A stretch of DNA of 64,000 nt from Verrucomicrobium sp. BvORR106 (lineage in GTDB: Bacteria > Verrucomicrobiota > Verrucomicrobiia > Verrucomicrobiales > Verrucomicrobiaceae): NCBI RefSeq assembly GCF_000739655.1, contig NZ_BATR01000066.1, positions 1 to 64,000 on the forward strand, read 5' to 3'. A program made the translations under genes and the position numbers. Under the pieces are notes generated by a model, which was not told the DNA's origin, made no database searches, and saw only the letters and a list, made by a program, of their open reading frames with translations. Below, piece after piece: positions 1-64,000 of the stretch; position 1 is the stretch's first letter, and the number at the start of each line of letters is the position of its first letter.

Positions 1-728
1 TGCTCGTGGAGCAGATGCGTCGTGAAGGGTTCGAGGTGGTTATTTCCCGCCCGATGGTCATCACGAAGCGCGTGGACGGCGTGCTTTGCGAGCCGTTTGA
101 AACCCTTTATGTGGAAGTGCCGGAAGATTACGTCGGCGGTGTGATGAAGTCCCTGGCCGAGCGTAAGGGCCGCATCGAGGACATGAAGACCCACGCCCAC
201 GGCAGCACCTTGGTGGCCACGGTGCCGACCCGCGGCCTGATCGGCTTCGAGTTCGAGCTCATGAACCTTTCCAGCGGTCACGGCATTCACAGCCACCTCT
301 TCAAAGAGTACGCACCGCACGCCGGCCCCATGCAGACCCGCAGCACCGGCACGCTGGTGAGCACGGAGTCCGGTGAGGCCACCACCTACGCGCTGGACAC
401 CATCCAGGTTCGTGGAAAGCTCTTCGTGGCTCCTGGCGACCAGATTTATGACGGCATGATCATCGGGGAAAACCCTCGTATGGACGACCTGCCGGTGAAC
501 CCGACCCGGTCCAAGCAGCTCACCAACTTCCGCGCTGCTGGCAACGACAAGAGCGCTGCCCTGCCTCCTCCGATCCGCTTCTCCCTGGAGCGCGCCATCG
601 AGTATGTCGCCCCGGATGAACTGGTGGAAGCCACCCCCAAGAGCATCCGCCTGCGCAAGCGCACGCTGGACTCCAACCTGCGCTCCCGCGAGAAGAAGAA
701 GCTCGAGGCCGAGATGGAAGCGGTGTAG
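1..728 (+). CDS. typA: TypA/BipA translational GTPase, C-terminal part (5' truncated)
   Basis: Ribosome-associated GTPase of the EF-G/LepA superfamily that acts on the 30S/50S particle and helps ribosome assembly and stress adaptation. Only the last ~240 of about 600 residues are present: the G domain and domain II lie before the window. The reading frame is open from base 3, and the GTG at 6 is an internal Val, not a start. The visible part begins with EQMRREGFEVV, the start of the EF-G domain III/V-like region, followed by PTRGLIGFEFELMNLSSG and the TypA-specific C-terminal domain (GENPRMDDLPVNPTRSKQL, then an Arg/Lys/Glu-rich tail). Family assignment is firm. The gene is followed by a strong intrinsic terminator and converges on the five-gene minus-strand operon that ends at 1582. 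Confidence 0.95.
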   Translation, partial: LVEQMRREGFEVVISRPMVITKRVDGVLCEPFETLYVEVPEDYVGGVMKSLAERKGRIEDMKTHAHGSTLVATVPTRGLIGFEFELMNLSSGHGIHSHLFKEYAPHAGPMQTRSTGTLVSTESGEATTYALDTIQVRGKLFVAPGDQIYDGMIIGENPRMDDLPVNPTRSKQLTNFRAAGNDKSAALPPPIRFSLERAIEYVAPDELVEATPKSIRLRKRTLDSNLRSREKKKLEAEMEAV

Positions 729-777
729 TGGGGAGAGGGAAAAGGGAAGAGGGGTAAGGGATAAGGTTTTGGTTTTA

Positions 778-816
778 AGCTCCAACTGGCCGGTGTCGGC
801 TGGTTGGGGCTTTTTC
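778..816 (+). terminator. Intrinsic terminator of typA
   Basis: A 15-bp stem (778-792 pairing with 797-811, three G-U wobbles, GTGT loop) is followed directly by TTTTTC. It sits 50 bases after the typA stop. Confidence 0.85.
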
Positions 817-911
817 TTTGGTTGGGAAAGGAGTTGGAGTGTTGGAGGGATGAGAGGCGGATGTTGGCGTCGGACAGGGTAGAAGAACCGTCGCGGCTCT
901 GAGACCTCAGT

Positions 912-983
912 GTTGGAGTGCCGACTTCAGTCGGCCGAAGTTTTTCCAGCGCGCCCTGAGCCGACTGAAGTCGGTACTCCAAC
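912..983. repeat. Inverted pair of 'cgacttcagtcgg' palindromic elements
   Basis: Arm 912-934 (GTTGGAGTGCCGACTTCAGT...) reappears inverted at 961-983, and each arm contains its own palindrome. A single arm of the same family lies at 35328-35351 after the zinc dehydrogenase gene. Confidence 0.8.
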
Positions 984-1184
984 CCCGGTGCGGTGCCGAG
1001 GGGCGTGTTATTGCCTTGATCCCTCCGCTGTGTTGCGGTCGGAATCAGCTTCACCGCTCAAAAGCCAATGCAATCAGGGAAAAAGGTAGTCTTGCTGTTA
1101 TGTCTTGGCGAGCCCCGGAGTCGCGATAGCGTATCCGCCGTGCCGACAGCAGGAATCACATTTCAGAAGGGCCGAAGGTCCGGC

Positions 1185-1380
1185 ATAATAGCAGCCTTGG
1201 GCAACGCCCAAGGAATAGATGACCAAACAACCTTTGAGGGCTGAAGGCCCGGCCTCATCAAACCTGCCCACGACGAGCCTCCCTGAATGACCCCGGGCCT
1301 ACAGCCCTCAACATCTAAAACCAACGCCAACCTTGGGCGTTGCCCAAGGCTGATATTAATCCGGGCTTTCAGCCCTCAGC
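1185..1380. repeat. Mirror-image copies of a 'ttgggcgttgcccaag / gggctttcagccc' element
   Basis: CCTTGGGCAACGCCCAAGG (1195-1213) and CCTTGGGCGTTGCCCAAGG (1331-1349) are palindromes, flanked by GAGGGCTGAAGGCCCGGC (1237-1254) and CCGGGCTTTCAGCCCTCAG (1362-1380). The same element, with GGGGCGTTGCCCCAGG in the middle, recurs at 42688-42800. This is a REP-like family. Confidence 0.75.
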
Positions 1381-1540
1381 TCGTTCGCAAAAAGGAGATC
1401 ATCGGCCTCGCCGCATTTTCCCTGATGGCATTCGCTCAAAAGCGGAATTCAACTCCTCCCCACTCGTGCCGAAGGGTTGATGTGCAGGGCATCATAACCT
1501 CCCGCAAGCCAGGAGCCCGTGCTCTATACAACTTCGGCCT

Positions 1541-1580
1541 CAACACCTTGACCACCGACGCACTGCCCACTGACGCACCG
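1541..1580 (-). repeat. Dispersed repeat family 1 (CAACACCTTGACCAC...GACGCACCG)
   Basis: Begins CAACACCTTGACCACCGACG and ends CTGACGCACCG. It is the reverse complement of the family core GTGCGTCAGTGGTCAAGG and lies just after the stop of the operon's last gene. Other copies: 9851, 11388, 23790, 26307, 27373, 35175, 40371. Confidence 0.85.
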
Positions 1581-1581
1581 G

Positions 1582-4425
1582 CTACTGATTCCTCTTCTGC
1601 TGCAGATTCCTTCCCTCATACCGCCAGAGGGTGAGCGTTGACTCCTCGTCCAGGGTGGCGAAGGTCCAGAGGTCGGCGCAGGGCATGACGGCGGTGACGC
1701 GTTTGGGGAGGTCAAACTGCCAGCGCTGGATGGTGCCGGTGTGGTTGGCGAGGACAATGGTGCCCTGGTTGCCGCTGATGACGTGCAGGGCGCCGTCGTT
1801 GGTGAAGGAGGTGGTGGCGGTGGGTTCGAGGTCGGACGCAACAAGCATGGCGTGGGGCTGGGAGCCGCCCAGCCAGAGGACGTGGGCTTCACTGCCGGTG
1901 GCGACGGCGACGCGGGGGCTGCTCCAGGCGGGGGCGGGCACGAGGGAGCGGACGGGGGCGTCGAAGGTGATTTCCTCGAAAGCGCGCTGGGCGGTGCCCA
2001 GAAGCGGCATGAGGATGATCCGGGGGCCAGCGGCGAGGATGACGTGGGTGGCGGTCACCACCATGGGCAGCGGGACGGTGGGCAGGGGCAGGTCGTCGAG
2101 GCCTTCCACGAGCCGGTCGATGGAGATGGTGCCTTGGGAGGAGAACTGGCTGAGCCGCCAACCCACACGGGTGAGGCGCAGGGCCCAGAGGGAGCCATTG
2201 GCATCATAGGCGGCGGCCCAGATGGGATCGGTGAGCCAGCCGGGGGTGCCGATCTCCACCAACTGGTCGCCTGCGACGACTGGGGGCAGGGCGTGCAGGT
2301 GGAGGAGTTGCGCGGTGGAGGGGGACTGGGGCAGGTGCACTAGGTATTTCCTCGTGTGACGTGCTGCCACCAGCAGGGGCGCATGAGCGGCGTGCCAGTC
2401 ATCCCCGGGCAGGTCCCATTCCAGTTGCCGGGCGGTGGCGGCCTCCCGGAAGCTGGCGTGCAGCCCAATGAGGCGGGGCAGCTTGGTGTCATAGGCCAGG
2501 ACGCAGAAGCTGTCTTGCACGGCGGCGGCCTGCACTACCTTGAGGCCAGGCGTCTTCCACGGCAGACGGGCGCTGAAGATGGTGGTGAGCTCGACCCGGC
2601 CGACGTGGGAGATTTTCGCAGTGGGCTGCGGCAGGGCGGGGCGGCGGGAGGATTGGTGCTCATCCAGGTGGCGGCGTCCATCGCGGGCCAGCAGGGTGTC
2701 GGCGGGGCTCAGGCACTGGAGCAGGCGCATGAGGGTGCTGCGTTGGCCATCGGGCACGGTGGGCAGGAGGCGGGCGATCTCACGACGTCCCAAGTCTTCA
2801 GCGCGGGCCTTGACCGTGCGGTCGGGGTAAGTGCGTTGGAGATTGCCATACACGCTCAGCATCTGCTGCATCTTGGAGGCGTCCGGATGGTGCGGCAGGG
2901 ATTCCAGAAGGCGGGTGGCCTCGTGGTGCTCCCCGGCGGCTCCGCGGAGTTCCAGCGCACGCTCGATGCAGTTCATGGCCAGGCGGCTGGTGGGCCAGGC
3001 GCCTTCCAGCAGCTTGAGCGCGCCATCGCGGTCTTGCAGTTCATTCAGGGTCAGGCTGGCGGCCTGGAGCAGGTCATCTGCCCGGACGAGCTCGGCGATC
3101 CAAGTACGGTAGGCTTCGCGCATCTTGTCCAGTTGCTGGAGCTCGCCGTAGAGGGCGGCCAGCTTGTCCCAGCGGCGTCCTTCTTCGTAGAGCTTCACGG
3201 CCTCGGCGATCTGCCCACCCAGCGCAAAGCATTCTGCAGCCTCCAGAGGGCGGTGCAGATGATCGCGGAAAATCACGGCGGCCTCGGCATGGTGACCGCC
3301 GTTTTTCAGCACGATGGCGGCGGTGCTGAGGTCTCCCAGGAGTTCGGCATAGATATAGGCGGCGCGGCGATGGCGGCCCAGCTGGACCTCTCGACTGGCC
3401 AGCTCCATGTACTGGCGGCGCAACTCCTGCTGCTGATGCTGGGAGACGTCCCAGGCATCGATGGCACGTCCGCCGCCCAAGCGGCCCAGATCAAAGTTGG
3501 GCGTGCGGGTGCCGAGCTTGGAGGAGGGTGGGGCGGTGCCACGGTGCATGCCGCTGCCGGTGAGCGGGAGGGCGTGTTTCAGGCCCTCGTCGGGATTGTT
3601 CTTCAGTTCATCCAGCAGGCGTTGCAGGGCGCGGTTCCGGTCCTGCCCCAAGCTGCGCTCTGGCCCGGCCAGCTTGTTGTTTACCCAGTCCTCCAGTCGG
3701 TTCCAGATGGTGCGCTTGCCGCCAGTATGGGGAAGACTCTGGACGAACTTCTGGGCCAGCCAGAGGAACGGTTTGGCGAAGAGACCGGCCCCCTTGGAGG
3801 GGGACTTCCCAGCGGATTTCCCGGGCGTATCCCCGTCGGGTGGGTTCTGAAACTCCGGCGCGGGATCGGAGCCGATCTCGCGTGAGTCTTCGCCAAACAG
3901 GTCTTCCAGCGGCGGGGCCTTCACCAGCACGGACTGGAGGCGCGGCAGCGGGCTGACGCCGGGGAGGGGAGTGGTCCATTCCTCGATCCTTTCAGGCGGG
4001 GGGATCAATAGCTCACCCAAGGTGTGCTCATCCCCAGCATCGAAGCCGACGGGCCCCAGCCCCGGGTGGAACACGAGTGCACCGGAGTAGGCGTTCACGG
4101 CGTCGGCCTCCGCGGGCGTGACGGCGGGCAGCAGCAGTGCCTCCGTCGGCACATAGAGGGCGCGGCCGATGCAGCAGAAGCCCAGAGCAGCGGGCCGTAC
4201 CTTCGGGACATCTCCCGGGGTGGGGATGACCAGCAGTCCGGCGGGTTCTCGGGACCGGATGGAGGCAGGCAGGACGAAAAGCCGGATGGCGGACTCATCC
4301 CGGAGCTGCCAGCGGGTGATTTCCGCGATCCAATGCTCGGCCTCCGCTCCTGGCAGGCACCAGGCGGTGGCGGGCGCGCCAGCAGGTGGGCGGGCGGGTT
4401 CGAGGTGGAGCGTACGGGGGATCAT
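1582..4425 (-). CDS. Ternary-system protein: N-terminal domain, alpha-solenoid and beta-propeller (947 aa)
   Basis: Last and largest gene of the MoxR operon. Residues ~1-175 form an alpha/beta domain that fits the so-called bpX domains of ternary systems (exact class not resolved). Residues ~180-330 are a Pro/Ser/Lys-rich linker. Residues ~330-560 are a run of amphipathic helical hairpins (AAYIYAELLGDLSTAAIVLK, EAAECFALGGQIAEAVKLYE, AASLTLNELQDRDGALKLLE) like the solenoids of IFT/coatomer-type proteins. Residues ~605-945 are beta-rich blades of a propeller. There is no signal peptide or membrane segment, so it should be cytoplasmic. The ATG at 4425 overlaps the TGA of the vWA gene (ATGA), which implies translational coupling. 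Role inferred: scaffold or target-recognition subunit acted on by the MoxR ATPase. Domain layout is read by eye. Confidence 0.75.
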   Translation of the reverse strand: MIPRTLHLEPARPPAGAPATAWCLPGAEAEHWIAEITRWQLRDESAIRLFVLPASIRSREPAGLLVIPTPGDVPKVRPAALGFCCIGRALYVPTEALLLPAVTPAEADAVNAYSGALVFHPGLGPVGFDAGDEHTLGELLIPPPERIEEWTTPLPGVSPLPRLQSVLVKAPPLEDLFGEDSREIGSDPAPEFQNPPDGDTPGKSAGKSPSKGAGLFAKPFLWLAQKFVQSLPHTGGKRTIWNRLEDWVNNKLAGPERSLGQDRNRALQRLLDELKNNPDEGLKHALPLTGSGMHRGTAPPSSKLGTRTPNFDLGRLGGGRAIDAWDVSQHQQQELRRQYMELASREVQLGRHRRAAYIYAELLGDLSTAAIVLKNGGHHAEAAVIFRDHLHRPLEAAECFALGGQIAEAVKLYEEGRRWDKLAALYGELQQLDKMREAYRTWIAELVRADDLLQAASLTLNELQDRDGALKLLEGAWPTSRLAMNCIERALELRGAAGEHHEATRLLESLPHHPDASKMQQMLSVYGNLQRTYPDRTVKARAEDLGRREIARLLPTVPDGQRSTLMRLLQCLSPADTLLARDGRRHLDEHQSSRRPALPQPTAKISHVGRVELTTIFSARLPWKTPGLKVVQAAAVQDSFCVLAYDTKLPRLIGLHASFREAATARQLEWDLPGDDWHAAHAPLLVAARHTRKYLVHLPQSPSTAQLLHLHALPPVVAGDQLVEIGTPGWLTDPIWAAAYDANGSLWALRLTRVGWRLSQFSSQGTISIDRLVEGLDDLPLPTVPLPMVVTATHVILAAGPRIILMPLLGTAQRAFEEITFDAPVRSLVPAPAWSSPRVAVATGSEAHVLWLGGSQPHAMLVASDLEPTATTSFTNDGALHVISGNQGTIVLANHTGTIQRWQFDLPKRVTAVMPCADLWTFATLDEESTLTLWRYEGRNLQQKRNQ

Positions 4426-7115
4426 GTGAGGGTCTCCGTGACGAAGCGCCGGATGTGGCGCTCGATGGCCTGGGCGTGCCCGGTCACTGGCCGGCCGCTT
4501 TCCATCGTGGCGGCGGGGCCTACGAGCAATCCGTCCGAGCTCCAGGCGGGCAGCATCATGTTGGCTGGGAGACCGATGCTGACCTCTGCCAGGGCGGGAT
4601 TGGACGCCTGTAGGTGGAGGATGCCACGTTCATCCAGAAAGGCGCGACTGCCGCCGGGCCATTCGGCGATGCGGACGGCGCAGTGGTGCCCGGTCGGCTC
4701 GGGCTCACCAAAGGTGCGCCAGTCCTGGACCACTGCGTCTGCCTTGTGCTCCAGGCGGAACCAGGTGTTCGACAACGTGACAATGGTGGTGCGGCCGCGG
4801 GAGGTGCGGAGGGCAATCTCCCCGCCAGGGGTGAGGCCGACGGCCTCGAACCGGGTGCGCATGGCGAACTGGGCGAACGCCGTCTTCTCCACATAGAAGA
4901 GCCACTGGCCCTGGTCGGGGACGTTGGAGCTGAGTTGACCCGTCTCCAGATCTCGGGTGAAGCAGGAGCCCTGCTGGGTCCTCATCCACACGTTCTGGCC
5001 ATCGGCACTGGCCTTGGCCGCATTGAGCCGGTGGGGGAAGGAGAGCCCTTCCATGTGATGGTTCCCGGAGGGGGAGATGATGACCCCGTTCGCGCCGACG
5101 CTCCACATGCCGAGCTGCCCCTTCCGGTGGAAGGTGAGGACGGGGCGGGTGACCTTGGTGGTGCCGAAGGCGGGCAGGCTGATGCCATTGCCCTGAACGA
5201 GGCAATGGTGGACGGTGTAGGGCTCACTATTGCCAGAGTAGAAGTGGCGTTCCCCCAAGTGGTGGAGGTTGGGTGGGAGATCCAGGCTGGGAAGTTCAGC
5301 TCCGCTGTTGAGGTGCATGGCCCGGAGACTGCGTGAGGTGAGGACTACCAGCCACTCGCTATCCACCCAGCAGGCGCGTGGGTGGGAGTCAGCCCCGCCC
5401 AGTACCCAGATCTTGGGGATGGGCGGCTCATCGCCAGAGGGGGCAGGAACCACCGCGACCTGGATCTGGGCGCGGTCCTGATCCCACGCGGCCGCCACCA
5501 GGTCTTTCTCGGGATTTTGGCGGAGGCGGAACTCCAGCATCTTCCCGCGCAGGGGCTCCATGGGTACGGGCCGGGCTCCCGTGAGGAAGTTGCGCATGTA
5601 CCAGATCTCGTGGCTCTGGGTGAGGCCAAAGCTCGTCTGGCGGCTGTCGTGCCGCAGGGTGAGCGCGGCCACGATGGGCGAGACCGGGGAAAGGAGGAAG
5701 GGGAGCTGCGCAGGGCCGAAGAGGGCTGGCCAGGAGCGCACGGCGCGCAGCCGGGAGCCGCTGCGGGCGCTCCCCGCGTCTGGGGTCAGGAGCTTTTCCA
5801 GCTTCAGCCGGGCTTGGTGCAGCAGCTTGATGCCCTGGCGGGAGTAGTGATGAAGCGCCAGCCGTCCCTCGGCATCCACGGTGACGATGTGGAGGGGGCA
5901 GCTGGCATCCAGATGGGCTGCCAACTCCTTCCGGAAGGCGGGATCACGCAGGGTGGCCTCGTGGATCACCAACACCATATCTTGGGCGTGATCGGGAGTC
6001 TCCGGCAGGTAGTCGGGGAGATTCGTCAGGGCCGCGGTGAGGTCGTAGGATGTCTCCAGGGCCTTGAGCTGGCTTTTCACGCCTTCGACGGAGTCCAGAT
6101 CCACCTTCTCCCAGTACACACCTTTGGCCCGCCAGGCCTCGGCGCTGGCGCCGGGCCGGGCTTTGAGCCGGAGGGCGAGGGCGGCGGAGAGCGCGAAGAC
6201 CCGGGCGGCACCCCAGAGGCGCAGACCGCTGTCCAGCACCAGGAGCTGGGTGCCGGGGGGGCGATGGGCCGGGGGCTCGGGCTGGAGGTAGAGGGCCTCA
6301 CCCAGGGCCAGCCGGGCGGCGAGCATGTCATCATCATGCGCCAGCTCTGAGAGAAGCAGCCGGTGGATGGGGCCACGATTGCTCAGATCCGAGACGCCGG
6401 AGGTGGCGCGCTCCTCCTTCAGCGACATCACTTGGGGCAGAGTCAGTGCCGCCATGATGTCCCGGGTGAGCACGGAGAGGCCGGAGGTTTCAGGATCCAG
6501 CGCCAGCGCCCGCATGAGGGCCTGGGGGGAGTAGCCTTCGGGCTTGGGGAGATCCGGCGCGGGCTCGACAAGGCTGTCCACGCCCGTCTCCAACTGCCTC
6601 CGCAGCGCCTCTGCGGAGGTCCGGCTGAGGGCCACGCGGATCCGCTCGCGGCTGACATACAGATTGTTCCGGCATTGCAGGCGGTCCTCCACACCGGGCC
6701 GCCAGTTCGTACGGATCACCTGGGCGATCGCGTCTCCGGCGGCGGGGAGCGGGTCTTCCATTTGGTGAAAGACGAGGTCCAGCATGACTTGCTTGGCCCC
6801 CGGGGTCTTGAGCAGATCGCGAGGCCAAAGGTTGGGGGCGGCTATCTCTGGGTAGAAGGGGATGGAGGGGCCATGGCAATCCTTGAGCATCGCCAATGCT
6901 GAAACGATGGCAGAGAGTGGCGGAGGAGAGTCGTGCTGATACCGCTCGCAGATGATGGCCAGCTCCTCCGCCATCACGACGGTGGTGTCGTCCTCCCAGA
7001 GGATGGCGCTGCCGTCCAGGTCCCAGTGCCAGTCCGCCTCCATGGGTGGGGTCAGCCAGGCGGCGGCGTTGGCCATCTCCCCGCTGAATCCGGTTTTGGA
7101 TGCCGCGGTGTTCAT
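4422..7115 (-). CDS. vWA domain / beta-propeller protein of MoxR ternary system (897 aa)
   Basis: vWA proteins are the usual partners of MoxR AAA+ ATPases and couple ATP-driven remodelling to a bound target. An N-terminal helical region is followed at residues 243-258 by DLSNRGPIHRLLLSEL, typical of ternary-system vWA proteins. The vWA core starts at ~residue 290 with LLVLDSGLRLWG, where the MIDAS motif DxSxS is replaced by DSGLR, so metal binding there is doubtful. From ~residue 480 to the end the protein is beta-rich with repeating G-x-W/H patterns (LGMWSVGANGVIISPSGNHH), read as a propeller. I take the ATG at 7115 because it overlaps the upstream stop as ATGA; an upstream in-frame start would add 18 unlikely residues inside the preceding gene. 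It overlaps the next gene the same way. Confidence 0.8.
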   Translation of the reverse strand: MNTAASKTGFSGEMANAAAWLTPPMEADWHWDLDGSAILWEDDTTVVMAEELAIICERYQHDSPPPLSAIVSALAMLKDCHGPSIPFYPEIAAPNLWPRDLLKTPGAKQVMLDLVFHQMEDPLPAAGDAIAQVIRTNWRPGVEDRLQCRNNLYVSRERIRVALSRTSAEALRRQLETGVDSLVEPAPDLPKPEGYSPQALMRALALDPETSGLSVLTRDIMAALTLPQVMSLKEERATSGVSDLSNRGPIHRLLLSELAHDDDMLAARLALGEALYLQPEPPAHRPPGTQLLVLDSGLRLWGAARVFALSAALALRLKARPGASAEAWRAKGVYWEKVDLDSVEGVKSQLKALETSYDLTAALTNLPDYLPETPDHAQDMVLVIHEATLRDPAFRKELAAHLDASCPLHIVTVDAEGRLALHHYSRQGIKLLHQARLKLEKLLTPDAGSARSGSRLRAVRSWPALFGPAQLPFLLSPVSPIVAALTLRHDSRQTSFGLTQSHEIWYMRNFLTGARPVPMEPLRGKMLEFRLRQNPEKDLVAAAWDQDRAQIQVAVVPAPSGDEPPIPKIWVLGGADSHPRACWVDSEWLVVLTSRSLRAMHLNSGAELPSLDLPPNLHHLGERHFYSGNSEPYTVHHCLVQGNGISLPAFGTTKVTRPVLTFHRKGQLGMWSVGANGVIISPSGNHHMEGLSFPHRLNAAKASADGQNVWMRTQQGSCFTRDLETGQLSSNVPDQGQWLFYVEKTAFAQFAMRTRFEAVGLTPGGEIALRTSRGRTTIVTLSNTWFRLEHKADAVVQDWRTFGEPEPTGHHCAVRIAEWPGGSRAFLDERGILHLQASNPALAEVSIGLPANMMLPAWSSDGLLVGPAATMESGRPVTGHAQAIERHIRRFVTETLT

Positions 7116-7885
7116 CGGTTCAGAGGGGCGCAGTTGACGCGGACGGTGCTGCGGCTGGCGGGGCGCCAATGGTCCGCGCTGATGCGGGCGTAGGTGCCGT
7201 CTTCATCGAAGAGGGCGGTCTCTCCCTCGGCCAGTCGCAGCCAGGTAGCCAAGGTGGCGGGTTGCAGGGCGGGGAAAGGGGCGTGCCCGCAGGGGATGGC
7301 GGCGGGTCCGTGGAAGTAGTAGCGCCGTCCGGGTAGCGGGGGCAGCGGTTCACCGAGGAGGAGCACCTGCCCCTGGGCTTCATTGAGGACGAAGCTGAGC
7401 CGCTCCAGCCGCAGGGCGGGGGCGGTGTGGGCGTATGCGTACCAGTCTGCGGCAGGCAGCATGAGCAGCGTGGCGGGGGTGGCGTGCGCAGCGGGAGCGG
7501 CGCTACGCTGGATCTCCAGCAAGGCGCGATTCCGCAGCTCTCCGGGGAAGGAGGCAGGCGGTGCCAGTGGCACGAGCAGCTCGGCGAGGGGACGCCAGGG
7601 GCCGTCCGGGAGTTTGCCCCAAGGGAGGGATTGATCGGCCTCGAAGAGCCAGCCGTCTGCGGCGGATGTGAAGCGGTTGTGCCAGGGCACGGCGGCACAG
7701 AGCGCCTGTTGGGATTCCGTGAGGGGGCCGCCCTTCACCCAGATCCAGGTGCCGGTGAGCCTTCCCTCCAAGCTGGAGAGTCGTCGCAGCGGGTCCAGCG
7801 CGGTGGCCAGTGGCACAGCCAGCCGGGCCACCCAGGCGGGGGCTGAGGTGGCGGCGGCGACAGGCGCTGAGGGCGACGCAGTCAT
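7112..7885 (-). CDS. Ternary-system accessory protein (bpX-like), 257 aa
   Basis: Unknown protein encoded between the MoxR ATPase and the vWA/propeller protein. An Ala-rich N-terminus is followed by short Trp-rich motifs (GTWIWVKGGPL, PAADWYAYAH) and aliphatic beta-strand-like segments (LERLSFVLNEAQGQVLLLG, GRRYYFHGPAAIPCG). It has no signal peptide and no catalytic motif I recognise. By position and size it fits the small bpX partners of MoxR-vWA-propeller systems, but the class is not certain from sequence alone. It starts 47 bases after the MoxR stop and its TGA overlaps the vWA gene start by four bases. Role inferred: adaptor between ATPase and vWA/propeller. Confidence 0.65.
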   Translation of the reverse strand: MTASPSAPVAAATSAPAWVARLAVPLATALDPLRRLSSLEGRLTGTWIWVKGGPLTESQQALCAAVPWHNRFTSAADGWLFEADQSLPWGKLPDGPWRPLAELLVPLAPPASFPGELRNRALLEIQRSAAPAAHATPATLLMLPAADWYAYAHTAPALRLERLSFVLNEAQGQVLLLGEPLPPLPGRRYYFHGPAAIPCGHAPFPALQPATLATWLRLAEGETALFDEDGTYARISADHWRPASRSTVRVNCAPLNR

Positions 7886-7932
7886 TTGACGGGGGGAGAA
7901 GGCGGAGGCGGTGAGGAAATCAGTCTCTGGGG

Positions 7933-9114
7933 TCAGACACTGGCCAGGGCTTCGGGTTCCTTGGTTTTCAACGCGCCCCAGAGTTGGTGGATGCGGGACT
8001 GGAGGAACTCCCGCTGATCAGTCCGTTGCACCCACTGGACGCTGCCTTCCAGAATGGCCAGGCGATCCCGCAGGTAGGCCTGGCTTGGCGCAGAGGCCCC
8101 TGGGTCCAGACGCCCTTCCAGCCACGCCAGACTGCGGGCCAGGGATTCTGCATCCGGCTGGCCGCTGGCGGAGGCGCGGGGGTGATCGGAGCCATCCGGG
8201 GCGGCGTCTCCCCGGCTGATGGATTCCTGGACGAGCGAGCGCAGCACCTCGATCTGCTCATCCCGATCCCATAGATAACGCAGGACCCAGAGGTCAGAAT
8301 GGCGGGCCTCCATGCGGCCACTGAGGAGGGCACTGGCGGCGACGAGGCGTTGCACCTTGACGGCGCGGCGATCTGAGAAGGCGATGCCTGCATGCCGGAT
8401 ACGGTGCACGAGGTCCACGTAGTCCTTCAGCACGGGCTGCAGGGAGACGCGGGAGGTGGCCTGCTGGATGAGGCGGATGTGCTCCGGGCCCAAGGAAGAC
8501 GTTTCCGGTGGGGTGGACTCCAGCCGCCAGCCGGCATCCAGCACCTCCATGAGGCGGTCTTCGGGCGCGGCATCACAGCGCACGCGTAGCAGGAATCGGT
8601 CAAACAGGGCGCGCAGGGCGTCTTCTTCCGGCAGGTGGTTGCTGGCACCCACGAACATGAGGGCCTGGACCTTGAGCCGCTCGCGCCCGCGATGCAGCAC
8701 GCGCTCATTCAGCACGGTAAGCAGGCTGTTGAGGATGGCGCTGTTGGCATTGAGGAGCTCATCCATGAAGACGAGGGAGGCCTCGCTGAGCATGCCCTCG
8801 GTATTGGTGACCAGATCGCCCTCCCGCAGACGGCGGATGTCAAAGGGGCCGAAGAGCTCGTTTGGCTCCGTGAACCGGGTGAGCAGGTAGGAGAAGGTGT
8901 CTCCCCGCAGCCGTTGGCCCAAGGCGTGTACGAGCGCGCTCTTGGCCGTGCCGGGAGGGCCCAGGATAAAGAGATTCTCCCCCGCGGCGAGGCAGACGCC
9001 CAGCAGGTCCACGACCTCATCTTTGGCGACAAATGACTGGCGGAGACCTTGCAAGACTTCCGTCTGGAGGCGGGCGGCGATGTGCGACGCGTCTGAAAAA
9101 TCAGGCGATGTCAT
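7933..9114 (-). CDS. MoxR-family AAA+ ATPase of ternary system (393 aa)
   Basis: AAA+ ATPase of the MoxR/RavA group, which forms hexamers and remodels or activates partner proteins bound through vWA domains. Residues 52-59 GPPGTAKS are Walker A. LVFMDE at 114-119 is Walker B, with the MoxR-typical LLNANSAILNSLLTVLNER helix after it. N159 in GASN is sensor 1 and FDRF at 171-174 carries the arginine finger. A C-terminal helical lid follows, with SDRR near 270 as a sensor-2-like segment. All ATPase residues are intact. It is second in the operon, 35 bases after the 218-aa gene and 47 before the 257-aa gene. Full length compared with RavA-type proteins minus their long C-terminal extension. Confidence 0.93.
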   Translation of the reverse strand: MTSPDFSDASHIAARLQTEVLQGLRQSFVAKDEVVDLLGVCLAAGENLFILGPPGTAKSALVHALGQRLRGDTFSYLLTRFTEPNELFGPFDIRRLREGDLVTNTEGMLSEASLVFMDELLNANSAILNSLLTVLNERVLHRGRERLKVQALMFVGASNHLPEEDALRALFDRFLLRVRCDAAPEDRLMEVLDAGWRLESTPPETSSLGPEHIRLIQQATSRVSLQPVLKDYVDLVHRIRHAGIAFSDRRAVKVQRLVAASALLSGRMEARHSDLWVLRYLWDRDEQIEVLRSLVQESISRGDAAPDGSDHPRASASGQPDAESLARSLAWLEGRLDPGASAPSQAYLRDRLAILEGSVQWVQRTDQREFLQSRIHQLWGALKTKEPEALASV

Positions 9115-9149
9115 GAAGTTAATGGCGGGTTTTCTACTTTCTTTTTAAT

Positions 9150-9806
9150 TCAAAGCGGAACATCCATCAGAGGCAAGTGCAGATGCTGGGCCACCTTGGG
9201 GCAGAGATCAGGATAGGCTCCCACGGTGTCCTCTGCCGCCTGCCGGACAGCTGGCTCTTCCAGGCGGGCCAGATCGGCGGTGCGGAGGATTCGGTCGGTG
9301 TAGAGGGCCAGCAAGCAGGGGTGGGTGACGATGGGTTTCACCCCGTTGCAAGACTCCAGCATCATGCCCACCGAGCTGAGCGGCCAAGCGGCCCCCAACG
9401 TCTTGATGCGGGACACGAGCGGGTCATCCGGGGCCATGCGGGCGGCGAAGCGGGCCACCTCTGGCAGATGCTGGAAGAGGAGGTCCACGGAGTAATCCAC
9501 CGAGGCGCTGCGGGGGGCTGGGCAGGGCTCTGCGAGAGAGGCCTCCATGCCTGCGACATCCACATCCCGCGCGGCCAGCAGATGGATGAGCTGGTAGAGG
9601 ATCCCCGCCGCCCAAGTGGCTGTCGGAAGGTCCAGCGCGGGAGCATCATAGGCCAGACTGGAACGCTGCCGCTGGTCAAACTCCTCCAGCACTTCCGCCA
9701 GCTCGTCGGGCGTGGCCGGGTCAGCCGGAGCGAGCTTCACCACAGCGAAGCCCTGATCGAGGAGGGATTGGAGAAATTCGATCACAGGAAAAGTATCCCG
9801 CCCCAC
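9150..9806 (-). CDS. First gene of ternary-system operon, helical accessory protein (218 aa)
   Basis: Unknown, mostly helical protein whose sequence resembles the small acidic partners (bpX4-like, tentative) seen beside MoxR in ternary systems. Features: FLQSLLDQGFAVVKLAP at the start, a conserved-looking segment TATWAAGILYQLIHLLAARD near residue 65, and a C-terminal HLPLMDVPL. It has no membrane segment or enzyme motif. The start is uncertain: the GTG at 9806 gives 218 residues, and a second in-frame GTG at 9785 would remove seven. Neither has a clear Shine-Dalgarno sequence. It is the promoter-proximal gene, and the sequence upstream runs straight into the RAYT repeat unit at 9851, so the operon promoter must lie in a very short space. 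Confidence 0.65.
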   Translation of the reverse strand: MGRDTFPVIEFLQSLLDQGFAVVKLAPADPATPDELAEVLEEFDQRQRSSLAYDAPALDLPTATWAAGILYQLIHLLAARDVDVAGMEASLAEPCPAPRSASVDYSVDLLFQHLPEVARFAARMAPDDPLVSRIKTLGAAWPLSSVGMMLESCNGVKPIVTHPCLLALYTDRILRTADLARLEEPAVRQAAEDTVGAYPDLCPKVAQHLHLPLMDVPL

Positions 9807-9850
9807 GGAGCGGGAGGCAACTTTGCTGTGGAGGATATGTAAAAAAGAAC

Positions 9851-9895
9851 CAGTGCGTCGGTGCGTCGGTGCGTCAGTACGTCAAGGCGTTGGGG
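9851..9895 (+). repeat. Dispersed repeat family 1, outer left end of RAYT unit
   Basis: Starts CAGTGCGTCGGTGCGTCGGT and ends GTCAAGGCGTTGGGG. It has three 8-bp GGTGCGTC-type units in place of one. Its mirror image is at 11388-11428. Confidence 0.85.
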
Positions 9896-10102
9896 GCGCC
9901 GTGACGAAGAGAACGCATCATCGGCTTCAGCCGAATCTGGATGCCGGAGGCTATCGATGGAGTTTGGCCTTTGAGGAAAGGATGCCGGAGGCATCCCAGC
10001 CATTAGCCGGATGGTTGAAGGAGCGGAGCGACTGATACCTCCGGAAAGGGGTCGTAAAATGTATTCCACCCCGGCAGGGGTGGCAGCAAAGTCGCAGCTC
10101 CG
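9896..10102 (+). repeat. Left outer arm of ~205-bp imperfect inverted repeat
   Basis: Contains palindromes such as GGATGCCGGAGGCATCC and CCCCGGCAGGGGTGG. The whole segment (CATCGGCTTCAGCCG...ATACCTCCGGAAAGGG...GTATTCCACCCC) reappears reverse-complemented at 11181-11388 with few differences. Confidence 0.85.
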
Positions 10103-10324
10103 GTGCGTCGGTGCGTCGGTGCGTCGGTGCGTCGGTGCGTCGGTGCGTCGGTGCGTCGGTGCGTGGAGGCGTCGGTGCGTGGAGGCGTGGAGGCGTGGAG
10201 GCGTGGAGGCGTGGAGGCGTGGAGGCGTGGAGGCGTGGAGGCGTGGAGGCGTGGAGGCGTGGAGGCGTGGAGGCGTGGAGGCGTGGCAGTGCGTTAGTAG
10301 TGCGTTAGTAGTGCGTTAGTAGTG
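10102..10324. repeat. 8-bp tandem array followed by 11-bp tandem array
   Basis: Seven GGTGCGTC units (10102-10157) lead through mixed units (10158-10181) into thirteen GAGGCGTG units (10182-10285). Three perfect AGTGCGTTAGT units (10288-10320) follow. The units are near-identical, pointing to slippage expansion. The GGTGCGTC unit is also part of dispersed family 1. All frames stay open, giving spurious Arg/Gly/Val/Trp peptides. Confidence 0.95.
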
Positions 10325-10354
10325 AAGATGTTGGGGGTGGCGCGGTGGTGAGGA

Positions 10355-10490
10355 GCGCGCCCATCGGCTTCAGACGCCTTCGGATGCCGGAGGCATCGCA
10401 GCCATTAGCCGGACGGTTGAGGGAGCGGAGCGACCGATACCTCCGGTAAGCAGAAAGAAATTTGCATCCCGAAGGTGATGCCAGCAAGAT
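10355..10490 (+). repeat. Left inner REP-like arm upstream of RAYT gene
   Basis: GCCCATCGGCTTCAGACGCC... through CCGATACCTCCGG, a second same-strand copy of the element at 9896. Its mirror copy lies just after the transposase gene at 10985-11125. Confidence 0.75.
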
Positions 10491-10515
10491 CCTCTTTCTC
10501 CACGCATCATCAAAC

Positions 10516-10962
10516 ATGTCCGGCACCTATGTCTCGCTGCACTACCATGTTGTCTTCAGTACCAAGAACCGGGAGCCCCTGATCGGTGCCGAGTGGCTTC
10601 CCCGATTGCACGAGTATTTAGGCGGTACGGTGCACGGACTCGGAGGATTTTGCCAGGGGGTCGGAGGCATCAATGATCATGTGCATCTGTTGATCGGCCT
10701 GAAACCCACGCACTGTCTCTCCGACTTCATGCGGGAGTTGAAAAAGGCATCATCCATATGGGTGCACCAAGAGGTCGGGCTGAGCCATTTCGCCTGGCAG
10801 GAAGGGTATTCAGCATTCTCTGTCAGCGCCACTTCACGGGAAGCGGTCAAACAGTACATTGCACACCAGCAGGAGCATCATCGGGTGAAATCGTTCCGGG
10901 AAGAGCTCGTGCAAATGCTGGTCAAAGCGGGGGTTGCCTTCAAGCCGGAATACCTTGATTGA
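10516..10962 (+). CDS. REP-associated tyrosine transposase (RAYT, IS200-like Y1), 148 aa
   Basis: Single-strand DNA transposase of the HUH/Y1 family. RAYTs are domesticated relatives of IS200 transposases that cut and mobilise palindromic REP elements. The HUH pair is H55-V-H57 in INDHVHLLIG. The catalytic tyrosine is Y114 in VKQYIAHQQEHH. The family hallmark WQEGYSAFSVS is at 95-105, and the N-terminus has the usual YVSLHYHVVFSTKNR strand. Length is normal. I take the ATG at 10516 because the family begins about there; an earlier in-frame ATG adds 18 unrelated residues. Two pairs of nested inverted REP-like arms surround the gene, so the substrate is probably the flanking repeats. All catalytic residues are present and the gene appears intact. 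Confidence 0.93.
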   Translation: MSGTYVSLHYHVVFSTKNREPLIGAEWLPRLHEYLGGTVHGLGGFCQGVGGINDHVHLLIGLKPTHCLSDFMRELKKASSIWVHQEVGLSHFAWQEGYSAFSVSATSREAVKQYIAHQQEHHRVKSFREELVQMLVKAGVAFKPEYLD

Positions 10963-10984
10963 CAGGGCGGACGTTGCTGCGACC

Positions 10985-11125
10985 CGCTCCGGGGTCGGAA
11001 ATATCCCCTGATTACCGGAGGTATCAGTCGCTCCGCTCCTTCAACCATCCGGCTAATGGCTGGGATGCCTCCGGCATCCTTTCCTCTAAGGCCAAACTCC
11101 AGCGATAGCCTCCGGCATCCGATGC
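10985..11125 (-). repeat. Right inner REP-like arm downstream of RAYT gene
   Basis: ACCGGAGGTATCAGTCGCTC ... GATGCCTCCGGCATCC, the reverse complement of the elements at 9896 and 10355. A related element lies at 51905-52010. Confidence 0.8.
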
Positions 11126-11180
11126 GTCTGAAGCCGATGTATTCTCTTCGCCACGGTGGCCCCATCGCCTTGACGTCCTG

Positions 11181-11387
11181 GAACTGCGGCTCTGCTGCCA
11201 CCCCTGCCGGGGTGGAATACATTTTACGACCCTTTTCCGGAGGTATCAGTCGCTACGCTCCCTCAACCATCCGGCTAATGGCTGGGATGCCTCCGGCATC
11301 CTTCCCTAGAAGGCCAAACTCCATCGATGCCTCCGGCATCCAGATGCGGCTGAAGCCGATGATGCGTTCTCTTCGCCACGGTGCCCC
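11181..11387 (-). repeat. Right outer arm of ~205-bp imperfect inverted repeat
   Basis: Mirror of 9896-10102: CTGCCACCCCTGCCGGGGTG, then ACATTTTACGACCC, TCCGGAGGTATCAGTCGCT and GGATGCCTCCGGCATCC in the opposite order and strand. Confidence 0.85.
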
Positions 11388-11428
11388 CAACACCTTGACG
11401 TACTGACGCACCGCCCACTGACGCACCG
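11388..11428 (-). repeat. Dispersed repeat family 1, outer right end of RAYT unit
   Basis: CAACACCTTGACGTACTGAC...CTGACGCACCG; mirror of 9851-9895. It closes the ~1.58-kb nested inverted-repeat unit. Confidence 0.85.
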
Positions 11429-11441
11429 ACTCTCCGGCAAC

Positions 11442-12977
11442 TCAAGCCCGTCCGTATTTGACCGTGACCTCCCGCAGCCGCGTTTCCAATGCGGAAGTCA
11501 GTTGGAACCACGTGAAGCGCCAGTTCCAGAATTCGCCGCTTTTGCCGGGGATGTTCATGCGGGCCTCGCTACCCAGGCCGAGGACATCCTGAAGGGGGCA
11601 GATGGCCAGCTGGGACTGGCTTTTCCAGACGTGCTCGATGAAGTCCCAGTGGATCTCACTGCCATCGGTCTGGGTGTAGGTGAGAATGGTGCGGCGCTCG
11701 GCTTCGATCACCTCGGCGGTGCGGGTGCTGTCGTCGCCTGCCTCGCTGCGGAAGAGGCCGACCACGGTGTCGTTGTCGTGCGTGCCGGTGTAGCCCACGC
11801 TGTTTTCCGGATAGGTGGTGGGGTCGTAGAGCGGCGTTACGGTGTCTGGACCGAAGGCGAACTGCATGACGCGCATGCCGGGCAGGCTGTGCTTGTCCCG
11901 CAACTCCACCACGTCGGGCGTGATGAGCCCGAGGTCTTCTGCGATGATGGGGAGCTCGCCCATTTCTTCCTTGAGGGAGTTAAAGAGGGCGTCGCCTGGG
12001 GCTTCCACCCACTTGCCGTTGATGGCGGTGGCCTCGGTGGCAGGGATCTCCCAGTAGGCGGCAAAGCCCCGGAAGTGGTCGATGCGCACCACGTCCACGA
12101 GGGCGAGTGTCTTGCGCATGCGGCTCTTCCACCAGTTGAAGTTGGTCTTCAGGTGCTTGGGCCAGTCGTAGAGCGGGTTGCCCCAGCGCTGGCCGGTTTC
12201 GCTGAAATAGTCGGGCGGTACGCCGGCGATCACCGTGGGATTGCCGTTCTCATCCAGATAAAAGAGCTCGCGGTTCGCCCAGACGTCGGCGCTGTCATGC
12301 GCGGTGAAGATAGGGATGTCTCCCACAATGGCGATGCCCAGCTCCCGGGCGCGAATGCGGAGCTTGTTCCACTGGCGGTGGAAGAGAAATTGCAGGGCCT
12401 TGGCCTCCTCGATCTCGGCCTCCAGGGAGGACATGACCTGCGCCATGGCTACGTCTTCACGCAGGGCCACTTCGCGAGGCCACTCCGTCCAGGGCTTGCT
12501 GTCGTGCTCCTCCTTCAGGGCGATGAACATGGCCCAGTCGTCCAGCCAGTCGGACTCCCGCTGGCAGAAAACCTCAAAAGCACGGGCCAGCAGCGGGCTG
12601 GCATTGCATTGATCGATGAAGCGGCGGGCGGCCTTGCGCAGGAAGGCCATGCGCACCTCAATGACGGAGCCGAAGTCCACGTGATCATCCGGGAACTCTG
12701 GGAGCAAATGGAGGTCTGAAGGCGTGACCATGCCGTCCTTCACCAGGGCATCCAGACTGATGAGGAGGGGATTGCCCGCGAAGCTCGAGAGCGACTGGTA
12801 GGGGGAATTGCCGTAGCCTGTGGGGCCCAGTGGCAGGATCTGCCAGACTTTCTGCCCCATGCGGTGGAGTGACTCCAGCCAGAGCTCGGCCCCCGGCCCA
12901 ATCTCACCCACCCCAAACCGGCCAGGCAGCGATGTCGGATGCAACAGGATGCCGGCAGAGCGGGAGAGGGAAAGCAT
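11442..12977 (-). CDS. malQ: 4-alpha-glucanotransferase (amylomaltase, GH77)
   Basis: Transfers alpha-1,4-glucan segments between maltooligosaccharides or glycogen chains in the cytoplasm. GH77 hallmarks: N-terminal GILLHPTSLPG and GVGEIGPGA, QILPLGPTGYGNSPYQS, then VVRIDHFRGF with the catalytic nucleophile Asp, IAEDLG with the acid/base Glu, and GTHDNDT with the transition-state Asp. Length 511 aa is normal for the bacterial type. I choose the ATG at 12977 (MLSLSRSAGILL); the only upstream option is a TTG six codons earlier. No other glycogen genes are in the window. It is the last gene of a minus-strand run that starts at 15627, separated by 88 bases from the amidotransferase. Confidence 0.96.
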   Translation of the reverse strand: MLSLSRSAGILLHPTSLPGRFGVGEIGPGAELWLESLHRMGQKVWQILPLGPTGYGNSPYQSLSSFAGNPLLISLDALVKDGMVTPSDLHLLPEFPDDHVDFGSVIEVRMAFLRKAARRFIDQCNASPLLARAFEVFCQRESDWLDDWAMFIALKEEHDSKPWTEWPREVALREDVAMAQVMSSLEAEIEEAKALQFLFHRQWNKLRIRARELGIAIVGDIPIFTAHDSADVWANRELFYLDENGNPTVIAGVPPDYFSETGQRWGNPLYDWPKHLKTNFNWWKSRMRKTLALVDVVRIDHFRGFAAYWEIPATEATAINGKWVEAPGDALFNSLKEEMGELPIIAEDLGLITPDVVELRDKHSLPGMRVMQFAFGPDTVTPLYDPTTYPENSVGYTGTHDNDTVVGLFRSEAGDDSTRTAEVIEAERRTILTYTQTDGSEIHWDFIEHVWKSQSQLAICPLQDVLGLGSEARMNIPGKSGEFWNWRFTWFQLTSALETRLREVTVKYGRA

Positions 12978-13065
12978 AAAGTCACAAGAGCGCAACAGCC
13001 GTGCCGTGCAAGCTGCTAAAAGGGGCAGCGACGTTGCTTTTTTTAACTCATTCGGGAGGATTCGC

Positions 13066-13785
13066 TTATGGCGAAACCTGTGGACGGGTCGAGTGGGAAA
13101 GGAGGTGGCTCAAGACAGCCCCCATCAGCCCGTTGATGCTGGCGTACGCCGCCTCTGGCATGGCACGTAGCGACGCGGCAGACTGCACGTACGGCTGGGT
13201 GGCATCCAACTCGTCCGCACAATGCTCGACCAAGGCGGCGGCGGACGTCGGGGTGGTCTCCAGATGGAACTGCAAACCGATGACGTTCTCACCCAGTTGA
13301 AAGGCCTGGTTTTCACACACGGCACTGCGGGCCAGTCGTATCGCGTCAGGTGGGAGGTCAAAGGTTTCCCCATGCCAGTGAAACACGGTGGCGACGGGTG
13401 GGAACGCAAAAGTGTTGGCGGGCGTGGGCTCGGCCGTCAGTTCGAACCAACCGATCTCCCGCACCGGGTTCGGGCGAACCACGGCACCGAGGGCGCTGGC
13501 GATCAGCTGAGCTCCCAGGCAGATGCCGAGCACGCGCACCCCCTGGCGGATGGCACTGGCCAGAAAGGCCTTCTCCGGCGCAAGCCAGCTCAAGGTGGCC
13601 TCATCATTCACGCTCATGGGGCCGCCCATGGCGATGATGAGATCGAAATCCGTCGGGTTCGGAAGTGTCCAGCTCTCCTCGAAAAAGCGCGTGTAGTTGA
13701 TCTCAGCTCGGCGAGCCAAGAGCCAGGGCTCGATGCTGCCGAGACCTTCGAAGGGGACGTGCTGGAGGACGTGGACGCGGAGCAT
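13066..13785 (-). CDS. Class I glutamine amidotransferase-like protein (GMP synthase GATase type)
   Basis: Stand-alone amidotransferase-fold protein of the YfeJ/GuaA-like group (239 aa). The substrate is unknown; such proteins either release ammonia from glutamine or act as peptidase-like gamma-glutamyl hydrolases. Catalytic triad is visible: Cys in VLGICLGAQLIAS, and His-x-Glu in IGLQFHLETT. The upstream IIAMGGPMSVND and the FHWHGETFDLP segment are family-typical. Start at the ATG 13785 (MLRVHVLQHVPFEGLG); a TTG eight codons upstream is less likely. It follows the small conserved gene by 81 bases on the same strand; no synthetase partner is nearby. Confidence 0.9.
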   Translation of the reverse strand: MLRVHVLQHVPFEGLGSIEPWLLARRAEINYTRFFEESWTLPNPTDFDLIIAMGGPMSVNDEATLSWLAPEKAFLASAIRQGVRVLGICLGAQLIASALGAVVRPNPVREIGWFELTAEPTPANTFAFPPVATVFHWHGETFDLPPDAIRLARSAVCENQAFQLGENVIGLQFHLETTPTSAAALVEHCADELDATQPYVQSAASLRAMPEAAYASINGLMGAVLSHLLSHSTRPQVSP

Positions 13786-13866
13786 GGAATTCCAAACTTC
13801 AAATATCAAAACTCAAACTTCAAGCCGGGAGCGCCCCGCGCCTCGGAAACCAAGCACGAAGCACTC

Positions 13867-14274
13867 CTAGTCCGCATCACATGTGTCGAGGTGCGGGTGG
13901 CCTTCGTTGGGGTTGGTGAAGTTGTCTGTCTCGTCCTCGTCGCGGTTCGGATCCAGGCAGCGGAAGTCTTTTTCCACCGCCACCTTGAGGCCCCAGGGTT
14001 CATTGAAATAGATTCCCACCTGGCTGGAGGAGTCCGCCCAGGTGGTGACCTCGGCGGCAGGGAGAATGACCGAAACCACCGTGCCCGAGGCTCCGACAGC
14101 GTAGGCGACTGCGGAATTTTGGGCCGTTGTGGTTTCCACCCGATAGGCAAGTCGCGGTCCGGCGGCAGCGCCCAGCGTCGTGGCTTCTTCGAAGGCTCCC
14201 TGATCGCGCAGGGTGAGCACTTCCGTCTGGGTGAGGCGAAGTCGGAGCGAATCTCCCCGAAGGCGAAGTTTCAT
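13867..14274 (-). CDS. Conserved small protein (DUF7009-like), 135 aa
   Basis: Starts MKLRLRGDSLRLRLTQTEV, a pattern I associate with the small DUF7009 family of unknown function. A beta-rich core follows (LAYRVETTTAQNSAVAYAVG, GTVVSVILPAAEV). It ends in an acidic, Cys/His-containing tail (FRCLDPNRDEDETDNF, then HPHLDTCDAD) that could bind metal. It has no signal peptide and no membrane segment. A perfect 8-bp inverted repeat sits 11 bases upstream of the ATG. Function unknown; the family name is from memory of the N-terminal pattern. Confidence 0.75.
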   Translation of the reverse strand: MKLRLRGDSLRLRLTQTEVLTLRDQGAFEEATTLGAAAGPRLAYRVETTTAQNSAVAYAVGASGTVVSVILPAAEVTTWADSSSQVGIYFNEPWGLKVAVEKDFRCLDPNRDEDETDNFTNPNEGHPHLDTCDAD

Positions 14275-14285
14275 GGCGGCAGCTT

Positions 14286-14305
14286 ATATACTCTTGTGAG
14301 TATAT
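14286..14305. promoter_or_regulatory. Perfect palindrome upstream of the small conserved gene
   Basis: ATATACTC-TTGT-GAGTATAT, eight-base arms with a four-base spacer, 12-31 bases before the ATG at 14274. It could be an operator overlapping the promoter or a leader hairpin. No other copy was noticed in the window. Confidence 0.5.
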
Positions 14306-14323
14306 CAAGGCCCGCTGCGCGGG

Positions 14324-14360
14324 AGACAGAAGACTTAAAGACCCAAGACGCAAGACTTGA
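14324..14360 (+). repeat. Dispersed 'CAAGAC' repeat family 2
   Basis: GAGACAGAAGACTTAAAGAC followed by CCAAGACGCAAGACTTGAA. The same motif, either strand, occurs at 15814-15850, 26441-26520, 33301-33334 and 51711-51752. Always intergenic. Confidence 0.7.
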
Positions 14361-14388
14361 AACGGAGCTGACACCACCCATTTACCTC

Positions 14389-15627
14389 TTACCGAACTCC
14401 CCGACTCGCTTTCACCACGAGCAACCATCCCAGAGCGGCGATCACAAACAGGCCCAAGATGGCCACGAGTACAGCTTCGGGCATTCCGGTGCGGCTCCAC
14501 ATGCTGGCCAGCACGAGAGGGGAGGCTGCTTTGCCGAGAATCAAGGGGCCGGAAAGCAGTCCATTCAACTCCGCATAGCGCTCGGTGCCGAAGAGTTCCG
14601 CCACGGAGGTTCCTTTGAGGATGGTGGTGATGCCATTGGCGGCGCCATACAGGACGGCAAAGCCGAGCATGCTGATCATGTGGGCGGGCCAGATCAAAAG
14701 GAGCACCATGGAGAGGATGAGGGCTCCCAGGGCCCAGCCACCGACGCTGACTGCACGGAAGTCTCGACCCCAAAAGGCCAGAGCCAGTCTGCCCAGGACC
14801 TGCATGGGCCCGAAGGTCGCCATCGCCCAGAGGACGTGTTCCGTGTCCGCGCCCAGACGCTGATGAATGGGGGCAAAAAGGAAGGTCAGAGCGGAGAATG
14901 CTGCCGTGTGGGCGGTGAACCACAGTGAGAGGCCAATAAAGCGGCGGTCAGTGGCGTAGTGACGCAGTTCCCCCGCCCAGTGGATGAACCGACGATACCA
15001 AGGAGGAAGTGCTTCAAGGCTTGATGGATTACTGATGCTGCCCGGAAGACCCAGATGCAAAGGCACTGCCACCAATACCTGCAGGAGACCGAGGGAGATC
15101 AGGGCGCGTCTCCAGCCATAGGTGTCCACCAAGGCGTGAGTAAGGGGCAGGAAGGCGGTGCTGGCCAGTCCTCCCAAGAGGGTGATCAGGATGATGCCAC
15201 GTCGATACTCCTGACCGAAGGCCGTGGTCACCACGGCAAAGGCAGGCTCGTAAAGCATCCCCGCCATGGCGCAGCCTAGCAAAATCCAGGAAAGCAAGTA
15301 TCCCCATGAAGCGGTGCAGGTGGCCATGAGGATCAAGGAAACACCCCCCAGAAACGCCCCCGCTGGCATGAGCAGCCTGGCCCCTCGTCGCTGGATCCAG
15401 GCCCCCGCAGGCAGGGCGCAGATGCCCCACACCAGCAGCCCCAGGGAGAGCCCCCCATTCACAAACTCCTGGCTCCACCCAGTGTCATCGTGCAGCGGGC
15501 CTGCCACCATGGCGAAGGCGTAGTACAAGATGCCCCAGGCAAAGAACTGGCCCACTGCCAGCCTCCAGGCCAGGGACCATGGGAGAGGAAGTTTTCGTGG
15601 AGGGGAGATGGAGGAGGAAGGTGGCAT
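14389..15627 (-). CDS. Major facilitator superfamily transporter (412 aa)
   Basis: Inner-membrane secondary transporter with about 12 hydrophobic segments. Visible ones include the N-terminal VGQFFAWGILYYAFAMVAGP, the block GLSLGLLVWGICALPAGAW, and the C-terminal VLVAILGLFVIAALGWLLVV. The loop 2-3 signature is present as GAWIQRRGARLLMPAGA (the family G-x3-D-R-x-G-R motif is only approximate). Substrate cannot be told. Start chosen at the ATG 15627 (MPPSSSISPPRKLPLPW). A longer frame back to 15783 overlaps low-complexity intergenic DNA and lacks family resemblance. First gene of the minus-strand run to malQ; divergent from the G3E GTPase at 15877. Confidence 0.88.
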   Translation of the reverse strand: MPPSSSISPPRKLPLPWSLAWRLAVGQFFAWGILYYAFAMVAGPLHDDTGWSQEFVNGGLSLGLLVWGICALPAGAWIQRRGARLLMPAGAFLGGVSLILMATCTASWGYLLSWILLGCAMAGMLYEPAFAVVTTAFGQEYRRGIILITLLGGLASTAFLPLTHALVDTYGWRRALISLGLLQVLVAVPLHLGLPGSISNPSSLEALPPWYRRFIHWAGELRHYATDRRFIGLSLWFTAHTAAFSALTFLFAPIHQRLGADTEHVLWAMATFGPMQVLGRLALAFWGRDFRAVSVGGWALGALILSMVLLLIWPAHMISMLGFAVLYGAANGITTILKGTSVAELFGTERYAELNGLLSGPLILGKAASPLVLASMWSRTGMPEAVLVAILGLFVIAALGWLLVVKASRGVR

Positions 15628-15813
15628 GTGCACTGGGGGCCCTAGGCGGTATGAACAGGGAAAGGGAAGAGGGGGAAGGGATAAGGGAAAAGGGGAGAGT
15701 TCGGTGGCGGGGTGCCAGCGTGACGCTAGACGTGAATCGAGGCAAGAATGAGGCTCCTCTTCCCTTACTGGTGTTCCCGTCAAGGCCGTTCTTCCCAGGT
15801 GTCAGCTCAGTTT

Positions 15814-15850
15814 CAGGTCTTGCGTCTTGTGCCTTCTCGTCTTGTGTCTC
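15814..15850 (-). repeat. Dispersed 'CAAGAC' repeat family 2
   Basis: CAGGTCTTGCGTCTTGTGCC then TTCTCGTCTTGTGTCTC; lies between the divergent MFS and G3E genes. Confidence 0.65.
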
Positions 15851-15876
15851 CGCACTTCCTACTTTCCCCGACATCC

Positions 15877-17034
15877 ATGAGCGTTTCTTCCTCCATCTCC
15901 TCCCCGACCAAGGCCCGCTACATCATGATCGGGGGCTTCCTCGGCGCGGGGAAGACCACGGCGATCGGCAAGCTGGCGCGGACGCTGACGGACCAGGGGC
16001 TGAAGGTGGGGCTGATCACCAATGACCAGGCGGGCGGACTGGTGGATACCAAGCTGCTGCGCACCCAGGGCTTCGCCACGGAGGAGATCGCGGGCGGGTG
16101 CTTCTGCTGCCGGTTCAACACGCTGGTGGATGCCGCGGCAAAGCTGAATGATGCGACCAAGCCGGACGTCTTCATTGCGGAGCCGGTGGGGAGCTGCACG
16201 GATCTGGTGGCGACCGTGACCTATCCCCTGCGCCGCATGTACGGCGATTCGTATTCCATCGCTCCTTTGAGCGTGCTGGTGGACCCGGTGCGGGCCCGTC
16301 GTGTGCTGGGGCTGGATGCGGGGGGCAATTTCTCCTCCAAGGTGACCTACATCTACAAGAAGCAGCTCGAGGAGGCGGACATCATCGTGGTGAACAAGCG
16401 GGATCTCCTGACCCCGGAGCAGCTCGCGGAGCTCACCGAGGCTCTGCAGAAGGCATTCCCCCAGGCAAAGATTGTGGACGCCTCGGCGCGTGAGGAAGAC
16501 GGCCTCACGGGCTGGTTCAGCTCGCTCTCCAGCGAGGCCCAGCCGGGCAACCGCGCTGCCATGGAGCTGGACTACGAGGTGTATGCCGATGGCGAGGCGC
16601 TGCTGGGCTGGCTGAACGCCACCGTCACCCTGGTGGCGGAAGACGAGTTCGATGCCAACGGGTACCTCCGCTGCTTGGCCGGGAGCATCCAGGAAAAACT
16701 GGCGGCCCAGCAGGCCGAGGTGGCTCATCTCAAGATGACCTACAGCCCCGACGACGGCATCGGCGGCGAGATCGCCTCCGTGAACCTGGTGCGCAATGAC
16801 AACGTGGCCGAGACGGGTATGACGCTGGATGAGCCCAGCACCGGCGGTCAGTTGATCCTGAACCTGCGGGCCGAGACCGACCCCGAGGCCTTGCTCACTG
16901 CCGTGAAGGAAAGCCTGGTGATCGCAGGCGAGGTGTACCCCGGCGTGAAGAGCACGCTGGACCACGAAGAGCACTTCCGCCCCGGCAAACCCGAGCCCAC
17001 CTATCGTGATGGCGAGGCCCCAAATGCAAAATGA
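15877..17034 (+). CDS. G3E-family GTPase (CobW/HypB/UreG-type metallochaperone), 385 aa
   Basis: SIMIBI-class GTPase that delivers or inserts a metal into a client enzyme. Walker A is GGFLGAGKTT (19-28). The metal-binding CxCC motif is GGCFCC (73-78). A base-specificity NKRD is at 173-176. The C-terminal half carries the CobW_C-like domain and ends with a His/Glu stretch (DHEEHFRPGKPE). Start at ATG 15877, just before the P-loop strand; a longer frame upstream has no family resemblance and covers the repeat at 15814. No urease, hydrogenase or cobalamin gene is adjacent, so the metal and client are unknown. Confidence 0.9.
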   Translation: MSVSSSISSPTKARYIMIGGFLGAGKTTAIGKLARTLTDQGLKVGLITNDQAGGLVDTKLLRTQGFATEEIAGGCFCCRFNTLVDAAAKLNDATKPDVFIAEPVGSCTDLVATVTYPLRRMYGDSYSIAPLSVLVDPVRARRVLGLDAGGNFSSKVTYIYKKQLEEADIIVVNKRDLLTPEQLAELTEALQKAFPQAKIVDASAREEDGLTGWFSSLSSEAQPGNRAAMELDYEVYADGEALLGWLNATVTLVAEDEFDANGYLRCLAGSIQEKLAAQQAEVAHLKMTYSPDDGIGGEIASVNLVRNDNVAETGMTLDEPSTGGQLILNLRAETDPEALLTAVKESLVIAGEVYPGVKSTLDHEEHFRPGKPEPTYRDGEAPNAK

Positions 17035-17035
17035 G

Positions 17036-17150
17036 GAATGATGAATTAGGAATTAGGAATGGATGAAAAAGCCCGGACCGCTGCGAGAAGACGCAGGCAG
17101 ATCCGGGCTGCTCCATTCCTAATTCAGAATTGCTAATTCCTAATTTCTAG
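17036..17150. repeat. 'GGAATTAGGAATG' short inverted repeats around a terminator
   Basis: GAATTAGGAATTAGGAATGG (17043-17062) and CCATTCCTAATTCAGAATTG (17113-17132) flank the sufD terminator in mirror orientation. The same pair recurs at 25745-25778 and 25836-25870. Confidence 0.7.
17065..17110 (-). terminator. Intrinsic terminator of the suf operon
   Basis: On the minus strand AGCCCGGA pairs with TCCGGGCT (17102-17109 with 17070-17077), with an inner TGCG/CGCA stem, and is followed by TTTTTC. It lies 37 bases after the sufD stop. Confidence 0.85.
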
Positions 17151-18499
17151 GCTGCCTGACGGGCGAATTTCTCCTCGATCCGGCGGTCCAGGGACTCGAT
17201 CAGCTCCTCGTGTCCGAGGCGGCTGATGACGTCTTCCACAAAGCCGATGGCGATGAGCTGACGGGACTCCTGGTCGGGAATGCCGCGGGCCTTGAGGTAG
17301 AAGAGTTCGTCAGCGCTGATGGGGGCACTGGTGGCACCGTGGCTGCACTTCACCTGGTCGGCGTTGATCTCCAGGCCGGGCATGGAGACGGCTTCGCTGT
17401 CCGCGCTGTTGAGCAGGTTGCGGCACTTCTGGTAGGCGTCCGTGTAGTGGGCACCGTCGGCCACGTTGATGAGGCCGGAGAAGATGGTGCGAGTCTTGTC
17501 GTACAGCGCGTTCTTGTAGAGCAGGTCGCTGTAGGTGTGGGGGGCCAGGTGGTTCTGCAAGGTGCGCATGTCCACGACCTGGCTGCTGAAGGGCAGGCTC
17601 ACGCCGAGCATGTCACTGCGGGAACCTTCGCCAGCGAGATCGCTCACGCTTTCACTGCGGGCGAACGACGCACCGAGCTGAAGCTGGAGGGCCTTCACCT
17701 GGGCATCCCGTGCCACCGTGGTGGAGGAGATGTGCAGGGCGCGGGCGGAGTCGGCAAGCTCTTGCGAGTTCACATACGTGATATGGCTGCCATTGCCCGC
17801 CACGAAGTCGGCCACAGCCACGCTCTGGGCCACCTCATCACGCAGGGAGGCGTGGTGGTCCAGCACCGTCACCTGGGCGTGATCGCCAGCGACGATGAGC
17901 GTGTGGGGGAAGACGAGACTGTTGACGCCTGAAACCCAATGGAAGATCTCGATGGGGGCTTTGAGCACCGCGTTCTTCGGCGCGAGGACCACGGCCCCGG
18001 CCTGGACGTGGGCCAGGTGGAGGGCGGCGAACTTCTCAGAACCCAGATCCGCCTTGCGCTTCATGAGGTACTGCTGAAGCACGTCTCCGTGCGAGCGCAG
18101 GGCCTCGGCAAAGGGTAGCACCACCACGCCCTGCTCCAGGCCATCGGTCTGGCTGTGGATGAGGCGGTCATTGAGGAAGATGAGGCGGGCAGCCACATGG
18201 GTGAGGCCCTTGGAGCCCTCAATGGCGGCCTGCTTCTCGGCCTCGGTCGTCTCACCGGCCAGGTGCAGGCCGTCCAGACTGAGGTTCTTGGACTGGGAAT
18301 ACCTCCAGTGCTCGTCTCTGAGACCGGGCATGGGCAGAGATTGGAACTCCTCCCAGGCGGCCCGGGCCCGCGACTGGAACCATTCCGGCGCGTCCTCCAG
18401 CTTGCTGAAGTCGGGCGTCAGATCAGTCGGTGCGGATGACAGGGGAGGGGATAAAGGCTTCTCCATTTCTGGTTCGGCGATGGGCGCAGCAACGCTCAT
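17147..18499 (-). CDS. sufD: Fe-S cluster assembly scaffold protein SufD (450 aa)
   Basis: Subunit of the cytoplasmic SufBCD complex that builds [4Fe-4S]/[2Fe-2S] clusters under oxidative stress or iron limitation. The N-terminal helical region (WFQSRARAAWEEFQSLPMPG and DEHWRYSQ) is typical of SufD. The C-terminal beta-helix ends in QVKCSHGATSAPISADELF, holding the conserved His that pairs with the SufB Cys, and the family signature YLKARGIPDQESRQLIAIGF. Length is normal to slightly long owing to a Pro-rich N-terminus. It is the last gene of fur-sufC-sufB-sufD, 49 bases after sufB, followed by a terminator. No sufS or sufE/sufU is in the window. Confidence 0.96.
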   Translation of the reverse strand: MSVAAPIAEPEMEKPLSPPLSSAPTDLTPDFSKLEDAPEWFQSRARAAWEEFQSLPMPGLRDEHWRYSQSKNLSLDGLHLAGETTEAEKQAAIEGSKGLTHVAARLIFLNDRLIHSQTDGLEQGVVVLPFAEALRSHGDVLQQYLMKRKADLGSEKFAALHLAHVQAGAVVLAPKNAVLKAPIEIFHWVSGVNSLVFPHTLIVAGDHAQVTVLDHHASLRDEVAQSVAVADFVAGNGSHITYVNSQELADSARALHISSTTVARDAQVKALQLQLGASFARSESVSDLAGEGSRSDMLGVSLPFSSQVVDMRTLQNHLAPHTYSDLLYKNALYDKTRTIFSGLINVADGAHYTDAYQKCRNLLNSADSEAVSMPGLEINADQVKCSHGATSAPISADELFYLKARGIPDQESRQLIAIGFVEDVISRLGHEELIESLDRRIEEKFARQAA

Positions 18500-18548
18500 G
18501 GATTGTGGTTGATGGGAAAAAGGTTGGAGGAAATAGGAAGTGGGTGGG

Positions 18549-19964
18549 TCAGCCTACGGAGCCTTCCATTTCGAGGTCGATCAGGCGCTTGAGCTCGACG
18601 CTGTATTCCATGGGGAACTCGCGCACGAGGTCGTTGATGAAGCCGTTCACGGAGAGGCTCATGGCCTCCGCCTCGCTCAGACCGCGCTGTTGCATGTAGA
18701 AGATCTGCTCCGCGCTCACCTGGCTCACGCTGGCCTCATGCTGCGTGGCGTGCTCGTTGCCGCGCACGTTGATCGCCGGGTAGGTGTCGGTGCGGCTGCT
18801 GGAGTTGATGAGCAGGGCGTCGCACTCGGTGTTGTTTTTGCAACCCTTGAGGTGCTTCGGGATGTGGACCAGGCCACGGTAGGTGGCGCGGCCCTTGCCG
18901 ATGCTGATGCTCTTGGAGATGACGTTGCTTGTCGTCTCGTCCGCAGCATGAATCATCTTGGCACCCGTGTCCTGGTGCTGGCCGGTGTTGGCCAGGGCGA
19001 TGCTGATGACCTCACCGCGGGCGCGGCGGCCTTTCATCACCACACCGGGGTACTTCATCGTGAGACGGCTGCCGATGTTGCAGTCGATCCAGCGCACCTC
19101 GGCGTCCTCATGCGCGATGCCGCGCTTGGTCACGAGGTTGAAGACGTTGCTGCTCCAGTTCTGCACGGTCACGTACTGGATCTTGGCGCCCTTCATGGCT
19201 ACCAGTTCCACCACGGCGCTGTGCAGCGTTGCGGTCTCGAACTTGGGAGCGGTGCAGCCTTCCATGTACATCACCTCAGCGCCTTCATCGGCGATGATGA
19301 GCGTGCGCTCGAACTGGCCGAACTGCTCGCTGTTGATGCGGAAGTAGGCCTGGAGCGGGTGCTTCACCTTCACGCCCGGCGGGATGTAGATGAACGAGCC
19401 GCCGCTGAACACCGCGCTGTTGAGCGCGCTGAACTTGTTGTCCCCGGTGGGGATGACCTTGCCAAACCACTTGCGGAAGATGTCCGGGTGCTGCTGGAGG
19501 GCCTCGGTGCTGTTCATGAAGATCACACCCTGCTCCTCCACCACCTTCTTCACGTTGGAGTAGGCGGCTTCGCTGTCGTACTGGGCCTCCACACCGGCCA
19601 GGAACTTGCGCTCCTGCTCGGGGATGCCCAGGCGTTCGAAGGTCTTCTTCACTTCCTCGGGCACATCGTCCCAGGAGCGTTTGGCCTTGCGGTCGCCGGC
19701 GAGGTAGTAGCGAAATTCCTCGAACTTGATGTTGTTGAGGTCCGTGGTGGCCCAGTGGGTGGGCATGGGCTTTTCCTCAAAGACCTTCAGGGCTTTTTTG
19801 CGGAACTCGCGCACCCAGTCGGGGTCGTTCTTGACGTCGCAAATGTAGTCGATGGTCTTTTCCGAAAGACCGTAGCCCGCATCATAGACGTGGTTCTCGG
19901 GGAAGTAGAAGTCTCCCACGGAATCCGCCCTGATGTCGGCGATGTCTGGTGTTTCAACACTCAT
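18549..19964 (-). CDS. sufB: Fe-S cluster assembly scaffold protein SufB (471 aa)
   Basis: Main scaffold subunit of SufBCD. N-terminal segment [19 protein letters not shown] and [17 protein letters not shown] are hallmark SufB. The C-terminal portion contains NNTECDALL with the conserved Cys at ~381, [14 protein letters not shown] and [20 protein letters not shown]. Full length. Lies 23 bases after sufC and 49 before sufD. The order C-B-D differs from the enterobacterial A-B-C-D-S-E arrangement. Confidence 0.97.
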
Positions 19965-19987
19965 GTCGTACAGGATTTTGGGGTTTA

Positions 19988-20728
19988 TCAGGCCGCGTGG
20001 GTGAGCTCGTAGCCCTTGGCTTCCAGCTCCAGGGCCAGCTCGGGGCCGCCGCTGCGGATGAGGCGGCCTTCCACCATGACGTGAACGATGTCTGGCTTGA
20101 TGTAGTCCAGCAGGCGCTGGTAGTGGGTGATGACGAGGAAGCCACGCTCTGGTGAGCGCATGGCGTTCACGCCCTGGGAGACGACCTTCAGGGCGTCGAT
20201 GTCCAGACCGCTGTCGGTCTCGTCGAGAATGGAGTACTTGGGCTCCAGCATCATGAGCTGGAGGATCTCGTTGCGCTTCTTCTCCCCGCCGGAGAAGCCC
20301 TCGTTCACGGAGCGGGCGGTGAAGCTGCGGCTCATTTCCAGCTCATCCATGCGGCGGTAGAGCTGCTTGTAGTAGCCCACGGCGTCGAGTTCTTCGCCTT
20401 TGGGCAGACGGGCCTGGAGGGCGGCGCGGATGAAGTTGGCGTTGCTCACGCCGGGAATCTCAAAGGGGTACTGGAAGGCCAGGAAGAGCCCGGCACGGGA
20501 GCGGGCATCCACATCCATCGCCAGGAGGTCTTCACCATCCAGAGTGACACTGCCGGAGGTGACTTCGTAGTCTTCGTGACCGCACAGCACCTTGCTCAAG
20601 GTGCTTTTGCCGGAACCGTTCGGGCCCATGATGGCATGGACTTCACCGGGTTTCACTTCGAGGGAGAACCCTTTGAGAATTTCACGGTCAGGGATGCAGG
20701 CGTGCAGGTCTTGGATCAGGAGGCTCAT
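19988..20728 (-). CDS. sufC: Fe-S assembly ATPase SufC (246 aa)
   Basis: ABC-type ATPase that drives the conformational change of SufBCD. Walker A GPNGSGKS at 35-42. Q-loop in [14 protein letters not shown]. Signature [13 protein letters not shown] and the SufC-specific Walker [17 protein letters not shown]-loop ITHYQRLL. The length is typical. Start ATG 20728. It is second in the operon, 57 bases after the Fur-family gene. Confidence 0.97.
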
Positions 20729-20785
20729 GGATGGATGAAAAAGGGGAACAGGAACAAGGAGGTCAGGAAGCAGTTGGCGGGCAGG

Positions 20786-21235
20786 TCAAACTTGGGGTTT
20801 GGCGGTGGCATTTTTCTTCACGCACTCAGGGCAAATGCCACGGATGGCGATGTCGAGGCGCGTGACACGGCTGCCTTCCGGCAGTTTCCAGAGGGTGGAA
20901 ATGGGCATGTTGCTGATCGGGTGGGCATCGGCCACGGCACCGCATTGGTCGCAGTGGAAGTGCACGTGATCATTCATGTTGGCGCAGAAGCGGGAGGAGG
21001 CGCGGTCCAGATTGACCTGCTTGAGCAGCCCGTGTGCCACGAGCGTGTCCAGGCAGTTGTACACCGTGGCCAGTGAGATGGCTGGCACGTGCTCCTTGGC
21101 ACGCATAAAGACTTCCGTCGCAGTGGGATGGTCGTAAGACGCTTTCACCACCTCATGCACCACGGTCCGCTGCGGCGTCATCCGGAAATCGGCCGGCAGC
21201 ACGGGTTCATCATGTCCTGTCAGGTTGGCTTTCAT
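20786..21235 (-). CDS. Fur/PerR-family metalloregulator (149 aa)
   Basis: Winged-helix repressor that senses Fe or peroxide. The DNA-binding part has FRMTPQRTVVHEVV (18-31) and the recognition helix SLATVYNCLDTL (54-65). The dimer/metal domain has NDHVHFHCDQC (88-98), and a second CPEC at 135-138 completes the four-Cys structural zinc site as in PerR and some Fur proteins. I take the ATG at 21235 (MKANLTGHDE); a GTG 13 codons upstream is weaker. It is the first gene of the suf operon and probably controls it and itself through the box at 21295-21314. Fur versus PerR cannot be decided from sequence alone. Confidence 0.9.
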   Translation of the reverse strand: MKANLTGHDEPVLPADFRMTPQRTVVHEVVKASYDHPTATEVFMRAKEHVPAISLATVYNCLDTLVAHGLLKQVNLDRASSRFCANMNDHVHFHCDQCGAVADAHPISNMPISTLWKLPEGSRVTRLDIAIRGICPECVKKNATAKPQV

Positions 21236-21294
21236 GGGCAAGCCCAGCTGCAAAGGATGCGATGCTGGGACCACACGTTATTCAGTTTTGGAAT

Positions 21295-21314
21295 GAGATC
21301 AATAATCATTCTAA
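21295..21314. promoter_or_regulatory. Per/Fur-box-like operator upstream of fur-suf
   Basis: On the minus strand TTAGAATGATTATTG matches the 15-bp Per box TTATAATNATTATAA at 12 of 14 defined positions; the same bases also fit a Fur box loosely. It lies 60-80 bases before the regulator's ATG. Read by eye. Confidence 0.55.
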
Positions 21315-21443
21315 GAAAGCTACGTGTGCCCGCTGTGCCGGGATGATCTGATCTGTATCGGGATTTGCCCTGTTTTGATTAGCAGGGGTTGATGGTTAAG
21401 TTTTTCAGGGGGTGATCCTCGATGAGGAGAGGGCGGTTTCTTT

Positions 21444-22187
21444 TTGCAATCAGGGTGGGGAGCGCTACTTTTCCCCATTGCTTTGAGTCATGGAGCCTTC
21501 GCCTTCCAGCCAAGAGAATCAGGAGATTGTGATCCTGACGCCAGTAGAGATGCGTCAAGTTCGCTTGCAGGGCTCTGCCTACACACGGAGCTCCTTGAGC
21601 CAACGGGCGATGCACGCTATGATGCGGAAGAATGGAAGCGTGCCCAGTCCGAATCCTTGGTACACTGGGCGGAAGCAAGGGGCCTTGTCCTCGACCTGAG
21701 GGCGTTTGAGGCGAAGGTCGCCAATCTGAAAGATCTTGAAGGCGGGTTGGAGCACCGGGTCTTTGGGTACAAAGAACTTGGGCGGGTGATCAAGACGACC
21801 AAGCCTCCGAACTTTGGCCTGTATGAGGATCTTCCCATCTACGTGCGCAATCTGGTCCGGTGTAACCTGGTGTTTGGTGATGATATCAGCATTGTGGGAG
21901 TGCTGAAGACGGATGATGGGGCTGCACTGGTCACTTCCCAGGAGTTTGTGCCCGGGAGATCCCCCTCGGATCTCCAGGTCGAAAGCTGGTTTCTGAGGCA
22001 GGGTTGTGAGCGGCTTGGGAAACACATCTGGAAGTATCCCGACGGAACCCGGGTAGCGGACACGCACGGCCGTAATTTTATCCGGACTGCCGAGAACCAA
22101 ATCGTGCCAATTGATGTGCATGTTGAGGTTCTGGGCTCCAGTTGGACGGAAAAGCTTTGTGTCCTACTGGCGGCGGCCCAGGGATGA
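21444..22187 (+). CDS. Kinase-like orphan protein with uncertain N-terminus (Kinase-PolyVal-like)
   Basis: Residues ~50-230 read as a compact protein-kinase-like fold of the kind found in phage/plasmid polyvalent proteins. HRVFGYKELGRVIKTTKPPN carries a VIK-like strand, LVTSQEFVPGRSPS a hinge, DTHGRNFI (206-213) a D-x-H-x3-N-type catalytic loop, and VPIDVHVE a metal-binding Asp. The N-terminus is unclear. In this frame the only upstream start is a TTG at 21444. A good ATG at 21490 opens another frame (MEPSPSSQENQEIVILTPVE) that ends at 21699, so a frameshift near 21540-21610 is possible. Reliable coding begins at about 21590 (ELLEPTGDARYDAEEW). Function unknown. It stands alone between fur-suf and proC. 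Confidence 0.6.
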   Translation: MQSGWGALLFPIALSHGAFAFQPRESGDCDPDASRDASSSLAGLCLHTELLEPTGDARYDAEEWKRAQSESLVHWAEARGLVLDLRAFEAKVANLKDLEGGLEHRVFGYKELGRVIKTTKPPNFGLYEDLPIYVRNLVRCNLVFGDDISIVGVLKTDDGAALVTSQEFVPGRSPSDLQVESWFLRQGCERLGKHIWKYPDGTRVADTHGRNFIRTAENQIVPIDVHVEVLGSSWTEKLCVLLAAAQG

Positions 22188-22245
22188 GGCCGTGTGGCTT
22201 TCTCGCTTGGCATTCGGCAGTTCTCTTCCAAGATGCCTGTCACAA

Positions 22246-23049
22246 ATGAAAATTGGACTGATTGGTTGCGGGAAAATGGGTGGAGCCTTGCTGCGCGGGG
22301 CGCTCAAGGCTGGTCTGGCTGAGGCCAGGGGCGTGATCCTCTACGACAAGGTGCCTGCTGCCGTGGCGGCGCTCCAGGAAGCCTCCGCCGAGGTGCAGGT
22401 GGCCAAAAGTCCCGCTGAAGTCGCGGAAAATGCGGATGTGGTGATCCTCGCGGTGAAGCCGCAGGACATGAAGCCGCTGCTGGAAGGGCTCTCCAAGAGT
22501 GATTCTGCCCCGCTGTACCTCTCCATCGCCGCCGGACTGACGCTGGCGCAACTGGAGGGCTGGCTGGGTGGGAAGGCCCGGGTGGTACGCTCCATGCCGA
22601 ACACCCCCGCCCTGCTCCTGGCAGGTGCCTCCGCCTACTCCCGCGGTGCGCAGGCCACCGATGCCGATCTGGATCTGGCCAAGGCTGTGCTCGGAGCTGT
22701 GGGCTTGGCCCAAGAAGTGCCGGAAAACCTGCTGGACGCTGTGACTGGCCTGAGCGGCAGCGGCCCGGCCTATGTGTACACAGTGATTGAAGCTCTCGCG
22801 GATGGCGGCGTTTTAATGGGACTGCCCCGGGCTACCGCCCTGCAACTGGCTGCCCAGACGGTCGCCGGAGCCGCCCAGATGGTGCTTGAAACCGGCAAGC
22901 ATCCCGGCGTGCTGCGTGATGAGGTGACCAGCCCTGGCGGCACCACCATCGCCGGTCTGGAACAGCTTGAGGCCCAGGGACTTCGCAATGCGTTGATCCA
23001 GGCTGTGCGCAAGGCGACTGAGCGCAGCAAGGAGCTCGCCGCCCGCTAA
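22246..23049 (+). CDS. proC: Pyrroline-5-carboxylate reductase (267 aa)
   Basis: Last step of proline synthesis: NAD(P)H reduction of pyrroline-5-carboxylate. N-terminal Rossmann motif IGLIGCGKMGGALLRG, then VVILAVKPQDM, RSMPNTPALLLAGASAYS and the C-terminal dimer signature GLSGSGPAYVYTVIEALADG and DEVTSPGGTTIAGL. Normal length. Start ATG 22246 directly before the nucleotide-binding strand; longer frames run into the preceding gene. No proA/proB nearby. Confidence 0.97.
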   Translation: MKIGLIGCGKMGGALLRGALKAGLAEARGVILYDKVPAAVAALQEASAEVQVAKSPAEVAENADVVILAVKPQDMKPLLEGLSKSDSAPLYLSIAAGLTLAQLEGWLGGKARVVRSMPNTPALLLAGASAYSRGAQATDADLDLAKAVLGAVGLAQEVPENLLDAVTGLSGSGPAYVYTVIEALADGGVLMGLPRATALQLAAQTVAGAAQMVLETGKHPGVLRDEVTSPGGTTIAGLEQLEAQGLRNALIQAVRKATERSKELAAR

Positions 23050-23239
23050 CCGGCTGGGGGAGATCCTGATACGGGCTTCGCCGTCTCCAGAGGGGGATGG
23101 TGAATTCTGTTTAGCCGGGCTTAAAGCGACCCGGGGCAGGTGAGGGGCGAATCAGGGGAAACAAGAGAGACGGAACATCTGGATGAATAAACCTTCATCC
23201 GGCCCGTCCAACGGGAAGCAACCCAAACCCTGAAGATCT

Positions 23240-23524
23240 ATGAAAACCCTTCTAGCATTCCTCGCCGTTGCCGTGACCCTGGGCTTTGCCGCACCGCAGT
23301 CTGCGGATGCGCGTGACCGCCGACACCGTCACCACCATCATCGGTCCTATCATCATCACCACCACCACCGGCATTACTGCCCGCCCACCTACCGGTACTA
23401 CAGTTCAGGGTATTATTCCCGGCCCCGCTACTACGGGTCCTACTCCCGCCCGTACTACCGTGACAACTGCTACCCACCCCGTGCCCGCGTGTATCTGCCC
23501 GGTATTGGGATTGTGATCAGGTAG
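23240..23524 (+). CDS. Secreted His/Tyr/Arg-rich small protein (94 aa)
   Basis: Signal peptide MKTLLAFLAVAVTLGFA with cleavage after about residue 24 (SADA). The mature part is a low-complexity run: two poly-His blocks within residues 27-45 (RHRHHHHRSYHHHHHHRHY), then Tyr/Ser/Arg/Pro repeats (YYSSGYYSRPRYYGSYSRP), and a hydrophobic end VYLPGIGIVIR. Two Cys may form a disulfide. Similar His-rich secreted proteins in planctomycete/verrucomicrobial genomes are unstudied; metal binding is likely from composition. Its own terminator follows at 23596. Confidence 0.8.
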   Translation: MKTLLAFLAVAVTLGFAAPQSADARDRRHRHHHHRSYHHHHHHRHYCPPTYRYYSSGYYSRPRYYGSYSRPYYRDNCYPPRARVYLPGIGIVIR

Positions 23525-23595
23525 TTCCGGGAGGAAGTGAGAAGTTGAGAGTGAAAAGTAAAAAGTGGTGAGCGGTTAGAGGTAAGTAAAGTTTG

Positions 23596-23637
23596 GCGGT
23601 GAGTCGGACGCAGAGGCGTCTGGCTCACCGCTTTTTT
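23596..23637 (+). terminator. Intrinsic terminator after the His-rich gene
   Basis: A 16-bp stem (23596-23611 with 23616-23631, two G-U pairs, loop AGAG) followed by TTTTTT. Confidence 0.85.
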
Positions 23638-23789
23638 ATTGTTGGCGTATTGGGTCAACTGGAACCGGACCGCTTAAAAGCGGAACTCCAACTCCTCTCC
23701 GTTCAAGCTGCGGGGGATCATTGCGCGACACCGCCTGTGTAGAACCGTCTCTGCAAGCCGTGTGTTGTGTTCTCGGACCCCGCCGCTCC

Positions 23790-23814
23790 CAACACCTTGA
23801 CCACTGACGCACCG
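23790..23814 (-). repeat. Dispersed repeat family 1 (short copy)
   Basis: CAACACCTTGACCACTGACG then CACCG. It stops directly at the 3' end of the TPR gene on the minus strand. Confidence 0.8.
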
Positions 23815-23816
23815 AA

Positions 23817-24515
23817 CTACTGGCTCCATCCGCGTAGCTTCACGTGCACCTGGGCCACTTTTCCCATGTAGTGGTCCATCTTGTACTCTGTGGCGGCTTT
23901 TACCATGTGGGCTTTGGCCTTGTCCACGTTGCCGAGGGCTTCCTCGTAGAGCCCCAGGTAGAGGTGGGCGTAGCACAGCTGGTTGCGCAGTGCCTCGCTG
24001 CCTTTCTCACCTTTGGCGGCGGCTTTGAGCACCTCTTCTTCGCTGCCTTTCCCGGCAAAGAGATCGTGCACTTGTTTCATCGGCACGCGGGTGTCGCCCT
24101 CGATCGGGATCAGCACCTTGCGGGCGGCCTCGGCGCCGTCCTTCTTCGCCACGCAGATGAAGTGCCAGGCGGCGTTCTCCACGTCATTGGGGTTCACGGT
24201 CTGGTGAAGCTCGAATTGTTTCCTGCCACCCGTGTAGTCCTCTGCATAATACTGCGCCAGCCCCCGCTGCCAGAGCTGCGGGGCGATGCGGGGCTGGAGC
24301 TTGATGGCCTGGTCAAAGGCCTCCACACTCTCCTTCGCCTTCCCGGCAAAGAAGAGCGCGACACCGTCTCCGAACCACGAGTCAGCCATCGCCTCCGGAC
24401 TGCTGGCGGCGCTATCCTGCGCATGGAGGGCGCAGGGCAGGGCCAGAGGGATTGCCAGCAGGCCTCCCAGCAAAGCGCGGAGTACCAGAGGGCGGATGAA
24501 CTGAGGCAGAGTCAT
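23817..24515 (-). CDS. Secreted TPR-repeat protein (232 aa)
   Basis: Signal peptide (hydrophobic core LLGGLLAIPLALPCALHAQ, cleavage after ~residue 32) followed by two to three tetratricopeptide repeats: SWFGDGVALFFAGKAKESVE, APQLWQRGLAQYYAEDYTGG, and near the end LCYAHLYLGLYEEALGNVDK. Resembles NlpI-like periplasmic TPR proteins in outline. Probably a periplasmic protein-protein interaction module. It lies 14 bases after the redoxin gene, in the same operon. Confidence 0.8.
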   Translation of the reverse strand: MTLPQFIRPLVLRALLGGLLAIPLALPCALHAQDSAASSPEAMADSWFGDGVALFFAGKAKESVEAFDQAIKLQPRIAPQLWQRGLAQYYAEDYTGGRKQFELHQTVNPNDVENAAWHFICVAKKDGAEAARKVLIPIEGDTRVPMKQVHDLFAGKGSEEEVLKAAAKGEKGSEALRNQLCYAHLYLGLYEEALGNVDKAKAHMVKAATEYKMDHYMGKVAQVHVKLRGWSQ

Positions 24516-24529
24516 GGGAGGGGAAGGGG

Positions 24530-25732
24530 TTACTCAGGCTTGTAGTAGCGGCCCATGAATTTGAGGATGGCATCGCGCATTTCTTCACCGTCCACCTCGC
24601 CGTTGTGCCGCCAGATGATGTCGCCATTCGGTGCCACCAGCACGGTGTGCGGCGTGGGGCCCTGCCACTCAGGATCCAGCGCCTTGATGAGGTCTTCGTG
24701 GCTGCCGGTGTAGATGTAGCTGTTGGTGGTGCGGCCCTCCGCCTTCACGCTGGGTTTGATCTTGTCCGGGATGGCTGCGCCCTGGGATTCGAGGAACTCC
24801 TTCACCTTGGCCTTGGATTCTGGCTGGTCCAGGCTCAGGGTGATGAACTCAAAGTCACGCAGGCCGAACTTGCGGGCCGTCTTGGCGAGTTCAGGAAACT
24901 CCTCCACACACGAGATGCACCAGGTGGCCCACACGTTGATCAGGCGCACCTTCTTGGTGCCGTTCTTCCGGATTGCGGCCACGCCGGCGGCATCGATGTT
25001 CTCCACATCCACCGGGGCATGGGCCCACTTCTTGTCGTCCTCAGCCACATTAGCCTTCTTGCCCAGCCACTTGGTGGAGCAGCCGTGCACCTTGGAGGTC
25101 TCCACGGCCACCGGCTTGCCTGCCAACAGTGCTTCCACGGCATTGCGGGCATCGTGGGTCTTCACCGTGGCGGGATCGGCGAAACGGGAGTCATCAAACG
25201 CGCCTTTGTAGCGCAGTTTGCGATCCGCATCGAAGAGGAACACATGTGGCGTGGCCAGGCAGCCATAGGCCTTCGCCGCGGTCTGAGCCTCGCCATCGTA
25301 GAGATAGGGGAAGTTGAAGTTCTGCTCCTTGGCGTGGAGCTTCATCTCATCGAAGCTGTCGTTGTACTTGGAATATCCCAGCTCATCCGGACGCAGAGAG
25401 GCGGGGTTGTTGGGGTTGATCGCCACCAGCGCAAAGCTCGCGCCCTTCTCCTTCAGATCCGCCACGAGTTTCTTGATGCGCTCTTCCGAAGCCTGCGAAT
25501 CCGGGCAGTGGTTCGAGATGAAAGCGACCATCAACAGCTTGGCGTCCTTGTAGTCCGCCAGCGTGTGCGTTTTGCCATCAATGCCCGGGAGCTTGAAATC
25601 CGGCGCGGCACTCCCGATGGCCAGTTCCTGCGCGTCTTCCGGCAGGCCACTCGACTTCTTGGGCTTGGCAGGATCGGGAGCGGCGGAGGCGAGCCCGGCG
25701 GCTAGGATGAGGAAGGTGAGGAGGAGCTTCAT
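24530..25732 (-). CDS. Secreted protein with two thioredoxin-like domains (400 aa)
   Basis: Signal peptide MKLLLTFLILAAGLASA. Domain 1 (residues ~35-190) is an AhpC/TSA-type redoxin with PDFKLPGIDGKTHTLADYKD and a single Cys, SNHCPDS. Domain 2 (~245-400) is a TlpA-like thioredoxin with ATWCISCVEEFPEL (CxxC), plus TPHTVLVAPNGDIIWRHNGE. A Cys in VHGCSTKWLGKK sits between them. The first domain lacks a resolving Cys, so only domain 2 has a normal dithiol. Such tandem redoxins in verrucomicrobia/planctomycetes are of unknown partner. Extracytoplasmic redox role inferred. Confidence 0.85.
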   Translation of the reverse strand: MKLLLTFLILAAGLASAAPDPAKPKKSSGLPEDAQELAIGSAAPDFKLPGIDGKTHTLADYKDAKLLMVAFISNHCPDSQASEERIKKLVADLKEKGASFALVAINPNNPASLRPDELGYSKYNDSFDEMKLHAKEQNFNFPYLYDGEAQTAAKAYGCLATPHVFLFDADRKLRYKGAFDDSRFADPATVKTHDARNAVEALLAGKPVAVETSKVHGCSTKWLGKKANVAEDDKKWAHAPVDVENIDAAGVAAIRKNGTKKVRLINVWATWCISCVEEFPELAKTARKFGLRDFEFITLSLDQPESKAKVKEFLESQGAAIPDKIKPSVKAEGRTTNSYIYTGSHEDLIKALDPEWQGPTPHTVLVAPNGDIIWRHNGEVDGEEMRDAILKFMGRYYKPE

Positions 25733-25744
25733 GGCGGGGTGAAA

Positions 25745-25870
25745 TTAGGAATGATGAATGAAGAATTAGGAATGGGGAATGCAAATGGGGGGCGGCGCAG
25801 GATGGAAGTCGGGAGGGCGAAGTATTTGATGCTTCCATTCCTAATTCAGAATTCCTCATTCCTAATTTTT
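25745..25870. repeat. Second 'GGAATTAGGAATG' mirror pair
   Basis: AATTAGGAATGATGAATGAA...GGAATGGGG at 25745-25778 and CCATTCCTAATTCAGAATTC at 25836-25855, facing each other as at 17043/17113. Located between cupin and redoxin genes. Confidence 0.7.
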
Positions 25871-25876
25871 TGATCG

Positions 25877-26263
25877 TCAGACTTCAAACTCGTCTGCAGG
25901 GTCAAACGGCGGCATTGGCACGTTGATGATGCGCAATTTCCCCACCGCGCGGTGCACACAGCCGGGGCGGATCATCACGGAGGTCATGGGCTTGAGGGGG
26001 ACGATCTGGCCATCGATCTCCAGGTGCCCTTCGCCCTCCAGCACGATGTAGATCTCCGTCATCTTCTTGTGATAGTGCAGCTTGCTGTCCACATGGATGT
26101 CCGTGAGGTGCACGCTGGCCAGGGTGTTCCACGGCTCCTTGAACGCCCGACGTGCCTGACCACAGGGGCAGGGGGTCGGCGGGATCTCATCCAACTGGGC
26201 GACGGCGAAACGAGGCTCGGAGGCGGCGGGGGCAGGGGCAGTGACAGACTCGGCGACGGACAT
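25877..26263 (-). CDS. Cupin-domain protein (128 aa)
   Basis: Single beta-barrel cupin. Motif 1 is HVDSKLHYHKKMTEIYIVLE (two His and a Glu for metal) followed by G-E-G, and motif 2 is PLKPMTSVMIRPGCVHR. An N-terminal CPCGQARRAF segment could add a metal site. No signal peptide. Start at ATG 26263 (MSVAESVT). Function unknown; sugar or auxin-like small-molecule binding is common for the fold. Confidence 0.85.
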   Translation of the reverse strand: MSVAESVTAPAPAASEPRFAVAQLDEIPPTPCPCGQARRAFKEPWNTLASVHLTDIHVDSKLHYHKKMTEIYIVLEGEGHLEIDGQIVPLKPMTSVMIRPGCVHRAVGKLRIINVPMPPFDPADEFEV

Positions 26264-26306
26264 GATGAAGGAACGAAGCGAGTTTGGCGGTTTGGACAAG
26301 GAAATC

Positions 26307-26348
26307 CAGTGCGTCAGTGGGCAGTGCGTCAGTGGTCAAGGTGTTGGG
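26307..26348 (+). repeat. Dispersed repeat family 1 (full copy)
   Basis: CAGTGCGTCAGTGGGCAGTG, then CGTCAGTGGTCAAGGTGTTGGG. It lies upstream of the cupin gene. Confidence 0.85.
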
Positions 26349-26440
26349 GATGGGAGGGGGATGATGAGGTCTGGGGGCTTTCGTGGGGCCGGGATAGGAC
26401 TGATAGGGTTCGCCGCTCACTGGTGCCCCTGCCACCCCTG

Positions 26441-26520
26441 TCTCAGGTCTTGTGTCTCCCGCCGAAGGCGGGCGGGGGGCAAGTCTTGCGTCTTGTGTCT
26501 TGAAGTCTTGAGTCTCCCGC
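26441..26520 (-). repeat. Dispersed 'CAAGAC' repeat family 2 (long copy)
   Basis: TCTCAGGTCTTGTGTCTCCC, a GC hairpin GCCGAAGGCGGGCGG, then AAGTCTTGCGTCTTGTGTCT and TGAAGTCTTGAGTCTCCCGC. It ends 16 bases before the ATG of the ABC ATPase. Confidence 0.7.
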
Positions 26521-26536
26521 CGACTGTTGGCGCGCC

Positions 26537-27208
<672 letters not shown>

Positions 27209-27372
27209 GGTGGCCGCAAGCGGCCTGTTGAGACGCTGCGCTGGTTGAGGCGGCTTCGCCTGATCCAAAGGAGTGAGGGTTCGGATTCGACATATCGAGA
27301 GGATCACCCTCAACACCTTGACGCACAGGGTCAGGCAACGACGTCCGATGACGTCTTGCCTGATACAGTTCC

Positions 27373-27413
27373 CAACGTCTTGACGCACTGACGCACCGTC
27401 CACTGACGCACTG
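27373..27413 (-). repeat. Dispersed repeat family 1, with a partial copy at 27311
   Basis: CAACGTCTTGACGCACTGAC...GTCCACTGACGCACTGG. A partial copy CAACACCTTGACGCAC lies 62 bases before it at 27311-27326. Confidence 0.8.
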
Positions 27414-27475
27414 GCATGTGTGTCTCCTCGAAGTGCTTGCACTTCCACGCATATCAGGCATGCTGCGGGCTCTCC

Positions 27476-28366
27476 ATGTCCCAGGCTCCCCTCATCTATC
27501 TTGACGGCAAACTCCTTCCCGAGTCGGAAGCGAAGATCAGCGTGTTCGACCACGGTCTTCTCTACGGGGACGGCGTCTTTGAGGGGATTCGCTTCTACAA
27601 TGGCCGTGTTTTCCGCCTCACGGAGCACTTGGTGCGCCTTTATGAGTCCGCCCGCTCCATCTGTCTGACCATCCCGCTGACCTTTGAAGAGCTGGAAAAA
27701 GCCACTCTGGACACCGTAGCCGCCAACAATCTGCGCGATGGCTACATCCGCCTCGTGGTGACCCGCGGCGTGGGCTCCCTGGGCCTGAATCCCTACCAGT
27801 GCCCGAAGGCCAGCGTGTTTATCATCGCTGGTTCCATCAGCCTCTATCCCGCTGAGAAATACGAAAAAGGCCTCACCATGGTGACCTGTGCGACCCGTCG
27901 CCCAGCTCCCGCGGCGCTCAGCCCGCAGGTGAAGTCCTTGAACTACCTCAACAACGTCATGGCCAAGATCGAGGCCATCCAAGGTGGCGGTGAGGAAGGC
28001 GTGATGCTCAACGAGCAGGGCTACGTGGCCGAGTGCACCGGCGACAACCTTTTCATCGTGAAAAAGGGCAAGGTCTATACCCCTCCGATCTCCGCAGGTG
28101 GTCTGGATGGCATCACGCGCGGCGTGGCCATCGAGCTGCTCACCGAGCTGGGCGTGCCCGTCATCGAATCCAACCTCACCCGCCACGACATCTTCGTGGC
28201 TGAGGAGTGCTTCCTCACCGGCACCGCCGCTGAGGTGATCGCCGCCGTGGTGCTGGACCGCCGCCTCATCGGTGATGGCAAGCCTGGCCCTCTTACGCAG
28301 AAGCTGGTTGCCAAATTCAAGGAACTGGCCAACTCGACCGGCACACCGGTCGTCTATCCTGCGTAA
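27476..28366 (+). CDS. ilvE: Branched-chain amino acid aminotransferase, class IV PLP enzyme (296 aa)
   Basis: PLP-dependent transaminase for Val/Leu/Ile and their 2-oxo acids. Typical elements: SVFDHGLLYGDGVFEGIRFY near the N-terminus, PLP Lys K153 in VKSLNYLNN, ECTGDNLFIVKKG, and TGTAAEVIAAV. D-amino-acid aminotransferase and aminodeoxychorismate lyase share the fold, but the GDGVFEG and KSLNYLNN pattern fits IlvE best. Start at ATG 27476 (MSQAPLIYLDG); 20 extra upstream residues in the frame are unlike the family. Confidence 0.92.
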   Translation: MSQAPLIYLDGKLLPESEAKISVFDHGLLYGDGVFEGIRFYNGRVFRLTEHLVRLYESARSICLTIPLTFEELEKATLDTVAANNLRDGYIRLVVTRGVGSLGLNPYQCPKASVFIIAGSISLYPAEKYEKGLTMVTCATRRPAPAALSPQVKSLNYLNNVMAKIEAIQGGGEEGVMLNEQGYVAECTGDNLFIVKKGKVYTPPISAGGLDGITRGVAIELLTELGVPVIESNLTRHDIFVAEECFLTGTAAEVIAAVVLDRRLIGDGKPGPLTQKLVAKFKELANSTGTPVVYPA

Positions 28367-28453
28367 TGAATAGTTGAGGGAGCGTTCGATTTCGGTCAAA
28401 AATCAGAAATCAGACCCGGGCGCTCCAACCTCTCCTGTTCCCCTCCTCCGGCC

Positions 28454-29035
28454 ATGAAGTGCGACATGTGCGACAACGAAGCGACCGTTTTCCTGACCCA
28501 GATCGTGGACGGGAAAATGACGCAGGTGAATTTGTGCGACAAGTGCTCCAAGGAGAAGGGGGTCACCGACCCGACCGGATTCCAACTGGCGGATTTCCTC
28601 CTGGGGAATGCCGCGCAGAAAAAGACGCGCCAGAGCTCAGCTGAGGACGACACCCTGGCCTGCCCAGAGTGCGGCTTCACCCGTGCCCATCTCAAGAAGA
28701 TCGGCCGCATGGGCTGCCCGGAGTGTTACCAGACCTTCGGCGATGACATGGACAACATGCTGCGCGCCATGCACAAGGGCACCCGCCATGTGGGTAAGGT
28801 GCCCGGCCGCCAGGTCAGTGTGCCTGTCCCCACCTCCAAGGCAGAGCGCCCTGAGCCGGCCACCCCCGCAGCAGCACCTGCTGCGCCCAAGCCGCCACCG
28901 CCCCCAGCTCCTGTGAGCCCCAAGAAAAAACTCGCTGACCTCAAGGCCGCGATCGAGCTGGCCGTGATGGAAGAGCGTTATGAAGATGCCGCCCGCCTCC
29001 GCGATGAGGTGAAGGCCATCGAGACCAAGGCCTGA
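28454..29035 (+). CDS. mcsA: McsA-like zinc-finger/UVR-motif protein (193 aa)
   Basis: Activator/adaptor of the McsB arginine kinase. Four CxxC pairs: C3/C6, C28/C31, CPECGFTRAHLKKIGRMG with C-x2-C near 72-75, and CPECYQTFGDDM. A Pro/Ala-rich linker (~130-155) leads to a C-terminal UVR motif (KKLADLKAAIELAVMEERYE then DAARLRDEVKAIE). Length fits McsA. First gene of mcsA-mcsB-clpC, with no ctsR before it. Confidence 0.92.
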   Translation: MKCDMCDNEATVFLTQIVDGKMTQVNLCDKCSKEKGVTDPTGFQLADFLLGNAAQKKTRQSSAEDDTLACPECGFTRAHLKKIGRMGCPECYQTFGDDMDNMLRAMHKGTRHVGKVPGRQVSVPVPTSKAERPEPATPAAAPAAPKPPPPPAPVSPKKKLADLKAAIELAVMEERYEDAARLRDEVKAIETKA

Positions 29036-29241
29036 TTCCTGCCCTCTAAACCGGCTTGCCCCGACTTGGACTGAAATGGCGCAAAGTTGCGTCCGCAGGC
29101 ATTTCGTTCTGGCGTCTTGGCGCTATGGCTGCTCTCCTGAATTTTAAAGGCATCTTTGTGCTCACCGCAGTAGATTTCTTCTCATCGTTTTGCCATGGTG
29201 CGTAGTCTATATTTGCAGAGCAACGTTTCCTTCACCTGAAC

Positions 29242-30360
29242 ATGCGATTTACCACCCTCCTGAAGAACCCGGCAGACTGGATGCAGGGCCGCGGACCGCA
29301 TTCCGACATCGTCATGACGTCGCGGATCCGTCTGGCGCGCAATCTGCGCGGCTGGTCCTTCCCCGGCTGGTCTTCCGAGCGCCAGCGGGTGGATCTCATG
29401 AATGAGGTGCGCCCCGTCGTGGCCGGTCTGCCGGAGATGAAGGATGGCTTCAATGAGGAGTACCCGAACCTCACCAAGACCAAGAAGCAGGTTCTCGTGG
29501 AGCGCCACCTGGTGAGCCGGGAGCATGCTGCCCGGTCCACAGGTTGCGCCATCCTCATCGACCGCCGCCAGAGTCTGGCCATCATGGTCAATGAGGAAGA
29601 CCATTTCCGCATGCAAGGGATCCGCGCCGGCCTGGACCTCCGCACCGCCTATGAGGTGGTGAACCGCGTGGACTCGGAACTGGAGAACTTCCTGCCCTAC
29701 GCTTACGATTCCCGCCTGGGCTACCTGACTGCCTGCCCCACCAACGTGGGCACCGGCATGCGCGCGTCCGCCATGCTGCACCTGCCCGCCCTGGTCCTCA
29801 CGGAGCAGATCAAGCAGGTCATGAATGCCGTCAGCAAGATTGGCCTCGCGGTGCGCGGCCTCTATGGCGAGGGCACTGAGGCACTGGGCAATCTTTTCCA
29901 GGTTTCCAACCAGCACACCCTGGGCGAGACCGAGTCTGAGCTTATCAGCCGCATCGAAGGGGTGGCGGAACATATCGTGCAGGCGGAGAACAACGCCCGC
30001 GAGAAGCTCCTCCATGAGAGCCCCACCATGCTGCGGGATCAGGTGGGCCGTGCCTACGCCACCCTGCGCTTCGCCCATATCCTGAACTCCAAGGAGGCGC
30101 TCACCCAGCTCTCCCTGCTGCGTCTGGGGGCGGATCTGGACCTCGTCACCGCCTGTGACCGCGGCCTGCTCGATGCTCTGCTGCTGGAGATCCAGCCCGC
30201 GCACCTGCAGCTCGCCGCCCAGCGTGAGCTCTCCCCGGAAGAGCGGGACACGCGACGGGCTGAAATTACCCGACAGCTATTGAAATCCGTTCCCGAGCCT
30301 CTTAACGTATCCACTGACAGCGCTGAAAATGCGCCACCCCCTGAATCCGATGATGAATAA
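29242..30360 (+). CDS. mcsB: Protein-arginine kinase McsB (372 aa)
   Basis: Phosphagen-kinase-fold enzyme that phosphorylates protein arginines, marking them for ClpC. ATP/guanidinium elements are present: TSRIRLARN (26-34), NEEDH (117-121, catalytic acids), ACPTNVGTGMRAS (164-176) and RGLYGEGTEA (206-215). The C-terminal RDTRRA (335-340) fits the RDxxRA pArg-sensing motif of McsB. Full length. It starts 206 bases after mcsA, and its stop overlaps clpC by 8-11 bases. Confidence 0.95.
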   Translation: MRFTTLLKNPADWMQGRGPHSDIVMTSRIRLARNLRGWSFPGWSSERQRVDLMNEVRPVVAGLPEMKDGFNEEYPNLTKTKKQVLVERHLVSREHAARSTGCAILIDRRQSLAIMVNEEDHFRMQGIRAGLDLRTAYEVVNRVDSELENFLPYAYDSRLGYLTACPTNVGTGMRASAMLHLPALVLTEQIKQVMNAVSKIGLAVRGLYGEGTEALGNLFQVSNQHTLGETESELISRIEGVAEHIVQAENNAREKLLHESPTMLRDQVGRAYATLRFAHILNSKEALTQLSLLRLGADLDLVTACDRGLLDALLLEIQPAHLQLAAQRELSPEERDTRRAEITRQLLKSVPEPLNVSTDSAENAPPPESDDE

Positions 30361-32869
30361 CTTTACCCCTCGCGCCCAGCAAGTGCTGGCGCTGGCCCGC
30401 AAAGAAGCGGACCGCTTCAACCACAATTATGTGGGGACGGAGCATCTCCTGCTCGGCCTGATCAAGCTAGGGCAGGGTGTCGCTGTCAACGTGCTCACCA
30501 AGCTGGGTGTGGACCTGGACACGGTCCGCATGCAGGTGGAGCAACAAGTGGGAAGTGGCCCCGACACCAAGATGGTGGGCAACATCCCCTACACCCCTCG
30601 CGTCAAGAAAGTGCTCGCCCTTGCTTCGAAAGAGGCCAAGGCGCTGAACCACTCCTACGTGGGCACAGAGCACCTCCTCCTCGGCCTTCTGCGTGAAGGT
30701 GAGGGCGTGGCCGCCCAGGTGCTGCGCAGCCTCGACGTGAATCTCGAAAAGGCCCGCAACGAAATCCTCAAGGAGCTCGACCCCAACTTCGGCAACGAAG
30801 AAGAGGAAGAGGAGAGCGAAAACGCCCCCTCCGTGAGCGGCTCGAAGAAGGACAGCAAGACCCCGGCCCTCCGCGCCTTTGGTCGTGACCTGACCGAGCT
30901 TGCCCAGAAGGGTGAGCTGGACCCCGTCATTGGCCGCGCCGGAGAGATCGAGCGCGTCATCCAGATCCTGTGCCGCCGCACGAAGAACAACCCCGTGTTG
31001 ATCGGTGAAGCCGGTGTGGGCAAGACCGCCATTGTAGAAGGCCTGGCCCAGGAAATCGCCCAGGGCAACGTGCCGGAAATCCTGCGCGACAAGAAAGTGA
31101 TCGTCCTTGACCTCGCCCTCATGGTGGCGGGCACCAAGTACCGCGGTCAGTTCGAGGAGCGCATCAAGGCCGTGATGGACGAGATCCGCCGCACGAAGAA
31201 CGTCATCCTCTTCCTGGACGAGCTGCATACCATCGTGGGTGCGGGCAGCGCGGAAGGCGCGATGGACGCCAGCAATATTTTGAAACCCTCCCTCAGCCGT
31301 GGTGAGCTGCAGTGCGTGGGCGCGACCACCCTCAATGAGTACCGCAAGTACATTGAGAAGGACGCCGCCCTCGAGCGCCGCTTCCAGCAAGTGAAGGTGG
31401 ATGAGCCCAGTGTGGAAGATGCCATCCGCATCCTCGAAGGCCTCAAGGGCAAGTACGAAAGCCACCACAAGGCTAAGTACGGTCCCAAGGCCCTCTCGAC
31501 TGCGGTGCATCTCAGCAGCCGGTATCTGCCCGCGCGCTTCCTGCCGGACAAGGCTATTGACATCATGGATGAAGCCGGCGCCAAGGCCCGCATCTCTGCG
31601 ATGACCCGCCCGCCCGAGCTCAAGGTCATCGAAGCCGAGATCGAAGAGATCCGCGGTGAGAAGGAAGTGGCCATCAAGGAACAGGACTTCGAGAAAGCCG
31701 CGCACCTGCGCGACAAGGAGAAGGCCGCCAAGAAGCGTCACGACGACGTCTTGGACAAATGGCGCACGAACAACACGGAGCGCATCGTGGACGTGACCGA
31801 AGAGGACATCATGGCCGTGGTGAGTAAGTGGACCGGTGTGCCCCTCCAGCGCATGGAGCAGGCCGAGGCCGAGAAGCTTCTCCGCATGGAAGAAGAGCTC
31901 AAGAAGCGCATCATCGGTCAGGACGAAGCCGTCGTGGCCATCAGCAAGGCGCTGCGCCGCAGCCGTGCGGATCTCAAGGATCCCAAGCGCCCCATCGGGT
32001 CGTTTATCTTCCTGGGCCCCACGGGCGTGGGCAAGACCTTCCTGGCGAAGAACCTCGCCGAGTTCATGTTCGGCTCCGCCGAGTCGCTCATCCAGCTCGA
32101 CATGTCCGAGTACATGGAGAAACACACCGCGAGCCGCCTCATCGGCGCACCTCCCGGGTATGTGGGGTATGAAGAGGGCGGTCAGCTCTCCGAGGCGGTT
32201 CGTCGCCGTCCCTACAGCGTGGTGCTCTTTGACGAAGTGGAGAAAGCCCACCCGGATGTGATGCACCTGCTGCTTCAGATCCTGGAAGAAGGCCAGATCA
32301 CGGACAACTTCGGTCGCAAGATCGACTTCCGGAACACGGTCATCATCCTCACCTCCAACATCGGTGCTGAGACCATCAAGCGCCAGACCAGCCTCGGCTT
32401 CGGTGCCATCCAGCAGGATGTGGCCGACCACGGCGGGATGAAGGACAAGGTGATGGAAGCCACGAAGAAGTTCTTCAAGCCGGAGTTCATCAACCGTCTG
32501 GATGACATCGTCGTGTTCCGCATGCTGGAGAGGACCGAGCTCAGCCAGATCGTGGATCTGGAGATCTCGAAGGTGCTCGCCCGTCTGAAGAACAAGCGCA
32601 TCACGCTGACCCTCGAGGACAGCGCCCGCGAGTTCCTCATGAAGGAGGGCTACGATCCCCAGTACGGTGCCCGCCCCATGCGCCGCGCCGTGGAGAAGAA
32701 CATCGAAGACCCCCTCGCCGAAGCCCTGCTGCGCGGTGAGGTGAAGGAAGGCGACACCGTCAAGGTCATCAATGAACCCGGAGCCAAGCTCCTCAAGTTC
32801 ATCAGCCTCGGCGAGTCCGGCCCCGAAGAACACGCCGCCGCCTCCTCGAACCCAGAGGGGAATGCGTAA
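30350..32869 (+). CDS. clpC: Clp protease ATP-binding subunit ClpC (839 aa)
   Basis: Hsp100 unfoldase that feeds substrates to ClpP. Two Clp_N repeats ([20 protein letters not shown] ~3-70 and [20 protein letters not shown] ~85-140). NBD1 has Walker A GEAGVGKT near 220. The middle domain has a UVR motif ([20 protein letters not shown]), as in Firmicute ClpC. NBD2 has GPTGVGKT near 560. The ClpP-docking tripeptide LGF is in [10 protein letters not shown]. Start at ATG 30350 or 30353 (MNNF), overlapping mcsB. A pArg-directed degradation module with mcsAB is the natural reading. Confidence 0.96.
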
Positions 32870-32905
32870 GAAGACAGACTCTGAGCTAGCGATAGCGATT
32901 TGACG

Positions 32906-32939
32906 AAAAGGGCACCGGTCACTCCGGTGCCCTTTTTTT
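32906..32939 (+). terminator. Intrinsic terminator after clpC
   Basis: Perfect 9-bp stem GGGCACCGG/CCGGTGCCC (32910-32918, 32924-32932, loop TCACT) followed by TTTTTTT, 37 bases after the clpC stop. Confidence 0.92.
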
Positions 32940-33347
32940 AGTTCGTGGTGCCTAGTGCTTGGTTCTTGGTTTTCGTGGTTTGGATGTCGAAGGACGGGGC
33001 GGTGCGATGGGGCGTGCTGCCCTGACCGCGTAAACGCGGAACTCCAACCCCGTTGGCGGGAACGAAGGGGGGCGTCCCGCATGCGGGACGGTGAAACTCC
33101 TCATCCAAGTTTCTCGTGACCCTTCTTCACCCAGCGCCCCCAAGCCACCCACCGCTCAAAACCAATTCCGTAAATTCTGTTAATTCTGTCCAAACCCAAA
33201 CCTTCCCGCATCGCCTCACCCCAATCCCCATCTTGTTAATCTTTTATAAATCCTGTTAATCCTGTCTCAATTGGCCCCGCTCACACCCCTGACTCACGTC
33301 ACGAGTCTTGTGTCTTGAAGTCTTCTGTCTTCTGCCCACGTTAGCGC
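32940..33347. other. Intergenic space, no gene seen
   Basis: Contains a palindrome GTCCCGCATGCGGGAC (33074-33089), short imperfect repeats of 'TAATTCTGTTAATCCTG' type and a CAAGAC family copy (33301-33334). No open frame with family resemblance. Confidence 0.7.
33301..33334 (-). repeat. Dispersed 'CAAGAC' repeat family 2
   Basis: ACGAGTCTTGTGTCTTGAAG followed by TCTTCTGTCTTCTG, 14 bases before the SDR start. Confidence 0.7.
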
Positions 33348-34103
33348 ATGCTTCCGTTCTCCCTCACAGGTCAGACCGCCATCGTCACCGGCGGTGGCAC
33401 CGGGCTTGGCCTCGGCATCACCCGCTGTCTGGTCCAGGCCGGAGCGCGGGTGGTCATCACCGGGCGGCGTCCAGATGTCCTGCAGGACGGTGCAGCCCAA
33501 CTTGGCGATGCCGTGGTGCCGATGGTGGTGGACGTGACCGACACCAAGGTGCTGCCGGATTTTGTCCGTGAAGTGGAGGCCAAGGTCGGCGCTCCCTCCA
33601 TTCTGGTAAACAACGCCGGCGTGCACGTGAAGAAACCCGCGCTGGAGATGACGGATGAAGATTTTGACTCCGTTTTGCGCACGCATTTGACTGGGGCCTT
33701 TGCCCTCACCCGCGCCGTCTCCCCTGGCATGCTCGCGCAGCAGCGGGGCAGTCTCGTGTTTGTCAGTTCCATGACCGCTTATATGGGCATGCCCCTGGTC
33801 ACTGGCTACGCCACCGCCAAGACCGGCGTCATCGGCATGGTCCGCACCTTGTCCGCTGAGTTCGCCCCCAAGGGCGTGCGGGTGAACGCCGTCGCCCCGG
33901 GCTGGATCGATACCCCCATGCTGCGCAAGGCCATCAGCGCCGATGCCGAGCGCGAGCGCAAGATCCGCGGCCGCATCCAGATCGAGGGCTTCGGTGCTCC
34001 GGAAGACGTTGGTTGGGCCGTGGTTTACCTGTGCTCCGAGGCCGCGCGATATGTTACCGGCGTTATTCTCCCCATTGATGGGGGTGGACATGCCAGTTTT
34101 TAG
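33348..34103 (+). CDS. Short-chain dehydrogenase/reductase, gluconate-5-dehydrogenase-like (251 aa)
   Basis: NAD(P)-dependent classical SDR. Nucleotide motif TGGGTGLG 14-21, NNAG 88-91, catalytic Ser ~140/141, Tyr154-x3-Lys158 in GYATAK. The ending YVTGVILPIDGGGHASF is typical of sugar-acid SDRs (IdnO/KduD type). With the zinc dehydrogenase 47 bases downstream it suggests oxidation/reduction of a sugar acid or polyol. Exact substrate unknown. Confidence 0.88.
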   Translation: MLPFSLTGQTAIVTGGGTGLGLGITRCLVQAGARVVITGRRPDVLQDGAAQLGDAVVPMVVDVTDTKVLPDFVREVEAKVGAPSILVNNAGVHVKKPALEMTDEDFDSVLRTHLTGAFALTRAVSPGMLAQQRGSLVFVSSMTAYMGMPLVTGYATAKTGVIGMVRTLSAEFAPKGVRVNAVAPGWIDTPMLRKAISADAERERKIRGRIQIEGFGAPEDVGWAVVYLCSEAARYVTGVILPIDGGGHASF

Positions 34104-34150
34104 GCGAAGGTTGTACCACCCCTTCCTTTTCGCATCGCTTTTTCGTCTTC

Positions 34151-35161
34151 ATGAAGGCCCTTTCCCTTTCCGCCCCCCGCAAGTTTGACGTGATCGATCT
34201 CCCGGAGCCCGCCGAGCCGGGCCCGTATGAAGCGCTGGTGAGGATTCACGCTGTCGGCGTGTGTGGCACAGACATCAGCGGTTATCTGGGGAAGATGCCC
34301 TTCATCGAGCATCCCCGGATCCTTGGGCATGAGCTGGGTGTGGAGGTGGTGGCTGTGGGGGATGAGGTCACCGACGTAAAACCGGGCGACCGCTGCGCCG
34401 TGGAGCCCTATCTCAACTGCGGCGAGTGTCACGCCTGCGCCCGCGGTCACACCAACTGCTGCGAGAACCTCAAGGTCCTCGGTGTGCACACCGACGGCGG
34501 CCTGCGGCCGCTGCTCGTGCTACCGGCTGACAAGCTGCATCCCGCGGAAGGCCTCAGCTACGAGCAACTTGCCCTGGTGGAAACCCTTGGCATTGGCTGC
34601 CACGCGGTGAATCGCGTGTGCCCTCACGCGGATGAAACGGTCCTCGTCCTCGGTGCCGGCCCCATCGGCCTCAGTGTCATGGAGTTTGTCCGTTTGACCG
34701 GGGCCAAGATGCACGTCATCGAGCCCGATGAAACCCGCCGGGCCTTTGTTTCCAAGAACCATCCCAAGGCCAAGGTGCATGCTCCGCTGGAGCCGGAAGA
34801 CTTTTTCAAACAGAACGACGGCCGCGGTGCCGACATCGTCTTCGATGCCACCGGCAACGCCGACAGCATGGCCCGCAGCTTCGAGTACGCCGCCTTCGCC
34901 GGTGCCCTGGTCTGGGTCGGTATCACCGCGAAGACGGTGCCGTTCGATGACGCCCTGTTCCATCGCCGCGAACTCACCCTCCTCGCCTCCCGCAACGCCA
35001 TCCCCAGCGACTTCAACCGCATCCTGCGGCTCATGAAGGAGGGCCACCTCGACACCACTCCTTGGGTCACTCATCGCGCAAGTTTCGACGAGGCCGCGAA
35101 GAAATTCGCCTCCTGGAGCAAGCCCGGCAGCGGGGTGGTGAAAGCCGTCGTGCAGGTCTAG
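34151..35161 (+). CDS. Zinc-dependent medium-chain dehydrogenase (sorbitol/L-idonate/threonine DH type), 336 aa
   Basis: NAD(P)-linked oxidation of a secondary alcohol, probably a polyol or sugar acid. Catalytic zinc ligands C38 (VGVCGTD), H60-E61 (GHELG). Structural zinc C90, C93, C96, C104 in CGECHACARGHTNCC. Rossmann motif VLGAGPIGLSV. Length normal. Pairs with the SDR just upstream as a likely two-step catabolic or interconversion unit. Ends in a family 1 repeat at 35175. Confidence 0.9.
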   Translation: MKALSLSAPRKFDVIDLPEPAEPGPYEALVRIHAVGVCGTDISGYLGKMPFIEHPRILGHELGVEVVAVGDEVTDVKPGDRCAVEPYLNCGECHACARGHTNCCENLKVLGVHTDGGLRPLLVLPADKLHPAEGLSYEQLALVETLGIGCHAVNRVCPHADETVLVLGAGPIGLSVMEFVRLTGAKMHVIEPDETRRAFVSKNHPKAKVHAPLEPEDFFKQNDGRGADIVFDATGNADSMARSFEYAAFAGALVWVGITAKTVPFDDALFHRRELTLLASRNAIPSDFNRILRLMKEGHLDTTPWVTHRASFDEAAKKFASWSKPGSGVVKAVVQV

Positions 35162-35174
35162 TGAGCTGGTGAGC

Positions 35175-35215
35175 CGGTGCGTCAGTAGGCAGTGCGTCAG
35201 TGGTCAAGGTGTTGG
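35175..35215 (+). repeat. Dispersed repeat family 1 (full copy)
   Basis: CGGTGCGTCAGTAGGCAGTG then CGTCAGTGGTCAAGGTGTTGG, 14 bases after the dehydrogenase stop. Confidence 0.85.
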
Positions 35216-35265
35216 AGCTGTCGTTGGACGGAGTCCGGGCCTCAGCTTGCGGAGATCTGATATTC

Positions 35266-35294
35266 CTCACACAAAGGCACGAAGGCACAAAGAT
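35266..35294 (+). repeat. Dispersed 'CACAAAGGCACGAAGG' repeat family 3
   Basis: CTCACACAAAGGCACGAAGG then CACAAAGA. Also at 37428-37452, 40447-40468, 44287-44314 and 51768-51796, always plus strand and intergenic. Confidence 0.7.
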
Positions 35295-35463
35295 CTGGCA
35301 ATCCCAATGAAGCCATCGCCAGCCGGGTTGGAGTACCGACTTCAGTCGGCTCCGGACGCAAGCCTCACATCGTCCTGCAAAGCCCAAGCTTCAGTTTGCT
35401 TCAGGAGCATTGGAAAATTTCAAATGGCCACTATGTTCGCCCACATGCATAACTGCTATCGAT

Positions 35464-35823
35464 ATGAAATCTGAACTGAAAAGCCATCTTGTCATTGCTT
35501 TGACCGAAGCACAGTTCGAATTTTCCAGGTATTCTGATGATTGGAGTGTTGATCGCCGCGATCTTTGCGCCATGTGGGGTTATGTGATCGCGACGGCTCC
35601 TGATGCGTTGGTTACAACGGCGGTGAAGCAGGTCGCTCACTATTTCCACCCAAAAGCTGAGATTAATGTTCCTTCTGATCTCAGGTCTGAGGTGGAAATT
35701 CTCGCTTTAGGTCTCATATCCGATGAACTTTATCGGTCCTATGAATCATTCATTTCCGCCTGCATACTGAAACGCGTCAGACGGAGAGACTCTGGAGTTC
35801 ACCGAGAGATGGGCCAACATTGA
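35464..35823 (+). CDS. Hypothetical helical protein (119 aa)
   Basis: Unrecognised. MKSELKSHLVIALTEAQFEF opens a mostly helical, mixed-charge protein with many aromatic residues (MWGYVIATAP, YFHPKAEINV, ISDELYRSYESFISAC), ending in Arg-rich KRVRRRDSGVHREMGQH. No signal peptide or motif. Start chosen at ATG 35464; a frame from 35410 would add 18 residues. Codon use is less GC-biased than neighbours, in line with the accessory stretch 35.4-40.3 kb. Confidence 0.6.
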   Translation: MKSELKSHLVIALTEAQFEFSRYSDDWSVDRRDLCAMWGYVIATAPDALVTTAVKQVAHYFHPKAEINVPSDLRSEVEILALGLISDELYRSYESFISACILKRVRRRDSGVHREMGQH

Positions 35824-35977
35824 AGTCACGAACCTCTAAATGAGGTTGCCTCTTTATCTCGATTCGCAAGTGGATCCTATCGGTCTAAATCTGAACGACC
35901 GGACTCGCCACACCTACTGCGTTTCCCCTCAGCTTGTGCGGACCGTCTCACTGCCTTAAGGTTGCGTCCACGAAACT

Positions 35978-36670
35978 ATGGAGAATCCTTGGAACGCCCT
36001 CGAAGTGCCGGGTGATGACTATGTTCATCCCATGGATCGTGCGGCCTGGCCACGACGAAGCGTCCTGCCTCCGCAGCCATACCTAGGCAGTTTTCATGGC
36101 GGCAAGGTCATGTGGCTCCTCGGTGGTTTTGGCACGGGAACAGACATGGCCATTGAGCATGAGGCCCACCGAGGAACGGTGTTGAACTGGGCTCAGCGGA
36201 ATCTCGGCTGCGAATCACCGTCGGTCCCGAATCTCTGGATCGATGCTGAGGGGAACGATCCCACCTTTAAGGCAACCAGAGATGTCCGCTGGTGGCGCAG
36301 GGCGACTGGAGCGCTGTTCACGACAATGTCGCCGCAGTTGGGTGAATCGGAAGCATGGTTGGCGCTGTCCATGCGCCTGTTCGTTCTGGAGGCCTTTCCC
36401 TATCCCGCCAAGACACGTCCCAATTGCCTCCTTCCCAGCCATGCGTACACCGCCTATCTCTTGTCATCCTGGATCGAGTCTGGCCGTCCCCTTGTTGTTG
36501 GCCGCGCGGAGAGGTTCTGGTGTGAGCTTGTCCCGAGCCTCAAAAAGGCTCTCGACGTCAATCAAGCCATTCGCGTGCGGAACGTCCAGGCTGCCAGCAT
36601 CAGCGTCGGCAATCTCGCCGCTGGGGCCGATGATTATTCACGCGTGGTGAAGGCGTTGCTCAGTGAGTAG
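35978..36670 (+). CDS. Divergent uracil-DNA-glycosylase-like protein (230 aa)
   Basis: Layout fits a UDG-superfamily side branch: NPWNALEVPGDDYVHPMDRA, LPPQPYLGSFHGGKVMWLLG, RWWRRATGALF, LEAFPYPAKTR, LPSHAYTAYLLSSWIESGR and VVGRAERFWCELVPSL. The usual motif-1 LNPG is replaced by LGGFGTG, so base-excision activity is doubtful. No signal peptide. Could be a nuclease-fold relic or a protein with a different ligand. Neighbours are small unknown genes. The match is a pattern recalled from the family, not an alignment. Confidence 0.5.
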   Translation: MENPWNALEVPGDDYVHPMDRAAWPRRSVLPPQPYLGSFHGGKVMWLLGGFGTGTDMAIEHEAHRGTVLNWAQRNLGCESPSVPNLWIDAEGNDPTFKATRDVRWWRRATGALFTTMSPQLGESEAWLALSMRLFVLEAFPYPAKTRPNCLLPSHAYTAYLLSSWIESGRPLVVGRAERFWCELVPSLKKALDVNQAIRVRNVQAASISVGNLAAGADDYSRVVKALLSE

Positions 36671-36757
36671 ACGTTGGATCGGGAAGCGACAATTCTCTTG
36701 GTAATTTCTTTATCCGCTGACGTCAGCTGCACCAATCAATAGACAAGACAGCCCCTC

Positions 36758-37405
36758 ATGACACAGAAAAGACTTCTTCATCGTCGCACTTTTACCGGGC
36801 TTGTTGCTCTCTGTGCTCTGCCTGTTTTTGTGGCACCGCTGGTGCACCTTCTTGTCGTCGCGCCTTATGGCTCCACCGTCTTTCTTTGGCTGGAGTTGCC
36901 TCTTTTTTTGGCATTCTCCCTGGCGTTGGGAGGTGTGGTTGTCTCACTGGTGGTGTTATGGAATCGTCGGTTTCGGCCTGTCGCAATTCGAAGCTTGATT
37001 GCGGCGGTCATTCTCTTGGTGGCGGTCTTGCTGGGTATCCAATGGGGCTGGCATATCCGGATGACCGCCTTTCACCGTCTTGCAGAGCGTAGCGCTCCTC
37101 TGATTCAGGCCATTCGTGCTTATGAAACCCAGCACGGGTCGCCACCGCGCGATCTCGCGGCGCTCGTGCCAGGCTTTCTTCCCTCGATCCCCGGCACCGG
37201 CATGGCTGCCTATCCGGAGTACGGATACTTTGTCCCCCAAGACCTCAGCGAAAAAGAGGGCAATCCTTGGGTCATCATTATCAACACTCCCAGTGGTGGC
37301 CTCAATTTCGACGAGTTCATGTACTTCCCTCTTCAGAACTACCCGGAGGAAGGCTACGGCGGCAGCCTCCAGAAGATTCGAGACTGGGCGTACCTTCATG
37401 AGTAA
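36758..37405 (+). CDS. Membrane protein of unknown function (215 aa)
   Basis: Three transmembrane segments: ~13-35 (TGLVALCALPVFVAPLVHLL), ~41-67 (VFLWLELPLFLAFSLALGGV), ~76-98 (RSLIAAVILLVAVLLGIQWG). A periplasmic C-terminal domain follows with pseudopilin-like text (IRAYETQHGSPPRDLAALVP, GTGMAAYPEYGYFVP). Ends LQKIRDWAYLHE. A copy of its last ~36 bases recurs after 40318. Function unknown. Confidence 0.65.
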   Translation: MTQKRLLHRRTFTGLVALCALPVFVAPLVHLLVVAPYGSTVFLWLELPLFLAFSLALGGVVVSLVVLWNRRFRPVAIRSLIAAVILLVAVLLGIQWGWHIRMTAFHRLAERSAPLIQAIRAYETQHGSPPRDLAALVPGFLPSIPGTGMAAYPEYGYFVPQDLSEKEGNPWVIIINTPSGGLNFDEFMYFPLQNYPEEGYGGSLQKIRDWAYLHE

Positions 37406-37852
37406 GCCAGCCGTTCTCGAAGATTTCTTCACACAAAGGCACGAAGGCACATAGGTAGCGGCTATTCACTCTCGGCCGCCGCAACCGGATTGGATTTCCG
37501 TTCCGCATGCTGGGCGGTGGAACTCTTCGCCCCGGACAAACAAACTTCATCTCGGCCATCTGGGGCACCTTTGCGCTTTCCTTGGCTTAGTATTCCTGTG
37601 TCTCCACCTCCTCGAACGGGAATGGTTGACCTGTCATCCAATAACCGGGTATGATGCTAGCGAGTGGCATCGGGCCCAGCCAGGGAAATATAGGATGCGA
37701 AGGGTTCGATGTGGCAGAGAACCAAACTGATACGCAACGTCGCGTAACGCGGAGACCGCCCAATTAGCCGCAGTGTGCGGCCGAATCTTCGAACGGTCCG
37801 CAATCAGCATGCGGAACAAAGTTCCAACTCAAACTCAAACCAGACTGAACTC
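37406..37852. other. Intergenic space, no gene seen
   Basis: Contains a family 3 repeat at 37428-37452. The rest shows no coding frame with resemblance to known proteins and no clear hairpin. Confidence 0.6.
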
Positions 37853-38374
37853 ATGAACACGATTCCAAACGAGAATACGAGGTGCCGCCCGTGGTGCCGT
37901 ATCGCGGCGTTGCTTGTGGCCCTGGCCATCGGGCTGGCAGTCCTGCCGCCTCCATCCATCGCTGCGGATGAGGCCAAAAATTGCCAGCCGGTCATGATGC
38001 AGGCCGCAGAATTGAAATGGATCGACACGCCGGCTTTGGCCAAAGGTTTGCAGGTAGCGATGCTCTATGGCGACATGAAGAAGGCTGAGCCGATCGGCTT
38101 CCGGATCAAAATCCCTGCCGGCAGGATGATGACCCCCCACACCCATCCAGTGATCGAACGAGTGACAGTGATCTCCGGTACGTTCGCGATGGGTCACGGC
38201 GAGACCTTTGACAAGGCGAAGCTCACGGAGCTCCCTGCTGGCAGTGTGTCGGTCTTTCCGTCAGGGTGCCCGATGTTCGGGTTTGCCAAAGAGGAGTGCA
38301 TCATCCAGGTGAACGCGGAAGGCCCGTGGGGTATCAACTACGTGAATCCCGCAGACGATCCTCGGAAGCAATAA
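37853..38374 (+). CDS. Secreted cupin-domain protein (173 aa)
   Basis: N-terminal signal/anchor (WCRIAALLVALAIGLAVLPP then SIAADEA). Cupin motif 1 is PAGRMMTPHTHPVIERVTVI (H-x-H and Glu) and motif 2 is ELPAGSVSVFPSGCPMFGF. Periplasmic single-domain cupin; such proteins bind metal and small ligands. Start ATG 37853. Stand-alone. Confidence 0.82.
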   Translation: MNTIPNENTRCRPWCRIAALLVALAIGLAVLPPPSIAADEAKNCQPVMMQAAELKWIDTPALAKGLQVAMLYGDMKKAEPIGFRIKIPAGRMMTPHTHPVIERVTVISGTFAMGHGETFDKAKLTELPAGSVSVFPSGCPMFGFAKEECIIQVNAEGPWGINYVNPADDPRKQ

Positions 38375-38784
38375 GCGACGAAGAGCCGGATGATAGAGCA
38401 GAATCGGTTGTGAGTTGATTCATAGAGCCAACGTCCAGTGGTGATGGCGGGCATTTTGCAGTCTTTTGCGCGAGCCCTTGCATCCCCCCAAGGAGCGGCG
38501 GTTTGTGCTTGCACAACCGCCGAGGGTTGCCAGAGGAGGAGCTCTTCCAGGCAAGAATGCAGCGACAAGACCGCATTGAGCGATGGGTGTTTGGCAATAG
38601 ATCACTCCGCTTTCCCTCGGCGGTTGTGCAAGCACAAACCGCCGCTCCTTGGCTCCTTTGGTACCTGGACTTTGAATCGGTGCCAACACTTCAGCCTCTT
38701 GCCTCAGAAGCGGAAGCAAGCCGCCAGGCTGGATTTTCTCTGTACTTTTGCGGATGGCCAGTATGTTCTATAAAAACTACCGCC
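38375..38784. other. Intergenic space with a doublet of palindromic repeats
   Basis: Holds the inverted pair listed at 38488-38652 and nothing else recognisable. The following gene's frame is open through it without family resemblance. Confidence 0.65.
38488..38652. repeat. Two facing copies of a 39-bp palindromic element
   Basis: Left copy 38488-38526, right copy 38614-38652 reverse-complemented and near identical (AAGGAGCGGCGGTTTGTGCT... and ...GCACAAACCGCCGCTCCTT). Each copy is itself a hairpin (CGGCGGTTTGTGC/GCACAACCGCCG). BIME-like doublet with an 87-base spacer. Confidence 0.85.
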
Positions 38785-39282
38785 ATGGCATGTAGAGGCG
38801 TCCATTTCGCGATCACCGACATCGACCTAGACGCCTTGCGAGGGGCCGGCTCGGACGAGGCGCTCATCGAAATCGTGCAGGAAGACATCGAGAGCCGTTG
38901 GGAAAAGGAGGCGGGGTTTGTCTGCGAAACTGACAAAGCCTGGGACGCGATTCATCGGTGTTTGACGGACGGAAATCTGACGTTCGACAACGGGGCTGAG
39001 CCGCTTCGTCTCTGCATTTTGGGCGGGGAACAGCTCTACTCGGGAGATGACTACATCGTGTCGCTCGTCACGCACGAGAAGCTGCGTGCCCTGGTAGACG
39101 CGTTAGCACAAGTGACGCCCGAATTTATGGCCTTGCGCTACTCGCAATTGCCTGACGACTATGACATGGAGAAGAGCCTGGAGGACTGCCAATACACCTG
39201 GGGTTGGTTCTCTGAGCTTCCGACATTTTTTGACCGGGCAGAGAAGGCCTGTCGCCATGTGATCTTCACGGTTGACCAATGA
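38785..39282 (+). CDS. DUF1877 (YfbM-like) protein (165 aa)
   Basis: Small cytoplasmic protein of unknown function. MACRGVHFAITDIDLDALRG start, EDIESRWEKE, then CETDKAWDAIHRCLTDG, the DUF1877 signature, and LCILGGEQLYSGDDYIVSLV. Start ATG 38785. Overlaps the next gene by ATGA (39279-39282), so the two are coupled. Confidence 0.82.
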   Translation: MACRGVHFAITDIDLDALRGAGSDEALIEIVQEDIESRWEKEAGFVCETDKAWDAIHRCLTDGNLTFDNGAEPLRLCILGGEQLYSGDDYIVSLVTHEKLRALVDALAQVTPEFMALRYSQLPDDYDMEKSLEDCQYTWGWFSELPTFFDRAEKACRHVIFTVDQ

Positions 39283-39767
39283 ACTCCAAACGCAAGCAAT
39301 CGAATGTGTATGGATGGCAGTGCTTCCCGCCTGTTCAGATCGCCCGCCTCATCCTTGCTCTCTCGATCTCCTTGCTGATGCCTCCAAGCATTTGTTTCGG
39401 AGAAATCCCCGCGGGGAAGGCAGAGACCTTCGGCGACTACATCAAAAATTCCAAGCATGTCGTTCTGGTTTGCGAGGTGCAGAAGACTGCCAAGCCTGCC
39501 GAACGTCCTGGCACCTACCACGAGGTTCACGTCTCCGCGACCGTAGTCCGCCTTGTCAAAGGGCAGGGAGTCGTCGGTGATCGCCTTAGCTATTACACCC
39601 TATGCGAGGACCGCATCCCTCCAGCAGCGCTTGAGGTAGGTGGTTTGACTTTTCTCATGCTCGATGACTACCAGTTGGACAAGTTCCTTCTGGGAACCGG
39701 TGATGGCTGGCGCTACACTCCCGAACTCGACGGTCTTCTCTCGAAGATCCTCAAGGCGGGCAAATGA
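39279..39767 (+). CDS. Secreted hypothetical protein (162 aa)
   Basis: Unrecognised. Signal-like segment ARLILALSISLLMPPSICFG (~22-41). The mature part is beta-rich (HVVLVCEVQKTAKPAE, EVHVSATVVRLVKGQGVVGD, LSYYTLCEDRIPP) with two Cys. Translationally coupled to the DUF1877 gene. Confidence 0.65.
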   Translation: MNSKRKQSNVYGWQCFPPVQIARLILALSISLLMPPSICFGEIPAGKAETFGDYIKNSKHVVLVCEVQKTAKPAERPGTYHEVHVSATVVRLVKGQGVVGDRLSYYTLCEDRIPPAALEVGGLTFLMLDDYQLDKFLLGTGDGWRYTPELDGLLSKILKAGK

Positions 39768-39782
39768 CAAACGCGCGAGGTG

Positions 39783-40313
39783 ATGCCAGCGGCCTACGAT
39801 CCCGAAGACCTGATGCAGACTCGCCGGGGTCCACGTGGCGACACCGATGTAAAGCGCTGGCTACGCAGCCTCTCCGATGACGAGTGTTTCGCCTTAATTG
39901 GCGTCTGTCTTCGCTTTCGAGGCTACGGCTATGAAAAACGGGCCCTCAGTCTCGCCACCTCCTGCATCCGCCGGCCTGCCCACGCGATGGCCATACTTCG
40001 CACGGGTCTGGTTTGCCCGGATGCCAGCAGCGTTAAGTTCTGGCTCGCGTTCGCCATTGCCAAGCTGGGCGCCCGCAAAGTCATTGCAGAGGTTGCTGCC
40101 CTGCTCGATACCAACCCGGTGGCAGTGGACATGGCCCTCTATTGGCTGCCCAGTTTGCTGTCCTCCTCAGACCATGCATCTCGCGTTGCCGTGCAGATCC
40201 TTCATGCTGAAGCTCAAAGGAGAGGTATCATTCGTGGGTCAGTCACAACTCGCACGGCGGATGGCAAGTTTCTCTTCCAAGACATCTTCGGCTCCACAAA
40301 GTCAGATGCATGA
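39783..40313 (+). CDS. Hypothetical helical protein (176 aa)
   Basis: Unrecognised. All-helical look: DTDVKRWLRSLSDDECFALI, KFWLAFAIAKLGARKVIAEV, AVDMALYWLPSLLSS. The N-terminus starts MPAAYDPEDLMQTRRG (ATG 39783; a GTG directly before it is possible). No signal peptide. Just after its stop lies a fragment of the 3' end of the 36758 gene. Confidence 0.6.
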   Translation: MPAAYDPEDLMQTRRGPRGDTDVKRWLRSLSDDECFALIGVCLRFRGYGYEKRALSLATSCIRRPAHAMAILRTGLVCPDASSVKFWLAFAIAKLGARKVIAEVAALLDTNPVAVDMALYWLPSLLSSSDHASRVAVQILHAEAQRRGIIRGSVTTRTADGKFLFQDIFGSTKSDA

Positions 40314-40317
40314 TCCG

Positions 40318-40360
40318 CGGCCTCCAGAAGATTCGAGACTGGGCGTACCTTCACGAGTGA
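40318..40360 (+). pseudogene. Duplicated 3' fragment of the membrane-protein gene at 36758
   Basis: CCTCCAGAAGATTCGAGACT GGGCGTACCTTCA is identical to 37370-37398, and both run into a stop (GAGTGA here, GAGTAA there), encoding LQKIRDWAYLHE. Nothing upstream matches, so it is a tail relic, from gene conversion or a lost tandem copy. Confidence 0.75.
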
Positions 40361-40370
40361 GGCCGGTATT

Positions 40371-40396
40371 CAGTGCGTCAGTGGTCAAGGTGTGGG
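40371..40396 (+). repeat. Dispersed repeat family 1
   Basis: CAGTGCGTCAGTGGTCAAGG then TGTGGG; single-core copy. Confidence 0.8.
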
Positions 40397-40446
40397 CCCG
40401 TAGTGGTAGGGGCTCCAGGATTCGGCTTGCAGGGACCGAGTTAAAT

Positions 40447-40468
40447 CTCACACAAAGGCACAAAGGTG
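40447..40468 (+). repeat. Dispersed 'CACAAAGGCAC' repeat family 3
   Basis: CTCACACAAAGGCACAAAGG; compare 35266. Confidence 0.6.
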
Positions 40469-40683
40469 TATCTACACCAATCCAAGGCATCGCAAGCCGG
40501 GTTGGAGTTCCGTTTGAGCGGTGAAGCTGGATTTGAGACGTGCGACTGAGCGGGGTTGGAAACCCCGGCCTCCTTTTCGTTTAAGGGAGAGGGCTCGTTT
40601 TCAGCGAGGGCGAATGATGCCGATTGCCAATCGACGCTACGCTTGGGCTGCTGTGGCAGCGCCTGGCGTAGCGTGGTCTTGCT

Positions 40684-41937
40684 TCACTTAGCGCGCACGG
40701 GCATGGCTGCGCCATCTCCGGGCAGCTCGCCGCGCAGCATCTTGCCGGCCTGGCCGGTGAGCCAGAGGTAGTGATCCTCGGGCACGCCGGGCTCGGTGGC
40801 GAAGGGGCTTTCACCGACGGGCGGGTCCTGGCGCGTTTTGAAGATGGCGGTGCCTTCGTCGAGCTCATCAAACATGGCCACGTACTGCATGCGCAGGCCG
40901 AGTTTCTTCGTCTGGGCAAACTGGGACCAGATGAACTCGCCGCCCAGTCGTGGGATGGCGTTGACCGGGGCTTCTTTGCCGCGGCCTTTTTGCAGGTTGT
41001 GCCAGCTGAAGCCCGGGAAGGCCACGGGCAGGTAGTCGAGGTTTCTTTCCTTGCACCAGGCCACGTCACCTGTGGCGGTCTTTTCAAAGTGCGAGGTCGC
41101 GTTTTTTGGGGTGTTGAAGCGGCCGATGGTCCAGGGGCTGACGACGTCGGCCTTGGCGATGAGGTTGTGCAGTTCCGGATCGGCGATGCTGTCGCGGGTC
41201 AGCGTGCGCCAGTAGGCAGGCACTCCGAGCATGAGGGAGACGTTGCCGTATTGCGGATCGCTCTTGAAGAACTCGATGAGTTGTTTCCATTCATCCAGCA
41301 TGGGGGCACGGTCGGAGAAGCCCAGGCCCCAGAGGGCGACGAGGGGCTTGCCGCGGTGCCGGAGGTAGGCGGGGTTCTCTTTGGCATCGGCAAAGTGGTA
41401 GGTGTCCACGAGGCGCTTCCAGTCGTTGATCAGAAGCTGGGTCTCGCCGGGCTTGATACCGGAGAGGTCATACATGAGCACCCACTCCCGTCCGTGGTCG
41501 CGGGCGGCGGTGCGGGTAGTTTCCAGAACCAGGTCCTGGGCCTTCGCATGGCGCGGGTCCTTGGTGGAGACGACGAAGCGCTGGAGGAACACGCCGTCGA
41601 TGCCGTACTCCTTCATCCACTGATGATGGAGGTTGATCACGGAGGGCTTGACCGAGCTGTACACTTCTGCCGGGCTGCCGTCGGCGAATTTGAACGGGGT
41701 GGGGGTGCGGTCGGCCGCGGGGATCTCGCGGATATCCGGCCAGAGGTCGATGCTGCAAGCTCCGGGGCCGAAGTTCCGACCGCCGTAGTGGTGCCAGCCG
41801 GTGTTGGTGCCGTCATCGGGCGTGCGAAACCACCCCTGGTAACCGCACATGATTTTGCCGTCCAGGCCTTCGGCAAACACGTGGGACAATAGGGAGAACC
41901 CGAGGGTCAGGCAGAGGAGAGGCAGGGTGAGTTTCAT
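40684..41937 (-). CDS. Secreted GH71/99-like glycoside hydrolase (417 aa)
   Basis: Signal peptide MKLTLPLLCLTLGFSLLSHV. Mature protein has the GH99/GH71-type (beta/alpha)8 pattern: IMCGYQGWFRTPDD, WHHYGGRNFGPG, INLHHQWMKEYGIDGVFLQR, WVLMYDLSGIKPGE, VALWGLGFSDRAP, and YLPVAFPGFSWHNLQ. Substrate not determinable; family members act on alpha-mannan, endo-alpha-mannoside or alpha-glucan. Start ATG 41937 rather than a longer frame from 42081. Fits polysaccharide degradation in the periplasm or outside. Confidence 0.85.
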   Translation of the reverse strand: MKLTLPLLCLTLGFSLLSHVFAEGLDGKIMCGYQGWFRTPDDGTNTGWHHYGGRNFGPGACSIDLWPDIREIPAADRTPTPFKFADGSPAEVYSSVKPSVINLHHQWMKEYGIDGVFLQRFVVSTKDPRHAKAQDLVLETTRTAARDHGREWVLMYDLSGIKPGETQLLINDWKRLVDTYHFADAKENPAYLRHRGKPLVALWGLGFSDRAPMLDEWKQLIEFFKSDPQYGNVSLMLGVPAYWRTLTRDSIADPELHNLIAKADVVSPWTIGRFNTPKNATSHFEKTATGDVAWCKERNLDYLPVAFPGFSWHNLQKGRGKEAPVNAIPRLGGEFIWSQFAQTKKLGLRMQYVAMFDELDEGTAIFKTRQDPPVGESPFATEPGVPEDHYLWLTGQAGKMLRGELPGDGAAMPVRAK

Positions 41938-42013
41938 GGAAGCAGTGGCGACGTCTTCATCACAAATCACTGAGACGGCGTCAATCTTGCAAAACCCCTC
42001 CGAATGGTCTGGT

Positions 42014-42571
42014 TCAGGCAGGAACGCGCTGGCTGGCGACTCCTGTGGTGATGTCCAGTTCGTAACGCCTTCCGGAGTCATCCGTCACGGCAATGGTCTG
42101 AGCCTCCAGCTCCAGCGGCCCAGTCCAGACGCCGTCGCCCTCCGCCTGCCAGACCATGGACCCGTCGAAATTGATGCGGGTGATGGCCTGCTCGCCGTGA
42201 GTGATGAGGCAGTGGTGGATGGGGTGGTGATAGACGCCGAAGCAGGTCTGATCGTCCACCTGCGAACTCCAGAGCTGGTCCAGTCCGGGAAGCTGCAGGG
42301 CGGTGACGTAGGCGCCGCAGGCGATGAAGAGGATCTCGTCCGCAATGAGGGCCGAGTGCTCGTGCACGCCGGTCTCACCTTTGCCAGCCTGCAACTGAAG
42401 CTGGGCCAGCTTGCGGTCTGCCTCCAATACCTCAATGCGGTGGCATGAGACGGGGGCTGCACCCGCTTCATCCAGCAGAAGAAGTCCGGGCTCCGCCGAT
42501 GTGGAGGTTGCTACGACGGGAAACCCCTCGCGCAGCTGGACGGTGTAGGGCGGATGCGAAAGGCTGATCAT
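42014..42571 (-). CDS. Hypothetical beta-rich protein (185 aa)
   Basis: Unrecognised; MISLSHPPYTVQLREGFPVV start, then repeated strand-turn units (GLLLLDEAGAAPVSCHRIEV, LPGLDQLWSSQVDDQTCFGV, HCLITHGEQAITRINFDGSM) ending in a YELDIT strand. Looks like part of a propeller-type repeat domain. No signal peptide. Starts at ATG 42571. Lies 76 bases upstream of the hydrolase gene on the same strand. Confidence 0.65.
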   Translation of the reverse strand: MISLSHPPYTVQLREGFPVVATSTSAEPGLLLLDEAGAAPVSCHRIEVLEADRKLAQLQLQAGKGETGVHEHSALIADEILFIACGAYVTALQLPGLDQLWSSQVDDQTCFGVYHHPIHHCLITHGEQAITRINFDGSMVWQAEGDGVWTGPLELEAQTIAVTDDSGRRYELDITTGVASQRVPA

Positions 42572-42687
42572 GGGGGCGGGAGCTGAATGAATGCGCGTGG
42601 AGCAACTGCCGTGCAAGTGATCGTGTGCGATATCGACAGGTGTGAAGAGCAGGGTTCCCAGGAGGTACCATTCTTCCAACTGAATGA

Positions 42688-42800
42688 GGCCGGGCTTTCA
42701 GCCCTCAAGTACCTCTTCGCTCCCAAACCCTGGGGCGTTGCCCCAGGCTGGGATGAAGCCGGGCCTTTGGCCCTCAGCTTCCAACAAAAGGGCTGCTGCC
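42688..42800. repeat. 'gggctttcagccc / ggggcgttgcccc' element
   Basis: AGGCCGGGCTTTCAGCCCTC, then CTGGGGCGTTGCCCCAGG and GAAGCCGGGCCTTTGGCCC. Same family as 1185-1380. Ends with AAAAGGGCTGCTGCCCC, which could act as a weak terminator for the VOC gene on the minus strand. Confidence 0.7.
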
Positions 42801-42801
42801 C

Positions 42802-43179
42802 CTAGGCTCTGATGATCACCGCCTCGATGCGGTAGCCATCGGGATCGATGACAAACGCGGCGTAGTAGCCGGGCCCGTATTCTGGGCACAGTTCGGGCGG
42901 TCCGTTGTCCGTGCCGCCGTGTTGCATGGCGGCCTCATAGAAGGCGGCGACGGCCTCCTGCGAAGGCGCGGAGAATGCTGCGTGAAAGCCATCACCCGCT
43001 ACCGTGTGATGATCCGGGCGGAGGCGGATGGCAAACTTGTCCTGCCCATCGATGGTGCCATAGCCCACGGCGGTGTCATCGCTCCATACGCGGCGATAGC
43101 CGAGAGGGGCCAGCGCGGCGTCATAGAAGCGGGCAGATCGGTCGAGATCCGCCACCGCGAAGGAGAGGTGGTGAAGCAT
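42802..43179 (-). CDS. VOC-superfamily (glyoxalase-like) protein (125 aa)
   Basis: Single VOC module: MLHHLSFAVADLDRSARFYD, LGYRRVWSDDTAVGYG, FAIRLRPDHHTVAGDGFHAA and final AAFVIDPDGYRIEAVIIRA. Metal-binding His/Glu positions (HLSFAV, HTVAG, EAVI) are present. Possible glyoxalase, dioxygenase or fosfomycin-type resistance role; not resolved. Follows the small membrane protein by 18 bases. Confidence 0.88.
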   Translation of the reverse strand: MLHHLSFAVADLDRSARFYDAALAPLGYRRVWSDDTAVGYGTIDGQDKFAIRLRPDHHTVAGDGFHAAFSAPSQEAVAAFYEAAMQHGGTDNGPPELCPEYGPGYYAAFVIDPDGYRIEAVIIRA

Positions 43180-43197
43180 GGCGGGCAGATGGGGCGT

Positions 43198-43452
43198 TCA
43201 GGGTTGCCGCTTCTTGAAGAGGTATTGCACGATCGACCAGAGACCCGCGTAGCGGAAGCTGGGGTCGGCATAGTGATGCAACACATAGAAGCAGAAGTAG
43301 TAGGCCCGGCAGAACGCCCAGAGGGTGATGGCAAAGAGGACGAGTCGCCGTGGGTCGTAGTCGGGGAAGAGGAGGAGCGCTCCAGACAAGACGCCCAGCA
43401 GGAGGAACAGCGCGCCTTTGAGCTTCAGGATCTTGGGTGAAGTGATGTCCAT
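43198..43452 (-). CDS. Small membrane protein (84 aa)
   Basis: Real coding starts at ATG 43452 (MDITSPKILKLKGALFLL); the frame is open far upstream inside the antisense of trmD, but only this part looks like protein. Two to three hydrophobic segments (GALFLLLGVLSGALLLFP, LVLFAITLWAFCRAYYFCFY, YAGLWSIVQYLF). Function unknown. 43 bases downstream of trmD in the same direction. Confidence 0.75.
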   Translation of the reverse strand: MDITSPKILKLKGALFLLLGVLSGALLLFPDYDPRRLVLFAITLWAFCRAYYFCFYVLHHYADPSFRYAGLWSIVQYLFKKRQP

Positions 43453-43495
43453 GGCGGAGGCGGGCTGGGTGAGGGGGCATTGACGATCCAGGAGG

Positions 43496-44182
43496 TCAGG
43501 CTGGCTGCTCCGGCGGCAGCAGGTCCGGGCGGTTCTTGCGGGTGCGCTCACGGGCCTGTTCCTTCCGCCATTTGGCGATCTTCCCGTGGTCGCCGGAGAG
43601 GAGGATGTCCGGCACGCGCTGGCCCTGCCACTCGGCGGGGCGGGTGTAGTGAGGGTGGTCCAGCAGGCCAGATTCCGTGAAGCTTTCCTGCACGGCGGAT
43701 TCGTCATCGCCCAGCACGCCGGGCACAAGGCGGACGATGGCATCCACGATCACCGCGGCGGCGATGGCTCCGTTGGTGAGGACGTAGTCGCCGAGGCTGA
43801 TTTCCTCGTCCACACAGGTGTCGACGATGCGCTGGTCCACGCCTTCGTAGTGGCCGCAGAGGAAGATGAGATGGGGCTCGGTGCTGAGTCGGCGCGCGGT
43901 GGCTTGATCGAAGGGTTTGCCCTGCGGGGTCATGAAGATGACCTTGCTCTGCGGGGTGCGGACCTCCTCCAGCATGGCGGCGATGGGCTCCGGCCGCATC
44001 ACCATGCCCGGGCCGCCGCCAAAGGGGGCGTCATCCACCTGGCGGTACTTGCCCATGCCGTGCTTGCGCAGGTCGTGCACCCGGAGGTCCAGCACGCCTT
44101 TTTCCCGGGCACGCCCCATGATGCTCGCGCCCAGCGGCACCGTGACGACTTCGGGGAACAGCGTGATGACATCGACTTGCAT
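43496..44182 (-). CDS. trmD: tRNA (guanine-N1-)-methyltransferase TrmD (228 aa)
   Basis: SpoU/trefoil-knot methyltransferase that makes m1G37 in tRNA. MQVDVITLFPEVV start, PFGGGPGMVMRPEPI, ILCGHYEGVDQR read here as IFLCGHYEGVDQRIVDTCVD, SLGDYVLTNGAIAAAVIVDA, LVPGVLGDDESAVQESF. All SAM-knot motifs present. Start ATG 44182; longer frame covers repeats. rpsP, rimM and rplS are not beside it, unlike in many bacteria. Confidence 0.97.
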   Translation of the reverse strand: MQVDVITLFPEVVTVPLGASIMGRAREKGVLDLRVHDLRKHGMGKYRQVDDAPFGGGPGMVMRPEPIAAMLEEVRTPQSKVIFMTPQGKPFDQATARRLSTEPHLIFLCGHYEGVDQRIVDTCVDEEISLGDYVLTNGAIAAAVIVDAIVRLVPGVLGDDESAVQESFTESGLLDHPHYTRPAEWQGQRVPDILLSGDHGKIAKWRKEQARERTRKNRPDLLPPEQPA

Positions 44183-44588
44183 TGCGGCGCAACGTAGGGA
44201 GACAGGGGCGCGGTGCAAGGGGCGCGGGGCGGGGAGTGGTGGAGTGGTGGAGTGGTGGAGTGGTGTGGCTGGCGGAATGAGTGATTCTCTCACGAAGGCA
44301 CAAAGGCACGAAGGATGGCGCGAGGTCGGGCGCTGAGGGGCGGAGCGTGAGTGAGACTCCCAAGGATGCGTGCGGTCCCAGGCCATAGCGCTCCAGAGTC
44401 AGTGGGGAGTGCGCGCTTCCGGCGTGCTGGCTTCTGCATCTTGCAGAAGCCTCTGTCGAGTGTCCCTCTGGCACCACAACCTCCTTGACGTTCCCCCAAC
44501 CCAAAATCCCGCAAGCGGGATCAGGTGGAGGAGGCCTCAAGTCGTTTGGGTCTTCTTTTGGCTTCCGTTGTTGGAGGCTGGCTTCAAA
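44183..44588. other. Intergenic space, no gene seen
   Basis: Holds a 9-bp tandem stretch (GTGGTGGAG x ~3.5, 44233-44267) and a family 3 repeat (44287-44314). No coding frame supported. Confidence 0.65.
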
Positions 44589-45218
44589 TCACCTAGGGGC
44601 AAAGGGACTGAGTGAGTCAGGCGACTTGGCATTCTTCTCCAGCACCGACACCTTCACGGGCGTGAGCTTCACGGTGCCATCTGGATAGTCGCTCAAGCTC
44701 GCTTCCAGATTGCGGCCATCGTCGGTCAGACCGCGGGTTTCCCAGTCCACCCGATAGGTACGGTCCACAGCTTCTTTTCCCTCGGCGGCGGGGACTTCCG
44801 CACGGATCGTCTCAATGCGGATCGGTTTGTCGAGATGGTTGTGCCAGCGCGCGTAGTAGCGGCCTTGCGAGAACTGAAAACGGATGCCCAGCTTGTCGAT
44901 CTCCTCCTTGGGAAGCTCTTTCCATGAAGTGGACTCTGAGGTTGTCTCTGTCGATGGAGCGGGCGGTTGCTTGGCCAGTTGGGCGGCTTCGAACGCTTCA
45001 GAGGCGGCGCTATCTTTGGCATCCTCTGCTTCGGACAGGCGATTCGCATCGAACGAGGAGACGAAGACCTCTTTCGCCTCACCGGTGAAGCGGTTGATCT
45101 GCACGAGCCGTTCGCTGCCGCTGCCGCTTCCCTGCTTCACCAGTTGCTGGGTGAACCCGAGGTACACAGCTGCGGCACCGAGGACGGCACCGCCCAGAAG
45201 AGCGAGCAGGATTTTCAT
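44589..45218 (-). CDS. Membrane-anchored hypothetical protein (209 aa)
   Basis: N-terminal hydrophobic segment MKILLALLGGAVLGAAAVYL as signal-anchor. Then a charged Ser/Glu/Ala linker (~45-100) and a beta-rich C-terminal domain (LGIRFQFSQGRYYARWHNHL, RTYRVDWETRGLTDDG). Function unknown. Start at ATG 45218. Confidence 0.7.
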   Translation of the reverse strand: MKILLALLGGAVLGAAAVYLGFTQQLVKQGSGSGSERLVQINRFTGEAKEVFVSSFDANRLSEAEDAKDSAASEAFEAAQLAKQPPAPSTETTSESTSWKELPKEEIDKLGIRFQFSQGRYYARWHNHLDKPIRIETIRAEVPAAEGKEAVDRTYRVDWETRGLTDDGRNLEASLSDYPDGTVKLTPVKVSVLEKNAKSPDSLSPFAPR

Positions 45219-45305
45219 AGGGTGAGGAGGTGGAGCGATGGCGTGATGATGAGGATGACAACACCAAAGACGTAAACGGCCAACCTCTATTCGATATGCC
45301 GACGC

Positions 45306-45334
45306 AAAAAAAGGCCCGCATCGCTGCGGGCCTT
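45306..45334 (-). terminator. Intrinsic terminator of prfB
   Basis: Minus strand: 10-bp perfect stem AAGGCCCGCA/TGCGGGCCTT (45311-45320 with 45325-45334, GCGA loop) followed by TTTTT. Lies 41 bases after the prfB stop. Confidence 0.9.
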
Positions 45335-45375
45335 CAATCAAAAATCACAAATCAGCATTCCAACATCCGGATGGC

Positions 45376-46522
45376 CTACACATCCTCGTCGTCATCGCCA
45401 TCGCCTGCCTTGCGGCCGCGGAGCTTGGCTTCGATGAAGGGATCCAGCTCGCCGTCCATGACGCTGCCCACGTTCCCGGTCTTTTCCCCGGTGCGGTGGT
45501 CTTTGACCATCTGGTAGGGCTGGAAGACGTAGGAGCGGATCTGGCTGCCCCAGGCGACATCCCCTTTCTCACCGTACTGGCGTTCCATCTCGGACTTCTT
45601 CTTGTCCTGTTCCAGCTGGTACAGCTTGGCCTTGAGCATGTTCATGGCCATCTCCCGGTTTTTGCCCTGGGAGCGCTGCACCTGGCAGTTCACGATGATG
45701 CCGGTGGGTTCGTGGATGAGTCGGACGGCGGTCTCCACCTTGTTCACGTTCTGGCCGCCTTTGCCACCGGAACGATAGGTCTCGAACTTGATGTCGGCCT
45801 CGTTGAGCACGATGCCGATGTCCTCGTCCACTTCTGGCGTGACGTCCACGCTGGCGAAGCTGGTGTGGCGACGCTTGGCGGAGTCGAACGGGGAGATGCG
45901 CACCAGGCGGTGCACGCCGCGTTCGCAGTTGAGCTTGCCGAAGGCGTAGTCACCCGTGACGCGGAAGACGGCGCTGCGCACGCCCACTTCTTCACCAGGG
46001 GCGAAGTCCACCATCTCCGTCTTGTAGCCGCTGCGCTCACACCAGCGCTGGTACATGCGCAGGAGCATGTCTGCCCAGTCGCAGGATTCCGTGCCGCCGG
46101 CTCCGCAGTGAATGGTGACGAAGGCACCTTTCTTGTCCAGCTCACCGGTCAGGAGCATGGCCAGCTCGAAGTCGCTGAGCGCCTGCTCCATGGCAATGTA
46201 CTCCTTCTCGACCTCCGCCCAGGAGGCGAGGTCGTTCTCATGCTGGGCAATTTCCCCCAGAACGAAGAAGTCATCCAGACGCCGCTCGAGTTCTTCTAGG
46301 GGGAGGACTCTGCTCTTGAGGTTGTTGACGGTGTCGATCGTCTTGCGCGCGCGTTCCTGGTTGTCCCAGAACTCAGGGCGGGCCAGCTCGTCTTCCAGCG
46401 TCTCGAGGTCGGATTTTAGTTTCCCGACGTCAAAGATACCTCCGGAGCCCGCCAAGGCGGCCCTTGAGGCTCTCCGTGTCGAACGCTTGCAGATCGGTGA
46501 TGACGGTTTTGGCCTTGTCCAT
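45376..46522 (-). CDS. prfB: Peptide chain release factor 2, made by programmed +1 frameshift (381 aa)
   Basis: Recognises UGA/UAA and triggers peptide release. The first 30 codons (ATG at 46522, [20 protein letters not shown]...) end at an in-frame TGA at 46432-46430. The main part continues in the +1 frame from GAC at 46431 ([20 protein letters not shown]). SPF tripeptide in [18 protein letters not shown] near 210 and GGQ in [14 protein letters not shown] near 255 are intact. The length is close to other RF2s. Starting only at 46455 would miss the first segment. A strong terminator follows. Confidence 0.96.
46429..46443 (-). promoter_or_regulatory. prfB: prfB programmed +1 frameshift site
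   Basis: Minus strand GGAGGTATCTTTGAC: internal SD-like GGAGG, slippery CTT, stop TGA, then C, the standard autoregulatory RF2 site. Low RF2 lets the ribosome pause and slip CUU to UUU. Confidence 0.93.
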
Positions 46523-46571
46523 GAAGGTTTAATAAACCCGCGGGCCGGGGAGGCAAGCGAAACTCAAGCGA

Positions 46572-46982
46572 TCATGAGGCGGGGGGAACGGTGAATCCGG
46601 CAGGGGTGTCGCCCACGAAGTACACGTCCCGGTCCGGGCGGGAGCCAGGAGCGTGGATGTCCAGCATGACGAGAGGTTCCTCCCCGGTGATGAAGCCGTG
46701 GGTCGTGCCGGGAGGCAGTCGCAGGAAATCACCTGTCTCCAGCGGATAAGGGGTACCATTGAGAATGGCGGTGCCGCGACCAAACAGGACGTAATAGTAC
46801 TCTTCCGCGATCTTGTGGTAGCTCACGCTGGTGGTCTGGTGTGGCTCGATGCGCACGCGATACGCCGTGCCCGCCCCTTCATCTGCCAGAGGAATGAGGG
46901 ACTCGATCTCATAAGGCCCCAACTTGGCGCGGGTGGAGGGGGTGCCCGCGTGATGGTGGAGGATTTGGAGCGGCTGGGACAT
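46572..46982 (-). CDS. Cupin-domain protein (136 aa)
   Basis: Cytoplasmic single cupin: motif 1 QTTSVSYHKIAEEYYYVLFG (His and Glu-Glu-Tyr) and G-x-G-TAILNG; motif 2 LETGDFLRLPPGTTHGFITG; a C-terminal VYFVGDTPAGFTVPP. Fold-level call only. Sits between prfB and recO, divergent from recO. Confidence 0.85.
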   Translation of the reverse strand: MSQPLQILHHHAGTPSTRAKLGPYEIESLIPLADEGAGTAYRVRIEPHQTTSVSYHKIAEEYYYVLFGRGTAILNGTPYPLETGDFLRLPPGTTHGFITGEEPLVMLDIHAPGSRPDRDVYFVGDTPAGFTVPPAS

Positions 46983-47141
46983 GGTGGGGAGAAAGATGGC
47001 CTGACAATGTGCTGAGAAAAAAGCATCCTGCCTCCGATTTCCGCCGCATCATCCATGGCACATGGAGGATAACGTGGCACTGGTGGAGGGGGCGGGTATT
47101 GAACAGTCCGCCCGGTCGTAACACAGAACTCAGCAACCCCG

Positions 47142-47720
47142 GTGGAAAGCGCGACTGCGATCCTGATCAACCGTCATCGATTGACGGAGAGCAGCCTCAT
47201 TGTGCACTGGTGCGCTCCTGACCTGGGATTGTTCAAGACGGTGGCCAAGGGGGCGTTGCGTCCGCAGTCCGCCTTTGCGGGACGGCTGGACTTGTTCGTC
47301 ACTTGTGAGGTCGTCTTCCTGCCGAGCACCAAGAGTGATCTGCACTCCCTCAAGGAGGTGCATCTGGTGCAGCCACGACTGCAGATGCGCAACAGCTACG
47401 CCAGGGTGCTGGCGGGGACTTATTTCTCAAAACTCGTCGAGCTCGTGGTGGAGCGGGAGACGCCGTTGGGAAGTGTGTACGAGCTGTTACAAAAAAGTCT
47501 GGACTACCTGGAGGGGCATGAGCCCAGCACCCGGTTGGTCCATCGGTTTGAGAACAAGCTGTGCGAGGAGCTCGGCCTGGGTCAAGTGTCGGCCGGGGCT
47601 GCGGGGCTTTTGCACGAGACCTTTCACCGCCCGCTGCCACTACAGCGAGCACAACTTCTGGAGGTGCTGGAGGTGGCGGATGGTGCAGATGCTGCTGTTC
47701 CTCGCCACGATTTTACTTGA
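47142..47720 (+). CDS. recO: DNA repair protein RecO (192 aa)
   Basis: RecFOR pathway mediator that loads RecA on SSB-coated ssDNA. N-terminal OB-fold SATAILINRHRLTESSLIVH, LFKTVAKGALRPQSAFAGRL and DLFVTCEVVFLPSTKSDLHS are RecO-like. The helical C-terminal part is shorter than usual (family ~230-250 aa), and the Cys4 zinc site of some RecO proteins is absent. Start ATG 47142. Followed 62 bases later by a TPR gene. Confidence 0.82.
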   Translation: MESATAILINRHRLTESSLIVHWCAPDLGLFKTVAKGALRPQSAFAGRLDLFVTCEVVFLPSTKSDLHSLKEVHLVQPRLQMRNSYARVLAGTYFSKLVELVVERETPLGSVYELLQKSLDYLEGHEPSTRLVHRFENKLCEELGLGQVSAGAAGLLHETFHRPLPLQRAQLLEVLEVADGADAAVPRHDFT

Positions 47721-47782
47721 TGCGGGCGAGGTCCTGCCTTGTTATGTCCAGCCCCCGGGGCACTGCTGGTTGCTTTTAACGT

Positions 47783-48667
47783 ATGTCTTCAGAGAATCTC
47801 AACACCCTGCTGGAAGGGCACGTAGCCAGCCTGTACGAGGCAGGCAAGCTGGACGACGCGCTGCGAGTGGCGGGTACGGCGCTGCGGAACGCAAGGCAGG
47901 CCGTGGAGGATGATGAGGCCAACTACCCGGTGCTGGTGAATGCGCTGGAGATCCTGGCCAATCTCAACCGTCAGGCAGGGGATTTTGCCAAGTCTGAGTC
48001 CCTCTATCAGGAAGGGCTGGAATCCGCAGCCAAGTGTCGGGTGCCGCAGGAGCAACTGGCGCGGCTGCGCAGCGGCCTGGCCATGCTCTATGACTTCAGC
48101 CAGCGGGAAGAGGCGGCCATCCCTCTGTATGACCAGGCGATCCTGGACTATGAGTCCGTGACGCCGCCCAAGTCCAAGGAATCCGCCGAGCTGCGGAACA
48201 ACTTGGCGATGATTTACAAGAGCCTGGGCCGCTATGCCCTGGCGGAGCAGCACTACCTGATGTCGCTGGAGTCCCTGGAGCGCCTCTATGGTCGCGACAG
48301 TGAGCGGGTTGCCGCTGTCTTCAACAACCTGGGCAGCCTCTACTACACTGCGGGCTTCCCGGAGCAGGCCAAGGAGATGCATGTGGAGGCGCTGGACATC
48401 CGGCAGCAGGTGCTGGGTGCTGAGCATGCGGAGGTGGCCCAGAGCTACACCAACCTGGCCACGGCCTGCTACGACCTGGAGGACGATGCCGGGGTGCAGG
48501 AGAACTACGAGAAGAGTCTGCGCATCCTGGAGCAGCATCTGGACACTCACAGCGACTCCTACGAGCAAACCGGGGAGGATTACATCGCCGTGCTGGAGAA
48601 CCTGGGTGAGCCCAAGAAGGCGGCGTCCCTGCGCAAGCGCATGGACAAGGTGCTGGGCCGCAACTGA
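47783..48667 (+). CDS. TPR-repeat protein (294 aa)
   Basis: Cytoplasmic, no signal. At least five tetratricopeptide repeats of the kinesin-light-chain style: DEANYPVLVNALEILANLNR, AIPLYDQAILDYESV, NNLAMIYKSLGRYALAEQHY, FNNLGSLYYTAGFPEQAKEM and SYTNLATACYDLEDDAGVQE. A protein interaction scaffold; partner unknown. Confidence 0.88.
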   Translation: MSSENLNTLLEGHVASLYEAGKLDDALRVAGTALRNARQAVEDDEANYPVLVNALEILANLNRQAGDFAKSESLYQEGLESAAKCRVPQEQLARLRSGLAMLYDFSQREEAAIPLYDQAILDYESVTPPKSKESAELRNNLAMIYKSLGRYALAEQHYLMSLESLERLYGRDSERVAAVFNNLGSLYYTAGFPEQAKEMHVEALDIRQQVLGAEHAEVAQSYTNLATACYDLEDDAGVQENYEKSLRILEQHLDTHSDSYEQTGEDYIAVLENLGEPKKAASLRKRMDKVLGRN

Positions 48668-48695
48668 CAGGTTAGTTTTCCCATCTGTCCACCGT

Positions 48696-49481
48696 ATGAA
48701 GGGGATGTTCCGTCTCTCCAAAGGTCGCGTGCTCGGGTGGTTCGCCTCCGTCTTGGGCGTGTCCTTCACTCATCTGGGGCATGCCGCGAATCTGGAGAAG
48801 GTGGAGTTTGGCGGGGCCATCTATCATGTGCTGCGGGTGGATCGGGCCGATTTCGCGCGGCTGGATCTGCGGTGGCTGGGACAGGATGGGAAGCCGCTGG
48901 GGGGCTTCGGCCCTCTGTTGCAGGAGGCGGCCAAGGGTGGGCGTCAGATCGAGTTTGCGACCAATGCGGGGATCTACGAGCGGGGGCCCAAGCCCTGTGG
49001 GCTGACGATTACCGGCGGCAAGGAGCTGGTGCCGCTGAATCTGGCCAAGGGGGAGGGGAACTTCTACCTGCACCCGAACGGTGTGTTCTTTCTGGATGAC
49101 AAGCGGGGTGCGGGGGTGATGACCGGAGAGGAATATGGACGGAGCGGGCTGCAGCCGCGTCTGGCCACGCAGAGCGGCCCCATCCTCCTGCGTCAGGGGA
49201 AGATCCATCCGGCCTTCAACGTCAATTCTCCCAATCGGCGACTGCGCAATGCGGTGGGCGTGCGGGCTTCAGACGGGCAGATCATCTTTGCTATGTCGGA
49301 CCGCGAAGATCGGGAGAAGGGGCGGGTCACCTTCCACCAGTTGGCCAGCTTTTACCTGCACTTGGGGTGCAAGGATGCCCTCTTTCTGGATGGCGACATC
49401 TCCGATGTGCTGTCCCATCCGCCTGCCGGAGCCAAGGTGACACCCAATACTTTCGCGGGCATGTTTGTGCTCTGGAAATGA
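48696..49481 (+). CDS. Phosphodiester glycosidase (NAGPA)-like secreted protein (261 aa)
   Basis: Signal-like N-terminus (VLGWFASVLGVSFTHLGHA). The domain matches exopolysaccharide/phosphodiester-glycosidase proteins: EFATNAGIYERGPKPCGLTI, NFYLHPNGVFFLDDKRG, LATQSGPILLRQGKIHPAFN, RNAVGVRASDGQIIFAMSD and LGCKDALFLDGDISDVL. Family members cleave N-acetylglucosamine-phosphodiester bonds. Start ATG 48696; the same frame is open far upstream only as antisense noise of the TPR gene. Confidence 0.82.
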   Translation: MKGMFRLSKGRVLGWFASVLGVSFTHLGHAANLEKVEFGGAIYHVLRVDRADFARLDLRWLGQDGKPLGGFGPLLQEAAKGGRQIEFATNAGIYERGPKPCGLTITGGKELVPLNLAKGEGNFYLHPNGVFFLDDKRGAGVMTGEEYGRSGLQPRLATQSGPILLRQGKIHPAFNVNSPNRRLRNAVGVRASDGQIIFAMSDREDREKGRVTFHQLASFYLHLGCKDALFLDGDISDVLSHPPAGAKVTPNTFAGMFVLWK

Positions 49482-49606
49482 CGCAGAGGGGCAAAGTTTC
49501 CCCATGTGATGTCAAAAGAATGAAGGAAGGTGTGGGTGACGGAAAAGTCACCACCTGCGGATTTTGCCGCGGGAATTCAGGAATACTCTGAGAAAGGCCC
49601 TGCCTG

Positions 49607-50761
49607 ATGAAATTCATGATCATCTCAGACACGTTCCCACCGGACATCAACGGTGTGGCACGGACGCTCCAAACCTTGGCCCGCGGTCTTGCCCGACGCG
49701 GTCATCAGGTCTCTGTGCTGACGACCACGGAAGGGGCGGGCGGTGAGAACCTGAGCCACGGGGTAGAGGTGAAGGCGATCAACTCCCTGCCGGTGCCCGG
49801 GTATGCTGGCATCCGCATGGGGCTGGCCACGCGACGGTTCTTCAGCCGGAGGATCGGCGACTTCAAGCCGGACGGCATCTATGTGGCGGTGGAGACCCTC
49901 ATGGGGTGCAATGCCATCCGCGCCGCCCACCAGTGTGCCAAGCGGGTGGTCTCCGGCTTTCACACGAATTTCCACAGCTACTCGGACGACTATCGCCTGC
50001 CCTTCATCAAGCGGGCGGCCATGTGGTACCTCCAGTGGATCCACAATCGCACCGCGCGGACGCTGACCCCTTCTGAGAGCACTGCTGAGCAGTTGCGCGG
50101 CCTGGGCATCAAGAACGTGGGCGTGCTGGGTCGTGGGGTGGACACGGATCTCTTCAACCCTGAACGCCGGGACGCCGAGCTGCGGCGCTCCTGGGGGGCG
50201 GAGGAGGATACGCCGGTGGCCTTGTTCGTCGGTCGCATCGCGGCGGAGAAGAATCTGCCGCTGGCGGTGAGAGCGTTTCAAAGGATTCAGCAAATCCAGC
50301 CCAAGGCGCGGGCGGTGTTCGTGGGGGATGGGCCCAAGGCCGCGTGGCTGAAGCAGCAGCACCCGGAGTTCATCCACGCCGGGGCACGCACGGGTGAGGA
50401 CCTGGCCCGCCACTACGCCAGTGCGGATCTGTTTGTCTTTCCCAGCCTTTCAGAGACCTTTGGCAACGTGCTGACGGAGGCTCTGGCGAGCCGCCTGGTG
50501 ACGGTGAGCTACGACTATGCGGCTGCGCGTCAGTTTGTGCGGCATGGCGTGAATGGCTATGTGGCACCGGAGAAGGATGAGGCGGCTTTTCTGGCGGCGA
50601 CCGAGCTGGCCCTGCAGCACTGGAGCGACGTCGGCATCCGCGATGCGGCCCATGCCACCGCCTTGAGACTTTCCTGGAACTCCATCATCGAACAGTTCGA
50701 GCAGGAACTACTCGGCACGATACCGGCGGCGGCCTTGAGCGGCGCTGAGGTGCGTGTTTGA
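49607..50761 (+). CDS. GT4-family glycosyltransferase (384 aa)
   Basis: Cytoplasmic/peripheral retaining glycosyltransferase, closest in look to GDP-mannose-dependent mannosyltransferases of glycolipid synthesis. N-terminal MKFMIISDTFPPDINGVART and GLARRGHQVSVLTT; donor-site GRIAAEKNLPLAVRAFQRIQ; the Glu-rich ADLFVFPSLSETFGNVLTEA motif. Length normal. Ends 77 bases before the phosphoesterase gene, the likely functional partner. Confidence 0.9.
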   Translation: MKFMIISDTFPPDINGVARTLQTLARGLARRGHQVSVLTTTEGAGGENLSHGVEVKAINSLPVPGYAGIRMGLATRRFFSRRIGDFKPDGIYVAVETLMGCNAIRAAHQCAKRVVSGFHTNFHSYSDDYRLPFIKRAAMWYLQWIHNRTARTLTPSESTAEQLRGLGIKNVGVLGRGVDTDLFNPERRDAELRRSWGAEEDTPVALFVGRIAAEKNLPLAVRAFQRIQQIQPKARAVFVGDGPKAAWLKQQHPEFIHAGARTGEDLARHYASADLFVFPSLSETFGNVLTEALASRLVTVSYDYAAARQFVRHGVNGYVAPEKDEAAFLAATELALQHWSDVGIRDAAHATALRLSWNSIIEQFEQELLGTIPAAALSGAEVRV

Positions 50762-50838
50762 CATTTGTTTCCTCTTTCCCCCAAGCCCCCACCACACAAC
50801 ACCCGACACATTACGCAACAGGCTTCGGCCGACCCATC

Positions 50839-51684
50839 ATGAAACGAAAACTACGCTTCAAGACCATCTTCATCTCAGATGTCCACTTGGGGGTTCAGGA
50901 GTGCAAGGCAGCCCAGGTGAGTCATTTTCTGAGGAACTCGATCTGCGAGAAACTGGTGCTCAACGGCGACATCATCGACGCCTGGGCGCTGCAACGCGAT
51001 GGTAAGTGGACCAAGGCGCACACGCACTTCGTCCGCACTGTGCTGCGGAAGATGGAGAAGGAGAACGTGGAAGTCATCTACACGCGCGGCAACCATGATG
51101 ATGTGCTGGAGCGCTTCCTGCCCATCGCGCTGGACAACTTCAGCATCGTGTTTGATCACGTGCACGAGTCGCCGCACGGGAAGTACCTGGTGGTGCATGG
51201 GGATGGCTTTGACCACGTGACCACGAACCACAAGTGGATGGCCGAGGTGGGTGCGGTGGGTTATAACACGTTGCTTAAGCTGAATCGTGCCTACAACGCC
51301 TACCGCCACTGGCGTGGCAAGGAGCCGTTCTCGTTCGCCAAATGGGTGAAGGCCAAGGTGAAGGGTGCGGTGAGCTTCGTGGGCAAGTACGAGGAACAAC
51401 TCCAGCAGCTGGCCCACAGCAAGGGTTGCAAGGGCATCATCTGCGGCCACATCCACACCCCGGCGGACAAGCAGGTGGGGGACGTGCACTATTTGAACTC
51501 CGGGGACTGGGTGGAATCCATGACCGCCGTGGTGGAGCACCTGGACAGGACGTTCGAGGTGATCACCTATGAAGACTGGTGCCGCAGGGCCAACCGCGAG
51601 CCGAAGGGCCTGTTGCTGAACACCCCGACCGCGCCGGAGCTGGAGGAGGATGCGGAGTTGTCGTTGTCCGGGACGGCGGTGTGA
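50839..51684 (+). CDS. UDP-2,3-diacylglucosamine diphosphatase-like (LpxH family) metallophosphoesterase (281 aa)
   Basis: Metallophosphoesterase with all dinuclear metal motifs: ISDVHLG, NGDIIDAW, RGNHDD, VVHGDGFDHV, CGHIHTP. Resembles the LpxH-like group rather than phosphatidic-acid phosphatases. Lipid A or other glycolipid pyrophosphate cleavage is likely. Start ATG 50839 (MKRKLRFKTIFISDVHLG). Paired with the GT4 gene upstream. C-terminus is low complexity. Confidence 0.9.
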   Translation: MKRKLRFKTIFISDVHLGVQECKAAQVSHFLRNSICEKLVLNGDIIDAWALQRDGKWTKAHTHFVRTVLRKMEKENVEVIYTRGNHDDVLERFLPIALDNFSIVFDHVHESPHGKYLVVHGDGFDHVTTNHKWMAEVGAVGYNTLLKLNRAYNAYRHWRGKEPFSFAKWVKAKVKGAVSFVGKYEEQLQQLAHSKGCKGIICGHIHTPADKQVGDVHYLNSGDWVESMTAVVEHLDRTFEVITYEDWCRRANREPKGLLLNTPTAPELEEDAELSLSGTAV

Positions 51685-51710
51685 GAGCCCGCCTTCGGGG
51701 GGAGACAGAA

Positions 51711-51752
51711 GACTGGAAGACACAAGACACAAGACACAAGACCTGAGGTCTG
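51711..51752 (+). repeat. Dispersed 'CAAGAC' repeat family 2
   Basis: GGAGACAGAAGACTGGAAGA, then CACAAGACACAAGACACAAG. Four direct CACAAGA-type units. Confidence 0.75.
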
Positions 51753-52065
51753 GGGTGGGGGAATTTTTCTCACACGAAGGCACAAAGGCACGAAGGTTTG
51801 GTGGGGAAGAGTCTGAGCCGGTAAAGGAGGCGGGGTTCCTAGCCCCGCTCAGTCGAGCGTCTGATGAGGTGGCGTGGGAGTGTGAGGTGGAGCGGACGAT
51901 TCTGCGACCCCTTCAGGGTCGGGGGGATTTTTTGAGGTAACCGGGGGTGTCAGTCGCTACGCTCCTTCGACCCCCGGCTACCTTCTGTGATGCCTTCGGC
52001 ATCGGGGGTACGCTGGAAGCGTGCGGTTCTCAATGACTGTGAAGCGTTGTGGCTTGGATGCTTGG

Positions 52066-52372
52066 GGAGCGCACGCATCCTGCGTGCTGTTCCCGGCATC
52101 TTGCCGGGAACTTCAGTCGCATGTTTTGGCGGTTTCTCAGGCCGATGCTCGTGTCATTCCCATCGGCTTTCTCCGCCTGATCCTGCGCAGCAGGATTTTG
52201 GGAGTGCGGCAAGGATTGCCGCTTTTGGGGAGTCCTGTGTCGGGCTGGTTACGATGTGGCGCGGGCGGAGGAATGGGCTCCGCTGTCACTTGTGAGGGGC
52301 TCGAACCTCACAAGGTGTCCCGAAAGCGGCGCTTCACGCACGCACTCCACAGCGACTTCGTCGCCAGGTGTT
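52066..52372. repeat. Element family 4 (GCACGCATCCTGCGTGC and GCTTCACGCACGCACTCC)
   Basis: GCGCACGCATCCTGCGTGCT and CCGGCATCTTGCCGGGAAC (52067-52111) are palindromic. CGCTTCACGCACGCACTCCA (52330-52349) with CGACTTCGTCG follows. Both parts return at 57991-58142, partly inverted. Confidence 0.75.
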
Positions 52373-52457
52373 GGAGAATCTTCGGTCGCTGCGGATCTTG
52401 CCCGGCCTCGGAAACCGAAGGCCGGGTTGGCGGAAATAAACCGCTTGCGTCCAGTCC

Positions 52458-53360
52458 CTACTTCAGCGCCCCGATGCCCAGTGCCATGGCACCGAGCAAT
52501 CCTGAATCATCGCCCAAACCAGGGGAGGTGATGTAGCTTTCGATATCCTCGATCAACTCGCGGGTCTGGATGTAGCCATTCAGCAGGCGCTGCACTTCCT
52601 CCCGGATCATGGGGAAGAGGTGGTACTGGTGCATGACGCCGCCGCCGAGGATGATGCGTTGCGGTGAGAGGGTGAGGATGAGATTGGAAAGGCCCAGGGC
52701 CATGAGGGTGGAGAACTCGCCCCAGCAGGCATGATCGGGGGCATAAGTCTCGGCCGGGAATCCCCAGCGGGCAGCGATGGCGGGGCCGCTGATGAGGCCT
52801 TCGAGGCAGCTCCCATGATAGGGGCAGATGCCGTCGGGCTCGGGCGCATCCGACATGATGGCGGGAATGAGGAGGTGACCGATCTCCGGGTGCAACGCGC
52901 CGTGCAGCGGCTTGCCGTTGATGAGCACGCCGCCGCCGATCCCGGTGCCAACGGTGATGTAGATGAGGGGCTCGCAGGCGCGGCCATGGCCCCAAGTGTA
53001 CTCGCCCAGCGCAGCGGCGTTCACATCGGTGTCGAAGCCGACGGGGACGTGGAAGATCTCTCCCAGGGAGCCCAGGAGATCGGTGTACTTCCAGCCGGGC
53101 TTGGGCGTGGTGGTGATGTAGCCGTAGGTGTCACTGCTGCGATTGAGGTCCACGGGGCCAAACGACCCCACGCCAATGGCGCTGAACTTCCCCACCTGCT
53201 TGGAGGCCTGGTCCAGGAACGCGAAGACCTCACGCAGCGTTTCCGTCGGGTCCGTCGTCTCGATGCGCGTGCGCATGCGGATGTCGTCGGGCCCCGTTCC
53301 TACGGCACAATTGAACTTGGTTCCTCCGGCTTCGATGGCGGCGATCAGATCAGACTTCAT
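52458..53360 (-). CDS. ROK-family sugar kinase (fructokinase/glucokinase type), 300 aa
   Basis: ATP-dependent hexose phosphorylation. N-terminal LIAAIEAGGTKFNCAVGTG phosphate loop; IGVGSFGPVDL; ITVGTGIGGGVLINGKPLHG; zinc/ROK signature HPEIGHLLIP then CPYHGSCLEGLISGPAIAAR. The CPYHGSCLEG form fits the ScrK/Mak-like fructokinases. Length normal. No transporter next to it. Confidence 0.9.
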   Translation of the reverse strand: MKSDLIAAIEAGGTKFNCAVGTGPDDIRMRTRIETTDPTETLREVFAFLDQASKQVGKFSAIGVGSFGPVDLNRSSDTYGYITTTPKPGWKYTDLLGSLGEIFHVPVGFDTDVNAAALGEYTWGHGRACEPLIYITVGTGIGGGVLINGKPLHGALHPEIGHLLIPAIMSDAPEPDGICPYHGSCLEGLISGPAIAARWGFPAETYAPDHACWGEFSTLMALGLSNLILTLSPQRIILGGGVMHQYHLFPMIREEVQRLLNGYIQTRELIEDIESYITSPGLGDDSGLLGAMALGIGALK

Positions 53361-53469
53361 GCGGGACTTGGGGGCAGGGGAGTTGCAGTGGGGTTCTAGG
53401 CAAGCCGGTGACTTGCAGGAGATCGGAACGCCGGTCCGGGTCGGTTTGAATCTTTCGATTCAGACCGAT

Positions 53470-54372
53470 TCAGAGCGACCGGGAGTCTTTCAGGCCCAGG
53501 CTGGCGTAGATCTCCCGCGTCGCACGGCTCTTGTTGAGCGTGTAGAAGTGGAAGCCGTCAACCTGATGGTCCAGAAGATCAGCGCACTGCTCGGTGGCGT
53601 AGTGAATGCCCACGCGTTCCACGGCGGCTTCATCGCCATTGCAGCGGGAGATGGCCTTCAGCAGCTTGGCGGGGAACCGGGCCCCCGCGGCCAGCTCGGC
53701 CATGCGCTTCATGCCGGAGGCGCTGCTGATGGGCATGATGCCTGCGATGATGGGGACATTGATGCCAGCGAGGTGGCAGCGATCGCGGAAATCGAGGAAA
53801 TCGCGATTGTCGAAAAAGAGCTGGGTGCAGATGTAGTCTGCGCCGGCATCCACCTTGGCCTTGAGGTAATCCATCTCGAGAAGGCGGTTGGGGGTGGTGG
53901 GGTGGCCCTCAGGGAAGCCGGCCACACCGATGCCAAAGCCGCGATTGTCAGGATGGCCGGAGAAGTTGCGGATGAAGCGCACCAGATCGGAGGCCTGCTG
54001 GAAGGCGTCCTTGGATTTTTCGTAGTTGGCCAGACCGCGCGGAGGATCCCCGCCGAGGGCGAGGATGTTGCTCACGCCGGCTTCGGCATAGCGCTGCAGG
54101 ATGCTGCCGATGTCCTCCTCACTGTGGCACACACAGGTGAGGTGAGGGATGGGGTCGAGGGAGGTGGTCTGCTTGATGCGCACCACCAGATCATGGGTCA
54201 ACTCGCGCGTGGTTCCGCCTGCGCCGTAGGTCACGCTCACGAAGTCCGGCTTGAAAGCTTCCAACTCACTGATGGTTTCGTAGAGCGCCTGAGAGGTCTC
54301 GGCGGTCTTGGGCGGGAAGAACTCAAACGAGAACGTCGGGCGGCGTTGGGCGAAGATGTCGCGAATATGCAT
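53470..54372 (-). CDS. metF: 5,10-methylenetetrahydrofolate reductase (300 aa)
   Basis: FAD/NADH-dependent reduction of CH2-THF to methyl-THF for methionine synthesis. RPTFSFEFFPPKTAETSQAL, FVSVTYGAGGTTRE, HLTCVCHSEEDI, ILALGGDPPRG, VAGFPEGHP, YICTQLFFDN and VPIIAGIMPI are MetF motifs in order. Start ATG 54372 (MHIRDIF); a GTG six codons upstream is possible. Full length. Confidence 0.96.
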   Translation of the reverse strand: MHIRDIFAQRRPTFSFEFFPPKTAETSQALYETISELEAFKPDFVSVTYGAGGTTRELTHDLVVRIKQTTSLDPIPHLTCVCHSEEDIGSILQRYAEAGVSNILALGGDPPRGLANYEKSKDAFQQASDLVRFIRNFSGHPDNRGFGIGVAGFPEGHPTTPNRLLEMDYLKAKVDAGADYICTQLFFDNRDFLDFRDRCHLAGINVPIIAGIMPISSASGMKRMAELAAGARFPAKLLKAISRCNGDEAAVERVGIHYATEQCADLLDHQVDGFHFYTLNKSRATREIYASLGLKDSRSL

Positions 54373-54494
54373 GATGCTTGAGAAGGGCACTCAACTCCGC
54401 CCCAGAGGAAGTTGCAACCCTGGCTTCAGGAGAATCACGCCTCAGGGTGTGAACACAAATTGACCTCAGAAGCCTGGATCGGGGCAATCGGAAC

Positions 54495-54965
54495 TCAGGC
54501 CACGTTGCTGGGCTCGGAGTCAGGGGCATTCTCCACCAAAATGCTGGCCGTGCCAGTGCCGCTGGAGAGGGCCTGCATGAACCCGCTAAAGTTCCAGTGA
54601 TCCCAGCCCTCGACAAAGAGATCATCCTGGACCGTGAACCAGCTGACGCCGTTGAAGGTCAGTTTGCGCCCGGTGGCGCCGATCCCGAAGGCGTCGCCCG
54701 TATGGGTGCAGCGGGCTGTCCAGCGTACGGCCACTTCGGCGCCAGACTCGATCACGGCATTCACCTTCACCTCGACGTCCGGGAACGCCGTGAGGAAGGG
54801 GCGGTGGAAGAGTTCAATGAAGGCCTCAGGCCCCACCATCTCGCCCCCTTCGGTATGGCCGATGGCATCCGGGGCCAGCATCTCCCGAATCGCGTCGGGG
54901 TTGCGTTCATTCCACACTTCGTGGAACCAGCGAAGGGCAAGGTCTCGCGGTGACATGGGGGGCAT
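54495..54965 (-). CDS. SnoaL-like polyketide-cyclase/ester-hydrolase fold protein (156 aa)
   Basis: Cone-shaped alpha+beta barrel (NTF2-like). SPRDLALRWFHEVWNERNPD, AIREMLAPDAIGHTEGG, FIELFHRPFLTAFPDVEVKV, GVSWFTVQDDLFVEGWDHWN. Function unknown; the fold serves as hydrolase or small-ligand binder. The ATG at 54965 has AAGGA ten bases upstream; ATG 54956 is an alternative. Confidence 0.85.
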   Translation of the reverse strand: MPPMSPRDLALRWFHEVWNERNPDAIREMLAPDAIGHTEGGEMVGPEAFIELFHRPFLTAFPDVEVKVNAVIESGAEVAVRWTARCTHTGDAFGIGATGRKLTFNGVSWFTVQDDLFVEGWDHWNFSGFMQALSSGTGTASILVENAPDSEPSNVA

Positions 54966-55129
54966 GCTAGGGCGTTCCTTGGAATAAACCAAGCCTTTTT
55001 GTCTGATGGGATCTGCCAAACGTGGCCTGCCGTTGTTCAGGGAGGGACCTCATGGGCAGGGGGATGAGGCGGGGTCTTTAACCCTCCTGAGCGGGGGACT
55101 AGCCGGCATTGAACTTGGGCCGGTGGCTC

Positions 55130-57184
55130 TCACTTCCGCCCCTCCAGCCAAGCCAGGTTGAACGCGTAGTGATTCTTGCTGGTGAGGAGCTGGATGTTCC
55201 CGTCCCGTGTCTGGGTCACCGTCAGGTAGCCGCAGGGCTCGGCCAGGGTGTCGCTGACCTCCACCATGACGCGATCAATGGCGTTGATGGACCGTGTCGC
55301 GCCGCCGGGCGTGACCAATCGCTTCACCGGCCAGGTTTTACCCTCGTCGTAAGACACGGCGGCAAACATCCCGTAGCCGGTGAATTCCCTGCCGTCGGCG
55401 GTATGGAACTTCATGCCCTTGCGGTTCTTCCAGTCGCGCCACTGGTCGGTAAAGCTGCACAGCAGAATGCCGCCCTCCTGAAGCCGGATCATGGCCGCGC
55501 GCTGCACGGTGCTGATGGCGGGGAATTCGGTAGTTTCATAGGTCCATGTCTTGCCCAGGTCACTGGTGAAGCTGGCCGGGGTCTTGTGGTCAAACTTTGC
55601 CTGGTCCGCCTCCTGGTCGTTGCGGCTCACAGCCATGATGCGGCCGTCCTTGAGCTGCACCATGGGGGCGTGGATGCCGGGGTAGCGGAAGCCCTGGCCT
55701 CCGGGCCGGAAGTCGCTGGCCTGCTGCTTCACGTCGTTGTAGGTCCAGGTGGCCCCGTGGTCGCGGCTGTACACGAGGCTGCACTGGCGCGTGTCATTTC
55801 CAAGAACCAGGGTGCCATCGGCAAGGCGCAGCACCTGATTGCCGTACTCTCCCGCAGGCTGGATGAGGCGGGCCTTGGTCCAGGTCGCGCCGTTGTCGGT
55901 GGAGGTGCGGAACAGGTTTTCATCGCGACCTTTTACAAAATGGTAGAGCGTGGACTGGCCGTCCCGCCAGACCTTGGGCGCGTGGTCGTTGATGTCCGGG
56001 CCATCCCAGAAGGGCGAGGCGGGTTCCCACTCCGTGGCACCGTGGCGCAGACGGCTGGCCAGGTTGTTGAGTTCCGCGCCGGGTTCCTCTGCGCAGGAGT
56101 ACCATACGGCGAGCAGATCGCCGTTGGGACACTCGGTGATGGAGGGGCTGTGATTGTGCGTGAAGAAAAGGGGGCCGAAGGAGCCGGGCTCGATCTTCAC
56201 GTAGGGCTTGGGACCGGAGAAATGGGGGAGGTGCTGGGGGCCCTTTTCGATTTTCATGGACCCGTGCTTCACCTCCCGGGCGTGCTGCGGGGCGGGGGCA
56301 GGTGGCAGCGGTTGACTCTTGGGCGCGTCGGCGAGCACGACACGGAACCCGGTGCGGCTGTGGCGTGACTCCGGGAGCCAGGCGGCACGGTTGGCACTGC
56401 GGAGATAGCGGGCGAAGTTGGAGTGATATCCACCCCGAATGACGCGGAAGTCGCCGTCGGACCGGCCGACGGGATCGGTCTGGGCACCGGCTTCATAGGG
56501 GCCGTACCAGTCGCTGCACCACTCGGCCACATTGCTGTGCATGTCATACAGGCCCCAGGCATTGGCGGGAGACTGCGCCACACGGAGGCTGACCTTGGCC
56601 TCCTGACGGTAAGGGGGAGGCAGGGTACCGTCGGGTCGTGCCAGGGGAACGTGCCCGGTGGTTCCGGTCCAGGGCTGAAAGTTGTCCGGCAGGGCGTCGC
56701 CCGTGGAAAACAAGGTGGTGGTGCCTGCGCGGCAGGCGTATTCCCACTCCGCCTCGGTGGGCAGGCGGTAGGTGCGCCCCTCCTTCTGGGTCAGCCACTC
56801 GCAGTACTTCACCGCCTGGTGCCAGGTGATGGCGGTCACGGCGTCATCGTCCGGCTGGCCCCTGCGGAAGTCCGGATTGCTCTGGCGGTACTGGCCGATC
56901 GTGACCTCCGTGGCTCCCATGAAGAAAGGCTGGGAAAGCGTGACCTGATGGGCCGGCTTTTCGTCCCAGTCCGCATCGTCAAACTTCTCCGGGTGCTTGG
57001 AGAGCCGGTAGTCGGAGGGCGGTCCGTCCTGGCCCATGGTGAAGGTGCCCGGCTGGATGCGCACGAGCGTCATGCCGACGGCGTTGGTGAGGGTGGGGGC
57101 GTCACCTTGCGAAAAAGCTGGGCTCGAGGCTGCGGCGAGAAGCAGGGCCAACGGAAATTGAATCAAGAGTTGGCGGGAGAGCAT
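55130..57184 (-). CDS. Secreted fusion: sulfatase-modifying-factor (FGE)-like domain plus BNR sialidase-like domain (684 aa)
   Basis: Signal peptide (LLIQFPLALLLAAASSPAFS). Residues ~31-290 are an FGE/SUMF1 domain: LVRIQPGTFTMGQDG, TWHQAVKYCEWLTQKEGRTY, RLPTEAEWEYACRAGT, NVAEWCSDWYGPYEAG and HSRTGFRVV. The Cys of aerobic FGE in the RGG...YC segment is missing (RGGYHSNFARYLRSANRAA), so it is not a standard formylglycine enzyme. Residues ~320-684 are a six-bladed sialidase-like domain with Asp boxes STDNGATWTK, SRDHGATWTY, TSDLGKTWTY and SYDEGKTWPV. Sugar-ester or sialic-acid-type glycan as target is inferred. Start ATG 57184. Confidence 0.85.
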   Translation of the reverse strand: MLSRQLLIQFPLALLLAAASSPAFSQGDAPTLTNAVGMTLVRIQPGTFTMGQDGPPSDYRLSKHPEKFDDADWDEKPAHQVTLSQPFFMGATEVTIGQYRQSNPDFRRGQPDDDAVTAITWHQAVKYCEWLTQKEGRTYRLPTEAEWEYACRAGTTTLFSTGDALPDNFQPWTGTTGHVPLARPDGTLPPPYRQEAKVSLRVAQSPANAWGLYDMHSNVAEWCSDWYGPYEAGAQTDPVGRSDGDFRVIRGGYHSNFARYLRSANRAAWLPESRHSRTGFRVVLADAPKSQPLPPAPAPQHAREVKHGSMKIEKGPQHLPHFSGPKPYVKIEPGSFGPLFFTHNHSPSITECPNGDLLAVWYSCAEEPGAELNNLASRLRHGATEWEPASPFWDGPDINDHAPKVWRDGQSTLYHFVKGRDENLFRTSTDNGATWTKARLIQPAGEYGNQVLRLADGTLVLGNDTRQCSLVYSRDHGATWTYNDVKQQASDFRPGGQGFRYPGIHAPMVQLKDGRIMAVSRNDQEADQAKFDHKTPASFTSDLGKTWTYETTEFPAISTVQRAAMIRLQEGGILLCSFTDQWRDWKNRKGMKFHTADGREFTGYGMFAAVSYDEGKTWPVKRLVTPGGATRSINAIDRVMVEVSDTLAEPCGYLTVTQTRDGNIQLLTSKNHYAFNLAWLEGRK

Positions 57185-57401
57185 GGGGAGAGCGGGATGG
57201 TGCGCTTGAGGGAGGGTATGTTGGGACTTACGCAATACGTCGAAGATGCTCTGTGCTTTCGGTCGTTGGTGGTGGGGCGAGATGAATGATCCGGCGCCAC
57301 CCCGGATCGAGAAAATGCGAAAAAACCGCTATGAATCTGTAAATTACTCCGCGTACAATCCGAAACGGATGCCTCTGATTTCAACCCACCCATTCCCATC
57401 C

Positions 57402-57926
57402 ATGAACCGGCTGTTCCCAGGTCTTTTCGCTTTATTCATTGCAACTTTGCCGCTTCTCCGCGGGGCGGACCTTGGTGTCGAGCACATCGGCAAGACGAAC
57501 GAGCAATACAAGGCGGTGCCAGTGACGCTCAAGGGGACGGAAAAGCTCACTACTCAAGCGACATTTCGTCCGCCGGTACAGATCACGATCACGGCAAAAA
57601 CAGACTCGACCGACCTCAGGGTAGGGTACGCCGCGGATCAGGTGATCTTCAACTGGCGGGATGTGCCACATCAATTGCGAGTGGACGGAGGCCCTGCCAA
57701 CGGTCAGCACAAGACCGGTAAGGGCATCATCCCAGCGAACAAGTATGTGATCATCCGCTGGGTGGTCACTTCCACGTCCCAGGCGATTTACGTCAACGAG
57801 GAACTGCGATTCGAGCATTCTGGCGACTATTCAGCCATTAACAGTCCGGTCTCGGTGTTTTCAGACTCCTCAAAGGTGTCGGTGAAGTCGATCCTGGTGC
57901 AGGAAATCAAGGAACCCGCGAAATAG
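57402..57926 (+). CDS. Secreted hypothetical beta-rich protein (174 aa)
   Basis: Signal peptide MNRLFPGLFALFIATLPLLR. The mature part (HIGKTNEQYKAVPVTLKGTE, VQITITAKTDSTDLRVGYAA, FNWRDVPHQLRVDGGPANGQ, RWVVTSTSQAIYVNEELRF) looks like a jelly-roll sugar-binding domain (3-keto-disaccharide hydrolase/DUF1080-like in outline). Not recognised with certainty. Divergent from the FGE-sialidase gene with 217 bases between. Confidence 0.65.
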   Translation: MNRLFPGLFALFIATLPLLRGADLGVEHIGKTNEQYKAVPVTLKGTEKLTTQATFRPPVQITITAKTDSTDLRVGYAADQVIFNWRDVPHQLRVDGGPANGQHKTGKGIIPANKYVIIRWVVTSTSQAIYVNEELRFEHSGDYSAINSPVSVFSDSSKVSVKSILVQEIKEPAK

Positions 57927-58583
57927 GTTGGTTGTGGATGAGTTGGCCCTGCTCACGATGCAAAGTGAGCGGATGTCATTGGGGGCGCGAAAGCGGTGCT
58001 TCACGCACGCACTCCATCCCGACTCGTCGGGACAAGCGAGGCCAGGTGTTGGGGGGCTTTGGCTGGAGGCCCTTCACAGACTTTGCAAAATCGTCGTCCT
58101 CGGCAAGATGCCGAGAACAGCACGCAGGATGCGTGCGCTCCCCGACATCCGTGTTGCGCGGGAGGCGTTGCTAGGCATCCGTCTCGCTCCACGCGAGGGT
58201 ATTTTGACGCCAAGGGCGTCAGACAAAATAGCCCGGGGTCAGGCGAGGGACGAGCCGCCACCCCGGGTGTACGGTTTGATGGGTAGGAACTCCGAAGTGA
58301 GTTCTACAGACCGTGCAAACAGACCTGATGCGGCTGCCGAAAATGGGGGGTGTGACTTCCGGTAGCCTGAGCGGTTTGTAGAACTCCGTTGGAGTTCCAT
58401 CGTGTTCACCCCAAACCCGGGGTGGCGACCGCTTCGCGGTCTGACCCCGGGCTTTTATGTATCACGCCGTTGGCGTGGGGGTGCCTTTTGGCCCGGCGCT
58501 GGGAAGCCAGGCCAAAGCCCAGCACTACTTTTGTCCCTCCGGCCTTTGCATCCCCCTCCACCTCATGGCATGGGTGCTCTCCC
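57927..58583. repeat. Repeat-packed intergenic space (family 4 and others)
   Basis: GCTTCACGCACGCACTCCAT (57997-58016) and AACAGCACGCAGGATGCGTGC (58117-58137, split as AACAGCACGCAGGATGCGTG) match 52330 and 52067. Downstream are several mirror palindromes: GACGCCAAGGGCGTC (58206-58220), CCCGGGGTCAGGCGAGGGAC against GACCGCTTCGCGGTCTGACC and CCCCGGGC, and AACTCCGAAGTGAGTT facing AACTCCGTTGGAGTT. No gene seen. Confidence 0.75.
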
Positions 58584-60578
58584 ATGCTTGCCGCAGAAAA
58601 CCTTGGTATCTCATATGGCCCCCGCCGTCTGTTTGGAGAATTGAACTTCACCATCCGGGCCGGGGAGCGCTTTTCCCTGGCCGGGCCCAACGGGGCGGGC
58701 AAATCCACGCTGATGAAGATCATCGCGGGGATCGAGCAGCAGGACGAGGGGAAGATCATCAAGGCGAAGTCGGTGACGGTGGGCTACCTGCCGCAGGAGG
58801 GGGTGGAGGTGAAGGGGCGCACGCTCATGGCGGAGGCGGAAACGGCATTTGAGGACGCGATGGAGCTGCAGCGCCAGTTTGACGAGGCGAGCGAGGCTCT
58901 GGGCACCTACGACACGTCCTCCAGTGAGTACATCGACGCCCTGGAGGTCTTTGGCGACCTCCAGATCCGCCTGGAGCACCACGACCTCTCGAAAATGAAG
59001 CCGCGCATCGAGCGCGTGCTCATGGGGCTGGGCTTTGCCCACAAGGACATGGACCGGCTGACGGACGAATTCAGCGGGGGCTGGCAGATGCGCATCGCCC
59101 TGGCCAAGCTGCTCCTGGCAGAGCCCAGCGTGCTGCTGCTGGATGAACCGACGAACCACCTGGACATCGAGACGGTGGTCTGGCTGGAGGACTACCTCAA
59201 GAATTACCCCGGCGCGATCATCCTGATCAGCCACGACCGGCGTCTGCTGGACAACCTGACGAACCGGACGCTGGCCTTCGAGCCGGGGGCCCGGGCCACC
59301 CAGTACCAGGGCAACTATTCCTTCTTTGTGCGGGAGAGCGCGGCACGTCGCGAGCAACTGGAGCGGGCGAAGAAGAACCAGGACCGCGAGATCGCGAAGA
59401 CGCAGCAGTTCATTGACCGGTTCCGTGCCCAGGCCAACAAGGCCTCCATGGTGCAGAGCCGCATCAAGGCGCTCGACAAGGTGGAGCGCATCGAGCTGGA
59501 GGAGGAGGCGGACGAGATTGGATTCAAGTTCCCACAGCCTCCGGCCAGCGGCCACACGGTGATGCGCATGGAAGGCGTGGCGAAGAGCTACGACGGGGTG
59601 CGTTACGTCCTGAAGCCCTTCGATTTTGAGATCAGCAAAGGCGACCGCCTGGCGATTGTGGGCGTGAACGGTGCGGGCAAGACGACGTTCAGCAAGATCC
59701 TGGCCGGGGTGGAGAAGGCGACCGGTGGCACGCGGGAACTGGGGCACAACGTGCGGGTGGGCTACTACTCGCAGGATCATGCCGATGCGCTCGATGGCGC
59801 GAAAACCGTGCTGGAGACGATTGAGAAATCCGCCAAGGGCATGTCTGAGGCCCAGCTCCGCACGCTGTTGGGTTGTTTCCTTTTCCGCGGGGATGATGTG
59901 TTCAAGCGGGTCAAGGTGCTGAGCGGTGGGGAGCGCGGACGTCTGGCCCTGGCCAACATGCTGCTCATGCCCTCCAACTTCCTGGTGCTGGATGAACCGA
60001 CGAACCACCTGGACATGCGCTCCCAGTCGGTGCTGCAGCAGGCGCTGCTGGACTACTCCGGCAGCTACGCGATCGTCTCCCACAATCGTGATTTCCTTGA
60101 TCCGGTGGTGACGAAGACGCTGGAGTTCCGCGTGGGTGAATCTCCCCGGCTTTTTCACGGAAACCTGAGCTACTACCTGGACAAGAAGGCGGAGGAGAAG
60201 GCCCGGCAGTCATCGGGCAGCAGCGTGAGCTTCAGCGCTCCAGTTGTGGTCGCGAAGCCGACTGCCCCTCCGGTGGAGATCGACAACAACTCCAAGGAGC
60301 GTCGGCGTGTGGAGGCGCAGAAGCGCCAGCAGCGGACGCAGGTGCTGAAGCCGCTGCAGGAGAAGCTGGAGAAGGTGGAAGAGCAGATCGCCAGCCTGGA
60401 GCAGGAGAAGATGGCGCTGGTCAAGAAGATGAACGGCGACGGTTTTGGCACCGACGCCGGCGAGGTCATGGAGACCACCAGCCGGTTCAACACGGTGGAA
60501 GGCGGCCTGGAAAAAGCCTACTCCCAGTGGTCTGAGGTGAGCGAGGCCATCGAGCGGGCCGAGAAGGAGTATGCCTGA
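58584..60578 (+). CDS. ABC-F family ATPase (664 aa)
   Basis: Soluble twin-ATPase that acts on the ribosome (E-site) and resolves stalled or misfolded states. NBD1: GPNGAGKS (34-41), FSGGWQMRIALAKLLL, VLLLDEPTNHLD. A linker follows with a basic/helical arm (RAQANKASMVQSRIKALDKV). NBD2: GVNGAGKT, LSGGERGRLALA, LVLDEPTNHLD. C-terminal coiled coil (LKPLQEKLEKVEEQIASLEQ). YheS/Uup-like rather than EttA. Start ATG 58584, with the upstream part of the frame being repeats. Confidence 0.93.
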   Translation: MLAAENLGISYGPRRLFGELNFTIRAGERFSLAGPNGAGKSTLMKIIAGIEQQDEGKIIKAKSVTVGYLPQEGVEVKGRTLMAEAETAFEDAMELQRQFDEASEALGTYDTSSSEYIDALEVFGDLQIRLEHHDLSKMKPRIERVLMGLGFAHKDMDRLTDEFSGGWQMRIALAKLLLAEPSVLLLDEPTNHLDIETVVWLEDYLKNYPGAIILISHDRRLLDNLTNRTLAFEPGARATQYQGNYSFFVRESAARREQLERAKKNQDREIAKTQQFIDRFRAQANKASMVQSRIKALDKVERIELEEEADEIGFKFPQPPASGHTVMRMEGVAKSYDGVRYVLKPFDFEISKGDRLAIVGVNGAGKTTFSKILAGVEKATGGTRELGHNVRVGYYSQDHADALDGAKTVLETIEKSAKGMSEAQLRTLLGCFLFRGDDVFKRVKVLSGGERGRLALANMLLMPSNFLVLDEPTNHLDMRSQSVLQQALLDYSGSYAIVSHNRDFLDPVVTKTLEFRVGESPRLFHGNLSYYLDKKAEEKARQSSGSSVSFSAPVVVAKPTAPPVEIDNNSKERRRVEAQKRQQRTQVLKPLQEKLEKVEEQIASLEQEKMALVKKMNGDGFGTDAGEVMETTSRFNTVEGGLEKAYSQWSEVSEAIERAEKEYA

Positions 60579-60615
60579 CCGGAGTTAAGACCACGAACCC
60601 CAGCCTTCTTCTGCG

Positions 60616-61251
60616 ATGCTTGAAGTCCGCGACCTCCGTTTTACCTACGGCGCGGGCGGATTCTCGCTGCACATCCCGGAGCTGATCCTGCGACCGGGCC
60701 AGAGCCTGGGGCTGGGTGGGCCGAGCGGGGCGGGGAAGACGACGGTGCTGAAGCTGTTCTCCGGCATCCTGGTTCCGCGGGGAGGCACGGTGCAGATTGA
60801 AGGGGCCGCGCCGAATCGGGCGGTGCGGCTCGCTCGCACGGGTCTGGTGTTCCAGGACTTCGCCCTCATCGAGTACCTGACCGCCTGGGACAATGTGCTG
60901 CTGCCGCTGCGGCTCACGGGGCGTCTGCAAAAAGATCACGAGACGCGGGCTGCATCTCTGCTGGAGGCGGTGGACATGGCGGGGCATCGGGACCATCTGG
61001 TTTCCCGGCTTTCCCAAGGGGAGCGACAGCGGATTGCCGTGGTGCGGGCGCTCTTGCACCGGCCGGCCCTGCTGCTGGCGGATGAGCCAACCTCTGCGCT
61101 GGATACGAAGCGCCGCAACATGGTGGCGGGACTGTTGCAAAAGGAACTGCACGAGCATGGCACGATGCTGGTCCTGGTGACGCACGACTCCGAGTTGCAC
61201 GAGCAGACTCAGCAGAAGATCAGCGTGGAGGCGTGGAGCCAGCCATCATGA
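60616..61251 (+). CDS. ABC transporter ATPase, MacB/LolD-like (211 aa)
   Basis: Walker A GPSGAGKT, Q-loop LVFQDFALIEYLTAWDNVLL, signature LSQGERQR, Walker B LLLADEPTSALD, H-loop VTHDSELHE. Directly couples to the permease by ATGA (61248-61251). Likely exporter of lipid, lipoprotein or peptide. Confidence 0.92.
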   Translation: MLEVRDLRFTYGAGGFSLHIPELILRPGQSLGLGGPSGAGKTTVLKLFSGILVPRGGTVQIEGAAPNRAVRLARTGLVFQDFALIEYLTAWDNVLLPLRLTGRLQKDHETRAASLLEAVDMAGHRDHLVSRLSQGERQRIAVVRALLHRPALLLADEPTSALDTKRRNMVAGLLQKELHEHGTMLVLVTHDSELHEQTQQKISVEAWSQPS

Positions 61252-62426
61252 AAGGGCCGCTGCAACTCGCCTGGCAGTATGTGGCGCACTACCGGCTGCG
61301 GACTCTCCTGTTGATCCTCGCACTCGGGTTGACGCTCGCCTTGCCGCTGGCCGTGCGGGGCTTGGTGCAGATCGCCCAGGCGGAGATGCGCTCGCGTGCG
61401 GTGGCGACCCCGCTGGTGCTGGGAGCCAAAGGGAGCCCGCTGGAACTGGTGCTCAATGCCCTCTACTTCCGTCGACGGGGCGCGGGGGAAATCCCTCAGA
61501 AGCAGGTGCAGACCATCCGGTCCAGCGGTCTGGCATCGGCCATCCCGCTGTATGTGCGGTATCACGCCCAGCAGGCCCCCATCGTGGGCACGAGTCTGGA
61601 GTACTTTACCTATCGTGGGCTGCGCATCGCGCAAGGACGCGCACTGGGCCGGTTGGGCGACTGCGTGGTGGGCGCGCGCGTGGCGCGCGAGCGCGGCTGG
61701 CATGTGGGGGGCAAGGTGAGCTCCTCGCCCGAGCAGGTGTTTGATCTCGCGGGTATCTACCCGCTGCGCATGACCATCACCGGGGTGCTGGCGGAGTCGG
61801 GAACGGCGGATGACCAGGCGATCTTTGTGGATGTGAAAACGGCCTGGTTGATCGAGGGCAAGGCCCACGGTCATGAGGACCTGGTGAAGGCGGAGGACCC
61901 GAACGCGGTGCTGTCGCGCACGGATCAGAATGTGGTGGGCAGCAAGGCGGTGCGGATGTTCAACGAGGTCACGAGCGAGAACCTGAAGTCGTTTCACTTT
62001 CACGGGAATCCGGATGATTTCCCGCTCACCGCCATCCTCGTGGTGCCGAAGGACGAGAAGGCGCAGGCCATCCTGCTGGGGCGCTATCAGAAGCCGGAGG
62101 CCGCCCATCAGTTGGTGCAGCCGGGCGTGGAGATGGATGCGCTGCTGGCCACACTGGTGCAGGCGGAGCGGTTCACCGTGGTGCTGCTGGTGGTGCTGGG
62201 GGTGGTGGTGGTCTTGATCTCCGCGCTGGTCTTTGCGCTGTCCTTCAAGATGCGGCGGCGGGAGTTCGCCACCCTGGAGGATCTTGGGATCAGCCGCTGG
62301 CGCATTGCGACGGTGAAGGCGGCCGAGGTGGTGATGGTGGGGCTGCTGGCGGCGGGATTGGCCGGGGGCATCACCGCGCTGGTCTGGCGGGTGGGAGCGG
62401 GGCTGGTCCGCATGAGTTTAAATTGA
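61248..62426 (+). CDS. ABC transporter permease, FtsX/MacB-like (392 aa), short C-terminus
   Basis: N-terminal TM TLLLILALGLTLALPLAVRG, a large extracytoplasmic domain (~40-300), then TM FTVVLLVVLGVVVVLISALV and TM VVMVGLLAAGLAGGITALVW with the FtsX loop RRREFATLEDLGISRWRIAT between. The usual fourth TM of MacB/FtsX is not there; the protein ends ~20 residues after the third. Start at ATG 61248. Confidence 0.85.
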   Translation: MKGPLQLAWQYVAHYRLRTLLLILALGLTLALPLAVRGLVQIAQAEMRSRAVATPLVLGAKGSPLELVLNALYFRRRGAGEIPQKQVQTIRSSGLASAIPLYVRYHAQQAPIVGTSLEYFTYRGLRIAQGRALGRLGDCVVGARVARERGWHVGGKVSSSPEQVFDLAGIYPLRMTITGVLAESGTADDQAIFVDVKTAWLIEGKAHGHEDLVKAEDPNAVLSRTDQNVVGSKAVRMFNEVTSENLKSFHFHGNPDDFPLTAILVVPKDEKAQAILLGRYQKPEAAHQLVQPGVEMDALLATLVQAERFTVVLLVVLGVVVVLISALVFALSFKMRRREFATLEDLGISRWRIATVKAAEVVMVGLLAAGLAGGITALVWRVGAGLVRMSLN

Positions 62427-62596
62427 ATCTGGCGGCCCTGTCCGGCGTCAGAGGGTTCGCAACTTCTTGCAGGGGACCTGTCGGGCGAGTATAACTGGCC
62501 TGCACAAAACCCTGCCTGCGGGCGGAGGATCCCCGGCACAGCCTCCTCGATAGCATCCCGCCTGCGTGCCTTTTTGACCTCTTGTCGTCTCCCTCC

Positions 62597-64000
62597 ATGA
62601 ACCAGCCTGGTTTCTTCGCCCGTGTCTTTGTCTGGCTTTCCGGCGCCAGTGACGTGAACTTGCGCGAGTGTCCGCCGTGGGAGGTGCGCAAGTATGTGGC
62701 CTTTGGCGCGACGGTGCTGGTGCCCTGCGTGTTTGCCTTCATCGCGGCGGCGTATGCCATCTCCACGCTGACAGAGAACTGGAACGTGATCTTCGGTGTG
62801 GCGGCGGTTTGGGCGTTCATCATCCTCACGGTGGACCGGGCCCTGCTGGCCACGTACCGGGCATACCAGTCCTTCTTCCGGAAGGTGAGCCAGTTTTTCC
62901 TCCGCCTGGTTGTGGCAGCGCTCATGGGAGTCACCGTCTCCCACCCGCTGACGCTGCTGCTCTTCAAGGACACCATCTCCTCCGTGATTGAGAAGGATCG
63001 CGAGATGGAGCTGAATGCCGTGCGCGCCACGGCTACAGAGCAGAAGAAGTTGGTGGAGGATAAGATCACCGTGCTGGACGGAGAGATCGCCAAGGCGCGC
63101 CAGAAGTGGGATGAGAGCTTCAGCGCGAAGTTCCTGGCGGGGGATGAGAACAACGCCGAGAAGAAGCCGCTCACGGACGAGGAAAAACGGGCGAAGGCGG
63201 AGCTGGAAAAACAGATCGCAGAAGCCAAGGCCCCGACGGTGGAAAAGCTGGAGACGGCGGAGAAGGAAATAACTGATCTCACCACCCAGTCCGTCCGTTT
63301 GCAGTCGGAGCTGGACTTCTGGCAGAAGGAGTTCGAGCGCGAGCTCAACGGCCAGCGGAGCGGCATCATCGGCCTGGGGCCACGGGCCAAGAGCATCCAG
63401 AGCGACCAGCTGGCCTGGCGTCGCGATGAGAGCAAACGTGTGGCCGGTATGCTGGAGGCCCGCACGCTGGAGCGCACGCAGTTGCAGGCCGAGTCGCTGA
63501 GCATCGAGCAGACCCTCACGGCAGCGGCGGAAGTGAAGGCGACCGAGCAGGCGTTGAAGCTGAAGCAGGAGCAGGCCAGGATGGAAGGGCTGCGCCAGCA
63601 GGTGCAGCAGCAGCAGGCGGACCAGTTTGTGGATCAGCAGAACCAGATCCGCGCGACGCTCAAGGCGCAGATCGACACCCGTCTGGAGCAGATGGAACAG
63701 ACGCAGAAAGAGCTGGCCAAGATCGGTGAAGACGAGCGCGCACGCATGGACAAGATCCGTGAGGAGCCGCGGCGGGACATCTTGAAGCAGACGCTGGCGT
63801 TGCACCGGGTGTTCAAGGAGGGGTCTGAGGGCGGGCAGTTCGCGCTGACGGCGTATGTGGTGCTGTCCCTGCTGTTCATGCTGGTGGACACGATCCCGCT
63901 GATGGTGAAGTTCTTTGCCAAGCCTGGTCCGTATGACACGCTGGTGGATTGCGATGAGGTGCGGTTCGACAAGGAGCGCGAGGCGTTCCTGAAGAGTTAT
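62597..64000 (+). CDS. DUF4407-like membrane protein, 3' truncated by window end
   Basis: Starts at ATG 62597 (MNQPGFFARVFVWLSGASDV) and stays open to the last base (468 codons). DUF4407 look: LSGASDVNLRECPPWEVRKY, two TMs (GATVLVPCVFAFIAAAYAIS; FGVAAVWAFIILTVDRALLA), a third near 95-120 (LRLVVAALMGVTVSHPLTLL), a long Ala/Glu/Gln/Lys coiled coil (~130-410), and a final TM (ALTAYVVLSLLFMLVDTIPL). Cell-envelope stress or export roles are guesses. C-terminus not seen. Confidence 0.82.
   Translation, partial: MNQPGFFARVFVWLSGASDVNLRECPPWEVRKYVAFGATVLVPCVFAFIAAAYAISTLTENWNVIFGVAAVWAFIILTVDRALLATYRAYQSFFRKVSQFFLRLVVAALMGVTVSHPLTLLLFKDTISSVIEKDREMELNAVRATATEQKKLVEDKITVLDGEIAKARQKWDESFSAKFLAGDENNAEKKPLTDEEKRAKAELEKQIAEAKAPTVEKLETAEKEITDLTTQSVRLQSELDFWQKEFERELNGQRSGIIGLGPRAKSIQSDQLAWRRDESKRVAGMLEARTLERTQLQAESLSIEQTLTAAAEVKATEQALKLKQEQARMEGLRQQVQQQQADQFVDQQNQIRATLKAQIDTRLEQMEQTQKELAKIGEDERARMDKIREEPRRDILKQTLALHRVFKEGSEGGQFALTAYVVLSLLFMLVDTIPLMVKFFAKPGPYDTLVDCDEVRFDKEREAFLKSY

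Follow-up and report, generated by a model that had tools for sequence, protein, structure and literature searches.

The window analysed here, a stretch of 64,000 nucleotides from Verrucomicrobium sp. BvORR106, harbours a cassette in which the gene of an IS200-type Y1 enzyme is enclosed by inverted copies of a three-hairpin DNA unit. As a structure, this cassette is well supported, and the proposal of an earlier note on this DNA, that a dispersed hairpin element stands in inverted copies on both sides of a Y1/HUH enzyme gene, was borne out. The analysis separates the cassette proper (unit plus gene) from the local clutter around it (the dispersed repeat called family 1 and short tandem arrays), and its results suggest that genes are exchanged at fixed sites of the chromosome.

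Layout of the cassette and class of its enzyme

The features of the locus were, in window coordinates:

9853 to 9901, minus strand: family 1 copy inside the inverted outer arm, left
9981 to 10091, plus strand: outer three-hairpin unit, left
10101 to 10324, no strand: tandem arrays, with 8-bp periods at 10101-10180 and 10161-10286 and an 11-bp period at 10288-10324
10311 to 10373, minus strand: degenerate family 1, preceding the left inner unit
10383 to 10489, plus strand: inner three-hairpin unit, left, which opens a 612-bp core common to two other species at 96-97% identity
10516 to 10962, plus strand: tnpA-like gene, 148 aa, with HUH and Y---Q--HH motifs, IS200-type, subclass 1.2 signature
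10972 to 11078, minus strand: inner three-hairpin unit, right, inverted
11136 to 11180, plus strand: remnant of family 1, following the right inner unit
about 11190 to 11300, minus strand: outer three-hairpin unit, right, inverted, ends approximate
11385 to 11438, plus strand: family 1 copy at the right edge, some 3 nt away from the stop codon of malQ (11442)

The outer arms (9853-10109 and 11172-11426) were inverted repeats with 92% identity over 257 bp, for which we judge a chance origin to be no serious alternative, and the order and coordinates of the near-mirror structure given in the earlier note were confirmed. Each outer arm was not one repeat but combined three parts, namely a family 1 copy, a spacer and a unit of approximately 107 nt. 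On the right side, the segment of unit, spacer and family 1 was present in tandem with a spacing of 222-225 bp. The family 1 copy at 11385-11438 is probably the original one, and the 8- and 11-bp arrays resembled expansions of the family 1 end. The cassette is located between bpX4 (9150-9806, minus strand) and malQ (11442-12995, minus strand); the adjoining genes at window 7933-9806 are MoxR and bpX4, which belong to a MoxR-vWA-beta-propeller ternary system. No Rfam family was found in the window at gathering scores. Long self-complementary stretches were observed at 38488-38652 and 58207-58476 when the window was compared with itself.

The product of the window gene matched PF01797 (E 2.3e-24), and its best PDB sequence matches were 2fyx, 2xm3 (presumably ISDra2) and ISHp608 transposases. 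The earlier designation of this enzyme as a RAYT assigned it to the wrong class, as it failed the NCBIfam REP_Tyr_transpos model (19.3 bits against a cut-off of 80), passed the NCBIfam IS200 model NF033573 (74.6 bits against a cut-off of 55) and has the Y motif YIAHQQEHH, i.e. Y---Q--HH. In the sections of Quentin 2018 (PMC6006769) drawn on here, this signature denotes TnpA_Y1 subclass 1.2, whose members are close to IS200 enzymes, are present in few copies and in general do not have the typical structures at their ends.

A scan that took a single genome from each of 84,980 species confirmed at least 566 relatives, of which the best 80 were used. The Y---Q--HH motif was present in all 80, which indicates the coherence of the group and not a rate because these named records were picked by similarity. 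None of the 80 had the Y...NP motif and none had a stop inside the matched stretch. Conserved residues were observed at the C-terminus, where a domain specific to subclass 1.2 would be expected. Nine match rows for the enzyme were obtained in its own genome, two of which represent one decayed close copy of the window gene on contig C147, and some enzyme copies were truncated or frameshifted. The closest intact paralogue was 72% identical, and no second intact copy of the window gene above this value was found in this genome. The enzyme is therefore single-copy, as had been claimed, as a sequence type but not as a member of its family in the genome.

The three-hairpin unit and its occurrence

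In the window family, the unit spans approximately 107 nt and follows the plan HP1, spacer, AG, HP2, about 22 nt, HP3; the foot of HP2 is TTAG, and GTAG precedes HP2 in a few paralogues. At least 79 copies were listed from three genomes, including a few rows from related subfamilies. At 19 of 27 dispersed loci (L012-L038, examined with 1.5-kb flanks) the unit was single and not part of an inverted pair. A related three-hairpin unit, similar to that around the paralogue on C27, was observed at window 51892-52003 (GATGCCGAAGGCATC ... CGACCCTGAAGGGGTCG).

Covariation was assessed on 40 copies, chosen by eye for diversity from the 69 with clean ends. The three-hairpin structure was 97.8% paired in this alignment versus 92.0% in shuffles, and cells changed on both sides numbered 46 versus 15.4, a value reached by none of 500 shuffles. 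Structures slid along the same alignment scored far below it. Two of the five measures were not above the shuffles, namely the number of pairs with a two-sided change (4 versus 3.2; reached by 135 of 500) and the number of further pair types (10 versus 9.9; reached by 353 of 500). The two-sided changes were mostly in helix 3, with one covarying pair in helix 2 and a nearly invariant helix 1; because helix 1 hardly varies, the covariation support is derived mainly from helix 3.

Inverted arms directly bracketed the gene in all 18 Y1 loci examined in four congeneric genomes. These 18 were taken from 26 match rows, leaving out two orthologues of the window gene (L069 and L070) and six fragments (L008, L077 and L083-L086). 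The sequences of the arms differed and the plan was commonly a long hairpin between two short ones, with two hairpins in L074. Among the 80 relatives elsewhere, 76 loci were usable, the others having a flank of less than 200 nt. Inverted flanking arms scoring at least 45 bits within 300 nt were present in 56 of these 76 and absent from 20, versus 3 of 76 mismatched pairs and 0 of 63 pairs of distal flanks used as controls.

For the counting of hairpins, 72 of 95 loci were kept (all 15 congeneric loci and 57 of the 80 others). At least three perfect hairpins of 5 bp or more were present in 72 of the 144 arms, compared with 1.1% of mononucleotide shuffles; in the other half, fewer than three clean hairpins were called by the strict caller. 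When a second hairpin began 5-14 nt after the first, its two-base foot was AG in 47 of 62 cases, and the triloops GAA and AAC predominated. The 3' tails of HP1 and HP3 could be compared in 81 of the 144 arms, with some wrong hairpins kept (e.g. L002 and L176), and had 4.35 matches within an arm versus 3.49 across loci (0 of 2000 permutations, which ignore base composition and the relatedness of loci). With one arm per locus (n=46), the values were 4.43 and 3.45 (again 0 of 2000). By analogy, this matching may recall the pairing of left with right ends in IS200-type elements.

According to their record titles, the loci with arms included Verrucomicrobia, Planctomycetes, Bacteroidetes, Armatimonadetes and Proteobacteria, many of them being from metagenome bins. 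At the family level, the enzyme was matched in 59 of 68 genomes, the unit in 21 and family 1, sought with an 86-bp query, in only three. Enzyme homologues with 65-71% identity were present together with the window-family unit, and without family 1, in other genera. Outside the genus, a unit match was obtained in 17 genomes. In seven of them (G009, G013, G014, G020, G026, G049 and G055) the unit was directly beside an enzyme homologue, some of these unit matches being short and partial; in the remaining ten, no unit was beside an enzyme gene among the matches listed. The arm of the Bacteroides xylanisolvens XB1A cassette had one near-full solo copy and two partial matches of 41 nt elsewhere in the genome, and when sought in four genomes it was matched in its own only. 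A 64-nt array of a partial unit was present upstream of this cassette (L186 1523-1997). A CRISPR-like reading of this array was considered and rejected, as the array is tandem and its spacers are largely alike.

Sixteen anchors were sought in two other species (G003 and G001) in order to follow the unit between matching places, and 24 of the 25 places were compared, a second and weaker G001 place being omitted. The unit was present in 2 of 11 stretches in G003 and in 4 of 13 in G001 (one of them weak), absence being defined within the compared stretch. At locus L023, a 227-bp stretch that contains the unit (TCATCGGG...TTGACGC) split the hairpin ATCCC^TGAAAGGGAT of another three-hairpin family. 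The same hairpin was uninterrupted in G001 (L240), which provides a clean empty site for L023, and no target duplication was observed. The arrangement recurred at L035, where the G001 counterpart (L249) was a diverged host hairpin without interruption and the alignment was less clean, and the target was of the same kind at L026/L236 and at L027. Among 12 rows of this long form, CCC was on the left in six and not in the other six, and the usual right end was absent in three. The exactly bounded insertion is that of the 227-bp long form, not of the bare unit, whose boundaries were mostly unreadable from matching loci because the flanks were rearranged. At another locus (L018 960-1760), the 3' end of a gene was partly duplicated on both sides of the unit in the genome of the window (G000), and not in G003 or G001.

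Relation to known systems

Insertion without target duplication is a property of IS200/IS605 elements (such as IS608 and ISDra2), and it is shared by the 227-bp insertion resolved here; the enzymes are also related by sequence. IS200/IS605 elements differ from the cassette in being near-identical mobile copies, whereas the window gene is not multi-copy as a type, with its closest intact paralogue at 72%, the arms are inverted and the sites are common to species.

A GGGGWSAS motif is present in the majority of TIRtron/TIRYT repeats. Like the cassette, these systems have long inverted repeats around a Y1 gene that are unrelated to GTAG REPs and are sometimes dispersed, as described in the portion of Di Nocera 2013 (PMC3733652) used here, which does not describe a conserved three-hairpin plan. 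Their enzymes are assigned to subclasses 2.1, 2.2 and 2.5 in the relevant sections of PMC6006769, whereas the window enzyme has the 1.2 signature.

The REPtron/RAYT systems, as far as they are covered by the passages used of Nunvar 2010 (PMC2817692) and Quentin 2018 (PMC6006769), also comprise a Y1 gene flanked on each side by a copy of a dispersed hairpin element, the two copies being inverted, and paralogues paired with different element families. The RAYT repeat is a palindrome of 20-40 bp headed by GT[AG]G, whereas the window unit is approximately 107 nt in length, has three hairpins and is without such a head. REPIN/BIME copies are mostly inverted pairs, in contrast to the predominance of single units described above, and the Y---Q--HH enzyme fails the REP-transposase model. 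In its working, the cassette resembles a REPtron, but it does not pass two of the tests that define a RAYT.

With subclass 1.2, the window enzyme shares the Y---Q--HH motif and the proximity to IS200 enzymes. In the same sections of PMC6006769, this subclass is described mostly from Cyanobacteria and Bacteroidetes and as generally without the terminal secondary structures of IS200, whereas here genes were found in many Verrucomicrobia and Planctomycetes and inverted multi-hairpin arms were common. The three-hairpin element is not described in the parts used of PMC2817692, PMC6006769, PMC3733652 and PMC8266576 (NAR 2021), and a search of the open-access literature, with subscription papers and preprints outside its scope, found no paper on such elements at subclass 1.2 genes. 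PMC6006769 presents subclass 1.2 as relatives of IS200 without the properties of insertion sequences and leaves their substrate open. Many of these enzymes, from several phyla, now have a candidate cognate DNA element of recurring plan, and therefore cleavage and the choice of strand and target become directly testable.

History of the cassette site, proposed mechanism and alternatives

In G003, which is probably V. spinosum, the gene is located between the same neighbours, bpX4 and malQ; in G001 it is beside bpX4 and the contig ends before malQ. The 612-bp core (10383-10994) was 96-97% identical between G000 and these two genomes, versus 83-86% in the adjoining stretches. The dS of tnpA from G000 was 0.09-0.10, a value resting on only about 102 synonymous sites, versus 0.50-0.60 for bpX4, MoxR and malQ (malQ in G003 only). 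Fifteen other window frames judged to be real had dS values of 0.19-0.75; open frames antisense to others, which gave spuriously low values, were left out. The comparison of G001 with G003 was less discordant (tnpA 0.19, bpX4 0.33). The arms in G003 included a row of unit-family 1 segments with a spacing of 320-352 bp, and the arm next to tnpA in both G003 and G001 was an unrelated inverted dispersed repeat (CCCGCTGCGCGGGAGACACAAGACT...; window 14311-14375, L107 12236-12281). As the arms differ among the three species, the outer mirror appears to have arisen locally, in a different way in each. No species was found in which the bpX4 site is without the cassette, bpX4 homologues of at least 85% identity being present in just three of the 68 family genomes, and the arrival of the cassette is thus not polarised.

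At five other shared sites (b to f), the dS of tnpA also disagreed with that of the flanks. The tnpA value was 0.79 against 0.12 for the flank at site b (0.42 for a second, poorer frame), and 1.23 against 0.50-0.68 for G003/G001 at site c, where one flanking frame was itself saturated in the G000/G001 pair. Discordance was modest at site d (0.11 against 0.22-0.36, with 0.74 for a third, poorly matched frame). The tnpA comparison was saturated at site e (flanks 0.50-0.64) and in two of three pairs at site f (flanks 0.52-0.97), with the third pair in agreement (0.61 against 0.52-0.54). At sites b, c and e, one of the species had the gene turned round with respect to the flanks (only one flank being seen at b). 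The possibility that cassette genes evolve like their own flanks was rejected on the basis of this discordance. The low dS of the core, together with same-site cassettes that are over-diverged or inverted, suggests exchange at fixed sites. Both the discordance and the flips would be accounted for if the genes were exchanged and inverted through the inverted units; it is also possible that the flips are mis-joins of draft assemblies at inverted repeats.

The explanation that we favour, with some reserve, is that of a nuclease which processes cognate units from a cassette exchanged at fixed sites, with outer arms of local origin. The predicted nuclease would recognise the unit as single-stranded DNA, on the lagging-strand template or in extruded hairpins, and would nick beside the short hairpins, so that units might be moved or copied without target duplication and the dispersed units would be its products. 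The class of the enzyme, the conservation of the arms, the matching of the tails and the insertion without duplication are all consistent with such single-strand processing. The cassette itself would stay at a fixed intergenic site, where the gene may be exchanged or inverted between species, with recombination through the inverted units as the probable route. Local duplication of a segment of unit plus family 1 beside malQ would have added the outer arms, family 1 and the 8/11-bp arrays, which would be rebuilt in each species. Cleavage, strand preference, the pairing of enzyme and unit in movement and this origin of the outer arms are what we infer from the sequence patterns. A broader proposal, which we put forward tentatively and regard as possible at best, is that subclass 1.2 TnpA forms a phylum-spanning single-stranded DNA system of its own, with pairs of gene and unit family, units entering the hairpin loops of other families without duplication, and cassettes homing to fixed sites with exchange of allele and orientation.

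It is unlikely, in our assessment, that the enzyme is instead domesticated and vertically inherited in an immobile cassette, with a low dS that reflects strong constraint, and that the units are RNA or DNA structural elements (mRNA 3' ends or gyrase-type sites) spread by ordinary recombination. Sites common to several species would be expected under such a scheme, and the compensatory changes suit RNA as well as single-stranded DNA. Constraint does not, however, explain why same-site genes are also over-diverged (dS 0.79, 1.23 or saturated, with flanks mostly at 0.12-0.97), and both the variable presence of the unit between matching places and the bounded insertion without duplication argue against it. 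Less probable still are old IS200-like insertion sequences in decay, with arms made of leftover ends and unrelated repeats. The IS200 model was indeed passed and some copies were truncated or frameshifted; against this, all 80 relatives were without a stop in the matched stretch, the arms are inverted with matched hairpins kept across phyla, and known IS200/IS605 elements are described as being without terminal inverted repeats in the part of PMC2817692 relied on here.

Family 1 had been proposed to form the ends of the mobile element and to be tied, as a dispersed repeat, to its enzyme; neither proposal held. A unit was within 300 nt of family 1 in 2 of 26 family 1 loci, of 24 unit loci only the C147 cassette had family 1 nearby, and none of the 106 cassette loci from genomes other than the three with family 1 contained it. 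The CACTGG end of solo family 1 copies was located at most 35 nt from the stop codon of a gene transcribed in its direction in 17 of 25 cases, versus 1 of 25 for the other side and 181 of 1250 random positions under the same rule. The simplest guess is that family 1 is a 3'-end element. All three family 1 genomes also carry the window-type enzyme, and the decayed C147 cassette has both family 1 and the unit, which counts against separating family 1 from the enzyme. Family 1 as an element end or as a marker of the enzyme was nevertheless rejected, given its presence in only three of 68 genomes, its rarity near the unit and its absence from the cassette loci; it is a bystander and not the end of an element.

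The view in the earlier note that the whole composite (9851-11428) is a mobile RAYT-REP unit, with family 1 as its ends and an enzyme that spreads family 1, is highly improbable, as its real mirror order, the C147 cassette and the joint presence of family 1 and enzyme type in three of three genomes are outweighed by an enzyme that is not a RAYT, a cassette that has the same place next to bpX4 in three species, with arms rebuilt differently in each, close homologues with the unit in other genera where family 1 was not found, the infrequent adjacency of family 1 and units, the orientation of family 1 to stop codons, and the persistence of solo family 1 copies at the same places in G003. Four of the five solo copies in the window (1538, 23785, 26309 and 35165) were recognisable at matching places in that genome, the 23785 copy with an expanded array; for the window copy at 27371, the array alone was left. 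A further stretch of G003 (approximately 1378000-1384500; L107/L223) matched window 14350-15890 and extended over 6.5 kb, versus 1.5 kb in the window, and contained spaced copies of the unit and of family 1.
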